Made by a program: the position numbers and the translations under genes | IMG/VR virus record: IMGVR_UViG_3300042485_001450 | Span: 1-27,147 of that record | Reading direction: 5' to 3' (one strand) | Length of the DNA: 27,147 nucleotides | Origin: a virus | Notes under the pieces: generated by a model | Told to the model about the DNA's origin: nothing | The model's database searches: none | The model's input: the letters and a program-made list of their open reading frames with translations, nothing else | Shown here: positions 1 to 27,147 of the stretch, piece by piece | Numbering within the stretch: position 1 is the stretch's first letter | How the letters are laid out: each line of letters opens with the position of its first letter

Positions 1-140
1 ATAGTTGCAGCAAGCAACGTTGGAATCATCAGAGTTCCGAACCAACCAACATAAAGGCGGTTGTTCGTTGAAGTAATCCATTCACAGAATGAGTTCCACG
101 CCGAAGTAGTTGGGCGACGTGTAGCAATTGTAGCAGTCAT
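1..140 (-). CDS. psbA: Photosystem II reaction-centre protein D1, 5' part only
   Basis: The minus strand encodes the first 46 residues of D1, starting at the ATG at 138-140 and running off the left edge of the window. The segment [20 protein letters not shown] is the nearly invariant N-terminal region of D1 just before the first transmembrane helix. D1 is the rapidly turned-over core subunit of photosystem II in the thylakoid. Cyanophages carry psbA to keep host photosynthesis running while host transcription declines. No Shine-Dalgarno sequence is evident; an A-rich stretch precedes the ATG. A long leader (about 165 nt) and a strong promoter lie upstream. Whether the gene is intact or carries an intron, as in some cyanophages, cannot be seen here. 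Confidence 0.97.
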
Positions 141-195
141 TTTTTCGTTAAAGGGTAAGTATGTGTCCAGGGGGAACTGAACGGTACAAGTATTT

Positions 196-218
196 CCCAC
201 GACACCCTCCATCGTGGG
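196..218 (-). promoter_or_regulatory. Perfect 7-bp hairpin in the psbA leader
   Basis: CCCACGA at 196-202 is perfectly complementary to TCGTGGG at 212-218, with a 9-nt loop. It lies in the transcribed leader between the psbA promoter and its start codon. A second, weaker repeat (TTAAGG at 273-278 with CCTTAA at 291-296) lies nearer the promoter. Neither is followed by a T run, so a role in mRNA stability or translation is likelier than termination. This is inference from structure only. The rest of 141-306 shows no reading frame I would support. Confidence 0.5.
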
Positions 219-306
219 TATGAGAGACTGTGTTTTACCTCCCCATAGGTCTCGGTTAGGCAGAGGACAACATTAAGGTTTTGTTACATTCCTTAACCTG
301 TTGTTG

Positions 307-340
307 TATTTATTATAGCACGGTCAGGAAATGCTGTCAA
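307..340 (-). promoter_or_regulatory. psbA promoter: perfect sigma70 consensus overlapping a late promoter
   Basis: Read on the minus strand, TTGACA (335-340) and TATAAT (312-317) are separated by exactly 17 nt, and TGC precedes the -10 box, giving an extended -10. The -10 runs into AATAAATA (307-314), which matches the NATAAATA late promoter of T4-like cyanophages, so early and late signals share bases. The start would be near 305. Confidence 0.85.
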
Positions 341-366
341 TAGAAAGAAACAAAAGATCATTTAAG

Positions 367-394
367 TATAAATAACCACTTCATACAATAAATA
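367..394 (+). promoter_or_regulatory. Tandem T4-type late promoters
   Basis: TATAAATA at 367-374 is an exact T4 late promoter motif. AATAAATA at 387-394 matches the NATAAATA form, 20 bp further on. They are the only late motifs I found on the plus strand, and they sit immediately upstream of the only plus-strand gene cluster. Confidence 0.7.
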
Positions 395-418
395 CAATTG
401 CATTTCGCATTAACTGGC

Positions 419-523
419 GTGGCAAAATCAGCAAACAAAGGAAAAAAAGGATCTTCTGGATCAAAACAAAACCAAGGAAATGCATCTGCGAAGAAAGCAA
501 AAAATGGTGGCAAGAAAAAGTGA
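419..523 (+). CDS. Small lysine-rich basic protein (34 aa)
   Basis: This frame starts at GTG (419-421) and ends at TGA (521-523). The product is almost entirely Lys, Gly, Ser, Asn and Ala (VAKSANKGKKGSSG...), with a run of lysines at the C-terminus, and is predicted to be disordered and strongly positive. Such a composition suits nucleic-acid or capsid-interior binding, but I assign no function. The gene is 25 nt downstream of the second late promoter and 6 nt upstream of the next gene. The GTG start is chosen because no ATG lies in frame upstream. Confidence 0.55.
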   Translation: MAKSANKGKKGSSGSKQNQGNASAKKAKNGGKKK

Positions 524-529
524 GGTATT

Positions 530-727
530 ATGCCACGCGAATGGAATACTCCTATCAGAGAACCTTGGAACACACCGATACATAACATTCTAAAGGCAAT
601 AGATAATCACACTCATGAGTACTTCAAGAGTGGTGATGAATGGCATCTACATAAAGCAGATGAACTTAGAAAATATCTACACGAATTGAAAACTTGGATA
701 CATCAAAAGGAAAAAAATAATGAATGA
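530..727 (+). CDS. Hypothetical protein (65 aa)
   Basis: ATG at 530 follows GAGGTATT, an acceptable ribosome binding site. The product is hydrophilic, rich in His, Trp, Lys and Glu, and mostly helical after a Pro-rich N-terminal segment that contains an imperfect internal repeat (REWNTPI / REPWNTPI). There are no membrane segments or recognisable catalytic motifs. It overlaps the next gene by 8 nt, which suggests translational coupling, and belongs to the late-promoter-driven plus-strand cluster. I do not recognise the family. Confidence 0.65.
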   Translation: MPREWNTPIREPWNTPIHNILKAIDNHTHEYFKSGDEWHLHKADELRKYLHELKTWIHQKEKNNE

Positions 728-866
728 AGTTGTTTGGTCCGTCAATATCTTACTTGCTATTGGATTACTTGGGACTGCTTATGTTCTTTATTACATTCTT
801 ACACTAGACAATAATGAAGAAAAAACTTCTTCCAATACTCATTCTTCTGAGACTTCTGACGAATGA
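720..866 (+). CDS. Small single-pass membrane protein (48 aa)
   Basis: ATG at 720 overlaps the end of the preceding gene. Residues about 5-28 (VWSVNILLAIGLLGTAYVLY) form one hydrophobic helix, followed by a short acidic, Ser/Thr-rich tail. Size, topology and position next to the convergent endolysin gene would fit a small holin-like or accessory membrane protein, but nothing in the sequence proves that. The 3' part overlaps a different frame (814-975). Confidence 0.5.
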   Translation: MNEVVWSVNILLAIGLLGTAYVLYYILTLDNNEEKTSSNTHSSETSDE

Positions 867-975
867 TTGGATGATGTTAGAAAATCGCAGTCCTAAACCA
901 AAACCCCAACCACCAGAGGTGTTGAGGTTTATACGAAGACCTGCGAAAAAAGGAAGAAAACTATTTTTTAGATAG
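814..975 (+). CDS. Possible overlapping small membrane-anchored basic protein (53 aa)
   Basis: A frame from ATG 814 to TAG 973-975 starts inside the preceding gene in another frame. It encodes an N-terminal MKKKLLPILILLRLL segment, signal-anchor-like, followed by a Pro-rich stretch (PKPKPQPPE) and a basic tail (RRPAKKGRK). Its end overlaps the lysozyme stop on the opposite strand by 15 nt. A shorter start at 871 is also possible. The layout (signal anchor, Pro-rich linker, nested in a membrane-protein gene, beside an endolysin) resembles nested spanin genes, but it lacks the lipobox Cys of a classical outer spanin. Treat as tentative. Confidence 0.3.
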   Translation: MKKKLLPILILLRLLTNDWMMLENRSPKPKPQPPEVLRFIRRPAKKGRKLFFR

Positions 976-1590
976 ACTAGAACTCCACAAGGCACCTTCT
1001 GCTCTGCGTCTCCTCAGAAGTCCTGCCTCTACAGAACTACCAGGATTTCTATAAAGTTCTAGTGCTTTTGGAACTTCACTCCATTTCTTTTCTCTAAGAA
1101 CTCTAGTTATGGTATTAAAATTGGGAGACCCGTAAAAACCAGCACCAAGATTATAAGCAAAAGATAGAAGTGCTCCTTGTTGATTCTCATTCATTTCATT
1201 CCAATAAGGTATTTTCTGAAGAGAGGGTATAAACTCTCTTCTGAGTTGGAAGTATAAAAGATCATCTGCTTCTTCTTTTGTGATCTTATTTCCAATCATA
1301 AAACGAGTTCCATCTTTTCTACGAGTGCTTCCCCACCCAATCGTTATAGGAAGTCCACCAGTCAAAGGATCATAATATGCTTTTAAATGACAACCTTCAA
1401 ACTCTTTTATTAATTTAATTCCTGCTTCCGGAAGACCTTCAAAAGTTGGTTCTACTTTTTGGTTTCTATATCTTCTAGCAAACTCATCAACAATTTCTTT
1501 ATGAACTGATGCCTGAAGAAACTCCCAAGCATCAATTTGATGATCTAAGTCTTTATGATTTTTTACAGCATCTATGAATTTAATGGTCAT
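961..1590 (-). CDS. Phage lysozyme, GH24 family (209 aa)
   Basis: This is a T4-type muramidase that cleaves the MurNAc-GlcNAc bond of peptidoglycan. The catalytic region is visible at about residues 58-90: Glu65 in KEFEG, Asp74 in YYDP and Thr83 in ITIGWG, the E-D-T triad of the family with a slightly longer D-to-T spacing than T4 lysozyme. QQGALLSFAYNLG at 137-149 is the conserved helix of the C-terminal lobe. About 55 extra N-terminal residues precede the domain, with no signal peptide, so release would need a holin or it may act as a virion component. It overlaps the upstream L,D-transpeptidase-like gene by 4 nt (ATGA), so the two are likely cotranslated. Confidence 0.88.
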   Translation of the reverse strand: MTIKFIDAVKNHKDLDHQIDAWEFLQASVHKEIVDEFARRYRNQKVEPTFEGLPEAGIKLIKEFEGCHLKAYYDPLTGGLPITIGWGSTRRKDGTRFMIGNKITKEEADDLLYFQLRREFIPSLQKIPYWNEMNENQQGALLSFAYNLGAGFYGSPNFNTITRVLREKKWSEVPKALELYRNPGSSVEAGLLRRRRAEGALWSSSLSKK

Positions 1591-2111
1591 CCTTCTTGGA
1601 ATACAGAGACATAAACAGCACCAGTTTTTGTGAGAGGAAGTAGTTTATCTCTCAAGTCTTGATTGTGCATTCTGACACAACCGTGTGTTGAGAAGAGTTT
1701 TTGTTTGGGTGCCCAAGCACCAGGCCAACCACAAGCAGAACCTCCACCATGAATCATAATACCAGCACGGCCGTACTTTGCTTCTTGATTTTCTAATTCA
1801 ACTAAATCAAAAGAATACCATCCATATGCCATTAAAGTTCTATCATATGCAGGATTTGCTCCTACCTTTTCATAATCTTTGTAGATAGTGCCAATCTTAT
1901 AAAGACCGGGAGGAGTATCTGTGTTTGAAAGTTTAAACTCATAATCACTTCCTTGTCCTCTTGCTAATGCAGGAAGTTCCCAAAGAAGTTTTCCATCAAA
2001 ATCATATGCTTTTACTTTTTCTGTAATATCATTAACAATTAGATGAGTATCTCCTTTCTTAAATCCAAATTCTTGCGGTTTCTTTTTAGGTCCAATCATT
2101 TCAATCTCCAC
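1587..2111 (-). CDS. L,D-transpeptidase (YkuD)-fold protein (174 aa)
   Basis: The C-terminal half has the YkuD signature: His121 in IMIHGGG, then STHGCVRM with His143, Cys145 and Arg147, the expected catalytic set. YkuD enzymes form or hydrolyse L,D-peptide crosslinks in peptidoglycan. The N-terminal 100 residues are beta-rich and lack a signal peptide. A GGAG ribosome binding site precedes the ATG. Cotranslation with the lysozyme suggests a joint role in cell wall opening, either at lysis or in the virion during entry. Transpeptidase versus hydrolase activity cannot be decided from sequence. Confidence 0.85.
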   Translation of the reverse strand: MEIEMIGPKKKPQEFGFKKGDTHLIVNDITEKVKAYDFDGKLLWELPALARGQGSDYEFKLSNTDTPPGLYKIGTIYKDYEKVGANPAYDRTLMAYGWYSFDLVELENQEAKYGRAGIMIHGGGSACGWPGAWAPKQKLFSTHGCVRMHNQDLRDKLLPLTKTGAVYVSVFQEG

Positions 2112-2119
2112 TTTATTTG

Positions 2120-2194
2120 TTATTTAGATGCGGATGCTCGCACTATTAAAAAAGAAATAATTACTACAAAATAAATTAAAAAAAATTTAATCAT
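2120..2194 (-). CDS. Very small hydrophobic peptide (24 aa)
   Basis: The ATG overlaps the stop of the upstream gene (ATGA), and the stop lies 9 nt before the L,D-transpeptidase-like gene. The product is one hydrophobic helix (about residues 3-18, FFLIYFVVIISFLIV) with a short polar tail ending in ASASK. Coupled position in the operon is the main argument that it is real. It could be a membrane peptide of the lysis group; no function assigned. Confidence 0.4.
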   Translation of the reverse strand: MIKFFLIYFVVIISFLIVRASASK

Positions 2195-2352
2195 CTTGCA
2201 TATTCTTCTATTTTATCTAATACCTTATTTAAATACTTGTGAGCAAGTCCTTTTGGATCTGATGTATATCCAATAGTTTCTTCATATAATTCATTCTTAT
2301 ACATCAATAATATTCTTTTTATCTCTTGCTTAGTCAGTTGTCCGCGTGGCAT
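2191..2352 (-). CDS. Hypothetical helical protein (53 aa)
   Basis: Starts MPRGQLTKQEIKR and ends KVLDKIEEYAR. It is charged and predicted to be two amphipathic helices, with no membrane segment. It is the first gene after a hairpin that carries a late promoter in its loop (2362-2389) and leads the group that includes the L,D-transpeptidase-like protein and lysozyme. I do not recognise the family. Confidence 0.65.
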   Translation of the reverse strand: MPRGQLTKQEIKRILLMYKNELYEETIGYTSDPKGLAHKYLNKVLDKIEEYAR

Positions 2353-2361
2353 ATACAAAAA

Positions 2362-2389
2362 AACTCTGCCTTATTTATTAGGCAGAGTT
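2362..2389 (-). terminator. Terminator hairpin with a late promoter in its loop
   Basis: AACTCTGCC (2362-2370) pairs perfectly with GGCAGAGTT (2381-2389) and is followed on the minus strand by seven T residues, a textbook rho-independent terminator for the HNH gene upstream. The loop reads TAATAAATAA on the minus strand and so contains AATAAATA (2372-2379), a NATAAATA late promoter that would restart transcription for the gene starting at 2352. Confidence 0.75.
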
Positions 2390-2438
2390 AATATTCATTG
2401 CAAAGATGTGTTGATTTTCTAATACTCCTAGAATAATT

Positions 2439-2819
2439 TTATTTCGGTGGAATGATTGTATATCCAGCACGGGTTAATGTATGAATACATTTATCAATAC
2501 TTAACTCAAAGTTATACCAGTTATCTTCTCGGGTAGACCATCTCAAATTTTCAACTCTGTTATCAAGTCTATTTCTATTGATGTGATCTACAACTGGAAG
2601 ATTATCTGGATTTGGAATCAGTCGTTCTGCTATAAATCTATGGACTTGTTTGTTCACTCGTTTTCCATCAATAAACATATCAAATTGTAAATATTCTTTT
2701 TTATAATGTTTTGATGGGTTTAATCTCGTACATTTATATTTTGTTTGACTCCAAACAGTACCATCTGGACGAGCAATATAAGTTTTTACACCCTCTCCTT
2801 TTTTTCTACCTTTTGTCAT
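2439..2819 (-). CDS. HNH homing endonuclease (126 aa)
   Basis: Residues about 75-100 contain VVDHINRNRLDNRVENLRW followed by STREDN, the classical HNH (HNH_3 type) motif of free-standing phage homing endonucleases; the DHI and N..NLRW residues form the metal site. The N-terminal part resembles the short beta-rich DNA-binding module common in this group. The gene is isolated between two hairpins with late promoters in their loops. The putative AGG ribosome binding site lies inside the right arm of the upstream hairpin (2820-2861), so early read-through RNA may hide it. Such genes spread by cutting DNA of co-infecting phages that lack them. Confidence 0.88.
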   Translation of the reverse strand: MTKGRKKGEGVKTYIARPDGTVWSQTKYKCTRLNPSKHYKKEYLQFDMFIDGKRVNKQVHRFIAERLIPNPDNLPVVDHINRNRLDNRVENLRWSTREDNWYNFELSIDKCIHTLTRAGYTIIPPK

Positions 2820-2861
2820 AAGACCTGTTATTAACTAATATTATTTATAATAACAGGTCTT
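2820..2861 (-). promoter_or_regulatory. 13-bp hairpin with TATAAATA in the loop, upstream of the HNH gene
   Basis: AAGACCTGTTATT (2820-2832) and AATAACAGGTCTT (2849-2861) are perfect complements. The minus-strand loop carries an exact late promoter (2842-2849). A transcript started there would lack the 5' arm and leave the AGG before the HNH start codon free; a read-through transcript would form the full stem. It could also terminate hli transcripts, although it lacks a long T run. Confidence 0.75.
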
Positions 2862-2873
2862 TAATACTGGTGT

Positions 2874-2993
2874 TTAAAATATCCCTGGGACCAGTTGCCC
2901 AGTGGTGAGATATGCACCAACAGCAGCGACGAATCCAATCATCGCAAGTCTTCCATTCAGACGCTCTGCTGCTTCAGTAAAGATTTTGTCCAT
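2874..2993 (-). CDS. hli: High-light-inducible protein, short form (39 aa)
   Basis: The product begins MDKIFTEAAERLNGRLAMIG and has the chlorophyll-binding motif ERLNGRLAMIG of the one-helix LHC-like (Hli/SCP) family, followed by a transmembrane helix. These proteins bind chlorophyll and carotenoid and protect photosystems during stress. A perfect AAGGAG ribosome binding site precedes the ATG. It is the third gene of the hli cluster that starts at 3285. Cyanophages commonly carry hli genes beside psbA. Confidence 0.93.
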   Translation of the reverse strand: MDKIFTEAAERLNGRLAMIGFVAAVGAYLTTGQLVPGIF

Positions 2994-3004
2994 TGTTTTT
3001 CTCC

Positions 3005-3091
3005 TTAATAAGTTTCGGAAAGTTGATTAACAGCATGTGCAAGAAGCACAAAAAAAGTAATGCTTGTAAGAGTAAAAATTACTTCAGTCAT
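3005..3091 (-). CDS. 28-residue single-helix membrane peptide between two hli genes
   Basis: The ATG overlaps the stop codon of the upstream hli gene by one base (TGATG) and the gene ends 11 nt before the next hli. The peptide begins MTEVIFTLTSITFFVLLAHA, one hydrophobic helix with short polar ends, the size of the small photosystem or cytochrome subunits. I cannot match it to a named subunit. The tight coupling on both sides argues that it is translated. Confidence 0.5.
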   Translation of the reverse strand: MTEVIFTLTSITFFVLLAHAVNQLSETY

Positions 3092-3285
3092 CAGAAGATA
3101 CCGAAGAAGAACTTACCCGTTACTGCATAGGAAATAAATCCAGCAACAATTCCCATCATTGCCCAGCGCCCATTGTACTTTTCCTTTATTTGATTGGGAG
3201 TCAGCATCCCATAATTTTCATAATACATTTGAGGTTCTTTGGCAAACATATTTTGTTGCCCACGCTCATTGGTTGTGACCGTCAT
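3091..3285 (-). CDS. hli: High-light-inducible protein (64 aa)
   Basis: EKYNGRWAMMGIVAGFISYA at about residues 35-54 is the Hli chlorophyll-binding helix with the conserved E, N, R, A and M residues, and the C-terminus GKFFFGIF is typical. The start is set at the ATG at 3283-3285 because the frame upstream of it covers the promoter. It is the first gene of an hli-peptide-hli operon under a consensus promoter. Its start context (AACGAAAAAAAATGAC) closely resembles that of psbA. Confidence 0.95.
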   Translation of the reverse strand: MTVTTNERGQQNMFAKEPQMYYENYGMLTPNQIKEKYNGRWAMMGIVAGFISYAVTGKFFFGIF

Positions 3286-3316
3286 TTTTTTTCGTTTTAT
3301 TACGAAGTATTGCACA

Positions 3317-3345
3317 ATTATATAGGAAAGATAAAGAAAAGTCAA
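3317..3345 (-). promoter_or_regulatory. sigma70-type promoter of the hli operon
   Basis: TTGACT (3340-3345) and TATAAT (3317-3322) on the minus strand are separated by 17 nt. The predicted start leaves a leader of about 25 nt before the first hli ATG. Confidence 0.85.
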
Positions 3346-3365
3346 GTACCCAGAGTCAGAAAACC

Positions 3366-4154
3366 CTAACTTGGTTGAGATGGGTTCGTGATTCTCCCTA
3401 GGTAAGGATCATAGTTCATTAGTTCGTCAATCTTCATATCAGAACCTTGAGTCTCCCAGAACTTTAGTAGACCATCGTGACTCTGGCGATGAAAAACATC
3501 AATATGTTCCGGATGTATGCTAGACCCCAACTCAATCTTATAAAGAAACAAAGGAATCGAAAAAGTATTACCGGAGTTATAAATCAAATCATCCGCCACT
3601 GCTCTTGGTTTAACTCCTTGATCCAACTTATACTTATCATCCCGACAATGAAGGTCAATGAGTTTCTTTGCGTGATGACGAGTAATCATATAGGCAGCAG
3701 TTGAGAAGTCGTTCACAAACCTCTTATGAAGTTTTACATGTAAATCTCCGGTACAGATAATCGCAAGTTGAACCACATCATAATCATAAGGAACCTTTGA
3801 TGCAAAATCCACCCAAGAAAAATCCCAGAATCTTGCCGTCTGTAAATCTACATCATCCTCCATAATAATAGCATAAGAACTATCAGAAGTCTCATACCAG
3901 TGTTTGATTGCCTTGAGATGAGAAGTAGTGCATCCAATTTCACCCGTCGTCATATTATCAGGATAACGACCTTTAATGATATCACTTAAATCATCTTCAC
4001 GACCATCATAGGCAGAGATACGAGTATAGTTTTCTATGTCCCAATACTTAAACTGCTCTTCCATATATTCCTTTCTTTCCGGTTGCCCATCAAGATTTAA
4101 ATAATATATTGGACCCATATTTTTGAGTTTATATGCTGATTTATTTTTATCCAT
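3366..4154 (-). CDS. Glycosyltransferase family 25-like (262 aa)
   Basis: Three GT25 (LPS biosynthesis) landmarks are visible: YYLNLDGQPERK near residue 17, GEIGCTTSHLKAIKHW near 72, and IIMEDDVDL near 95 containing the acidic nucleotide-sugar/metal site. Members transfer galactose or glucose to LPS or protein acceptors. It is the last gene of the glycan island, 2 nt after the GT6 gene. The donor sugar cannot be read from sequence. There is no clear terminator after it; the hli promoter lies in the 80 nt that follow. Confidence 0.85.
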   Translation of the reverse strand: MDKNKSAYKLKNMGPIYYLNLDGQPERKEYMEEQFKYWDIENYTRISAYDGREDDLSDIIKGRYPDNMTTGEIGCTTSHLKAIKHWYETSDSSYAIIMEDDVDLQTARFWDFSWVDFASKVPYDYDVVQLAIICTGDLHVKLHKRFVNDFSTAAYMITRHHAKKLIDLHCRDDKYKLDQGVKPRAVADDLIYNSGNTFSIPLFLYKIELGSSIHPEHIDVFHRQSHDGLLKFWETQGSDMKIDELMNYDPYLGRITNPSQPS

Positions 4155-4156
4155 TT

Positions 4157-4870
4157 TTATTGCTGATATTTTGAATTGTCTTTTGCAAGATGAACTATTT
4201 TTGGAAGAAAATCACAATACCCAGCAAATACTTCAGGATATGCATATTCTGGTCCAAAAGTATGTACTAAATTTTTATTTTCAATAAAGTATTTGTTCAT
4301 ATGACTTTCATCGTGCCAAAGTGCTATGACATTATTTTCTAAGTCAAGATTAGTTCTTTCTATTAAAGTATCAATCATAGCACAAACTTCAGGTACTTTG
4401 CCACCCCACAAACATCCCTGATAATATACGGGTAAATCGTCAGATTCTGTTATATGTGCTAAAGATTCCGTATTAGTCTCAAAGGCACCGGGATACTTAT
4501 TATGAGGAGGCATACCAAGTGCATGGCAGGGATGATGAACACCAAATAGTGGTTTATCAGTAAAGAAATCTTCCTCTAAAATTTGATCAACAACGAGAGC
4601 ATCAGCATCAATGAAAACCAACCAGTCATTTTTAACAATTTCATCTCTTGCACTGTTAAGAATTTCAAATCTCTTAAGCGTAATGAACGGCCACTCAAGG
4701 TGTTCCTGCGAATAAACTTTAACATCTTCTGGGAAATCTCCTTCACCATCAGTGAATACTAAAAATGTCTTCTCAGTATTGGGTAGAAAATATTCTTTAA
4801 TATTTTCATAATATCTAGGAAGAAACTCTAGGTACTTACCAGTACCAATAAATGCAATAGCAACTTTCAT
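4157..4870 (-). CDS. Glycosyltransferase family 6, ABO/alpha-1,3-galactosyltransferase type (237 aa)
   Basis: The sequence follows the GT6 pattern known from vertebrate ABO transferases: VFTDGEGDFP, a DAD metal motif (LVFIDADALVVD, about residues 88-90), PLFGVHHP, YYQGCLWGGK and WHDESHMNKYF (about 185-195), then PEYAYPE. GT6 enzymes add Gal or GalNAc in alpha-1,3 linkage to Gal, often when that Gal is alpha-1,2-fucosylated. The DXD form is that of vertebrate enzymes; most bacterial members are described with NXN, and cyanophage members with DXD have been noted before. The ATG start at 4870 is preferred to an upstream TTG. It lies in the same operon as a GT11 fucosyltransferase, gmd and fcl. 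Confidence 0.88.
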   Translation of the reverse strand: MKVAIAFIGTGKYLEFLPRYYENIKEYFLPNTEKTFLVFTDGEGDFPEDVKVYSQEHLEWPFITLKRFEILNSARDEIVKNDWLVFIDADALVVDQILEEDFFTDKPLFGVHHPCHALGMPPHNKYPGAFETNTESLAHITESDDLPVYYQGCLWGGKVPEVCAMIDTLIERTNLDLENNVIALWHDESHMNKYFIENKNLVHTFGPEYAYPEVFAGYCDFLPKIVHLAKDNSKYQQ

Positions 4871-4872
4871 AT

Positions 4873-5499
4873 TCAATAATTTTGATTAGAATAAACTAAA
4901 TTTGGTCCGGTTGTATCGTCAAATGAATCAAACTCATAACCAAAATTTGACATATAAGTATTAAATTCTTGATATGTATCAGCAAATGCATTTTCCAGTA
5001 CAATCACTTTTGGTTGATATTTTGAAGAAGTAAATCCTTTCATCACATTAAGTTCCCATCCTTCAACATCAACAATAACATAATCAACTTTTGATACCTT
5101 TGCTTCTTCCAAAATAGTATTTAATTTCCTCACATTAACTTTAATTGTATTAATAGAAAGGTCTTTTTTTCCATTAGAATATCCAGTTAATGATAATCTT
5201 TCACTAACTTCTATTGAAGAAAAACTTTCATAAGTAATTCCATGTATAGGTTGTGTAACCATTTCGAAATTTACATCATCTTTATCCTCATAAGAACAAG
5301 CATATTCATATATTTCATTGCCAATATCTCTATGCATTTTTACAAATTCTGGATTTGGATCTATACAAATGCATCTCCAACCAATATCACGAAATGGTTT
5401 AGATTGAGATAGAAATTCTGGACCGGCGGATCCAACTTCAACCATTATTCCAGAATCAATCCCATTAAAAAATTTGTTTTTAAGATAAGAATGTAGCAT
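4873..5499 (-). CDS. FkbM-family methyltransferase (208 aa)
   Basis: VEVGSAGPEFLSQSK near the N-terminus is the SAM-binding loop; CICIDPNP is motif II, and VDYVIVDVEGWELNVMKGF near residue 140 is the hallmark of the FkbM (Methyltransf_21) family, which methylates sugar hydroxyls. The ATG at 5497-5499 shares a base with the stop of the fucosyltransferase gene (TAATG) and has GGAAG at suitable spacing, so it is preferred over an upstream GTG. A likely role is O-methylation of the fucose-containing glycan, for example as a cap. Confidence 0.85.
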   Translation of the reverse strand: MLHSYLKNKFFNGIDSGIMVEVGSAGPEFLSQSKPFRDIGWRCICIDPNPEFVKMHRDIGNEIYEYACSYEDKDDVNFEMVTQPIHGITYESFSSIEVSERLSLTGYSNGKKDLSINTIKVNVRKLNTILEEAKVSKVDYVIVDVEGWELNVMKGFTSSKYQPKVIVLENAFADTYQEFNTYMSNFGYEFDSFDDTTGPNLVYSNQNY

Positions 5500-6290
5500 T
5501 AAATTTTCTTCCACCTTCCAGGAATAATATCTTTAGTATCTAGGTGCTCATTATCTGACCCCTTGAACCACCCAGAAGGTGCTACAACCTGCTTACTATT
5601 TGATAACCATGCACCCCACCAGGAGAATGAAGAGTTGGCAATAATGTGCCCAGAGCATAAAGTCATTAGGCACAGATCAACATAGTTTGTATTTCCTTCG
5701 GCAATCAGGAACCTATCATCAGAGAATAACTCTTGTTGATTGCACCATTCTGGATCATCAGAGAATACAAGAACTTCACATTCATCAAACTGCTTGAGTG
5801 CCTCTTCATAATATTCAAGTCCAAGTGCAGTATGATTTGGATTTGTAATATAATCAGTTCTACGAATATGAAGTGCAATGGGAGCACTCTCAAATTGAGA
5901 CATCATCTCTTTGCAAGGTTCTAAAATCTCATCCCGAAACTCAAAGTCTTTTAGTAACTCATCACGAATGTGCTTAAAGTATTTCTCTGTTTGGAAGTAT
6001 CCCCGAATAGACACCCAATCAGGGCACTCATTAAAAAACTTCTCATTAAATGAAAAGGTTCCTTCAAAAACTGTTGGTCTGCCAGTATCAATAAACTGAA
6101 TATTTAATTGAGTAGTAGATGTAAGTTTGAATGCATTTAGTAATTGGTGATCAGTCCATTCATTTTTATTTTGTGTGGGAGGAAAGCAATATTCAAATCC
6201 ACGATGTCTTGCGATACCTTTAAGTGCGGCAAATTGGAACATTTGATTTCCCAATCTACCCATTTGTCCCAGAGCATTAAATCCAATCAT
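5499..6290 (-). CDS. Alpha-1,2-fucosyltransferase, GT11 family (263 aa)
   Basis: GT11 motifs are clear: GRLGNQMFQFA at 11-21, HIRRTDY at 141-147 (the HxRRxD GDP-fucose-binding motif), LVFSDDPEWC near 175, and NSSFSWWGAWLS near 219. These enzymes transfer L-fucose from GDP-fucose in alpha-1,2 linkage, usually to galactose. The length is normal. The gene overlaps its upstream neighbour by 4 nt (ATGA). The enzymes that make its donor, gmd and fcl, are encoded at the start of the same gene cluster. Confidence 0.93.
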   Translation of the reverse strand: MIGFNALGQMGRLGNQMFQFAALKGIARHRGFEYCFPPTQNKNEWTDHQLLNAFKLTSTTQLNIQFIDTGRPTVFEGTFSFNEKFFNECPDWVSIRGYFQTEKYFKHIRDELLKDFEFRDEILEPCKEMMSQFESAPIALHIRRTDYITNPNHTALGLEYYEEALKQFDECEVLVFSDDPEWCNQQELFSDDRFLIAEGNTNYVDLCLMTLCSGHIIANSSFSWWGAWLSNSKQVVAPSGWFKGSDNEHLDTKDIIPGRWKKI

Positions 6291-7234
6291 GATGCACCTA
6301 TAACTTTTTCTACATTCGGAATATAATAATTCTTAAGAACATTCTCCCATCTAAACTGTTTAGAATATTCTAGAATCTCTTTTCGATGAGATATAGAGTA
6401 TTCTCTATTTTTAATAATAACAGATTCAATATAACCAATATCACCAATCTCATCTTCCGGAATAACATCAATAAAATCTTTAGATGTATCTAGATTTGCT
6501 GTTCCAAATTGACTTACAACAACTCCCAATCCACATGCCAACGCCTCCATACAAACAAGTGGATGGGCTTCACCATCACTCAGAAGAACTAGGTTTCCAT
6601 AGTTTGTCAGACTCTTATACAGAGTGTCTTTACTCCATTCCCCCAAATAGTTTTTGTTTGGATTAAATCTTTGATCTGCGATATTACCCGCATACCAAAG
6701 ACTATCGATAGATTGGAAAAGATGCTGTCTCTTACGATAATCAATCTTGGCAAGGTAGATAGATCTATCGGAATACTCCGGAGAATCAGTATAACTAAAC
6801 ACCTCGGCGTTTACTCCATTGGGTGTCACAAAGAGTTTCTCTGAAGGTATACCAAGCATAATTTGATACACCCTAGAAATTCCTTCCGACAAACAAAAGA
6901 TATTTGGTTTAATATCTCCGAATGCATTAAAGACATTAATATATCCATTAAACATCTGAGGTTGTTCTAGATATCCAAAGTGACTAGTGATTGCTTTTGG
7001 ATATTGAATATAAGGATACACTCCTATAAATTCATCATAATGAACATGAACAAAATCGGGGCGAAAAGAATTTATCTCATCAATAATTTGCACTGCATCT
7101 CTTGTGTTTACAATTTGAACTGTATTCCCTAATTTTTCTAGAGCATTCTTAGTGTCCCAGATTAGAATTTCTACTGCGCCCCAGCCAGTAGGAGGAATAG
7201 GCATAATTCCAGGGCCAACTAAAGTTATTTTCAT
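6287..7234 (-). CDS. Glycosyltransferase family 4-like (315 aa)
   Basis: A GT-B fold enzyme: MKITLVGPGIMPIPPTGWGA matches the N-terminal Gly-rich loop; FVTPNGVN marks the linker; SDGEAHPLVCMEALACGLGV (near residue 218) is the E-x7-E nucleotide-sugar-binding motif. GT4 enzymes are retaining and use varied donors such as GDP-mannose or UDP-sugars. It is somewhat short for the family because the segment between the two domains is reduced. It overlaps both neighbours by 4 nt. Confidence 0.88.
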   Translation of the reverse strand: MKITLVGPGIMPIPPTGWGAVEILIWDTKNALEKLGNTVQIVNTRDAVQIIDEINSFRPDFVHVHYDEFIGVYPYIQYPKAITSHFGYLEQPQMFNGYINVFNAFGDIKPNIFCLSEGISRVYQIMLGIPSEKLFVTPNGVNAEVFSYTDSPEYSDRSIYLAKIDYRKRQHLFQSIDSLWYAGNIADQRFNPNKNYLGEWSKDTLYKSLTNYGNLVLLSDGEAHPLVCMEALACGLGVVVSQFGTANLDTSKDFIDVIPEDEIGDIGYIESVIIKNREYSISHRKEILEYSKQFRWENVLKNYYIPNVEKVIGAS

Positions 7235-8034
7235 TTACTTAACTCCACTACAAGTTCATAACTACGATGCATATAAGATTCATTAAAAAATTCTACAAAT
7301 AATTCAGGATATTTTTTATATAAGTATCCCAATGCAATTTGCTCATTATTAATAATGTTATCCGATAACATCTCATCCAAAATATTATCTATAATAGGAC
7401 AAAACTTTTTAATTGATTCTTTTCCTGCGCCAAACATCCCACCCATAATATAGGAACGATTGTCTTGAAGATATTCTTTTGGTAACTCTTTTGCATTTAC
7501 AAGATCTGGATAGTATGACAAGAACACCTGAATCAAAATACTATCTTTGAGATCTAACAATGATTGCTTGGCATTTTCTCCTGGATATGGATTGTTTAAA
7601 TTAATATCATAAAAAAATCTAGAAAGTCCTGCATCAACCCAAAGAAAATATTCAGAATCAAAGCAATTTTCATCAGACGCCCTATTTAACCATCTAAATT
7701 TAGAGTACTGAATAATATTATACAAACTACTCTTACATTCAATCCTATTTAAATCCAAAATTTTAGATTGATATTCTTCAGATTCAATCACACTATCCAT
7801 TTTATCTTTAAGATAATAGTATGGAATCTTCTCAATAGGTTCTTCAATAATTTTAGTTGGAAGTCCATTGCGATGTTGTCGTACAAAATCAACCAAACTT
7901 TGGTCAACAAATACAACCATTGGAGATTTCAACTGTAGAGTTTTAGAAAACCAATCTAGATATTCATCCCAAGTTCTACCGTCTAGTTTGGATCTACCAA
8001 TATCATATAATGAAGTTACAAGTGTTACCGACAT
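7231..8034 (-). CDS. HtrL/YibB-like (WlaTC) glycosyltransferase (267 aa)
   Basis: VTLVTSLYDIGRSKLDGRTW at the N-terminus, PMVVFVDQ, YFLWVDAGLSRFF near residue 130 (a D-x-G variant of the DXD site) and MGGMFGAGKESI near 198 match the HtrL/YibB family of putative GT-A transferases found in surface-polysaccharide loci. A good AAGGAG site precedes the ATG. It is translationally linked to its neighbours (4-nt overlap downstream). The donor and acceptor are unknown. Confidence 0.75.
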   Translation of the reverse strand: MSVTLVTSLYDIGRSKLDGRTWDEYLDWFSKTLQLKSPMVVFVDQSLVDFVRQHRNGLPTKIIEEPIEKIPYYYLKDKMDSVIESEEYQSKILDLNRIECKSSLYNIIQYSKFRWLNRASDENCFDSEYFLWVDAGLSRFFYDINLNNPYPGENAKQSLLDLKDSILIQVFLSYYPDLVNAKELPKEYLQDNRSYIMGGMFGAGKESIKKFCPIIDNILDEMLSDNIINNEQIALGYLYKKYPELFVEFFNESYMHRSYELVVELSK

Positions 8035-8035
8035 A

Positions 8036-9040
8036 TCAAATCTCCTTACTAAAAACTTTCATAATAGAATCTACCCTATTAAGGTAAGTATGATTCTCTT
8101 GAACGAATTTCATTTGTTCAAGAATAAAATCACTATCATCCTTTTTCTTTTCAGTATCATAGAATAATTGATACTCATCATCATTATAAATTACAAGATC
8201 TCCAAACAGTTCTTTAACTGCCTTTGAGTTTGTAGCACCAATTTGCCCATAACTAATGTTCTTAAAAATTCTACATGGAATATATCCAATCAACTTATGA
8301 TTAGCACCAGTATCAACCTTACCATTAATTTCTGCTCTCATTGCTGATCCTCGAAGGTCTGGTGCAATATAAGATTTTTGGGTAAGCATTTTAACTTCTT
8401 CCCAAGTAGCAGGATTTACCCATGGGTTTCTGTGAACAAACTCAATACCATTTTCTTGCATTGCTTGCCCAAACTTTCTAACCTCATTAATATTACTTTC
8501 AGCAATAGATCCAACATGATAGATTTTCCTTTCACGATAAATGAATCTATCTTCAAAATTAAATTCATCTGGAAGAAGATCTGTCGCCCAACTTAAATAC
8601 AATGCATCGTATCCATTAACACCTTTTTTAAACTGATCAGACAGCACAGAATCATCTACTGATTTTTTATAGAAAGATACATCATCGATAGCAATGCAAT
8701 CTTTCTTATCAAACTCATATGAATAGTTGCAATCATTAATTTGATTAACATTAAATCTAATATCAATCAAACGACAACCTTTATCAAGATACTTCTGAGG
8801 ATTTACACAAATATGCACAAAGTAAGTTGAAGATTCTACGAGTGGAATATTTTTTTCAGCATATCCTTCAGTAATGAAAAGTGAATTGGAATAATCAAAA
8901 CCTACTGGGTAATTATCGTCATGAAACCAATAAGTTTCATATCCAAGATGCTTAAATGTTTTATACCAAGCACCATGAATATAAGAATGTGTATGAGAAT
9001 CTAAAGGATATCCCCAGATAATTATTTTTTGTTTAAGCAT
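8036..9040 (-). CDS. Putative GT-B-type glycosyltransferase (334 aa)
   Basis: The start is placed at the ATG at 9038-9040 (MLKQKIIIWGYPLD); the frame continues upstream into the neighbouring epimerase but without support. The C-terminal third, IPCRIFKNISYGQIGATNSK, looks like the donor-binding region of GT-B enzymes, where a conserved acidic or aromatic stretch precedes a Gly-rich turn. The N-terminus is WGYPLDSHTHSYIHGAWY. I do not recognise a named family. Placement among transferases supports a role in glycan assembly. It overlaps the upstream gene by 8 nt. Confidence 0.6.
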   Translation of the reverse strand: MLKQKIIIWGYPLDSHTHSYIHGAWYKTFKHLGYETYWFHDDNYPVGFDYSNSLFITEGYAEKNIPLVESSTYFVHICVNPQKYLDKGCRLIDIRFNVNQINDCNYSYEFDKKDCIAIDDVSFYKKSVDDSVLSDQFKKGVNGYDALYLSWATDLLPDEFNFEDRFIYRERKIYHVGSIAESNINEVRKFGQAMQENGIEFVHRNPWVNPATWEEVKMLTQKSYIAPDLRGSAMRAEINGKVDTGANHKLIGYIPCRIFKNISYGQIGATNSKAVKELFGDLVIYNDDEYQLFYDTEKKKDDSDFILEQMKFVQENHTYLNRVDSIMKVFSKEI

Positions 9041-9929
9041 ATTTTGAAATCCATTCAATAACGTTAACTTTAGGTTGCCAACCAAGAATATTCTTAATTT
9101 TATTATTATCAGCAAGACTAATCATCAATTCACCAATGCGAGGAGAAATATTTACTCTATCATTAGAAATCATTTTTGCAATTTCATTCACAGAATAATT
9201 TTTACCACTACCAACATTAAATACTGTTCCATAAAATTTATCATCAATATCTGCAGTTGCTGCAACAATATTTGCATTTACAACATCAGAGACATGAACA
9301 AAATCTCTTTTTTGATTACCGTCCCCAACAATAGTAAGTGGATGTCCATTATTTTTCTGTCGAAGAAAAATTCCAATTACTGGAGCATATTGCCCACGGA
9401 TAGGTTGACGCTCCCCATAAACATTAAAGTATCTAAAAATAACTGTAGGTAATCCAAATAAATCGGTATACATTTTACAAAGTTTTTCTCCATTTACTTT
9501 GGAAACAGAATATGGATTTAAACAATCATCTGGTTGAGTTTCAACATTTGGTGATTGATTTGCACCATATCCAGCAGATGTAGAAGAATACATTAAACGT
9601 TTTACTCCTGCTTCACGCGCACACTGAAGAACTGTACATGTTCCAACCGTGTTAATACTTGATGTTTCAATAGGATTTTCAATTGAACGTTGAATGCTAA
9701 CTTCAGCAGCTAAATGAAAAACATAGTTAACTCCTTCATATAATTCTCTCGTTTTATTATAATCACGAATATCGTACTTATAATTTTTTGAATTTGGATT
9801 CCAATAAAATTGATCATGCGAATTAGAATATTCACTATCAATTACTATAACTTCATACTCCTTTTCGATAAGAGTATCAACTAAATTAGATCCGATAAAT
9901 CCTGCTCCGCCAGTTACAATTGCTTTCAT
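9033..9929 (-). CDS. NAD-dependent nucleotide-sugar epimerase/dehydratase, extended SDR (298 aa)
   Basis: TGGAGFIGSN at 6-15 is the Rossmann NAD-binding motif, HLAAEVS near 72 and the catalytic YSVSK (Tyr140, Lys144) mark an extended SDR; RYFNVYGERQ and DFVHVSDVV are typical of UDP-glucose/GlcNAc 4-epimerases (GalE/WbpP group). The likely role is making UDP-Gal or UDP-GalNAc, the donor class a GT6 enzyme would need. The exact substrate is inference. The C-terminus is slightly shorter than in typical GalE (about 330 aa). Confidence 0.85.
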   Translation of the reverse strand: MKAIVTGGAGFIGSNLVDTLIEKEYEVIVIDSEYSNSHDQFYWNPNSKNYKYDIRDYNKTRELYEGVNYVFHLAAEVSIQRSIENPIETSSINTVGTCTVLQCAREAGVKRLMYSSTSAGYGANQSPNVETQPDDCLNPYSVSKVNGEKLCKMYTDLFGLPTVIFRYFNVYGERQPIRGQYAPVIGIFLRQKNNGHPLTIVGDGNQKRDFVHVSDVVNANIVAATADIDDKFYGTVFNVGSGKNYSVNEIAKMISNDRVNISPRIGELMISLADNNKIKNILGWQPKVNVIEWISKYA

Positions 9930-9950
9930 TTTAAAGATTATACAATTAAT

Positions 9951-11501
9951 TTATTTTTTAAATTTTTCAATAATTTTTGATGGGTATTCACTTTCAGATT
10001 TTATTTTATTAATCAAATCTGCATCAAATTCTGAAGGATCAATCCACCAATCTTCAAATGGACATTGTTTTCCTTCGAATCCAGATTGTTCCACATACAC
10101 ATTTGAGCAAACAAGTTGATATCCATGAGAACCCAAAATATTTCTTTGTTCTTCTCTATAGGTATTGCCATACAAATATCCATCATGTTCTATCGTTATT
10201 ACTTTAAACCTATATTCTTCCAATGGCAATATATTAAGAACACTAGTACTGAAAGTATCGACATCTAATGAAAGATAATCAATAGTTTTTGGAAATTCAT
10301 ATTCTTCAAAAACTTTTTTATAATCTATATTTAAAGCATTTTCATTTAAATGAACTCCGCTTTTTCTTGTAGAATAACTTTCATTTAATCTGCTATCAAT
10401 TTCTACGCTAATTGATGTCCATCCTTTTTCTTGAAAACAATATGTATTATTTGAATTTACCGAATGATAACTACCAATATCTACACAATATCCATTATTT
10501 TTAAAGTTTAAAATATTTGCAACAAATTCATCTTGTTTAGCATCAGAATTAAATTTCATATTTTTATTATCAGTTGTTTTTTCTATTATTGATTCCAAAA
10601 TATTTAGAAACTTATCATTGGTCCATGAATTATACTTTTCTTCCAGAGGTGCAAATCCATTGTTTATGATAGATAACAATGAATTATCTTCTACGCAGAT
10701 GGATGGTTCAACATCCCAAATGTGAGAAAACATATTACTTTTACAGATTGCTATTGGTTTTTTAACCGAAAGTGCATAATCTACGGAAGAAGAAATTCCA
10801 TTATAAAAAGAATAATTTTCATAAAAGAAAATATTAAGATCATTCCGATAAAGAAAATCTAACATCTCTTTATCAGAAAGAAAATTACGAGTTACATTTA
10901 ATTTAATATTATCGTAAGTAATTTTGTCCAAACATTCCTTTTCAATGGAGTTTATTGTATCGGCATTTGGAGAATAATAAGCTTCCGTTAAATGCAAATT
11001 AATTTGAACTTTCTTATCAAATAATTGTTCATTTATTAGACTACAAATTTCAGGAATATGTTTACATGTAAGTCCAAATCCAAAAGTTCCTATTTGCAAT
11101 ATATCATTATTTTTTTTATAGTCACTATTTTGATAATCAATCAAAGGTCTTGCTAAAGAGAAATTGTTGTTATCAATATCTTTATGATATGGATTTTGAT
11201 GCAAATAATAGTCGAAAAAAGAAAATTGTGTATTATGAACTATTAGATATTGTTTTATATTTTTTTCTCTATATTTTTGAACCAATGTAGGAGTAACCCA
11301 AGGCAAAGTGCCACCAAGATAATTGTAAATTATTGCTTCTGGATTATGTTGATTAACAAGAAAAGAAAATTCTACTTCGGAGTCCAATTCAAAATACATA
11401 AAATTATATTTTGTAGATTTGCAGGCGATATTTGCAAATCTTTTTCCATATTGATAAACCCCACAAGCTTCTTTGGAGTTATTGACTATAAAAATATTCA
11501 T
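9951..11501 (-). CDS. Glycosyltransferase fused to an FkbM-type methyltransferase (516 aa)
   Basis: Residues 1-310 resemble a GT-B transferase: N-terminal MNIFIVNNSKEACGVYQYGK, IGTFGFGLTCK near 137 and a donor-side region with GISSSVDYALSVKKPIAI near 235. Residues about 325-490 form a second domain: NGYCVDIGSYHSVNSNNTYC (SAM loop), SISVEIDSR (motif II) and IDYLSLDVDTFST, typical of FkbM-like methyltransferases. The fusion may add a sugar and methylate it. The AT content is very high, even compared with neighbouring genes. It starts 2 nt after the upstream gene. Confidence 0.72.
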   Translation of the reverse strand: MNIFIVNNSKEACGVYQYGKRFANIACKSTKYNFMYFELDSEVEFSFLVNQHNPEAIIYNYLGGTLPWVTPTLVQKYREKNIKQYLIVHNTQFSFFDYYLHQNPYHKDIDNNNFSLARPLIDYQNSDYKKNNDILQIGTFGFGLTCKHIPEICSLINEQLFDKKVQINLHLTEAYYSPNADTINSIEKECLDKITYDNIKLNVTRNFLSDKEMLDFLYRNDLNIFFYENYSFYNGISSSVDYALSVKKPIAICKSNMFSHIWDVEPSICVEDNSLLSIINNGFAPLEEKYNSWTNDKFLNILESIIEKTTDNKNMKFNSDAKQDEFVANILNFKNNGYCVDIGSYHSVNSNNTYCFQEKGWTSISVEIDSRLNESYSTRKSGVHLNENALNIDYKKVFEEYEFPKTIDYLSLDVDTFSTSVLNILPLEEYRFKVITIEHDGYLYGNTYREEQRNILGSHGYQLVCSNVYVEQSGFEGKQCPFEDWWIDPSEFDADLINKIKSESEYPSKIIEKFKK

Positions 11502-11503
11502 AA

Positions 11504-12277
11504 TTATATTTCTTTAAAAAAAGGAAATTTTGTTTCTACATCCTTATAATATTTTTTATAATGATGTACTAATTTTTTTTGGTTTGTTTGCCAATTGAGA
11601 TCAGTATTACATTCTGTAAAATCCGTATTTAAATGCTCTCTCTCACCTATGAGTGAAAATAAAATTGGAATAATGACATCATGTGCGTAAAAAGAACTCC
11701 AAGATTTAGTTAATTTTGGCAATAAATTTGGAATTGAAATAAATTTATTATACGCTTTTTGAAAGGTTTCAACTTTAAATATTCCAGGTGTTGCCCCCCA
11801 TTCGTCTATTACAATTGATCCCTCCACCTCTTGTAATACTTTTTTTGTTTGTAAAGGAATTCCTTTGTTTATAAGAGAACCTAAAAGATTTATATTAGAT
11901 GGTACATTCAATACTCCCCTAATTAAAACATCTGGATCCATTAATAATAGATATTCAGATTGAGTATATTGAATCGTTTGATTTATCCTATCTAACAAGG
12001 TTAAAAAAGCTTCTTGAATTTTTTCTTGAAACTCTGGAAAAAGATATACTTCATGAATGGAATTTTCATAATAAAAACTCATAGTATCCTTATCATTTTT
12101 TATTTTAATATTATCATATTTTTCCAGTAAAAAACCATAGTCTTCTTTACTTTCATTAAAGATAAAAATTTTATTCTCTGGATAGAATTTTCTAACCTCT
12201 TGAATTGCAAATGATACGGCGTCAACTTCATCAAAACAACTCATCATAAAACCAATATCAGTTATATTTTTTACCAT
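11504..12277 (-). CDS. Putative GT-A-type glycosyltransferase (257 aa)
   Basis: IGFMMSCFDEVDAVSFAIQE at the N-terminus resembles the nucleotide-binding start of GT2-like enzymes. YLLLMDPDVLIRG near residue 115 has a DPD motif in the place of the metal-binding DXD, and DEWGATPGIF near 160 and FYAHDVIIP follow. The family is not certain. It is the first transferase after the sugar-nucleotide genes, separated from fcl by a 54-nt AT-rich gap that holds no clear promoter. Confidence 0.6.
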   Translation of the reverse strand: MVKNITDIGFMMSCFDEVDAVSFAIQEVRKFYPENKIFIFNESKEDYGFLLEKYDNIKIKNDKDTMSFYYENSIHEVYLFPEFQEKIQEAFLTLLDRINQTIQYTQSEYLLLMDPDVLIRGVLNVPSNINLLGSLINKGIPLQTKKVLQEVEGSIVIDEWGATPGIFKVETFQKAYNKFISIPNLLPKLTKSWSSFYAHDVIIPILFSLIGEREHLNTDFTECNTDLNWQTNQKKLVHHYKKYYKDVETKFPFFKEI

Positions 12278-12331
12278 TTTACAAAATTGAAATTATATAT
12301 GAGAATGTGAACAATGTTCCTTTAAAATATT

Positions 12332-13267
12332 TCATTTAAAACTATCATAATAAGTATTTTCAATAAACCATCGGTAGGTTTTCTTTAGTCCTTCGTATAA
12401 AGTGTGCTTCGGTTTCCATCCAAGTTCTGTCATTTTAGAATAGTCTAATGGACGATTTGGAGTTCCGTTTGGACGAGAAGTATCCCATTCAATATCTCCA
12501 GTATATCCTACCACACTTGCCACAATATTTGCAAGACTCTTAATACTTACATTTTCCCCAGAACCAACATTAATTAACTCCCCATTTTCAAAATGATCCA
12601 TAGCAAACAAACAAGCGTCTGCAAGATCATCCGCATAAAGAAACTCCCGCATTGGAGTTCCATCACCCCAAAAAGTCGTAGACTTTCCATTTGAGTTATT
12701 AAATTTTGTAATCATTGCAGGAATGACATGCCCATTATCAGGATGGAAATTATCTCCAATGCCATAAAGATTAGAAGGCATTAATGAAACACCTTTAAAA
12801 CCATATTGCTTATTATATGCCTGGAGCATTTTAATTCCTGAAATTTTTGCAATAGCATATGCGTCATTGGTGGGTTCAAGATATCCAGTAAGTAAAGATT
12901 CTTCCTTTACTGGAACTTGGGCGTATTTTGGATATATACATACTGATCCAAGAAAAAGAAACTTTTCAACTCCAGATCTCCAAGAACCATGAATCAAATT
13001 AGTTTGAATTTGAATATTCTCATAAATGAAATCTGCAGAATAAGTATCGTTGGCATAAATTCCACCAACTTTTGCCGCTGCATCAAAAACATATTTTGGT
13101 TTTTCTTGATCAAAAAAATCAAAAACATCTTTTTGATTTAAAAGATTAAGTTCAGAACGAGTCTTGGTTATAATGTTTTCATATCCTTTTTCTTCAAGAG
13201 TTCTCACTATTGCCGATCCAACAAGACCTCGATGTCCAGCAACAAAAATTTTACAATCCTTATTCAT
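12332..13267 (-). CDS. fcl: GDP-L-fucose synthase (311 aa)
   Basis: This short-chain dehydrogenase performs the 3,5-epimerisation and 4-reduction of GDP-4-keto-6-deoxy-D-mannose to GDP-L-fucose. Diagnostic motifs are VAGHRGLVGSAI at the NADPH site, LGSVCIYPK with the active-site Ser and Cys, YAIAKISG with the catalytic Tyr/Lys, and NLYGIGDNFHP further on. Length is typical. The start is set at ATG 13265-13267; a TTG two codons upstream overlaps the previous stop. It lies in one operon with gmd, its substrate supplier. Confidence 0.95.
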   Translation of the reverse strand: MNKDCKIFVAGHRGLVGSAIVRTLEEKGYENIITKTRSELNLLNQKDVFDFFDQEKPKYVFDAAAKVGGIYANDTYSADFIYENIQIQTNLIHGSWRSGVEKFLFLGSVCIYPKYAQVPVKEESLLTGYLEPTNDAYAIAKISGIKMLQAYNKQYGFKGVSLMPSNLYGIGDNFHPDNGHVIPAMITKFNNSNGKSTTFWGDGTPMREFLYADDLADACLFAMDHFENGELINVGSGENVSIKSLANIVASVVGYTGDIEWDTSRPNGTPNRPLDYSKMTELGWKPKHTLYEGLKKTYRWFIENTYYDSFK

Positions 13268-13269
13268 AA

Positions 13270-14508
13270 TCAAATTTGAACAACTTCAGGAACAGGTAAT
13301 GGAAAAACTAGAATTTTGTTCTTAAACTTCGGACTATTTACAAAAAAGTTTTTAAAGTGCCATGGGAGAATAACAAATACATCATACTCGGAAAGAACAC
13401 TGTCTTCATCTTTAATAGGAATCCAAGTTCCGGGAGTAAATGATCCATTTTTATCCGGGTTTACATCACCTACAACCATTATATCACCCGGAGTAACTTC
13501 CCATGTTTGGAGTGTAACATTTCCTTTAGTGCTGGCACCAAGAGCAGCGATCTTCAAACCATCATCTTTAAAAGAATTAATAAGGTTCCAGAATTGCTCC
13601 CTACACTTTTCAATTCTTTTTCCAAATTCTTGCCAAGGTTTAACCGTATCCAAAGCAAGTTCAAGTTCTTCTCGAATCAATTCATCCAGCATTTGAGTAC
13701 ACTCTTCATACTTGCTATTTTTATTTGCCACCATCATAGAGATACTACCACCATTAACATCATTGAATTCAAAATCAATGATCTTAAGATCCGATTGGTC
13801 CATAATATACTTAAGTTGTCTCATTCCGTAATAGGACAAATGTTCATGACAAACAGTATCGAATGAATTAACTCTCAACATTTCTGGCATATAACTTTGT
13901 TCCAGAACCCAAACACCTTCTTCAGGATCTAAAACAGAATTAACTTCTTTGGCAAACTGACAAGGATCTTCCAAGTCATAAAACATTGAAAATGATGTTA
14001 CTAATTTTGCGGTTACATTTCCAAAAAAATCAATGAAAGTTTTTCTACTAAAGAAGTCTGCAATGTAACTAACATGATCAGAAAAATACTGACTAAACTT
14101 TTTAGAAGTTGGGTCAATACTTACAAGTTTAAGAGTACTTGGAAAAAATCCTAAGAAAGTGCCGTCATTTCCAGCAATATCAATAACAATATCATCTTCT
14201 TTTAAATTAAGATAATTTGTAATTTTTTCATATTTTCCCTTAAGATGTTTTACCATACTGGAATTTAATCCAGAACGATATCCATATTCCTCTCCATACA
14301 TTGTAGGAAGATCGAAAGTATGTTCTAATTGAACATGCCCACATCCACCAGTAGATTCATCACACTTCACAAGTTTAAGTGGACCTTTATACATATCAAG
14401 ATCTACTTGCTTTGGAAAAATTCCCGAAAGATATTGATTTCCAAGATCCAAAACTGTGTAATAATGTTCGTTACCACAAACTCTACATTTTTCTATTTTA
14501 TGAAACAT
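13270..14508 (-). CDS. NDP-sugar C-methyltransferase (412 aa)
   Basis: The N-terminus holds the zinc site of sugar C-methyltransferases: CRVCG, then KCDESTGGCGHVQ about 45 residues later. The middle domain has IVIDIAGNDGTFLGFF (SAM loop), DTVCHEHLSYY with the catalytic-type His residues of the TylC3 group, and the C-terminal domain has AALGASTKGNVTLQ. These enzymes add a methyl branch to a 4-keto-sugar nucleotide. It sits between gmd, which makes a GDP-4-keto sugar, and fcl. The start at ATG 14506-14508 is preferred over two upstream Met codons that lie within gmd. Confidence 0.88.
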   Translation of the reverse strand: MFHKIEKCRVCGNEHYYTVLDLGNQYLSGIFPKQVDLDMYKGPLKLVKCDESTGGCGHVQLEHTFDLPTMYGEEYGYRSGLNSSMVKHLKGKYEKITNYLNLKEDDIVIDIAGNDGTFLGFFPSTLKLVSIDPTSKKFSQYFSDHVSYIADFFSRKTFIDFFGNVTAKLVTSFSMFYDLEDPCQFAKEVNSVLDPEEGVWVLEQSYMPEMLRVNSFDTVCHEHLSYYGMRQLKYIMDQSDLKIIDFEFNDVNGGSISMMVANKNSKYEECTQMLDELIREELELALDTVKPWQEFGKRIEKCREQFWNLINSFKDDGLKIAALGASTKGNVTLQTWEVTPGDIMVVGDVNPDKNGSFTPGTWIPIKDEDSVLSEYDVFVILPWHFKNFFVNSPKFKNKILVFPLPVPEVVQI

Positions 14509-14509
14509 A

Positions 14510-15511
14510 CTATTGCCCATAAATGCACATATCCTCAACTAATTGTTTAAATGAAATTTTAGGTTCCCAACCTAGTTTTTTCTTTGCCTTAGAGGCATCA
14601 CCTAATAAGGTCTCTACTTCAGCAGGTCTGAAATATTTAGGATTGACTTTAATGACTGCTTTTTTAGTGTTCCAATCATATCCCACCTCATCAAGACCTT
14701 CACCCATCCATTCAATCTTCATACCAAAATAAGGTGCCGCTGCCTCAACAAACTCACGCACCGAGTACTGCTCTCCTGTGGCGATTACATAATCATCTGC
14801 CTCGTCCTGCTGGAGCATCAACCACATAGCGTCTACGAAGTCCTTAGCATGTCCCCAGTCCCGCTTTGCGTTCAGATTCCCGAGATATAATATATCTTGT
14901 TCCCCAGTTGAAATGCGTGATAATCCTCTAGTGATTTTTCTTGTGACAAAAGTTTCTCCTCTTCTAGGGGATTCGTGATTGAAAAGAATTCCAGAAGATG
15001 CATGTAGTCCGTAAGACTCTCTATAGTTTTTGACAATCCAGTATCCATATAATTTTGCAACTCCATAAGGTGAACGAGGATAAAATGGTGTGGTTTCTTT
15101 CTGAGGAATCTCCTGAACTTTACCGAACATCTCAGAAGTAGATGCCTGATAAATTCGAGTTTTATTCTCCATACCAAGAAGACGAACTGCCTCAAGAATA
15201 CGAAGAGTTCCGAGACCATCAACCATACCTGTATATTCAGGCATCTCAAAAGACACTTTTACATGACTCTGAGCACCAAGATTATATATTTCATCCGGTT
15301 GAACTTGCTGAATAACTCTTACAAGATTTGTAGAGTCGGTCAGGTCTCCATAATGTAACTTAATTTGATTGTAAATGTGATCAATCCTTTGAGTATTGAT
15401 TTGAGAGGCACGACGAATAATGCCGTGAACTTCGTATCCTTTTTCTAGGAGAAGTTCGGCAAGATATGATCCGTCTTGACCTGTGATTCCACTAATTAAA
15501 GCAACTTTCAT
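14510..15511 (-). CDS. gmd: GDP-mannose 4,6-dehydratase (333 aa)
   Basis: The enzyme converts GDP-D-mannose to GDP-4-keto-6-deoxy-D-mannose, the first step to GDP-L-fucose, GDP-rhamnose or GDP-perosamine. [14 protein letters not shown] at 6-19 is the NADP-binding loop, [10 protein letters not shown] (121-130) carries Thr125 and Glu127, and [12 protein letters not shown] (148-159) carries Tyr149 and Lys153. [17 protein letters not shown] is the hallmark of Gmd. It is the first gene of the glycan island, directly behind its own promoter (15532-15560). Host GDP-mannose would be the precursor. Confidence 0.96.
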
Positions 15512-15531
15512 ATGTCAATTTCTTTTATATT

Positions 15532-15560
15532 ATTATAGCAAAAAAGAGGAGTTTATGCAA
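15532..15560 (-). promoter_or_regulatory. Promoter of the glycan operon
   Basis: On the minus strand TATAAT (15532-15537) has TGC before it (extended -10). A weak -35, TTGCAT (15555-15560), lies exactly 17 nt upstream, inside the terminator hairpin of the preceding gene. The predicted start is 10-15 nt upstream of the gmd ATG, so the leader is very short. Confidence 0.65.
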
Positions 15561-15566
15561 CTCCCC
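15541..15566 (-). terminator. Rho-independent terminator overlapping the gmd promoter
   Basis: GGAGTT (15548-15553) pairs with AACTCC (15559-15564) around a 5-nt loop; on the minus strand the stem is followed by CTCTTTTTT. It ends the transcript from 15701-15934 while containing the -35 of the gmd promoter. Confidence 0.65.
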
Positions 15567-15700
15567 TTTAACATACACTATTCTTTTTGACTAATGGTAA
15601 AATAGAAAACCACAGCAGATGTTTCCGCACCAGTCGGTACTTATATTGCCCATCCGACGAGGGCACTTATCAGGGTTCTAACTTGACTCCACCAGTGCTG

Positions 15701-15934
15701 TTAGCGTCCATCCGTGACGATAAGATGAATAAGTCTGCTGATTTCGATTATAAAGTAGAATCCACACAAAGTAAGTGCGTCCCACATCTTAAAGTAAAAG
15801 AAAGATGGAATGAGAAGAATTCCTCCCACAACTTTCACAATCAAACCAACTCTCTCATCCCCCCATATAAGAATATAATATCCTAAAATTAGAAGAGCAT
15901 TTCCTACATAACGGAGGATTGTTTGATTTTCCAT
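15701..15934 (-). CDS. Small multi-pass membrane protein (77 aa)
   Basis: The product has three hydrophobic segments: about residues 9-24 (YVGNALLILGYYILIW), 30-48 (VGLIVKVVGGILLIPSFFYF) and 50-70 (MWDALTLCGFYFIIEISRLI). It directly follows the HNH gene with no spacer and is followed by about 190 nt before gmd that end in a terminator. It is not related to the glycosyltransferases by sequence. Function unknown. Confidence 0.7.
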   Translation of the reverse strand: MENQTILRYVGNALLILGYYILIWGDERVGLIVKVVGGILLIPSFFYFKMWDALTLCGFYFIIEISRLIHLIVTDGR

Positions 15935-16441
15935 CTATAAATCTTCAGAATCATCAAAAGAAAGCGTCCTATCAACAAATCCAGTATGAGATATAAATCT
16001 ATTAATCCATTTTTCTTGTTCTTCTAAAGGCATATTATAAAATAAATGATATGCTGCTTTTCTTTGCGCTTGACTTCTTTTATTGTGGCATTCTTTACAT
16101 AGAAGTTGAATATTGTCACATTCTTTAAGTGCCCTTTCAAGACCCATAGATAAAATAGATTGTCTTGAGGTTTTGAGAAGAGGATTAATGTGATCTAATT
16201 CTAAATTTGTTGTTGATCCACATTTACAGCATTTATTGTCAAGATGCTCAAAAAGAATGCACTTTCTTTTTTCTCTTTGAAGATCATTTTTTATTTTATG
16301 CTGTTCTTTTGTTCTTTTATCAGCATATTTGTATGGGTTGTTCTCCCTATATCTTCGTTGATATTCAGATACTTTTTCAGGATTAGATAATCTCCATCGT
16401 CTCTTTTGATCTGCAGCATCTTCTTTATTTTTGTATGGCAT
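15935..16441 (-). CDS. HNH endonuclease (168 aa)
   Basis: CCKCGSTTNLELDHINPLL (about residues 71-89) followed by NIQLLCKECHNKRSQ near 112 is a complete HNH motif with two CxxC knuckles. The N-terminal 60 residues are very basic (NPEKVSEYQRRYRENNPYKY), with imperfect repeats of a Lys/Arg/Tyr-rich segment typical of DNA-binding regions in these phage nucleases. It is likely a free-standing homing endonuclease inserted between conserved small genes. A hairpin with a late promoter in its loop lies immediately upstream. Confidence 0.88.
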   Translation of the reverse strand: MPYKNKEDAADQKRRWRLSNPEKVSEYQRRYRENNPYKYADKRTKEQHKIKNDLQREKRKCILFEHLDNKCCKCGSTTNLELDHINPLLKTSRQSILSMGLERALKECDNIQLLCKECHNKRSQAQRKAAYHLFYNMPLEEQEKWINRFISHTGFVDRTLSFDDSEDL

Positions 16442-16449
16442 CTTATTTG

Positions 16450-16479
16450 AGTATCTCTGGTTATTTATACTGAAATACT
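16450..16479 (-). promoter_or_regulatory. Hairpin with TATAAATA in its loop, upstream of the HNH gene
   Basis: AGTATCTC (16450-16457) pairs with GAAATACT (16472-16479) over 8 bp including one G-U pair. The 14-nt loop contains an exact minus-strand late promoter (16462-16469), about 20 nt before the HNH start codon and overlapping the stop of the preceding gene. Confidence 0.65.
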
Positions 16480-16727
16480 ACTCTATCCCCCCCCCTCATC
16501 TCTCTGTAACATGGTTGATCATCTAACCAGAGAGTATAATTAATATCTTCCATAGCAGTCAAACACTGCATCTGGTTATCAAACAGATAGATGTCGTTCC
16601 ATCGTTTGGTATAATAATCCTTTTTCTGAAGACGATAATCGGGTTTGCCGTTGAGTTCAATAATACCTTTTTCAACAAACCTATAATCTTCTCGTTCTAG
16701 AAGAACCTTGGGAGCAATGCTAGTCAT
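16461..16727 (-). CDS. Hypothetical protein (88 aa) with a G9 tract
   Basis: The product is a soluble, mixed alpha/beta protein (YRLQKKDYYTKRWNDIYLFD, then TLWLDDQPCYREM). The ATG overlaps the stop of the upstream gene (ATGA). The codons for MRGGD near the C-terminus run through nine consecutive G residues on the coding strand (16487-16495), a site prone to slippage. No family recognised. Confidence 0.7.
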   Translation of the reverse strand: MTSIAPKVLLEREDYRFVEKGIIELNGKPDYRLQKKDYYTKRWNDIYLFDNQMQCLTAMEDINYTLWLDDQPCYREMRGGDRVVFQYK

Positions 16728-16936
16728 ACTTCTACGGTCTCAAGATCTTGAAAGACATACTCCATCAAGATTTCATAATCATCCAGAGGATCTCCGGAGA
16801 ATACTACTCCTTCATTTTCATAATAACGCTTTACTTTCTTATAAAGTTTTGGATTTTTCACATCAAGATAAAAATCTCCATTTGACGCAGCACGGAGAGT
16901 CTGGATGTCTTTCTTAAACTTTGCTGTAAGAGTCAT
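16724..16936 (-). CDS. Hypothetical protein (70 aa)
   Basis: A small charged protein starting MTLTAKFKKDIQTLRAASNG and ending YVFQDLETVEV, with an acidic C-terminal half. It is the first gene after a consensus promoter (16959-16987) and is translationally coupled to the next gene by a 4-nt overlap. I do not recognise it. Confidence 0.72.
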   Translation of the reverse strand: MTLTAKFKKDIQTLRAASNGDFYLDVKNPKLYKKVKRYYENEGVVFSGDPLDDYEILMEYVFQDLETVEV

Positions 16937-16958
16937 TTCTTTGTTTGATTACTCAAGT

Positions 16959-16987
16959 ATTATAAGGTCTTTTGCCTTATGAGTCAA
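16959..16987 (-). promoter_or_regulatory. sigma70-type promoter
   Basis: TTGACT (16982-16987) and TATAAT (16959-16964) on the minus strand, 17 nt apart, lie between tRNA-Pro and the gene starting at 16936. The spacer contains the complementary ATAAGGCAAAAGACCTTAT, which could fold after transcription of upstream RNA. Confidence 0.82.
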
Positions 16988-17012
16988 GTAGGACAGTTGG
17001 AGGACTGTCTAA

Positions 17013-17086
17013 TCGGGCATAAAGGATTTGAACCTTTGACCTTTCCGCCCCAAACGGAACGCGCTACCAAACTGCGCTAATGCCCG
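17013..17086 (-). tRNA. tRNA-Pro (UGG)
   Basis: A complete 74-nt cloverleaf on the minus strand: acceptor CGGGCAT/ATGCCCG, D stem GCGC/GCGC, anticodon stem TTCCG/CGGAA with loop TTTGGGG (anticodon UGG), and T arm AAAGG-TTCAAAT-CCTTT. Discriminator A; CCA is not encoded. It reads CCA and related Pro codons. It lies apart from the main tRNA cluster and is probably transcribed with the small genes upstream. Confidence 0.95.
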
Positions 17087-17106
17087 AAGTTAATATTATA
17101 TATGCT

Positions 17107-17265
17107 CTATTTAATCTTGCCCACAACCGCAAGAAGACCATGAGCATAAAAACCCAACAAGACCGCTCCGACACAAGCAGAAATCAAAGAAGCAGTCTTA
17201 TTGTGCTTATCCATTGCCTTTGAGATGGATTGATTAATCATTTCTTGGATTTCTTCCTTATCCAT
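17107..17265 (-). CDS. Small membrane protein (52 aa)
   Basis: Starts MDKEEIQEMINQSISKAMDK (amphipathic helix), followed by one transmembrane helix (SLISACVGAVLLGFYAHGLL, about residues 27-46) and a short basic tail. It overlaps the preceding gene by 8 nt. It is too short for most gene finders but is well embedded in the run of overlapping genes from 17601 to 17107. Function unknown. Confidence 0.6.
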   Translation of the reverse strand: MDKEEIQEMINQSISKAMDKHNKTASLISACVGAVLLGFYAHGLLAVVGKIK

Positions 17266-17455
17266 TCATAAAATCCTGATACTTGTTTCTTATTATAGCA
17301 TCAACTTCATCCAAAGAACCCAGAGGAGGCATCCAACCTTCTTGAATGATTTTATCGGCAAATCTATAGACGCTTGTGGTAAACTCTATTTTTAATCTAC
17401 GAAAAGAACTCAAAATAAACGCTCTCTGTTGAAAGTGTTCGTCCTTGATTTTCAT
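17258..17455 (-). CDS. Hypothetical protein (65 aa)
   Basis: Soluble helical protein beginning MKIKDEHFQQRAFILSSFRR and ending NKYQDFMNG. The ATG overlaps the stop of the upstream 49-residue gene (ATGA) and its own end overlaps the next gene, so the three are likely translated as a unit. No recognised motif. Confidence 0.7.
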   Translation of the reverse strand: MKIKDEHFQQRAFILSSFRRLKIEFTTSVYRFADKIIQEGWMPPLGSLDEVDAIIRNKYQDFMNG

Positions 17456-17601
17456 TTTTTTCCGTTAAGATATTTTTCTAATGGATCTCTTTTTGTTTTT
17501 ACGATTTCACACGCTCTGGTGTAAAACATATTATTAGTATTACCAGACTTCTCAAAGGTTTCTTTGATTTTCACCCAGTTTGCGAATGTATGATCGTCCA
17601 T
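17452..17601 (-). CDS. Hypothetical protein (49 aa)
   Basis: Encodes MDDHTFANWVKIKETFEKSG... ending LEKYLNGKK, a small charged helical protein. It is the first of three overlapping small genes. The pattern WVKIKETFEKSGNTNNMFY has the look of a helix-loop-helix, but I see no known motif. Confidence 0.6.
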   Translation of the reverse strand: MDDHTFANWVKIKETFEKSGNTNNMFYTRACEIVKTKRDPLEKYLNGKK

Positions 17602-17695
17602 TGGAATTTAGTTGAATACTACTAGTTATGCTAGTGAATATTTTAAGTTCGTCAAGTTTGTGTGGATTTATTGATAAAATACCTGTTCTATTTTT

Positions 17696-17956
17696 TCAAC
17701 GAATCTCAAAGTCTAGACGACGAACTTTACGCTGTCGCCTTTCTTCCTGCCACATCAAATCTTCATTTTTTAAGACACTATTATCAATCTTGGATGAATG
17801 CCCATTGAGCATCACCACCTGACTCAAATCAACGGCAGAAATATTTGTATTATTGCGAATGGTTGCCATATTAGAACAACCACAAGAAACAGTTTTTCCC
17901 GAAATGCCTTCTAGTTCCCTATTACAGGAACGGCATCTTATCTTTAAGTTTTCCAT
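17696..17956 (-). CDS. Putative zinc-ribbon protein (86 aa)
   Basis: The N-terminus has CRSC at about residues 8-11 and CGC at 25-27 (KIRCRSCNRELEGISG, then VSCGC), a likely single zinc knuckle. The rest is polar, ending in a basic stretch (WQEERRQRKVRRLDFEIR). This suggests nucleic-acid or protein binding, but I assign no function. The gap after it (17602-17695) holds only a 5-bp hairpin (ACTAG/CTAGT). Confidence 0.7.
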   Translation of the reverse strand: MENLKIRCRSCNRELEGISGKTVSCGCSNMATIRNNTNISAVDLSQVVMLNGHSSKIDNSVLKNEDLMWQEERRQRKVRRLDFEIR

Positions 17957-17969
17957 ATCAGTTATAAGT

Positions 17970-18413
17970 TCAATCAGTAAAAGATCTCAACATCCAAACA
18001 TGCTTTCCGTGTGCTTCGTTTAGATCATCAATAAGATTTATAGTTCCCTTTGATTTTTGGTTTTCTGCTTCTTCTGAAACTTCATTAAACATTTCAATCA
18101 AAGTTTTATTATCATTCATTAGTTGTTCAATCATCGTTTTAGAATCGATTGATTGAGCACTATTAGATGCTTGTTCGACTCTAGAAACTTCTACAATTCT
18201 TGAGAGAGTACTTACGGGTTTCATACCCAGAAATCTCATATGTTCAGTAAGACGGTCGATTTCCTCAAACATCGACTCATACTGTTCACCAAATAAGTCG
18301 TGATACTGCTTAAAATCAGATCCAACCACATTCCAGTGATAAACCCAAGTTTTATGGAATAAAACAAAAAGTGATGCCTGAGTATCACTCAATAACTTAA
18401 ATAATTTTTCCAT
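17970..18413 (-). CDS. dps: Dps-family DNA-protecting ferritin (147 aa)
   Basis: The residues HKTWVYHWNVVG, then FKQYHDLFGEQY and EIDRLTEHMRFLG give His26, His38, Asp53 and Glu57 with the exact spacing of the Dps inter-subunit ferroxidase site (H-x11-H-x14-D-x3-E). Length is normal. Dps dodecamers oxidise Fe(II) with peroxide and shield DNA from hydroxyl radicals. The start is ATG 18411-18413, with AAGG close upstream. An exact late promoter (18436-18443) precedes it, so it may be made late, when light stress and DNA packaging coincide. Confidence 0.9.
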   Translation of the reverse strand: MEKLFKLLSDTQASLFVLFHKTWVYHWNVVGSDFKQYHDLFGEQYESMFEEIDRLTEHMRFLGMKPVSTLSRIVEVSRVEQASNSAQSIDSKTMIEQLMNDNKTLIEMFNEVSEEAENQKSKGTINLIDDLNEAHGKHVWMLRSFTD

Positions 18414-18435
18414 CAACCTTAAGATTTCTTTAGAA

Positions 18436-18443
18436 TATTTATA
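18436..18443 (-). promoter_or_regulatory. Late promoter of dps
   Basis: Minus-strand TATAAATA overlaps the stop codon of the preceding gene, 23 nt before the dps ATG. Flanking AACCAAGA and TCTT-AA-GGTT could pair with a 2-nt bulge and would cover the AAGG before dps in read-through RNA. Confidence 0.65.
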
Positions 18444-18606
18444 CCTCTTGGTTCATCATATATTCTACGGTGTTTGCTACATCATTCATAGCATCACGAA
18501 GATTTTCTCTTTGACCGGATTCTTGTTTGCGAATTGGACGAGAACTATCGCAGAGAGTCCATCTCCACTGTTTCATCTCAGAGCAAAACCACAAATTAAT
18601 TTTCAT
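18439..18606 (-). CDS. Hypothetical protein (55 aa)
   Basis: Starts MKINLWFCSEMKQWRWTLCD and ends EYMMNQEV. The Trp-rich N-terminal third reads like a beta-hairpin (two Cys at residues 8 and 19), followed by a charged helix. Its ATG lies inside the end of the upstream gene (11-nt overlap) and its stop overlaps the dps late promoter. It is a credible conserved small phage gene; no function assigned. Confidence 0.68.
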   Translation of the reverse strand: MKINLWFCSEMKQWRWTLCDSSRPIRKQESGQRENLRDAMNDVANTVEYMMNQEV

Positions 18607-18790
18607 TCTTATAGTGTTCTAACTTAATCCAATTTATAAGAGTATTTACTTCCATCATCTTTTGTTCATCTTGTTTAATGACGATATCAGAAGGAAGTTC
18701 TCCAAAGTTAATGATTAATGGAATTGTAGTTTTATAGTGTTCTAATGCTTCAATTGCCATTTCACGGTCTTTTTGAGAAATGAGAGACAT
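18596..18790 (-). CDS. Hypothetical helical protein (64 aa)
   Basis: MSLISQKDREMAIEALEHYK and a C-terminal helix LINWIKLEHYKNEN suggest two or three soluble helices. It is the first gene after a perfect consensus promoter at 18812-18840 and leads the transcript towards dps. No recognised family. Confidence 0.72.
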   Translation of the reverse strand: MSLISQKDREMAIEALEHYKTTIPLIINFGELPSDIVIKQDEQKMMEVNTLINWIKLEHYKNEN

Positions 18791-18811
18791 AATCCTCCGA
18801 ATGCTCTTTTG

Positions 18812-18848
18812 ATTATATTAAAAAGGGGAGTCGTTGTCAACCCCCCCC
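18812..18848 (-). promoter_or_regulatory. Perfect sigma70 promoter built into the pstS terminator
   Basis: On the minus strand, TTGACA (18835-18840), 17 nt, then TATAAT (18812-18817) is a full consensus promoter. The same bases contain a GGGG-loop-CCCC stem (plus-strand 18841-18848 with 18825-18828) followed by TTTTT, a plausible terminator of pstS. Termination and re-initiation therefore share one 35-nt element. Confidence 0.82.
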
Positions 18849-18856
18849 TCCTAATA

Positions 18857-19828
18857 TCAGTTTCCGATACGCTTCACGGCAATTCTTGATTTGTTGAGAA
18901 TGCTTCCAGCAAGAGGAACATAACCCAAGTCATCAGCAATCATTTGTGCCTTTGCACTCAGGGCATAGTTGAGTGCCTTCTGAATATCATCTGCCTTTGC
19001 ACCATTACCACTCTTATAGGCAAGAATCCAAGTCAGAGTAGAGATTGGATAAGCACCAGCAGCAGAAGGATTTGGATTTTCTCCAGCAAGGTTACTATCA
19101 AGAGCAATACTGTTCAGAGCAATAGCACCAGATTTAGCAGTAGGAAGAACAAACTGCCCTGCCTTGTTTTGGACTGCTGCTGCCTGAAGTTTGTTTGCTC
19201 TTACAAATCCGGTATTTACATAACCGATAGAACCAGCGGTTTGACGAATGGAACCCGCAACACCTTCGTTTCCTTTACCACCAATACCAACAGGCCACTT
19301 GACCGACTTACCTTCACCAACTTTGCTCTTCCATTCAGAAGAAAACGCAGAAAGTGAATTAGTAAATGCAAAGGTAGTTCCAGAACCATCAGATCGGTGA
19401 ACAACACGGACTGGACCAGAAGCACAACCAAGTTGCTTCCAATCCTTGATAGTTCCCAGGAAAACATCCACAACCTGCTTCTGAGTCAGTTTCAGAGTAC
19501 ATCCAGGTTTGTTATAGGCAACGGCAATCGTTCCTCCTACCATAGGAATCTGAACGACACCACGCTTTACTTTACTTGCCTCTTTTGACGAAATAGGTTC
19601 ATCAGTTGCACCGAAATCGACAGTTCCTGCGACATACTGACGGACGCCAGCACCGGAACCGACTGACTGATAATTCACACGATTACCAGTTGAAGCAGCA
19701 TAGTCCTGAAACCATCGTTGGTAAATGGGCGCTGGGAAGGTGGCACCAGCACCGTTCAAAGGAGGTCCAGCAAGAGCGGCAACAGGAGCAGCAACCAGAC
19801 CGACAGCAATAAGATTTTTGAGTTTCAT
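18857..19828 (-). CDS. pstS: Periplasmic phosphate-binding protein PstS (323 aa)
   Basis: Signal peptide at residues 1-20 (MKLKNLIAVGLVAAPVAALA). The mature start GAGATFPAPIYQRW, SVGSGAGVRQ (56-65), DFGATDEP (71-78) and RSDGSGTTF (145-153) are the phosphate-contact loops of PstS. It captures phosphate for the host PstCAB transporter; no other transporter subunits are encoded here. The start is ATG 19826-19828, because the longer frame upstream would contain the promoter. A Pho-box-like repeat overlaps the -35 region. Cyanophage pstS genes are known to respond to host phosphate limitation. Confidence 0.95.
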   Translation of the reverse strand: MKLKNLIAVGLVAAPVAALAGPPLNGAGATFPAPIYQRWFQDYAASTGNRVNYQSVGSGAGVRQYVAGTVDFGATDEPISSKEASKVKRGVVQIPMVGGTIAVAYNKPGCTLKLTQKQVVDVFLGTIKDWKQLGCASGPVRVVHRSDGSGTTFAFTNSLSAFSSEWKSKVGEGKSVKWPVGIGGKGNEGVAGSIRQTAGSIGYVNTGFVRANKLQAAAVQNKAGQFVLPTAKSGAIALNSIALDSNLAGENPNPSAAGAYPISTLTWILAYKSGNGAKADDIQKALNYALSAKAQMIADDLGYVPLAGSILNKSRIAVKRIGN

Positions 19829-19851
19829 AAAAAGTGAATAACTACAAGATA

Positions 19852-19895
19852 ATTCTATTTGAAGAAAATATAAAGTCAACTAAGATTAGGTTAAG
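19852..19895 (-). promoter_or_regulatory. pstS promoter with a Pho-box-like repeat
   Basis: CTTAACCT (19888-19895, minus strand) exactly fits the cyanobacterial Pho repeat PyTTAAPyPy(T/A). After 3 nt it is followed by CTTAGTTG (19877-19884), a weaker second repeat in the expected 11-bp phase. The -35 TTGACT (19874-19879) overlaps it, and TAGAAT (19852-19857) lies 16 nt downstream. This supports activation by host PhoB (SphR). Confidence 0.72.
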
Positions 19896-19910
19896 GTTTT
19901 TATTTGCACA

Positions 19911-19933
19911 AAAAAGAAGGGGTTTCCCCCTCC
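19911..19933 (-). terminator. Rho-independent terminator of the porin gene
   Basis: On the minus strand GGAGGGG-GAAA-CCCCTTC forms a 7-bp stem with one G-U pair and a GAAA loop, followed by TTTTTT. It lies 23 nt after the porin stop codon and upstream of the pstS promoter. Confidence 0.82.
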
Positions 19934-19956
19934 AATTTTATTATGAAGTTAACCTA

Positions 19957-21483
19957 TCAGAAGGTGAACTTGGTCTGGATAATACCACCGAAGTTGGAAG
20001 AAGCACCAGTGAATGCCTGATTGTTAGAAACATAGAACACTGCAGGAGTGATCGAAATGTTGTCACTCACACGGTACTTGTAGAATGCTTCCCACATAAG
20101 GGCATCCTTAGAAAGACCAGCAGCATTGCCAGGTTGACCGATAGCAAAACCAGCACCGTTACCCTTGGCAAATACATCACTCCACTGAAGACCAGCATAC
20201 CAAGATTGTGAATCAGTAGCACCATTAGGAGTTGCTTTTCCAAGCGCATTACGACTTACATCATTCCAACCATAACCAGCGGAGATAGAGGGAACAATAC
20301 CAGAGGTCTTGGGTTGCCAGTAAGCACTGATGGCATAACCATTAGAAGTCTGACCAGGAGCAAGAGCACCGGATCCACCAGCAACGGCATTAAAAGTACG
20401 AACACGAGTTCCTTCAGTACCATAACGATAACCAAAGGCAGCACCCCACTGAGGAGCACGATAACCGATCTGTGCCAGAGTATTCAGACCACCAGATTCG
20501 TTAAACTCACCCCTGTTGGATTCAGAACCATTCTGAGCAACATAGTTTACACCAGCAACAAGTCCACCTTTCTTGCCAGGTTGAACATACTGAAGACCAA
20601 AACCAGATCCAGTTGCCTTGTTATAGACACCAGGAGCACCGGCAAGTTGGAAGAAGTCAAGAACGTCCGACTTATATGCCGAAGGAATCCATGACATCTC
20701 AGTGTTACGAACCAAAGCACCAGCAGTAGCAGTCATACCCTTAGTGAGAACAGGGAACTGGTAATACAGACGATCCAACCACACATTGCTGGAAGTTCCA
20801 GTACCTTGAGAAGTTTCTGCCTTATCCAGTTTGAAGAGGGAGTTGGAAGAACCAAAAGGTTGAGAAGAGAAATTACCAGAACGCAGACGAGTACGAAGCA
20901 GATCTTTGCCAGTGAACGATGTATCAAAGTTCAGACGAAGATCATAGTTGAATGCCGTGTTTCCAACATTCGTGCTGGGAGTATTACGAGTAGCACCAGG
21001 AGTCTGAGCACCACTAACACCGCCAAGAACAAAGTTTGCTTCACCACGAAGTTTGGTAGTGGTGGAGAACTGAGTTGCTTCCAGGCGACCAACTTGTGTT
21101 TCCAGTTTGGTTACACGACCACGAATAACTGCAAGTTCAGCACCAAATTCTTTCATAAGGCGTTGAAGTTCATCGGTAACTTCCGTCACACGATCCAGGC
21201 AGGCATTCAGAAGTGCTGCTGCCTCATAACGGGTCATTGATTGACCACCAGCATAAGTGCCGTTAGGGTAACCGGCAACACAACCGTAACGCTCTACAAG
21301 GGAGGAGAGTGCTCCGTATGCCCAATCAGTAGACTTTACATCGGAGAATTGTGAAACACTTGTAACCTGTTCCGAAGTGGAATATTGGTTGACTGCTGCA
21401 ATGTTAAGATCTGCCGCATTCGCAGCAACAGGAGCAACCATTCCCAGAGCAACAGGCGCAAGCATCAGTTGTTTGAGTTTCAT
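19957..21483 (-). CDS. Cyanobacterial-type outer-membrane porin with SLH domain (508 aa)
   Basis: Residues 1-23 are a signal peptide ending ANA-AD. Residues about 46-96 (FSDVKSTDWAYGALSSLVER, then GYPNGTYAGG and MTRYEAAALLNACL) form one SLH domain that anchors to peptidoglycan-linked polymer. A short coiled coil follows (97-137), then a beta-barrel rich in Gly, Tyr and Asn that ends in Phe, as in outer-membrane porins. This is the OprB/Som architecture of cyanobacterial porins. In a phage it probably alters host outer-membrane permeability; pairing with pstS suggests phosphate uptake, which is inference. GC content is higher than in the glycan island, as expected for a host-derived gene. No Shine-Dalgarno is evident. 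Confidence 0.92.
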   Translation of the reverse strand: MKLKQLMLAPVALGMVAPVAANAADLNIAAVNQYSTSEQVTSVSQFSDVKSTDWAYGALSSLVERYGCVAGYPNGTYAGGQSMTRYEAAALLNACLDRVTEVTDELQRLMKEFGAELAVIRGRVTKLETQVGRLEATQFSTTTKLRGEANFVLGGVSGAQTPGATRNTPSTNVGNTAFNYDLRLNFDTSFTGKDLLRTRLRSGNFSSQPFGSSNSLFKLDKAETSQGTGTSSNVWLDRLYYQFPVLTKGMTATAGALVRNTEMSWIPSAYKSDVLDFFQLAGAPGVYNKATGSGFGLQYVQPGKKGGLVAGVNYVAQNGSESNRGEFNESGGLNTLAQIGYRAPQWGAAFGYRYGTEGTRVRTFNAVAGGSGALAPGQTSNGYAISAYWQPKTSGIVPSISAGYGWNDVSRNALGKATPNGATDSQSWYAGLQWSDVFAKGNGAGFAIGQPGNAAGLSKDALMWEAFYKYRVSDNISITPAVFYVSNNQAFTGASSNFGGIIQTKFTF

Positions 21484-21542
21484 AAATTTGTTAAGTTTTA
21501 CAACTACAGTGTTTATTTAGACGCTCCAGGAATTATGGAGCA

Positions 21543-21613
21543 AGCGAATGACGGGGATCGAACCCGTGACACCAACTTGGAAGGATGGGATGTTACCGCT
21601 ACACCACATTCGC
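21543..21613 (-). tRNA. tRNA-Gly (UCC)
   Basis: A 71-nt cloverleaf on the minus strand: acceptor GCGAATG/CATTCGC with discriminator T, D arm GTGT/ACAT, anticodon stem CCATC/GTTGG (one T-T mismatch) with loop CTTCCAA (anticodon UCC), T arm ACGGG-TTCGATC-CCCGT. CCA is not encoded. It reads GGA and GGG. Confidence 0.93.
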
Positions 21614-21618
21614 AAATT

Positions 21619-21691
21619 GTGAGAGTGGAAGGTTTTGCATCCTTCTACTGAATCCTTTATCAGGGTGCCTTACTTTTGGCTTCACTCTCAC
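21619..21691 (-). ncRNA. tRNA-like structured RNA between tRNA-Thr and tRNA-Gly
   Basis: On the minus strand a 9-bp closing stem GTGAGAGTG/CACTCTCAC encloses three possible arms: GCC-AAAAGTAA-GGC, CTGA-TAAAGGAT-TCAG and GAAGG-ATGCAAAA-CCTTC. The last arm abuts the 3' half of the closing stem with no spacer, just as a T arm abuts the acceptor stem. The T loop consensus TTCRA is missing and the third loop has 8 nt, so it is not a normal tRNA. It could be a decayed tRNA or a stable RNA like the T4 species C and D, which are also made from a tRNA cluster. The 9-bp and 5-bp stems are certain; the small arms are weaker. Confidence 0.45.
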
Positions 21692-21717
21692 GCACTTCAC
21701 TTCACACGGACGAAAGA

Positions 21718-21746
21718 AGTATAAGACATAACGAGTATTATGTCAA
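21718..21746 (-). promoter_or_regulatory. sigma70-type promoter within the tRNA cluster
   Basis: TTGACA (21741-21746) and TATACT (21718-21723) on the minus strand, 17 nt apart, begin at the last base of tRNA-Thr. It would drive the tRNA-like RNA, tRNA-Gly and possibly the porin gene. Confidence 0.78.
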
Positions 21747-21817
21747 GCCCCCGACCGGATTTGAACCAGCGACCAACGGTTTACAAAACCGTTGCTCTAC
21801 CACTGAGCTACAAGGGC
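21746..21817 (-). tRNA. tRNA-Thr (UGU)
   Basis: A 72-nt cloverleaf: acceptor GCCCTTG/CGGGGGC (two G-U pairs), discriminator T, D stem GCTC/GAGC, anticodon stem ACGGT/ACCGT with loop TTTGTAA (anticodon UGU), T loop TTCAAAT. CCA is not encoded. It reads ACA, a codon favoured in AT-rich phage genes. Confidence 0.95.
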
Positions 21818-21821
21818 AAAA

Positions 21822-21841
21822 CAGGGGAGGCCATCCCCCTG
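21822..21841 (-). other. GC-rich hairpin just upstream of tRNA-Thr
   Basis: On the minus strand CAGGGG and CCCCTG pair over 6 bp and are followed by TTTTG, then the 5' end of tRNA-Thr after 4 nt. It could be a weak terminator or an RNA-processing mark. Two further short hairpins (ACCTA/TAGGT and GGAAG/CTTCC) fill the spacer up to tRNA-Asn. Confidence 0.4.
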
Positions 21842-21898
21842 ACCTAAAATTATTCTAGGTTTTAGTGAGGAAGACCCGAACATTTCCAGACCTTCCGA

Positions 21899-21970
21899 CT
21901 CCACAACCTGGATTCGAACCAGGGACAAACGGTTTAACAGACCGCGACTCTACCGCTGAGCTATTGTGGA
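21899..21970 (-). tRNA. tRNA-Asn (GUU)
   Basis: A 72-nt cloverleaf: acceptor TCCACAA/TTGTGGA, discriminator G, D stem GCTC/GAGT, anticodon stem GCGGT/ACCGT with loop CTGTTAA (anticodon GUU), T arm CCTGG-TTCGAAT-CCAGG. CCA is not encoded. Transcribed from the promoter at 22125-22153. Confidence 0.95.
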
Positions 21971-21990
21971 TTATATGGTAGGAGGGATTT

Positions 21991-22119
21991 CTATGTGCGG
22001 ACAGAATCACCTTTCACATCATCCAGTCTAAACCAGCGAGAGGTGTTGCACTTCCTACATTTGATGGCGTAAGTGTGATATACCTCATAAGGATATAACA
22101 GGGACTTACGCTCTATCAG
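21991..22119 (-). pseudogene. Open frame with CxxC but no standard start codon
   Basis: A 42-codon frame on the minus strand reads protein-like (PYEVYHTYAIKCRKCNTSRW, then FRLDDVKGDSVRT) and ends at TAG 21991-21993. It has a CRKC zinc-knuckle-like motif. No ATG, GTG or TTG lies in frame between the previous in-frame stop and this stretch; CTG or ATA would be the only starts. It may be the 3' remnant of a gene displaced by the HNH gene, or use an unusual start. Confidence 0.3.
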
Positions 22120-22124
22120 TTTAT

Positions 22125-22153
22125 ATATTACACCAGTTTTGGAATAGTGTCAA
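22125..22153 (-). promoter_or_regulatory. Promoter of tRNA-Asn and tRNA-Thr
   Basis: TTGACA (22148-22153) overlaps the stop codon of the HNH gene; TAATAT (22125-22130) lies 17 nt downstream on the minus strand. The -10 matches consensus at four of six positions. Confidence 0.65.
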
Positions 22154-22620
22154 GTCCAGAGATTATGATCATATTCCCAATGGCAGTTAGGGCACAGGGG
22201 CATTATATTTTCTTTCGAGTTTATGACACTAACCATAATATCTTCACTAAAAGAAGATATTGGTTTGATATGAGCAATTTCTATATGTTTATTATATCCA
22301 CATTTAATGCATTCGGTAAAACCAAGTTTTTTAGCAAAAGCTCTTGCTCGTGTTCTAACCAATGCAAAAGCGGAAGACTTATGATGTTTTTCATATATTG
22401 CTTCTTTAAGTGTCATATCTTTTACTTCTCTATCCTTTAACCACAACAAATAGTGTTCTTTACAACGAGAGCGATTTGCTGTTATGGGAGTTCCACAATC
22501 AATACACTTATGTTCTGGTTTTCTTTTTGGTGCTATTTTATTATTATATGAAGCAGCACAACTTCTCCCACAAAACTTTGGATTTTTTGTTTCTTCTTTA
22601 CAGAATAAACATTTATTCAT
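22150..22620 (-). CDS. HNH homing endonuclease with zinc knuckles (156 aa)
   Basis: Three Cys pairs in the N-terminal half (CLFCKEE, CGRSC and CIDCG) look like zinc fingers for DNA binding. The C-terminal half carries ECIKCGYNKHIEIAHIKPIS and NIMPLCPNCHWEYDHN, a zinc-stabilised HNH nuclease with the catalytic His in IAHIKP. It sits immediately downstream of the intron-split tRNA-Arg, and a hairpin with a late promoter in its loop lies between them. It may promote spread of this locus, perhaps with the ORF-less intron. Confidence 0.9.
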   Translation of the reverse strand: MNKCLFCKEETKNPKFCGRSCAASYNNKIAPKRKPEHKCIDCGTPITANRSRCKEHYLLWLKDREVKDMTLKEAIYEKHHKSSAFALVRTRARAFAKKLGFTECIKCGYNKHIEIAHIKPISSFSEDIMVSVINSKENIMPLCPNCHWEYDHNLWT

Positions 22621-22624
22621 AATG

Positions 22625-22663
22625 GAACCTTTTAGTTATTATTATTTATAATACCTAAGGTTC
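22625..22663 (-). promoter_or_regulatory. Hairpin with TATAAATA in its loop, upstream of the HNH gene
   Basis: On the minus strand GAACCTTAG (22655-22663) pairs with CTAAAAGGTTC (22625-22635), allowing a 2-nt bulge. The loop holds an exact late promoter (22643-22650). The right arm contains AAAAGG, the likely ribosome binding site of the HNH gene, so read-through RNA would mask it and late RNA would not. Confidence 0.72.
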
Positions 22664-22668
22664 AAAAA

Positions 22669-22945
22669 CATCTCAGGCTGGACTCGAACCAGCGACCGAC
22701 TGCTTAGCTTACCACTACGAATTTCTTCGCCATCTCTGTTTGTGGTCTGGACTTTCTCTTTACCATATCCCAAAAGGACTTAGGCACTTCCCGTAAAGTC
22801 TCTACACCTTCATCTTACGATGCTTGGCTCGGGATTGCCATTTTAAAGGGTTCCCCGAATTTGAGAAGTTACATTCATAAAGTTTCCTTTATGACGCTCC
22901 ATTTATGTTTAAGGCAGTTGCTCTATCCAACTGAGCTACTGAGAC
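22669..22945 (-). tRNA. tRNA-Arg (UCU) interrupted by a group I intron
   Basis: The minus strand carries a 35-nt 5' exon (22911-22945) and a 39-nt 3' exon (22669-22707). Joined, they form a 74-nt tRNA: acceptor GTCTCAG/CTGAGAT with one G-U pair, discriminator G, D arm GCTC-AGTTGGATA-GAGC with A20 (an Arg identity base), anticodon stem ACTGC/GCAGT, loop CTTCTAA (anticodon UCU), 5-nt variable loop, T arm GCTGG-TTCGAGT-CCAGC. The break falls between U34 and C35. Other splice registers would give Leu or Ile anticodons but break the group I rules. It reads AGA, a frequent codon in AT-rich phage genes. Confidence 0.88.
22708..22910 (-). mobile_element. Group I intron (203 nt, no ORF) in tRNA-Arg
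   Basis: The 5' exon ends in U and the intron ends in G, as required. Core elements are visible in order on the minus strand: P2 TCATAAAG-GAAA-CTTTATGA; P3 ACTTC with GAAGT; P4 TCGGG with CCCGA (Q element AATCCCGAGCC); P6a CATC-GTAA-GATG; R element GTGTAGAGACT and S element AAAGTCC giving P7 GACT/AGTC; P9 region ACCAC/GTGGT with CGAA-GAAA-TTCG inside. The guide GAG near the 5' end can pair with exon CUU, including the U-G at the splice site. This fits the small IC3-type introns of bacterial tRNAs. Self-splicing is inferred. Confidence 0.87.
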
Positions 22946-23033
22946 ATAAGGAACCTCCCTGTTTGTGCATCGTTGAGAGGCATGGGAGGTGTGGGATTTA
23001 TAAGAAGTTTGGACCTCCTCCACCCGTGAAACT

Positions 23034-23062
23034 AGTATAGGATATCAGAACCCTCTTGTCAA
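23034..23062 (-). promoter_or_regulatory. Promoter of the intron-split tRNA-Arg
   Basis: TTGACA (23057-23062) overlaps the stop codon of the upstream gene; TATACT (23034-23039) lies 17 nt downstream on the minus strand. The leader before the tRNA contains a 7-bp hairpin (ACCTCCC at 22953-22959 with GGGAGGT at 22984-22990). Confidence 0.8.
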
Positions 23063-23247
23063 CCCTTTGCTTCCTTACGGGTGTTCTTTTCTTCAGTGAT
23101 TTCGGTTCTACGAGTCTTAACGAGTTTGGCGATCTCCTGAAGTGCTTTACGAGCGCGAGTACCAGCGGCATTATTACCAGCAGCAAACTTTTCGTCTTCT
23201 ACTTTCCAGGCTTCAACAGCATTCAGTAGTTCTTGTGATGTAGACAT
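23059..23247 (-). CDS. Histone H1-like (Hc1-type) protein (62 aa)
   Basis: MSTSQELLNAVEAWKVEDEK, then NNAAGTRARKALQEIAKLVK and TRRTEITEEKN match the short helical pattern of chlamydial Hc1-like DNA-binding proteins (NKAAGTRARKAL-type core). The start is set at ATG 23245-23247, because the GGAG 6 nt before it is a ribosome binding site that lies inside the longer frame. A role in compacting DNA is known for the family; its role in the phage is inference. Confidence 0.62.
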   Translation of the reverse strand: MSTSQELLNAVEAWKVEDEKFAAGNNAAGTRARKALQEIAKLVKTRRTEITEEKNTRKEAKG

Positions 23248-23289
23248 AATAATCTCCATAAAAATAAGATATGTTTATATATAACACTT

Positions 23290-23691
23290 TTAGTTGCAGT
23301 CTTTTACCCAAGGAGCACAGATTCTCATTTCTCCCCCAAGTGCCTTACATTCTTCGGTATAACACACAGATTCATCTACAGGTTTCTCTGAAAAGATTGG
23401 AGCAGGAATCTCTACTGATTTTTCTCCAGTTTGTCTCCAATACTCATCAATTGCTCTATCTACATCTCTCTTAATTCTTCTTTCAAGTTTTTTATCATCT
23501 TTAATAATAAAGTCATTAAGAATAGTTTGTGGGAAATATTTTCGTTGCATCTCATCCAATAAGTCCCATAAAGTATTTGTGGATATTCCAGAACATTGAG
23601 AGAGTATTGCAATAATGGAGGACAATACGACTCCTATAATTGCATATTGTTTAATATCAGGTTTCTTCTTACCAAAATTGAAATTAAACAT
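23290..23691 (-). CDS. Membrane-anchored hypothetical protein (133 aa)
   Basis: A short basic N-terminus (MFNFNFGKKKPDIKQ) is followed by one transmembrane helix (about residues 16-33, YAIIGVVLSSIIAILSQC). The remaining 100 residues are charged, with Cys pairs near the C-terminus (VCYTEECKALGG and ICAPWVKDC) that could form disulfides if the domain lies in the periplasm. A late promoter (23721-23728) lies 30 nt upstream. Its position after a secreted lysozyme-like gene would fit an envelope or lysis role, unproven. Confidence 0.75.
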   Translation of the reverse strand: MFNFNFGKKKPDIKQYAIIGVVLSSIIAILSQCSGISTNTLWDLLDEMQRKYFPQTILNDFIIKDDKKLERRIKRDVDRAIDEYWRQTGEKSVEIPAPIFSEKPVDESVCYTEECKALGGEMRICAPWVKDCN

Positions 23692-23692
23692 A

Positions 23693-23728
23693 AAAAAAGG
23701 AGGAGTATAGAACTCCTCAGTATTTATT
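23693..23728 (-). terminator. Terminator hairpin preceded by a late promoter
   Basis: On the minus strand GAGGAGT (23712-23718) pairs with ACTCCTC (23700-23706) and is followed by a run of seven T: a terminator for the lysozyme-like gene. Just before the stem, AATAAATA (23721-23728) is a NATAAATA late promoter for the gene starting at 23691. Confidence 0.75.
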
Positions 23729-23743
23729 GTGGACTTATGAATT

Positions 23744-24388
23744 TTAGACTTCAGTAAGAACTAACTTATTTGAGTAGTTATAAGCATATTCAGTTCTTGC
23801 TCCTTTATGTCCCCAACCCAACCAAGTATATGCTAAACGCATATAATATTCAATAGGTTTTCCTGGAACTTTCAATCTATCTTCAATACCTCGCCATTGT
23901 GGTTCAGTAATAATATAACGAAGTTGAGTATCAAGTGTAGAAGGGTCTCCACCAATACGAGCAGCAAACTTACCAAGACCATTATATCTTGGAGCATCGG
24001 TAAATTGAATCAATCCATAACCACCACTCCTACAAGCACTATAAGACACTCTAGCACCACCTTCACAGATATTAGGAGTGAAGGTAGATTCTTGTCGGAT
24101 ATTGCCCATAATGGTTGCTAGGGCGTTTTTGTCAGTGATTCCTCGTTTCTGTAAGAATTCCAGAGTACGGGACTCATTAGTATTACATCCTTTACAAACT
24201 AATCGTTTTACTTTAGGTTTTTCGGGAACAACCTCTTTGGTCTCTGTCTCTTGAGCAGGCGCTTCAGGAATAATTGCAAATGGTGCTTGTACTGAAGATG
24301 TTGCCATACTCGGTGCTGGCAGTGTTGCCGCTGATGTTGCAACCGCACCTAAAAGAGCTACGGTTACATTTGTTAGGTTTCTAAGCAT
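23744..24388 (-). CDS. Secreted phage tail-lysozyme-like protein (214 aa)
   Basis: Residues 1-30 form a signal peptide (VTVALLGAVATSAA, then LPAPSMA). A Pro/Glu-rich linker follows to about residue 62. The domain at about 70-205 has ALATIMGNIRQESTFTPN with Glu100 as the likely catalytic acid, GGYGLIQFTDAPRYNGL and a repeat-length C-terminal helix, which is the phage tail lysozyme (muramidase) pattern. Two Cys pairs (CKGC, and Cys108/Cys119) may form disulfides. A Sec signal on such a domain suggests action in the periplasm independent of a holin. Confidence 0.8.
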   Translation of the reverse strand: MLRNLTNVTVALLGAVATSAATLPAPSMATSSVQAPFAIIPEAPAQETETKEVVPEKPKVKRLVCKGCNTNESRTLEFLQKRGITDKNALATIMGNIRQESTFTPNICEGGARVSYSACRSGGYGLIQFTDAPRYNGLGKFAARIGGDPSTLDTQLRYIITEPQWRGIEDRLKVPGKPIEYYMRLAYTWLGWGHKGARTEYAYNYSNKLVLTEV

Positions 24389-24497
24389 TTAGTTAAATTG
24401 AATTCGACATCTGGGCTTTAATACAATCACACACCATCGAAATAGTGGATCTTAGTATTCCCAGCTCTAGTTTCACTTATAATTCATAATAAGGAAA

Positions 24498-24552
24498 TAT
24501 TTATAAAGTATAAGAGATATGGTATCTTATGACAGCATTTCAATAATGTCAA
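24498..24552 (-). promoter_or_regulatory. Early-type and late promoters upstream of the tail-lysozyme-like gene
   Basis: TTGACA (24547-24552), 17 nt, then TAAGAT (24524-24529) on the minus strand is a sigma70-type promoter overlapping the stop of the upstream gene. TATAAATA (24498-24505) is an exact late promoter 20 nt further on. The leader of about 110 nt to the ATG contains no frame with a good start; it does contain a short protein-like stretch in two frames. Confidence 0.7.
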
Positions 24553-25145
24553 GAATATTTCGTTTCTTTGTAATTTAGATAATCATTTCTAATAGTTTTA
24601 CAAAGACTAATAATTTTTTCTTTTATAATGTCATCACTTTGTCTTTCTGCTAATAATAAAAGATAATCAATCTTGTGTTTTTGCCAAACTCTATGGGCAT
24701 TATAAATGTCATAAAAAGAACCTAAGAATATTCTTTTATTGTCAATTGATATTTTAACATCTACTTTATTTTTAGTTTTTGATTTATAAACCCCAAGAGG
24801 ATATTCACTTCTTCTAGATAATTTAATAAACAAAGAATTAACTTCTATTGGAACAAAAATACATTTTTCTGGACTATACAATTTGTTCCCATAATAAAGA
24901 ATGTCTTTATCTAAAACTTTCTCCATCCAGTCTTTAGTTTCCATCCATTTCTTAAAGTTAGAGGCATATCTCCATTCATCGCAAATTTCACAATCTTTAT
25001 ATGATTTGTTACATTCATGAAACTTTGTAGAGTAGCATCTACATAAAATACTTCTCCATCTTTCATAATATGGGCAGTCTTTTATGACATAAGGGAGGTC
25101 ATTAATACCAACTCCATGTACTAATTTTCTTACAGTATTTACCAC
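24549..25145 (-). CDS. Homing endonuclease-like protein with AP2-type DNA-binding domain (198 aa)
   Basis: The N-terminal half (YYERWRSILCRCYSTKFHEC, then CDEWRYASNFKKWM, LDKDILYYGNKLYSPEKCIF) matches a common phage protein group where a degenerate HNH-like nuclease has paired Cys residues. The C-terminal part, YPLGVYKSKTKNKVDVKISI followed by FLGSFYDIYNAHRVWQKHK, fits an AP2-type DNA-binding domain. The start is GTG 25143-25145 with GGGAG upstream; no in-frame ATG fits. The catalytic HNH residues are not all recognisable, so nuclease activity is uncertain. Confidence 0.72.
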   Translation of the reverse strand: MVNTVRKLVHGVGINDLPYVIKDCPYYERWRSILCRCYSTKFHECNKSYKDCEICDEWRYASNFKKWMETKDWMEKVLDKDILYYGNKLYSPEKCIFVPIEVNSLFIKLSRRSEYPLGVYKSKTKNKVDVKISIDNKRIFLGSFYDIYNAHRVWQKHKIDYLLLLAERQSDDIIKEKIISLCKTIRNDYLNYKETKYS

Positions 25146-25169
25146 AATACTCCCATTAAAAAAATTGAT

Positions 25170-25206
25170 TATTTATTTGATGTCAAGAGTTTACTCATTT
25201 GACATC
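25170..25206 (-). promoter_or_regulatory. Hairpin followed by a late promoter
   Basis: GATGTCAA (25179-25186) and TTGACATC (25199-25206) are perfect complements, and the loop can add GAGT/ACTC. The stop codon of the upstream gene lies in the loop. AATAAATA (25170-25177, minus strand) follows the stem and would drive the homing endonuclease-like gene at 25145. Confidence 0.6.
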
Positions 25207-25404
25207 CAATTCCTGATCTGTCCACTCATTATCTTCAAGACAAAGATAAGTAATTTCTTCATTTCCATCTGGTATATTAATCCATTCATCAAATTCAGCA
25301 AGAAGTGCATCGGCATTATAATGACTGTTAGTTTCATATAACATTTCAATCTTTTCAATTGCCCAATCACGAACCTGAACTACTGGTTCAATCTGAGTTT
25401 CCAT
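25195..25404 (-). CDS. Acidic hypothetical protein (69 aa)
   Basis: The start METQIEPVVQVRDWAIEKIE at 25404 is preferred because it overlaps the GIY-YIG gene by only 17 nt; longer starts would lie deep within that gene. The product is strongly acidic (FDEWINIPDGNEEITYLCLE, ending TDQELDVK) and probably helical in its first half. Acidic small proteins of phages often mimic DNA or bind host enzymes, but nothing specific is visible here. Confidence 0.62.
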   Translation of the reverse strand: METQIEPVVQVRDWAIEKIEMLYETNSHYNADALLAEFDEWINIPDGNEEITYLCLEDNEWTDQELDVK

Positions 25405-25825
25405 AATAATCTTTTCTGTAGAATCTTCCGATAATGTTGGAATTGTAGTATGCTGGTGTTCCATCGTCAAGAGATTCTGTGAGAACGTCGTTCTTGAAGA
25501 GTTGACTCGTTTCTCCAAAGTTTGTTTTGCCCTTTGTTTTATGTAATGATAAGATAGTTCTACTAAAATTTTCTCTGCCATATTTAACAATATCTTCTTT
25601 AAGTTCTGGACAAGAGCCATAATAATCTTTCCAATTCGATTCTAATTTTACTTTTCTATTTTTACCTTTAGGCGTTCTATAGCTAAAAAAATATTTACGC
25701 CCAATATATTTTCTTTTATTTAAATTATTTTCAATTAAATAAACAAATCCAAAATAATCTTGAATATCAGAAGATTCAAATATTTTTCCATTATAATACC
25801 AAGGATTAGTATAACTGCAACTCAT
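25388..25825 (-). CDS. GIY-YIG-type endonuclease (145 aa)
   Basis: FGFVYLIENNLNKRKYIGRK at residues 25-44 is a GIY-YIG variant (FVYLI with KYIG), and YYGSCPELKEDIVKYGRENF (about 68-87) corresponds to the second conserved block with the helix after the sheet. ETSQLFKNDVLTESL near 105 has the conserved Glu, and YYNSNI near 126 the Asn. It is probably a free-standing homing endonuclease, next to nrdB as often seen in T4-like phages. A hairpin with a late promoter lies 14-43 nt upstream. Confidence 0.85.
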   Translation of the reverse strand: MSCSYTNPWYYNGKIFESSDIQDYFGFVYLIENNLNKRKYIGRKYFFSYRTPKGKNRKVKLESNWKDYYGSCPELKEDIVKYGRENFSRTILSLHKTKGKTNFGETSQLFKNDVLTESLDDGTPAYYNSNIIGRFYRKDYYGNSD

Positions 25826-25964
25826 CTACATACACAATAGCCTTGCTCAGATATTTATGAGCAAGGCTAATTTCTAATTCTGATGCGTTTTCTGCGTAAA
25901 CTTGTTTCTTGAGTTTATTCAATTTTCTCTTTAATGTATAATAATCTGTTGGTATAATATACAC
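25806..25964 (-). CDS. Hypothetical protein (52 aa, GTG start)
   Basis: The frame from GTG 25962-25964 encodes VYIIPTDYYTLKRKLNKLKK and ends YLSKAIVYVDELQLY, a soluble, helical, basic-then-acidic protein. An exact late promoter lies 36 nt upstream. It overlaps the start of the GIY-YIG gene by 20 nt. Its codons for SLAHKYLSKA form the perfect 11-bp hairpin described separately, an unusual constraint on a coding sequence. Confidence 0.55.
   Translation of the reverse strand: MYIIPTDYYTLKRKLNKLKKQVYAENASELEISLAHKYLSKAIVYVDELQLY
25839..25868 (-). promoter_or_regulatory. Perfect 11-bp hairpin with a late promoter in its loop, inside a gene
   Basis: AGCCTTGCTCA (25839-25849) and TGAGCAAGGCT (25858-25868) are perfect complements with an 8-nt loop. 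The minus strand reads CATAAATA (25852-25859) across the loop, a NATAAATA late promoter. It lies within the end of the 52-residue gene and upstream of the GIY-YIG gene. Confidence 0.7.
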
Positions 25965-25982
25965 AAAAAGTAACTTACAAGA

Positions 25983-26144
25983 TTAATTAGTATTACTACT
26001 ATTTATAGATAACCATTCATTTTCATAATCATAATCACCAAAAAGAAACTCATCACACTCTGCTGCCTCTTGGTATGCATTCAGGATTTCCTGTTCGCAC
26101 CATTCATCATAGTTGGAATCATCTTTAAGTATTTTAGGATTCAT
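25983..26144 (-). CDS. Acidic hypothetical protein (53 aa)
   Basis: MNPKILKDDSNYDEWCEQEI and FLFGDYDYENEWLSINS show a strongly acidic, Trp- and Tyr-containing small protein. It begins 6 nt after the nrdB stop codon, without a strong ribosome binding site, and probably depends on nrdB read-through. No family recognised. Confidence 0.6.
   Translation of the reverse strand: MNPKILKDDSNYDEWCEQEILNAYQEAAECDEFLFGDYDYENEWLSINSSNTN
26000..26007 (-). promoter_or_regulatory. Late promoter
   Basis: Exact TATAAATA on the minus strand inside the end of the 53-residue gene, 36 nt upstream of the GTG start of the next gene. No hairpin surrounds it. Confidence 0.6.
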
Positions 26145-26150
26145 TGTAAT

Positions 26151-27147
26151 TCATAATTTAAATCCACTAAATGTATCAATTTTTACATCTTGTTTAATTC
26201 CACCGACAATATAAGACTCTAAAGGCTCCTCTTGAGGTGGATTTTGTACATTCTTACTATTAAGCCAATCTTCAGTCCAAGGAAGAGGATTATTATTACC
26301 AGCAATATCATAAATTGGCTTGAGTCCTATTGCTTTCATACGACGATTAGCAATCCATTCAACATAATTACATAGAAGTTTATCATTTAATCCTATCATA
26401 CTACCATCACGAAAAAGATATCTAGACCAATTTTGCTCCTCTTGAACAGCTCGTTTAAACATATCATAAACATAGGGTTCTTCTTCTTTAGCAATTTGCT
26501 TCATATCAGGGTCATCTAAACCATTTTTCCACTTGGTAAGAATATTTTGGGTTAGTGTTAAATGAAGCCGTTCATCAGTTGCAATTTTAGAAATAATTTT
26601 AGCAGAACCCTCCATCAAATGAAGTTCACCAAAAGCAAATGAGCAAGCAAAAGAAACATAAAATCTAATACCTTCTAGAATATTAACATTTGCAATTGCC
26701 CGGTAAAGTTTGCGTTTCACTTCATAAAGTGATTCCTTTCCTAAAGGTACTCCTTCGTTATTAAATTTCCACAAATTAGACGAAGAATAACTTTGAGAAG
26801 AATCTAAGTAATCATCATAAGCTTCAGTAACACTTTTAGCCCTATCTAAAATATTTTCATCTTTAATAATATTATCAAATACATCAGATGGATTTGAATA
26901 AACATTTTTTATAATGTAAGTATAAGAATAACTATGAATCATTTCCATAAACTGCCAAACAATCATTGCAGATTCCAATTCTGGAAGAGAGCAATGTGGC
27001 ATTAATGCTAATCCAGGACCTCTTCCCTGAACAGAATCAAGCATAATTTGATACTTTAAATTTGAAGTAAAAATATGTTTTTGTTCTGGTCTCATTTTTT
27101 GATAATCCGACCTATCTTTAGTAAGTGCAGTACCATAAGCTTCTGGA
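26151..27147 (-). CDS. nrdB: Ribonucleotide reductase class Ia small subunit, 5' truncated
   Basis: The frame remains open to the right edge of the window (PEAYGTALTKDRSDYQKMRP...), so the gene start is outside. NrdB holds the di-iron/tyrosyl radical cofactor that starts nucleotide reduction in NrdA. WQFMEMIHSYSYTYI contains the Glu and His ligands (E-x2-H) and the radical Tyr four residues after the His, as in the E. coli EtIHSrSY segment. LMEGSAKII and DERLHL supply the later Glu, Glu and His ligands. The C-terminus TFSGFKL resembles the tail that docks on NrdA. A functional enzyme is expected. Confidence 0.95.
   Translation of the reverse strand, partial: PEAYGTALTKDRSDYQKMRPEQKHIFTSNLKYQIMLDSVQGRGPGLALMPHCSLPELESAMIVWQFMEMIHSYSYTYIIKNVYSNPSDVFDNIIKDENILDRAKSVTEAYDDYLDSSQSYSSSNLWKFNNEGVPLGKESLYEVKRKLYRAIANVNILEGIRFYVSFACSFAFGELHLMEGSAKIISKIATDERLHLTLTQNILTKWKNGLDDPDMKQIAKEEEPYVYDMFKRAVQEEQNWSRYLFRDGSMIGLNDKLLCNYVEWIANRRMKAIGLKPIYDIAGNNNPLPWTEDWLNSKNVQNPPQEEPLESYIVGGIKQDVKIDTFSGFKL

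Follow-up and report, generated by a model that had tools for sequence, protein, structure and literature searches.

In the virus record IMGVR_UViG_3300042485_001450, of which we analysed a window of 27,147 nucleotides (positions 1 to 27,147), psbA is preceded at 340-307 on the minus strand by a promoter in which a perfect host-type element and a phage late element overlap, and which probably serves the host RNA polymerase in two forms, carrying first SigA and then gp55, with a hand-over from one to the other. First, the segment reads TTGACA-N17-TATAATAAATA or, spelled out, TTGACA GCATTTCCTGACCGTGC TATAAT AAATA. The sigma70 (SigA-type) consensus is matched at 12 of 12 bases, with an exact -35 element TTGACA (335-340), a 17-nt spacer and an exact -10 element TATAAT (312-317) extended by TGC (318-320, a TGn extension). 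Second, the T4-type late (gp55-type) octamer AATAAATA occupies 307-314, its first three bases being the last three of the -10, so that bases 314-312 are common to both elements; 314-307 matches NATAAATA, the form by which we recognised a T4-type late promoter. All of these elements, including the perfect TTGACA-N17-TATAAT and the shared bases 312-314, had been described in a first-pass annotation, whose coordinates proved exact. The gene downstream starts with an ATG at 140-138 (minus), and its reading frame, which leaves the window at the left end, covers the N-terminal part of the photosystem II D1 protein (1-140) and has homologues annotated as psbA in many cyanophages.

When both strands were searched, TTGACA-N17-TATAATAAATA occurred a single time in the window, and one composite with at least 11 of the 12 sigma70 bases was observed versus 0.010 expected per dinucleotide-shuffled window. 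A further perfect TTGACA-N17-TATAAT lies at 18840-18812 (minus), just downstream of a pstS-like ORF (18857-19879). It precedes a short ORF (18790-18596) and is followed by neither AAATA nor a late octamer.

We then compared psbA upstream regions gathered from two viral-contig searches (with psbA of S-SRM01 and P-HM1 as queries), from isolates and from cyanobacterial genomes, after removal of near-duplicates. The composite was present in 53/73 and 34/74 non-redundant viral regions, where shuffled sequences gave an expectation of 0.08 and 0.22, respectively. It was also found at psbA of seven of the eight T4-like isolates, and at that of none of the seven T7-like isolates; Syn9, S-PM2 and S-SRM01 are examples of isolates that carry it. 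So as not to select for the late motif, we picked 94 non-redundant promoters, that of the window among them, by two criteria alone, the sigma70 score and the 17-nt spacing. In this set, 76 promoters have AAATA immediately after the -10, and 67 have the full NATAAATA at the same offset. The overlap is therefore present in related phages, which is where the first-pass annotation had placed the risk to its proposal. First, the five columns after the -10 hold 1.2-1.75 bits of information, versus 0.1-0.6 (mostly less than 0.35) in the spacer columns. Second, the conserved block stops exactly at the end of the late octamer. Third, the most variable base of the -10 is the fourth, that is the free N of NATAAATA. 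TTGAC is near invariant, as read in promoters picked on sigma70 score, the TG of the extension is found at the same place in 56 of the 94, and the perfect-consensus version is seen in nine, this phage among them. Kinship inflates these counts, but the diverged spacer argues against common ancestry as the whole cause. The full NATAAATA is missing in the other 27 promoters, of which nine read TATACTAAATA, a form that also occurs in Syn33; thus, the late site is not indispensable.

These counts bear on the idea that an AT-rich -10 and an AT-rich octamer overlap by chance, for which one could invoke the 65% A+T content of the window, the shortness of the octamer and a minus-strand octamer total not above chance. 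However, with so few composites of this quality expected per window and the same offset kept in most relatives, we consider the probability of such a coincidence practically negligible, and the conservation result refutes it. It has also to be considered that the composite was acquired together with psbA from a cyanobacterial host, given that psbA itself is host-derived. Yet none of the 80 cyanobacterial psbA upstream regions, which include three of Synechococcus WH7803 and come mostly from genomes other than marine picocyanobacteria, carries the composite, and Puxty et al. found no upstream motif that the phages share with hosts (PMC5931967). We therefore rejected a host origin of the composite, which seems extremely improbable.

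The overlap is also specific to the gene. Eight complete T4-like genomes contain 136 sites of the form TTGACN17-19TATNAT, and the composite is found at 5/5 of those at psbA versus 1/131 of the others (Fisher p = 2e-8), which indicates that the AAATA block is no general part of host-like promoters. Looser composites stand before psbD of S-PM2 and a porin gene of S-SRM01, and also before genes of P-RSM4 and P-SSM2, at or near DUF680 (T4-GC 241) genes. Among psbA-bearing records, gp55 is encoded by 8/8 that are T4-like versus 0/7 that are T7-like; as the window is a 27-kb fragment, it is from these T4-like relatives that we infer a gp55 in this phage. Together, these comparisons of sequences support the view that T4-like cyanophages conserve the overlap specifically at this gene, and that it occurs with gp55 and is absent without it. 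Since it tracks gp55 in this way, the simplest reading would be two forms of the polymerase with starts separated by a few bases, a reading that Puxty et al. 2018 have already published (PMC5931967).

We weighed this reading against a middle-stage promoter used by the host sigma alone, at which AAATA would be kept for other reasons, for instance because it melts easily or provides a favoured start region, and at which use by gp55 would be negligible. Consistent with this alternative, psbA belongs to the middle cluster of P-HM2 (PMC5082946), and several relatives retain the -10 next to a broken octamer (TATACTAAATA, TATTATATATA). However, the remaining strong host-like promoters of these phages would then be expected to carry AAATA as well, and the single composite among 131 such sites weakens this alternative; in addition, AAATA composites are absent from the 80 cyanobacterial psbA regions, and the conserved block has its end precisely at that of the octamer. 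We thus regard use by the host sigma alone as unlikely, although it deserves serious consideration.

The opposite alternative is a late promoter alone, the good -35 and -10 being a relic or due to chance. T4-type late promoters require no -35, which counts against this alternative, as does the retention of TTGAC and of the 17-nt spacing across very diverged phages. The octamer alone would be enough for late initiation of the T4 type (PMC1524935), but published psbA expression starts before the late stage (PMC5931967, PMC5082946), and we consider a purely late promoter very improbable.

Over the whole window, NATAAATA is not in excess on the minus strand (11 seen versus 8.7 expected), so that the case for late octamers rests on their position instead. 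Indeed, 10 of the 11 minus-strand octamers are intergenic, although coding sequence makes up about 85% of the window, and, leaving aside the one at psbA, 7 of the other 10 sit 20-30 nt from start codons, which makes them credible as promoters. Five ORFs are each preceded by a late octamer that starts 28-34 nt ahead of the start codon (at 2849, 16469, 22650, 25177 and 25859, minus strand); they comprise HNH_3, HNH and HNH_2 types, one SegE-type GIY-YIG and one endonuclease-like ORF without a Pfam match, and the background for an octamer at such spacing is 96/860 ORFs. The octamer before the HNH_3 ORF (2819-2439) is located in the loop of a long hairpin (2861-2819, minus, -17.6 kcal/mol) that ends at the start codon and resembles the arrangement delaying translation of T4 I-TevI (PMC2988022), and that at 25859 likewise lies in a hairpin loop. 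The loop of a T-tailed hairpin at 2389-2362, terminator-like on both strands and 261 nt upstream of a YkuD-family ORF (2111-1587), also holds AATAAATA.

Elsewhere on the minus strand, a 203-nt group I intron (about 22911-22709) interrupts a tRNA-Arg(UCU) gene (about 22946-22668) in the anticodon loop, as found by ARAGORN with introns allowed and by a match to RF00028 (63.2 bits). The split gene is shared with three contigs of the same sequence (L398-L400) and a diverged one (L397), and tRNA-Arg matches in other cyanophages are without the insert. According to a 2014 review, every phage intron known to that date was in a protein-coding gene (PMC3984707); the 735-kb uncultured phage record LR756501 has a tRNA-Leu(UAA) with an intron. 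Just upstream of the split tRNA, at 22989-22953 (minus), an abiF RNA (RF03085) scores 53.8 bits versus a gathering score of 37 and is present in the same four contigs. No AbiF-like ORF was recognised by eye among the ORFs adjoining this RNA, which could be the lone RNA of an abiF-type system.

The 5' UTR of psbA contains, downstream of the promoter, a PhotoRC-II leader RNA (RF01717) at 182-281 on the minus strand, which cmscan detected at 70.5 bits versus a gathering score of 39 over model positions 1-96 of 96. PhotoRC-II has been described before as a candidate cis-regulatory element in front of psbA (PMC2864571; PMC9602691). Judging from the usual distance between -10 and +1, the transcription starts are predicted within 300-306, at about 305 when sigma70 is used and at about 302-300 when the late element is. 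Both would be upstream of PhotoRC-II, and therefore both transcripts should have the same leader. PhotoRC-II is a leader and not a promoter: the composite was found with it in long leaders (7/7 tested), whereas relatives with short leaders, of which 0/13 have the RNA, retain the composite, which is thus not a by-product of the leader RNA. On the other side of the promoter, two divergent late-type octamers on the plus strand, TATAAATA (367-374) and, from the octamer scan, AATAAATA (387-394), face a small basic ORF with a GTG start (MAKSANKGKKGSSGSKQ..., 419-523, plus strand), read from the sequence and directed away from psbA.

Data on relatives also inform the timing, for which the first-pass annotation had proposed that psbA could be transcribed by the host sigma early and by gp55 later, from nearly identical starts. 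Doron et al. 2016 reportedly classed the host-like promoters of T4-like cyanophages as middle promoters. In RNA-seq of P-HM2, all metabolic genes, psbA included, fall exclusively in the middle cluster (PMC5082946). Given that P-HM1, a near relative of P-HM2, has the composite, a late contribution there, if any, would not be dominant. Hence, "early", a term that Puxty et al. also use along with "late" (PMC5931967), is probably the wrong word for the host-type promoter of psbA. In contrast, the succession of host sigma and gp55 from neighbouring starts holds up as the reading best suited to the conservation, the gene specificity and the co-occurrence with gp55. In S-PM2d, psbA RNA has been measured through early and late infection (PMC5931967), and these data fit continued expression, from whichever promoter is used.

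The composite layout is real, widely conserved and already known, since Puxty et al. 2018 reported, upstream of cyanomyoviral psbA, a motif 6 (sigma70 -35) and a motif 3 (-10) with a Gp55 site inside motif 3 (PMC5931967, Fig. 3c). Both parts of that description are found here, in the same gene, virus group and elements, with no difference in kind. What differs is that the version described here is the perfect-consensus one and has a PhotoRC-II leader, while S-PM2d was described with a 36-bp hairpin leader (PMC5931967). Pairs of early and late promoters had also been proposed at middle-gene homologues of RB49, S-PM2 and Syn9 (PMC2984593), that is likewise host-type and late-type elements for one gene in T4-like phages without MotA. 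That review mentions that early and late promoters overlap in RB49 and that both kinds occur upstream of S-PM2 and Syn9 genes, without giving a geometry (PMC2984593), whereas the elements at psbA share bases at a fixed 3-base offset. As to the T4 late promoters themselves (TATAAATA, used by gp55/gp33/gp45), the octamer here has the cyanophage form NATAAATA (PMC2984593) and, unlike them, it is embedded in a complete host-type promoter, at a distance of 166 nt from the start codon. Our analysis adds the quantification of the 3-base offset, the specificity for psbA among host-like promoters, the co-occurrence with gp55 and the independence from PhotoRC-II.

From the sequence, and from its being conserved, specific to the gene and found together with gp55, we propose how the two activities may follow each other at psbA. 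Before the phage sigma is made, the SigA polymerase would recognise TTGACA-N17-TATAAT with its TGC extension and start near 305. Later, gp55, together with gp33 and the gp45 clamp, would replace the host sigma, and the same core would use AATAAATA to start about 3-5 bases further downstream. Because the sites overlap, the two polymerase forms would be mutually exclusive, the first giving way to the second. In this manner, psbA would continue to be transcribed as the middle stage passes into the late one, with an unchanged leader, both transcripts carrying the PhotoRC-II RNA and differing in a few 5' bases. We also suggest, more tentatively and with chances slightly short of even, that selection acting specifically at psbA has made the overlap a hand-over device, which would let D1 synthesis continue through the sigma change while the leader stays constant. 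Phage psbA helps to sustain photosynthesis during infection, and its expression across the sigma change of the polymerase is a point that can be tested.

Follow-up and report, generated by a model that had tools for sequence, protein, structure and literature searches.

The window analysed here, 27,147 bases long, spans the whole of an IMG/VR virus record and, like the records of its relatives, is a genome fragment. It comes from a cyanomyovirus, the nearest isolate at the DNA level being the freshwater Synechococcus phage S-SRM01. Without introns, ARAGORN called tRNAs for Pro, Gly, Thr and Asn in the window and missed an Arg gene, which its intron mode recovered at c[22668,22946] as a tRNA-Arg(tct) whose loop is interrupted between positions 34 and 35 by a 203-nt intron. 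The tRNA runs on the minus strand from G1 to G73 (22945..22669), and the split between U34 and C35 described in an earlier note on this DNA proved exact to the base. The joined exons form a 74-mer that folds as a canonical tRNA-Arg(UCU) with no intron allowed, and they are identical over the 71 nt compared to the uninterrupted tRNA-Arg genes of three other loci (L134, L164 and L228); the otherwise complete tRNA seen in that note stands. The identity of the gene, Arg(UCU), rests on the spliced fold with its UCU anticodon and on the uninterrupted counterparts. The features of the locus are collected in Table 1.

Table 1. Features at the split tRNA-Arg(UCU) gene, in window coordinates.
Feature	Position	Strand	Basis or remark
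abiF RNA motif, 7 nt upstream of the tRNA	22953..22989	-	RF03085, 53.8 bits (gathering 37)
5' exon of tRNA-Arg(UCU), positions 1-34, last base U34	22911..22945	-	ARAGORN and spliced fold
ORF-less group I intron, 203 nt	22708..22910	-	Rfam RF00028, 63.2 bits; covariation
Internal guide GGAG	22897..22900	-	P1: GAG with CUU of the exon; P10: first G with C35
P3, 5' strand	22863..22869	-	Partner 22786-22792; compensatory changes in 4/7 pairs
P7, 5' strand	22796..22800	-	Partner 22750-22754; crosses P3 (pseudoknot); invariant in 15 sequences
P3, 3' strand	22786..22792	-	Covariation
P7, 3' strand	22750..22754	-	Alignment of 15 sequences
Terminal (omega) G of the intron	22708..22708	-	Invariant in all 15 rows
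3' exon of tRNA-Arg(UCU), C35 to G73	22669..22707	-	ARAGORN and spliced fold
Spacer between tRNA and HNH gene, 48 nt; spacing conserved in relatives	22621..22668	-	
Free-standing HNH endonuclease gene, 156 aa, proposed homing partner	22150..22620	-	Pfam HNH_2 (E 8.1e-8) and HNH (1.5e-4); PHROG HNH families

The Rfam model RF00028 (Intron_gpI) was covered in full by a match at 22921..22726 that lies above the gathering cut-off (63.2 against 50 bits; E 4.9e-14), and the related introns scored 59.8-74.1 bits against the same model. No ORF of at least 60 aa overlaps the intron. A structure was drawn by hand from an alignment of fifteen sequences. Fourteen are distinct phage tRNA-Arg(UCU) introns, the window's among them, and the fifteenth interrupts a tRNA-Leu(UAA) gene in an uncultured phage of 735 kb. 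The 98.8% of cells that are paired in this structure are weak evidence by themselves because the structure was drawn from these same sequences, which does not hold for the compensatory changes: two-sided changes occur at 23 of the 51 pairs, compared with 5.2 in shuffled alignments, none of 500 of which reached that number, and with 1 to 8 after sliding of the partners. P1 consists solely of CUU:GAG, with a U34.G wobble at the 5' splice site that is invariant (15/15), and P10 forms between the base preceding GAG and the nucleotide that opens the 3' exon. Being invariant, P7 speaks neither for nor against the structure by covariation. GNRA loops close P2 (GAAA), P6a (GUAA) and P9a (GAAA), and L2 and L9a are compatible with subgroup IC3. 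Of the elements drawn by eye in the earlier note, the helices P2, P3, P4, P6a, P7 and P9, the GNRA-type loops on three helices, and an exon ending in U with an intron ending in G reappear here, where P1, P10, P2 to P8, P9 and P9a could be drawn with support from covariation; its statements on group I type, ORF-less state, insertion point and cyanophage setting hold likewise. It is virtually certain that a group I intron interrupts a tRNA gene here, and from its structure the intron is predicted to splice.

That reading of the locus was incomplete in a respect that bears on the movement of the intron, since it lacked the HNH gene that begins just downstream of the tRNA. Residues C104, C107, H117, N138, C143, C146 and H147 of the encoded protein are invariant in 26 sequences. 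Its AlphaFold model is confident (pLDDT 90.9, pTM 0.60); the best fold match in the PDB, an HNH nicking enzyme, is weak (E 0.16), and a sequence search of solved structures returned nothing useful. Four further homing-type endonuclease genes, three HNH and one SegE-like GIY-YIG, lie on the minus strand of the window (2819-2439, 16441-15935, 25145-24549 and 25825-25388).

Scanning IMG/VR for the 3' splice junction yielded 40 contigs, in 35 of which ARAGORN found tRNA-Arg(UCU) with an intron after U34, making 36 loci with the window. Many of these contigs are near copies, and the counts are not numbers of independent events; a single group of cyanophages accounts for most of the intron-bearing loci. 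The intron measures 201-209 nt in 30 loci and 599-648 nt in six, and four distinct long introns (L013/L020, L014, L016 and L041) encode an HNH protein inside, of the HNH_3 type in L041. Contigs L006, L007, L011 and L040, which matched the junction pattern and gave no intron call, were left out; L039 seems to contain the end of an intron, with the 5' exon beyond the limits of the locus. A 31st short-intron locus, L073, was found through its HNH gene. In it, the same intron and HNH gene go with a tRNA-Arg of unrelated scaffold, whose anticodon stem is GCATC/GATGT, and this speaks for movement from one tRNA gene to another.

Empty alleles of this tRNA gene occur in related phages. The uninterrupted tRNA-Arg gene is present in dozens of cyanophages among the phage records searched by blastn, and in S-SRM01, where the tRNAs come in the same order, tRNA-Arg is uninterrupted and there is no space for the HNH gene; the site is found both with and without the insertion in other cyanophages, as the earlier note had proposed to look for. 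Eight intron-bearing records, 37-117 kb long and all incomplete, showed no second intact tRNA-Arg(UCU) gene. Bacterial genomes contributed 77 loci with the same 3' junction pattern, 36 of which ARAGORN called as tRNA-Arg(UCU) with an intron, indicating that group I introns have long used this site. A host-derived intron was considered and rejected, no cyanobacterium being named in the titles of the 77 bacterial records, although a scan that demands the exact pattern does not prove absence.

The HNH gene accompanies 26 of the 30 short-intron loci, or 27 of 31, window included, once L073 is added. Among the 26, the gene is complete in 23, where it starts 44-49 nt after the tRNA, and is cut only by the contig end in three. 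L028/L033 carry a short intron with an internally deleted HNH copy, and L023 has lost the gene. In L029, which belongs to an unrelated phage, the tRNA gene with the short intron has a different, unrelated predicted endonuclease 72 nt downstream. Furthermore, a scan for HNH relatives returned 76 loci. For 40 of the 50 near full-length relatives, the nearest tRNA within 65 nt was Arg(UCU), with the intron in 25 and without it in 15, compared with a share of about 15% for Arg(UCU) among the tRNAs of these loci; HNH remnants likewise abut tRNA-Arg(UCU) in 23 of 26 loci. The relatives adjoin this tRNA upstream or downstream, in differing gene orders and beside scaffolds with different stems, including intronless tRNA-Arg(UCU) genes of unrelated sequence. 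On the tree of HNH proteins only two changes of the intron label are forced, and support is too low to order intron gain and loss. In L071/L072, the tRNA-Arg carries at the same anticodon site a 46-nt insert that is partly like a piece of another tRNA; the HNH gene is kept, about 160 nt downstream.

In collaborative homing, a free-standing nuclease targets the site of an intron, the intron protects its carrier and repair carries both (PMC6083498, PMC10448857). The locus has the arrangement expected of such a system, an ORF-less intron with an adjacent free-standing endonuclease gene. Related phages, S-SRM01 among them, have neither element, and the HNH gene lay near 0/120 of the intronless tRNA-Arg(UCU) genes of the window's anticodon-stem type, CTGCCTT/CTAAGCAG, among the matches listed, a sample mostly of other phages that therefore speaks for association, not cause. 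We favour, with a probability of roughly 0.6 for the whole mechanism, the reading that intron and HNH gene are a mobile pair that spreads by collaborative homing at tRNA-Arg(UCU). It builds on the structure of the intron, its linkage to the HNH gene, the distribution of both, the empty alleles, the decay states and the presence in unrelated tRNA scaffolds. The exon-end CUU would pair with the guide GAG and C35 with the preceding G, and the intron would excise itself using guanosine and leave a normal tRNA. In a co-infecting phage whose tRNA-Arg(UCU) gene is uninterrupted, the HNH enzyme would cleave that gene at the insertion site or close to it. Repair off the intron-bearing genome would then transfer intron, exons and HNH gene as a unit, and the intron would keep the genome that carries it safe from cleavage. 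Counting against the pair, the intron persists in L023 and L028/L033, which have no intact HNH gene, and the relatives beside intronless tRNA-Arg(UCU) genes indicate that HNH can live without the intron; the many near-copy contigs and the two intron-label changes that are all the HNH tree forces weigh on the same side.

The best-placed competitor, which we nonetheless hold to be unlikely, is that the intron is a passive vertical passenger, that the HNH gene is one of the usual free-standing homing genes in phage tRNA clusters, with its cut elsewhere, and that the two are neighbours by descent only. Several other homing-type genes are present in the window and its relatives, a minority of the HNH relatives lie near other tRNAs (Gln, Thr, Met and Ala), and a single cyanophage group supplies most intron-bearing loci, all of which would suit mere co-inheritance. 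Such descent fits poorly, however, with an HNH gene that tracks tRNA-Arg(UCU) across gene orders, on both sides of the tRNA and in unrelated scaffolds, with the same intron on the unrelated scaffold of L073, and with the unrelated phage L029, whose intron of the same type also has an adjacent endonuclease. A different history, which we regard as doubtful, is that the HNH lineage has specialised in the anticodon loop of tRNA-Arg(UCU), in any scaffold, began as an intronless homing gene and later recruited a group I intron as an immunity element; if so, these phages would preserve steps of the assembly, decay and replacement of the pair.

AGA makes up 49% of the Arg codons in 29 window ORFs. The earlier note had suggested that AGA decoding in infected cells might depend on a ribozyme; the host presumably has its own tRNA-Arg(UCU), and hence this dependence does not follow from the codon share. 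Splicing of group I introns in tRNAs is usually constitutive and no regulatory element was found, which makes it improbable that splicing acts as a switch, whether guanosine or infection state sets the level of mature tRNA-Arg(UCU) or the intron keeps host anticodon nucleases away from the precursor's anticodon loop until infection is late. What speaks for such a switch is that the anticodon is split, so that only the spliced tRNA could be cut or used, and that phages use tRNAs against tRNA-cutting defences (PMC13096335). A dead tRNA gene, with an intron that splices no longer and AGA decoded by the host, is highly improbable: the presumed host tRNA would permit it and the 46-nt insert of L071/L072 indicates that broken versions exist, but compensatory changes accompany the conservation of the core helices, the guide, the terminal G and both exons, the window uses AGA as its main Arg codon and the spliced tRNA is canonical.

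The mobile pair that we favour has its closest parallel in psbA of cyanophage S-PM2, also a phage gene with a group I intron and an adjacent free-standing nuclease, F-CphI (PMC6083498), and in both cases related phages are without intron and nuclease. In psbA the target is a protein gene and the nuclease of the Endo VII type, whereas here the target is a tRNA gene, the nuclease is of the HNH_2 type and its cleavage is predicted. Bacterial tRNA-Arg(UCU) genes of Beggiatoa and Thiomargarita are split by group I introns at the same site after U34 (PMC4853749), as are those of Exiguobacterium, Lysinibacillus and others in our junction scan with ARAGORN; the present intron differs from these in being phage-borne and in having an adjacent free-standing HNH gene. 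Known tRNA introns at 34/35 are often ORF-less, as here. The nearest tRNA relative found is about 75% identical and occupies the same position 34/35 in another tRNA, the tRNA-Leu(UAA) of the 735-kb phage, where P10 is U:A35 instead of the G:C35 of the Arg introns. That tRNA-Leu(UAA), in uncultured phage LR756501 (L003:2979-3183), is likewise split after U34. T4 SegB, an enzyme of the GIY-YIG type and not HNH, is comparable to the HNH protein in its proposed role, since it too is a free-standing homing enzyme by which a tRNA region of a phage spreads, in its case without an intron. This spread is credited to Brok-Volchanskaya 2008 by way of its citation in PMC10448857.

A 2014 review placed all phage group I introns then known in protein genes, despite the many tRNA genes of phages (PMC3984707), and we found no later phage tRNA intron in the open-licence literature. 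The earlier note knew of no such intron in a cyanophage tRNA-Arg(UCU); this stands after our search of the same literature and of 50,697 phage records, in which blastn detected no tRNA-Arg intron. Group I introns in tRNA genes, bacterial tRNA-Arg(UCU) included, are already known; as far as we found, a phage family with a conserved nuclease neighbour is new, and collaborative homing, known for cyanophage psbA, has no precedent at a tRNA gene. The origin of collaborative homing was called unclear in 2023, with turnover of the intron's own nuclease suggested (PMC10448857). At one tRNA gene, we observe the empty state, nuclease only, nuclease plus intron, intron plus nuclease remnant and intron alone, with the nuclease inside a longer intron in other phages; such a full series makes that origin directly testable.

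The abiF RNA motif is also found just upstream of tRNA-Arg(UCU) in L005, L008, L009, L064, L073 and L109, with differing tRNA scaffolds, and its pattern occurs in 33 loci, some of them overlapping records. An abiF RNA in a cyanophage has been reported for S-CREM1 (PMC9964418). The RNA could be an antitoxin decoy against host AbiF, and a further, doubtful reading is that abiF RNA, tRNA-Arg, intron and HNH gene would move as one anti-defence cassette. Elsewhere, a PhotoRC-II RNA motif lies near the window end (281-182, minus strand, 70.5 bits), and a tmRNA match to the permuted and cyano_tmRNA models sits within a phage tRNA cluster (L073:3491-3740). In the capsid region of phage Deep1-GF2-KM23-C739, where the capsid gene is annotated as separate pieces, we noted two group I introns (L004:2946-3126 and 3655-3835), and pelagiphage HTVC120P has a similar unannotated stretch.
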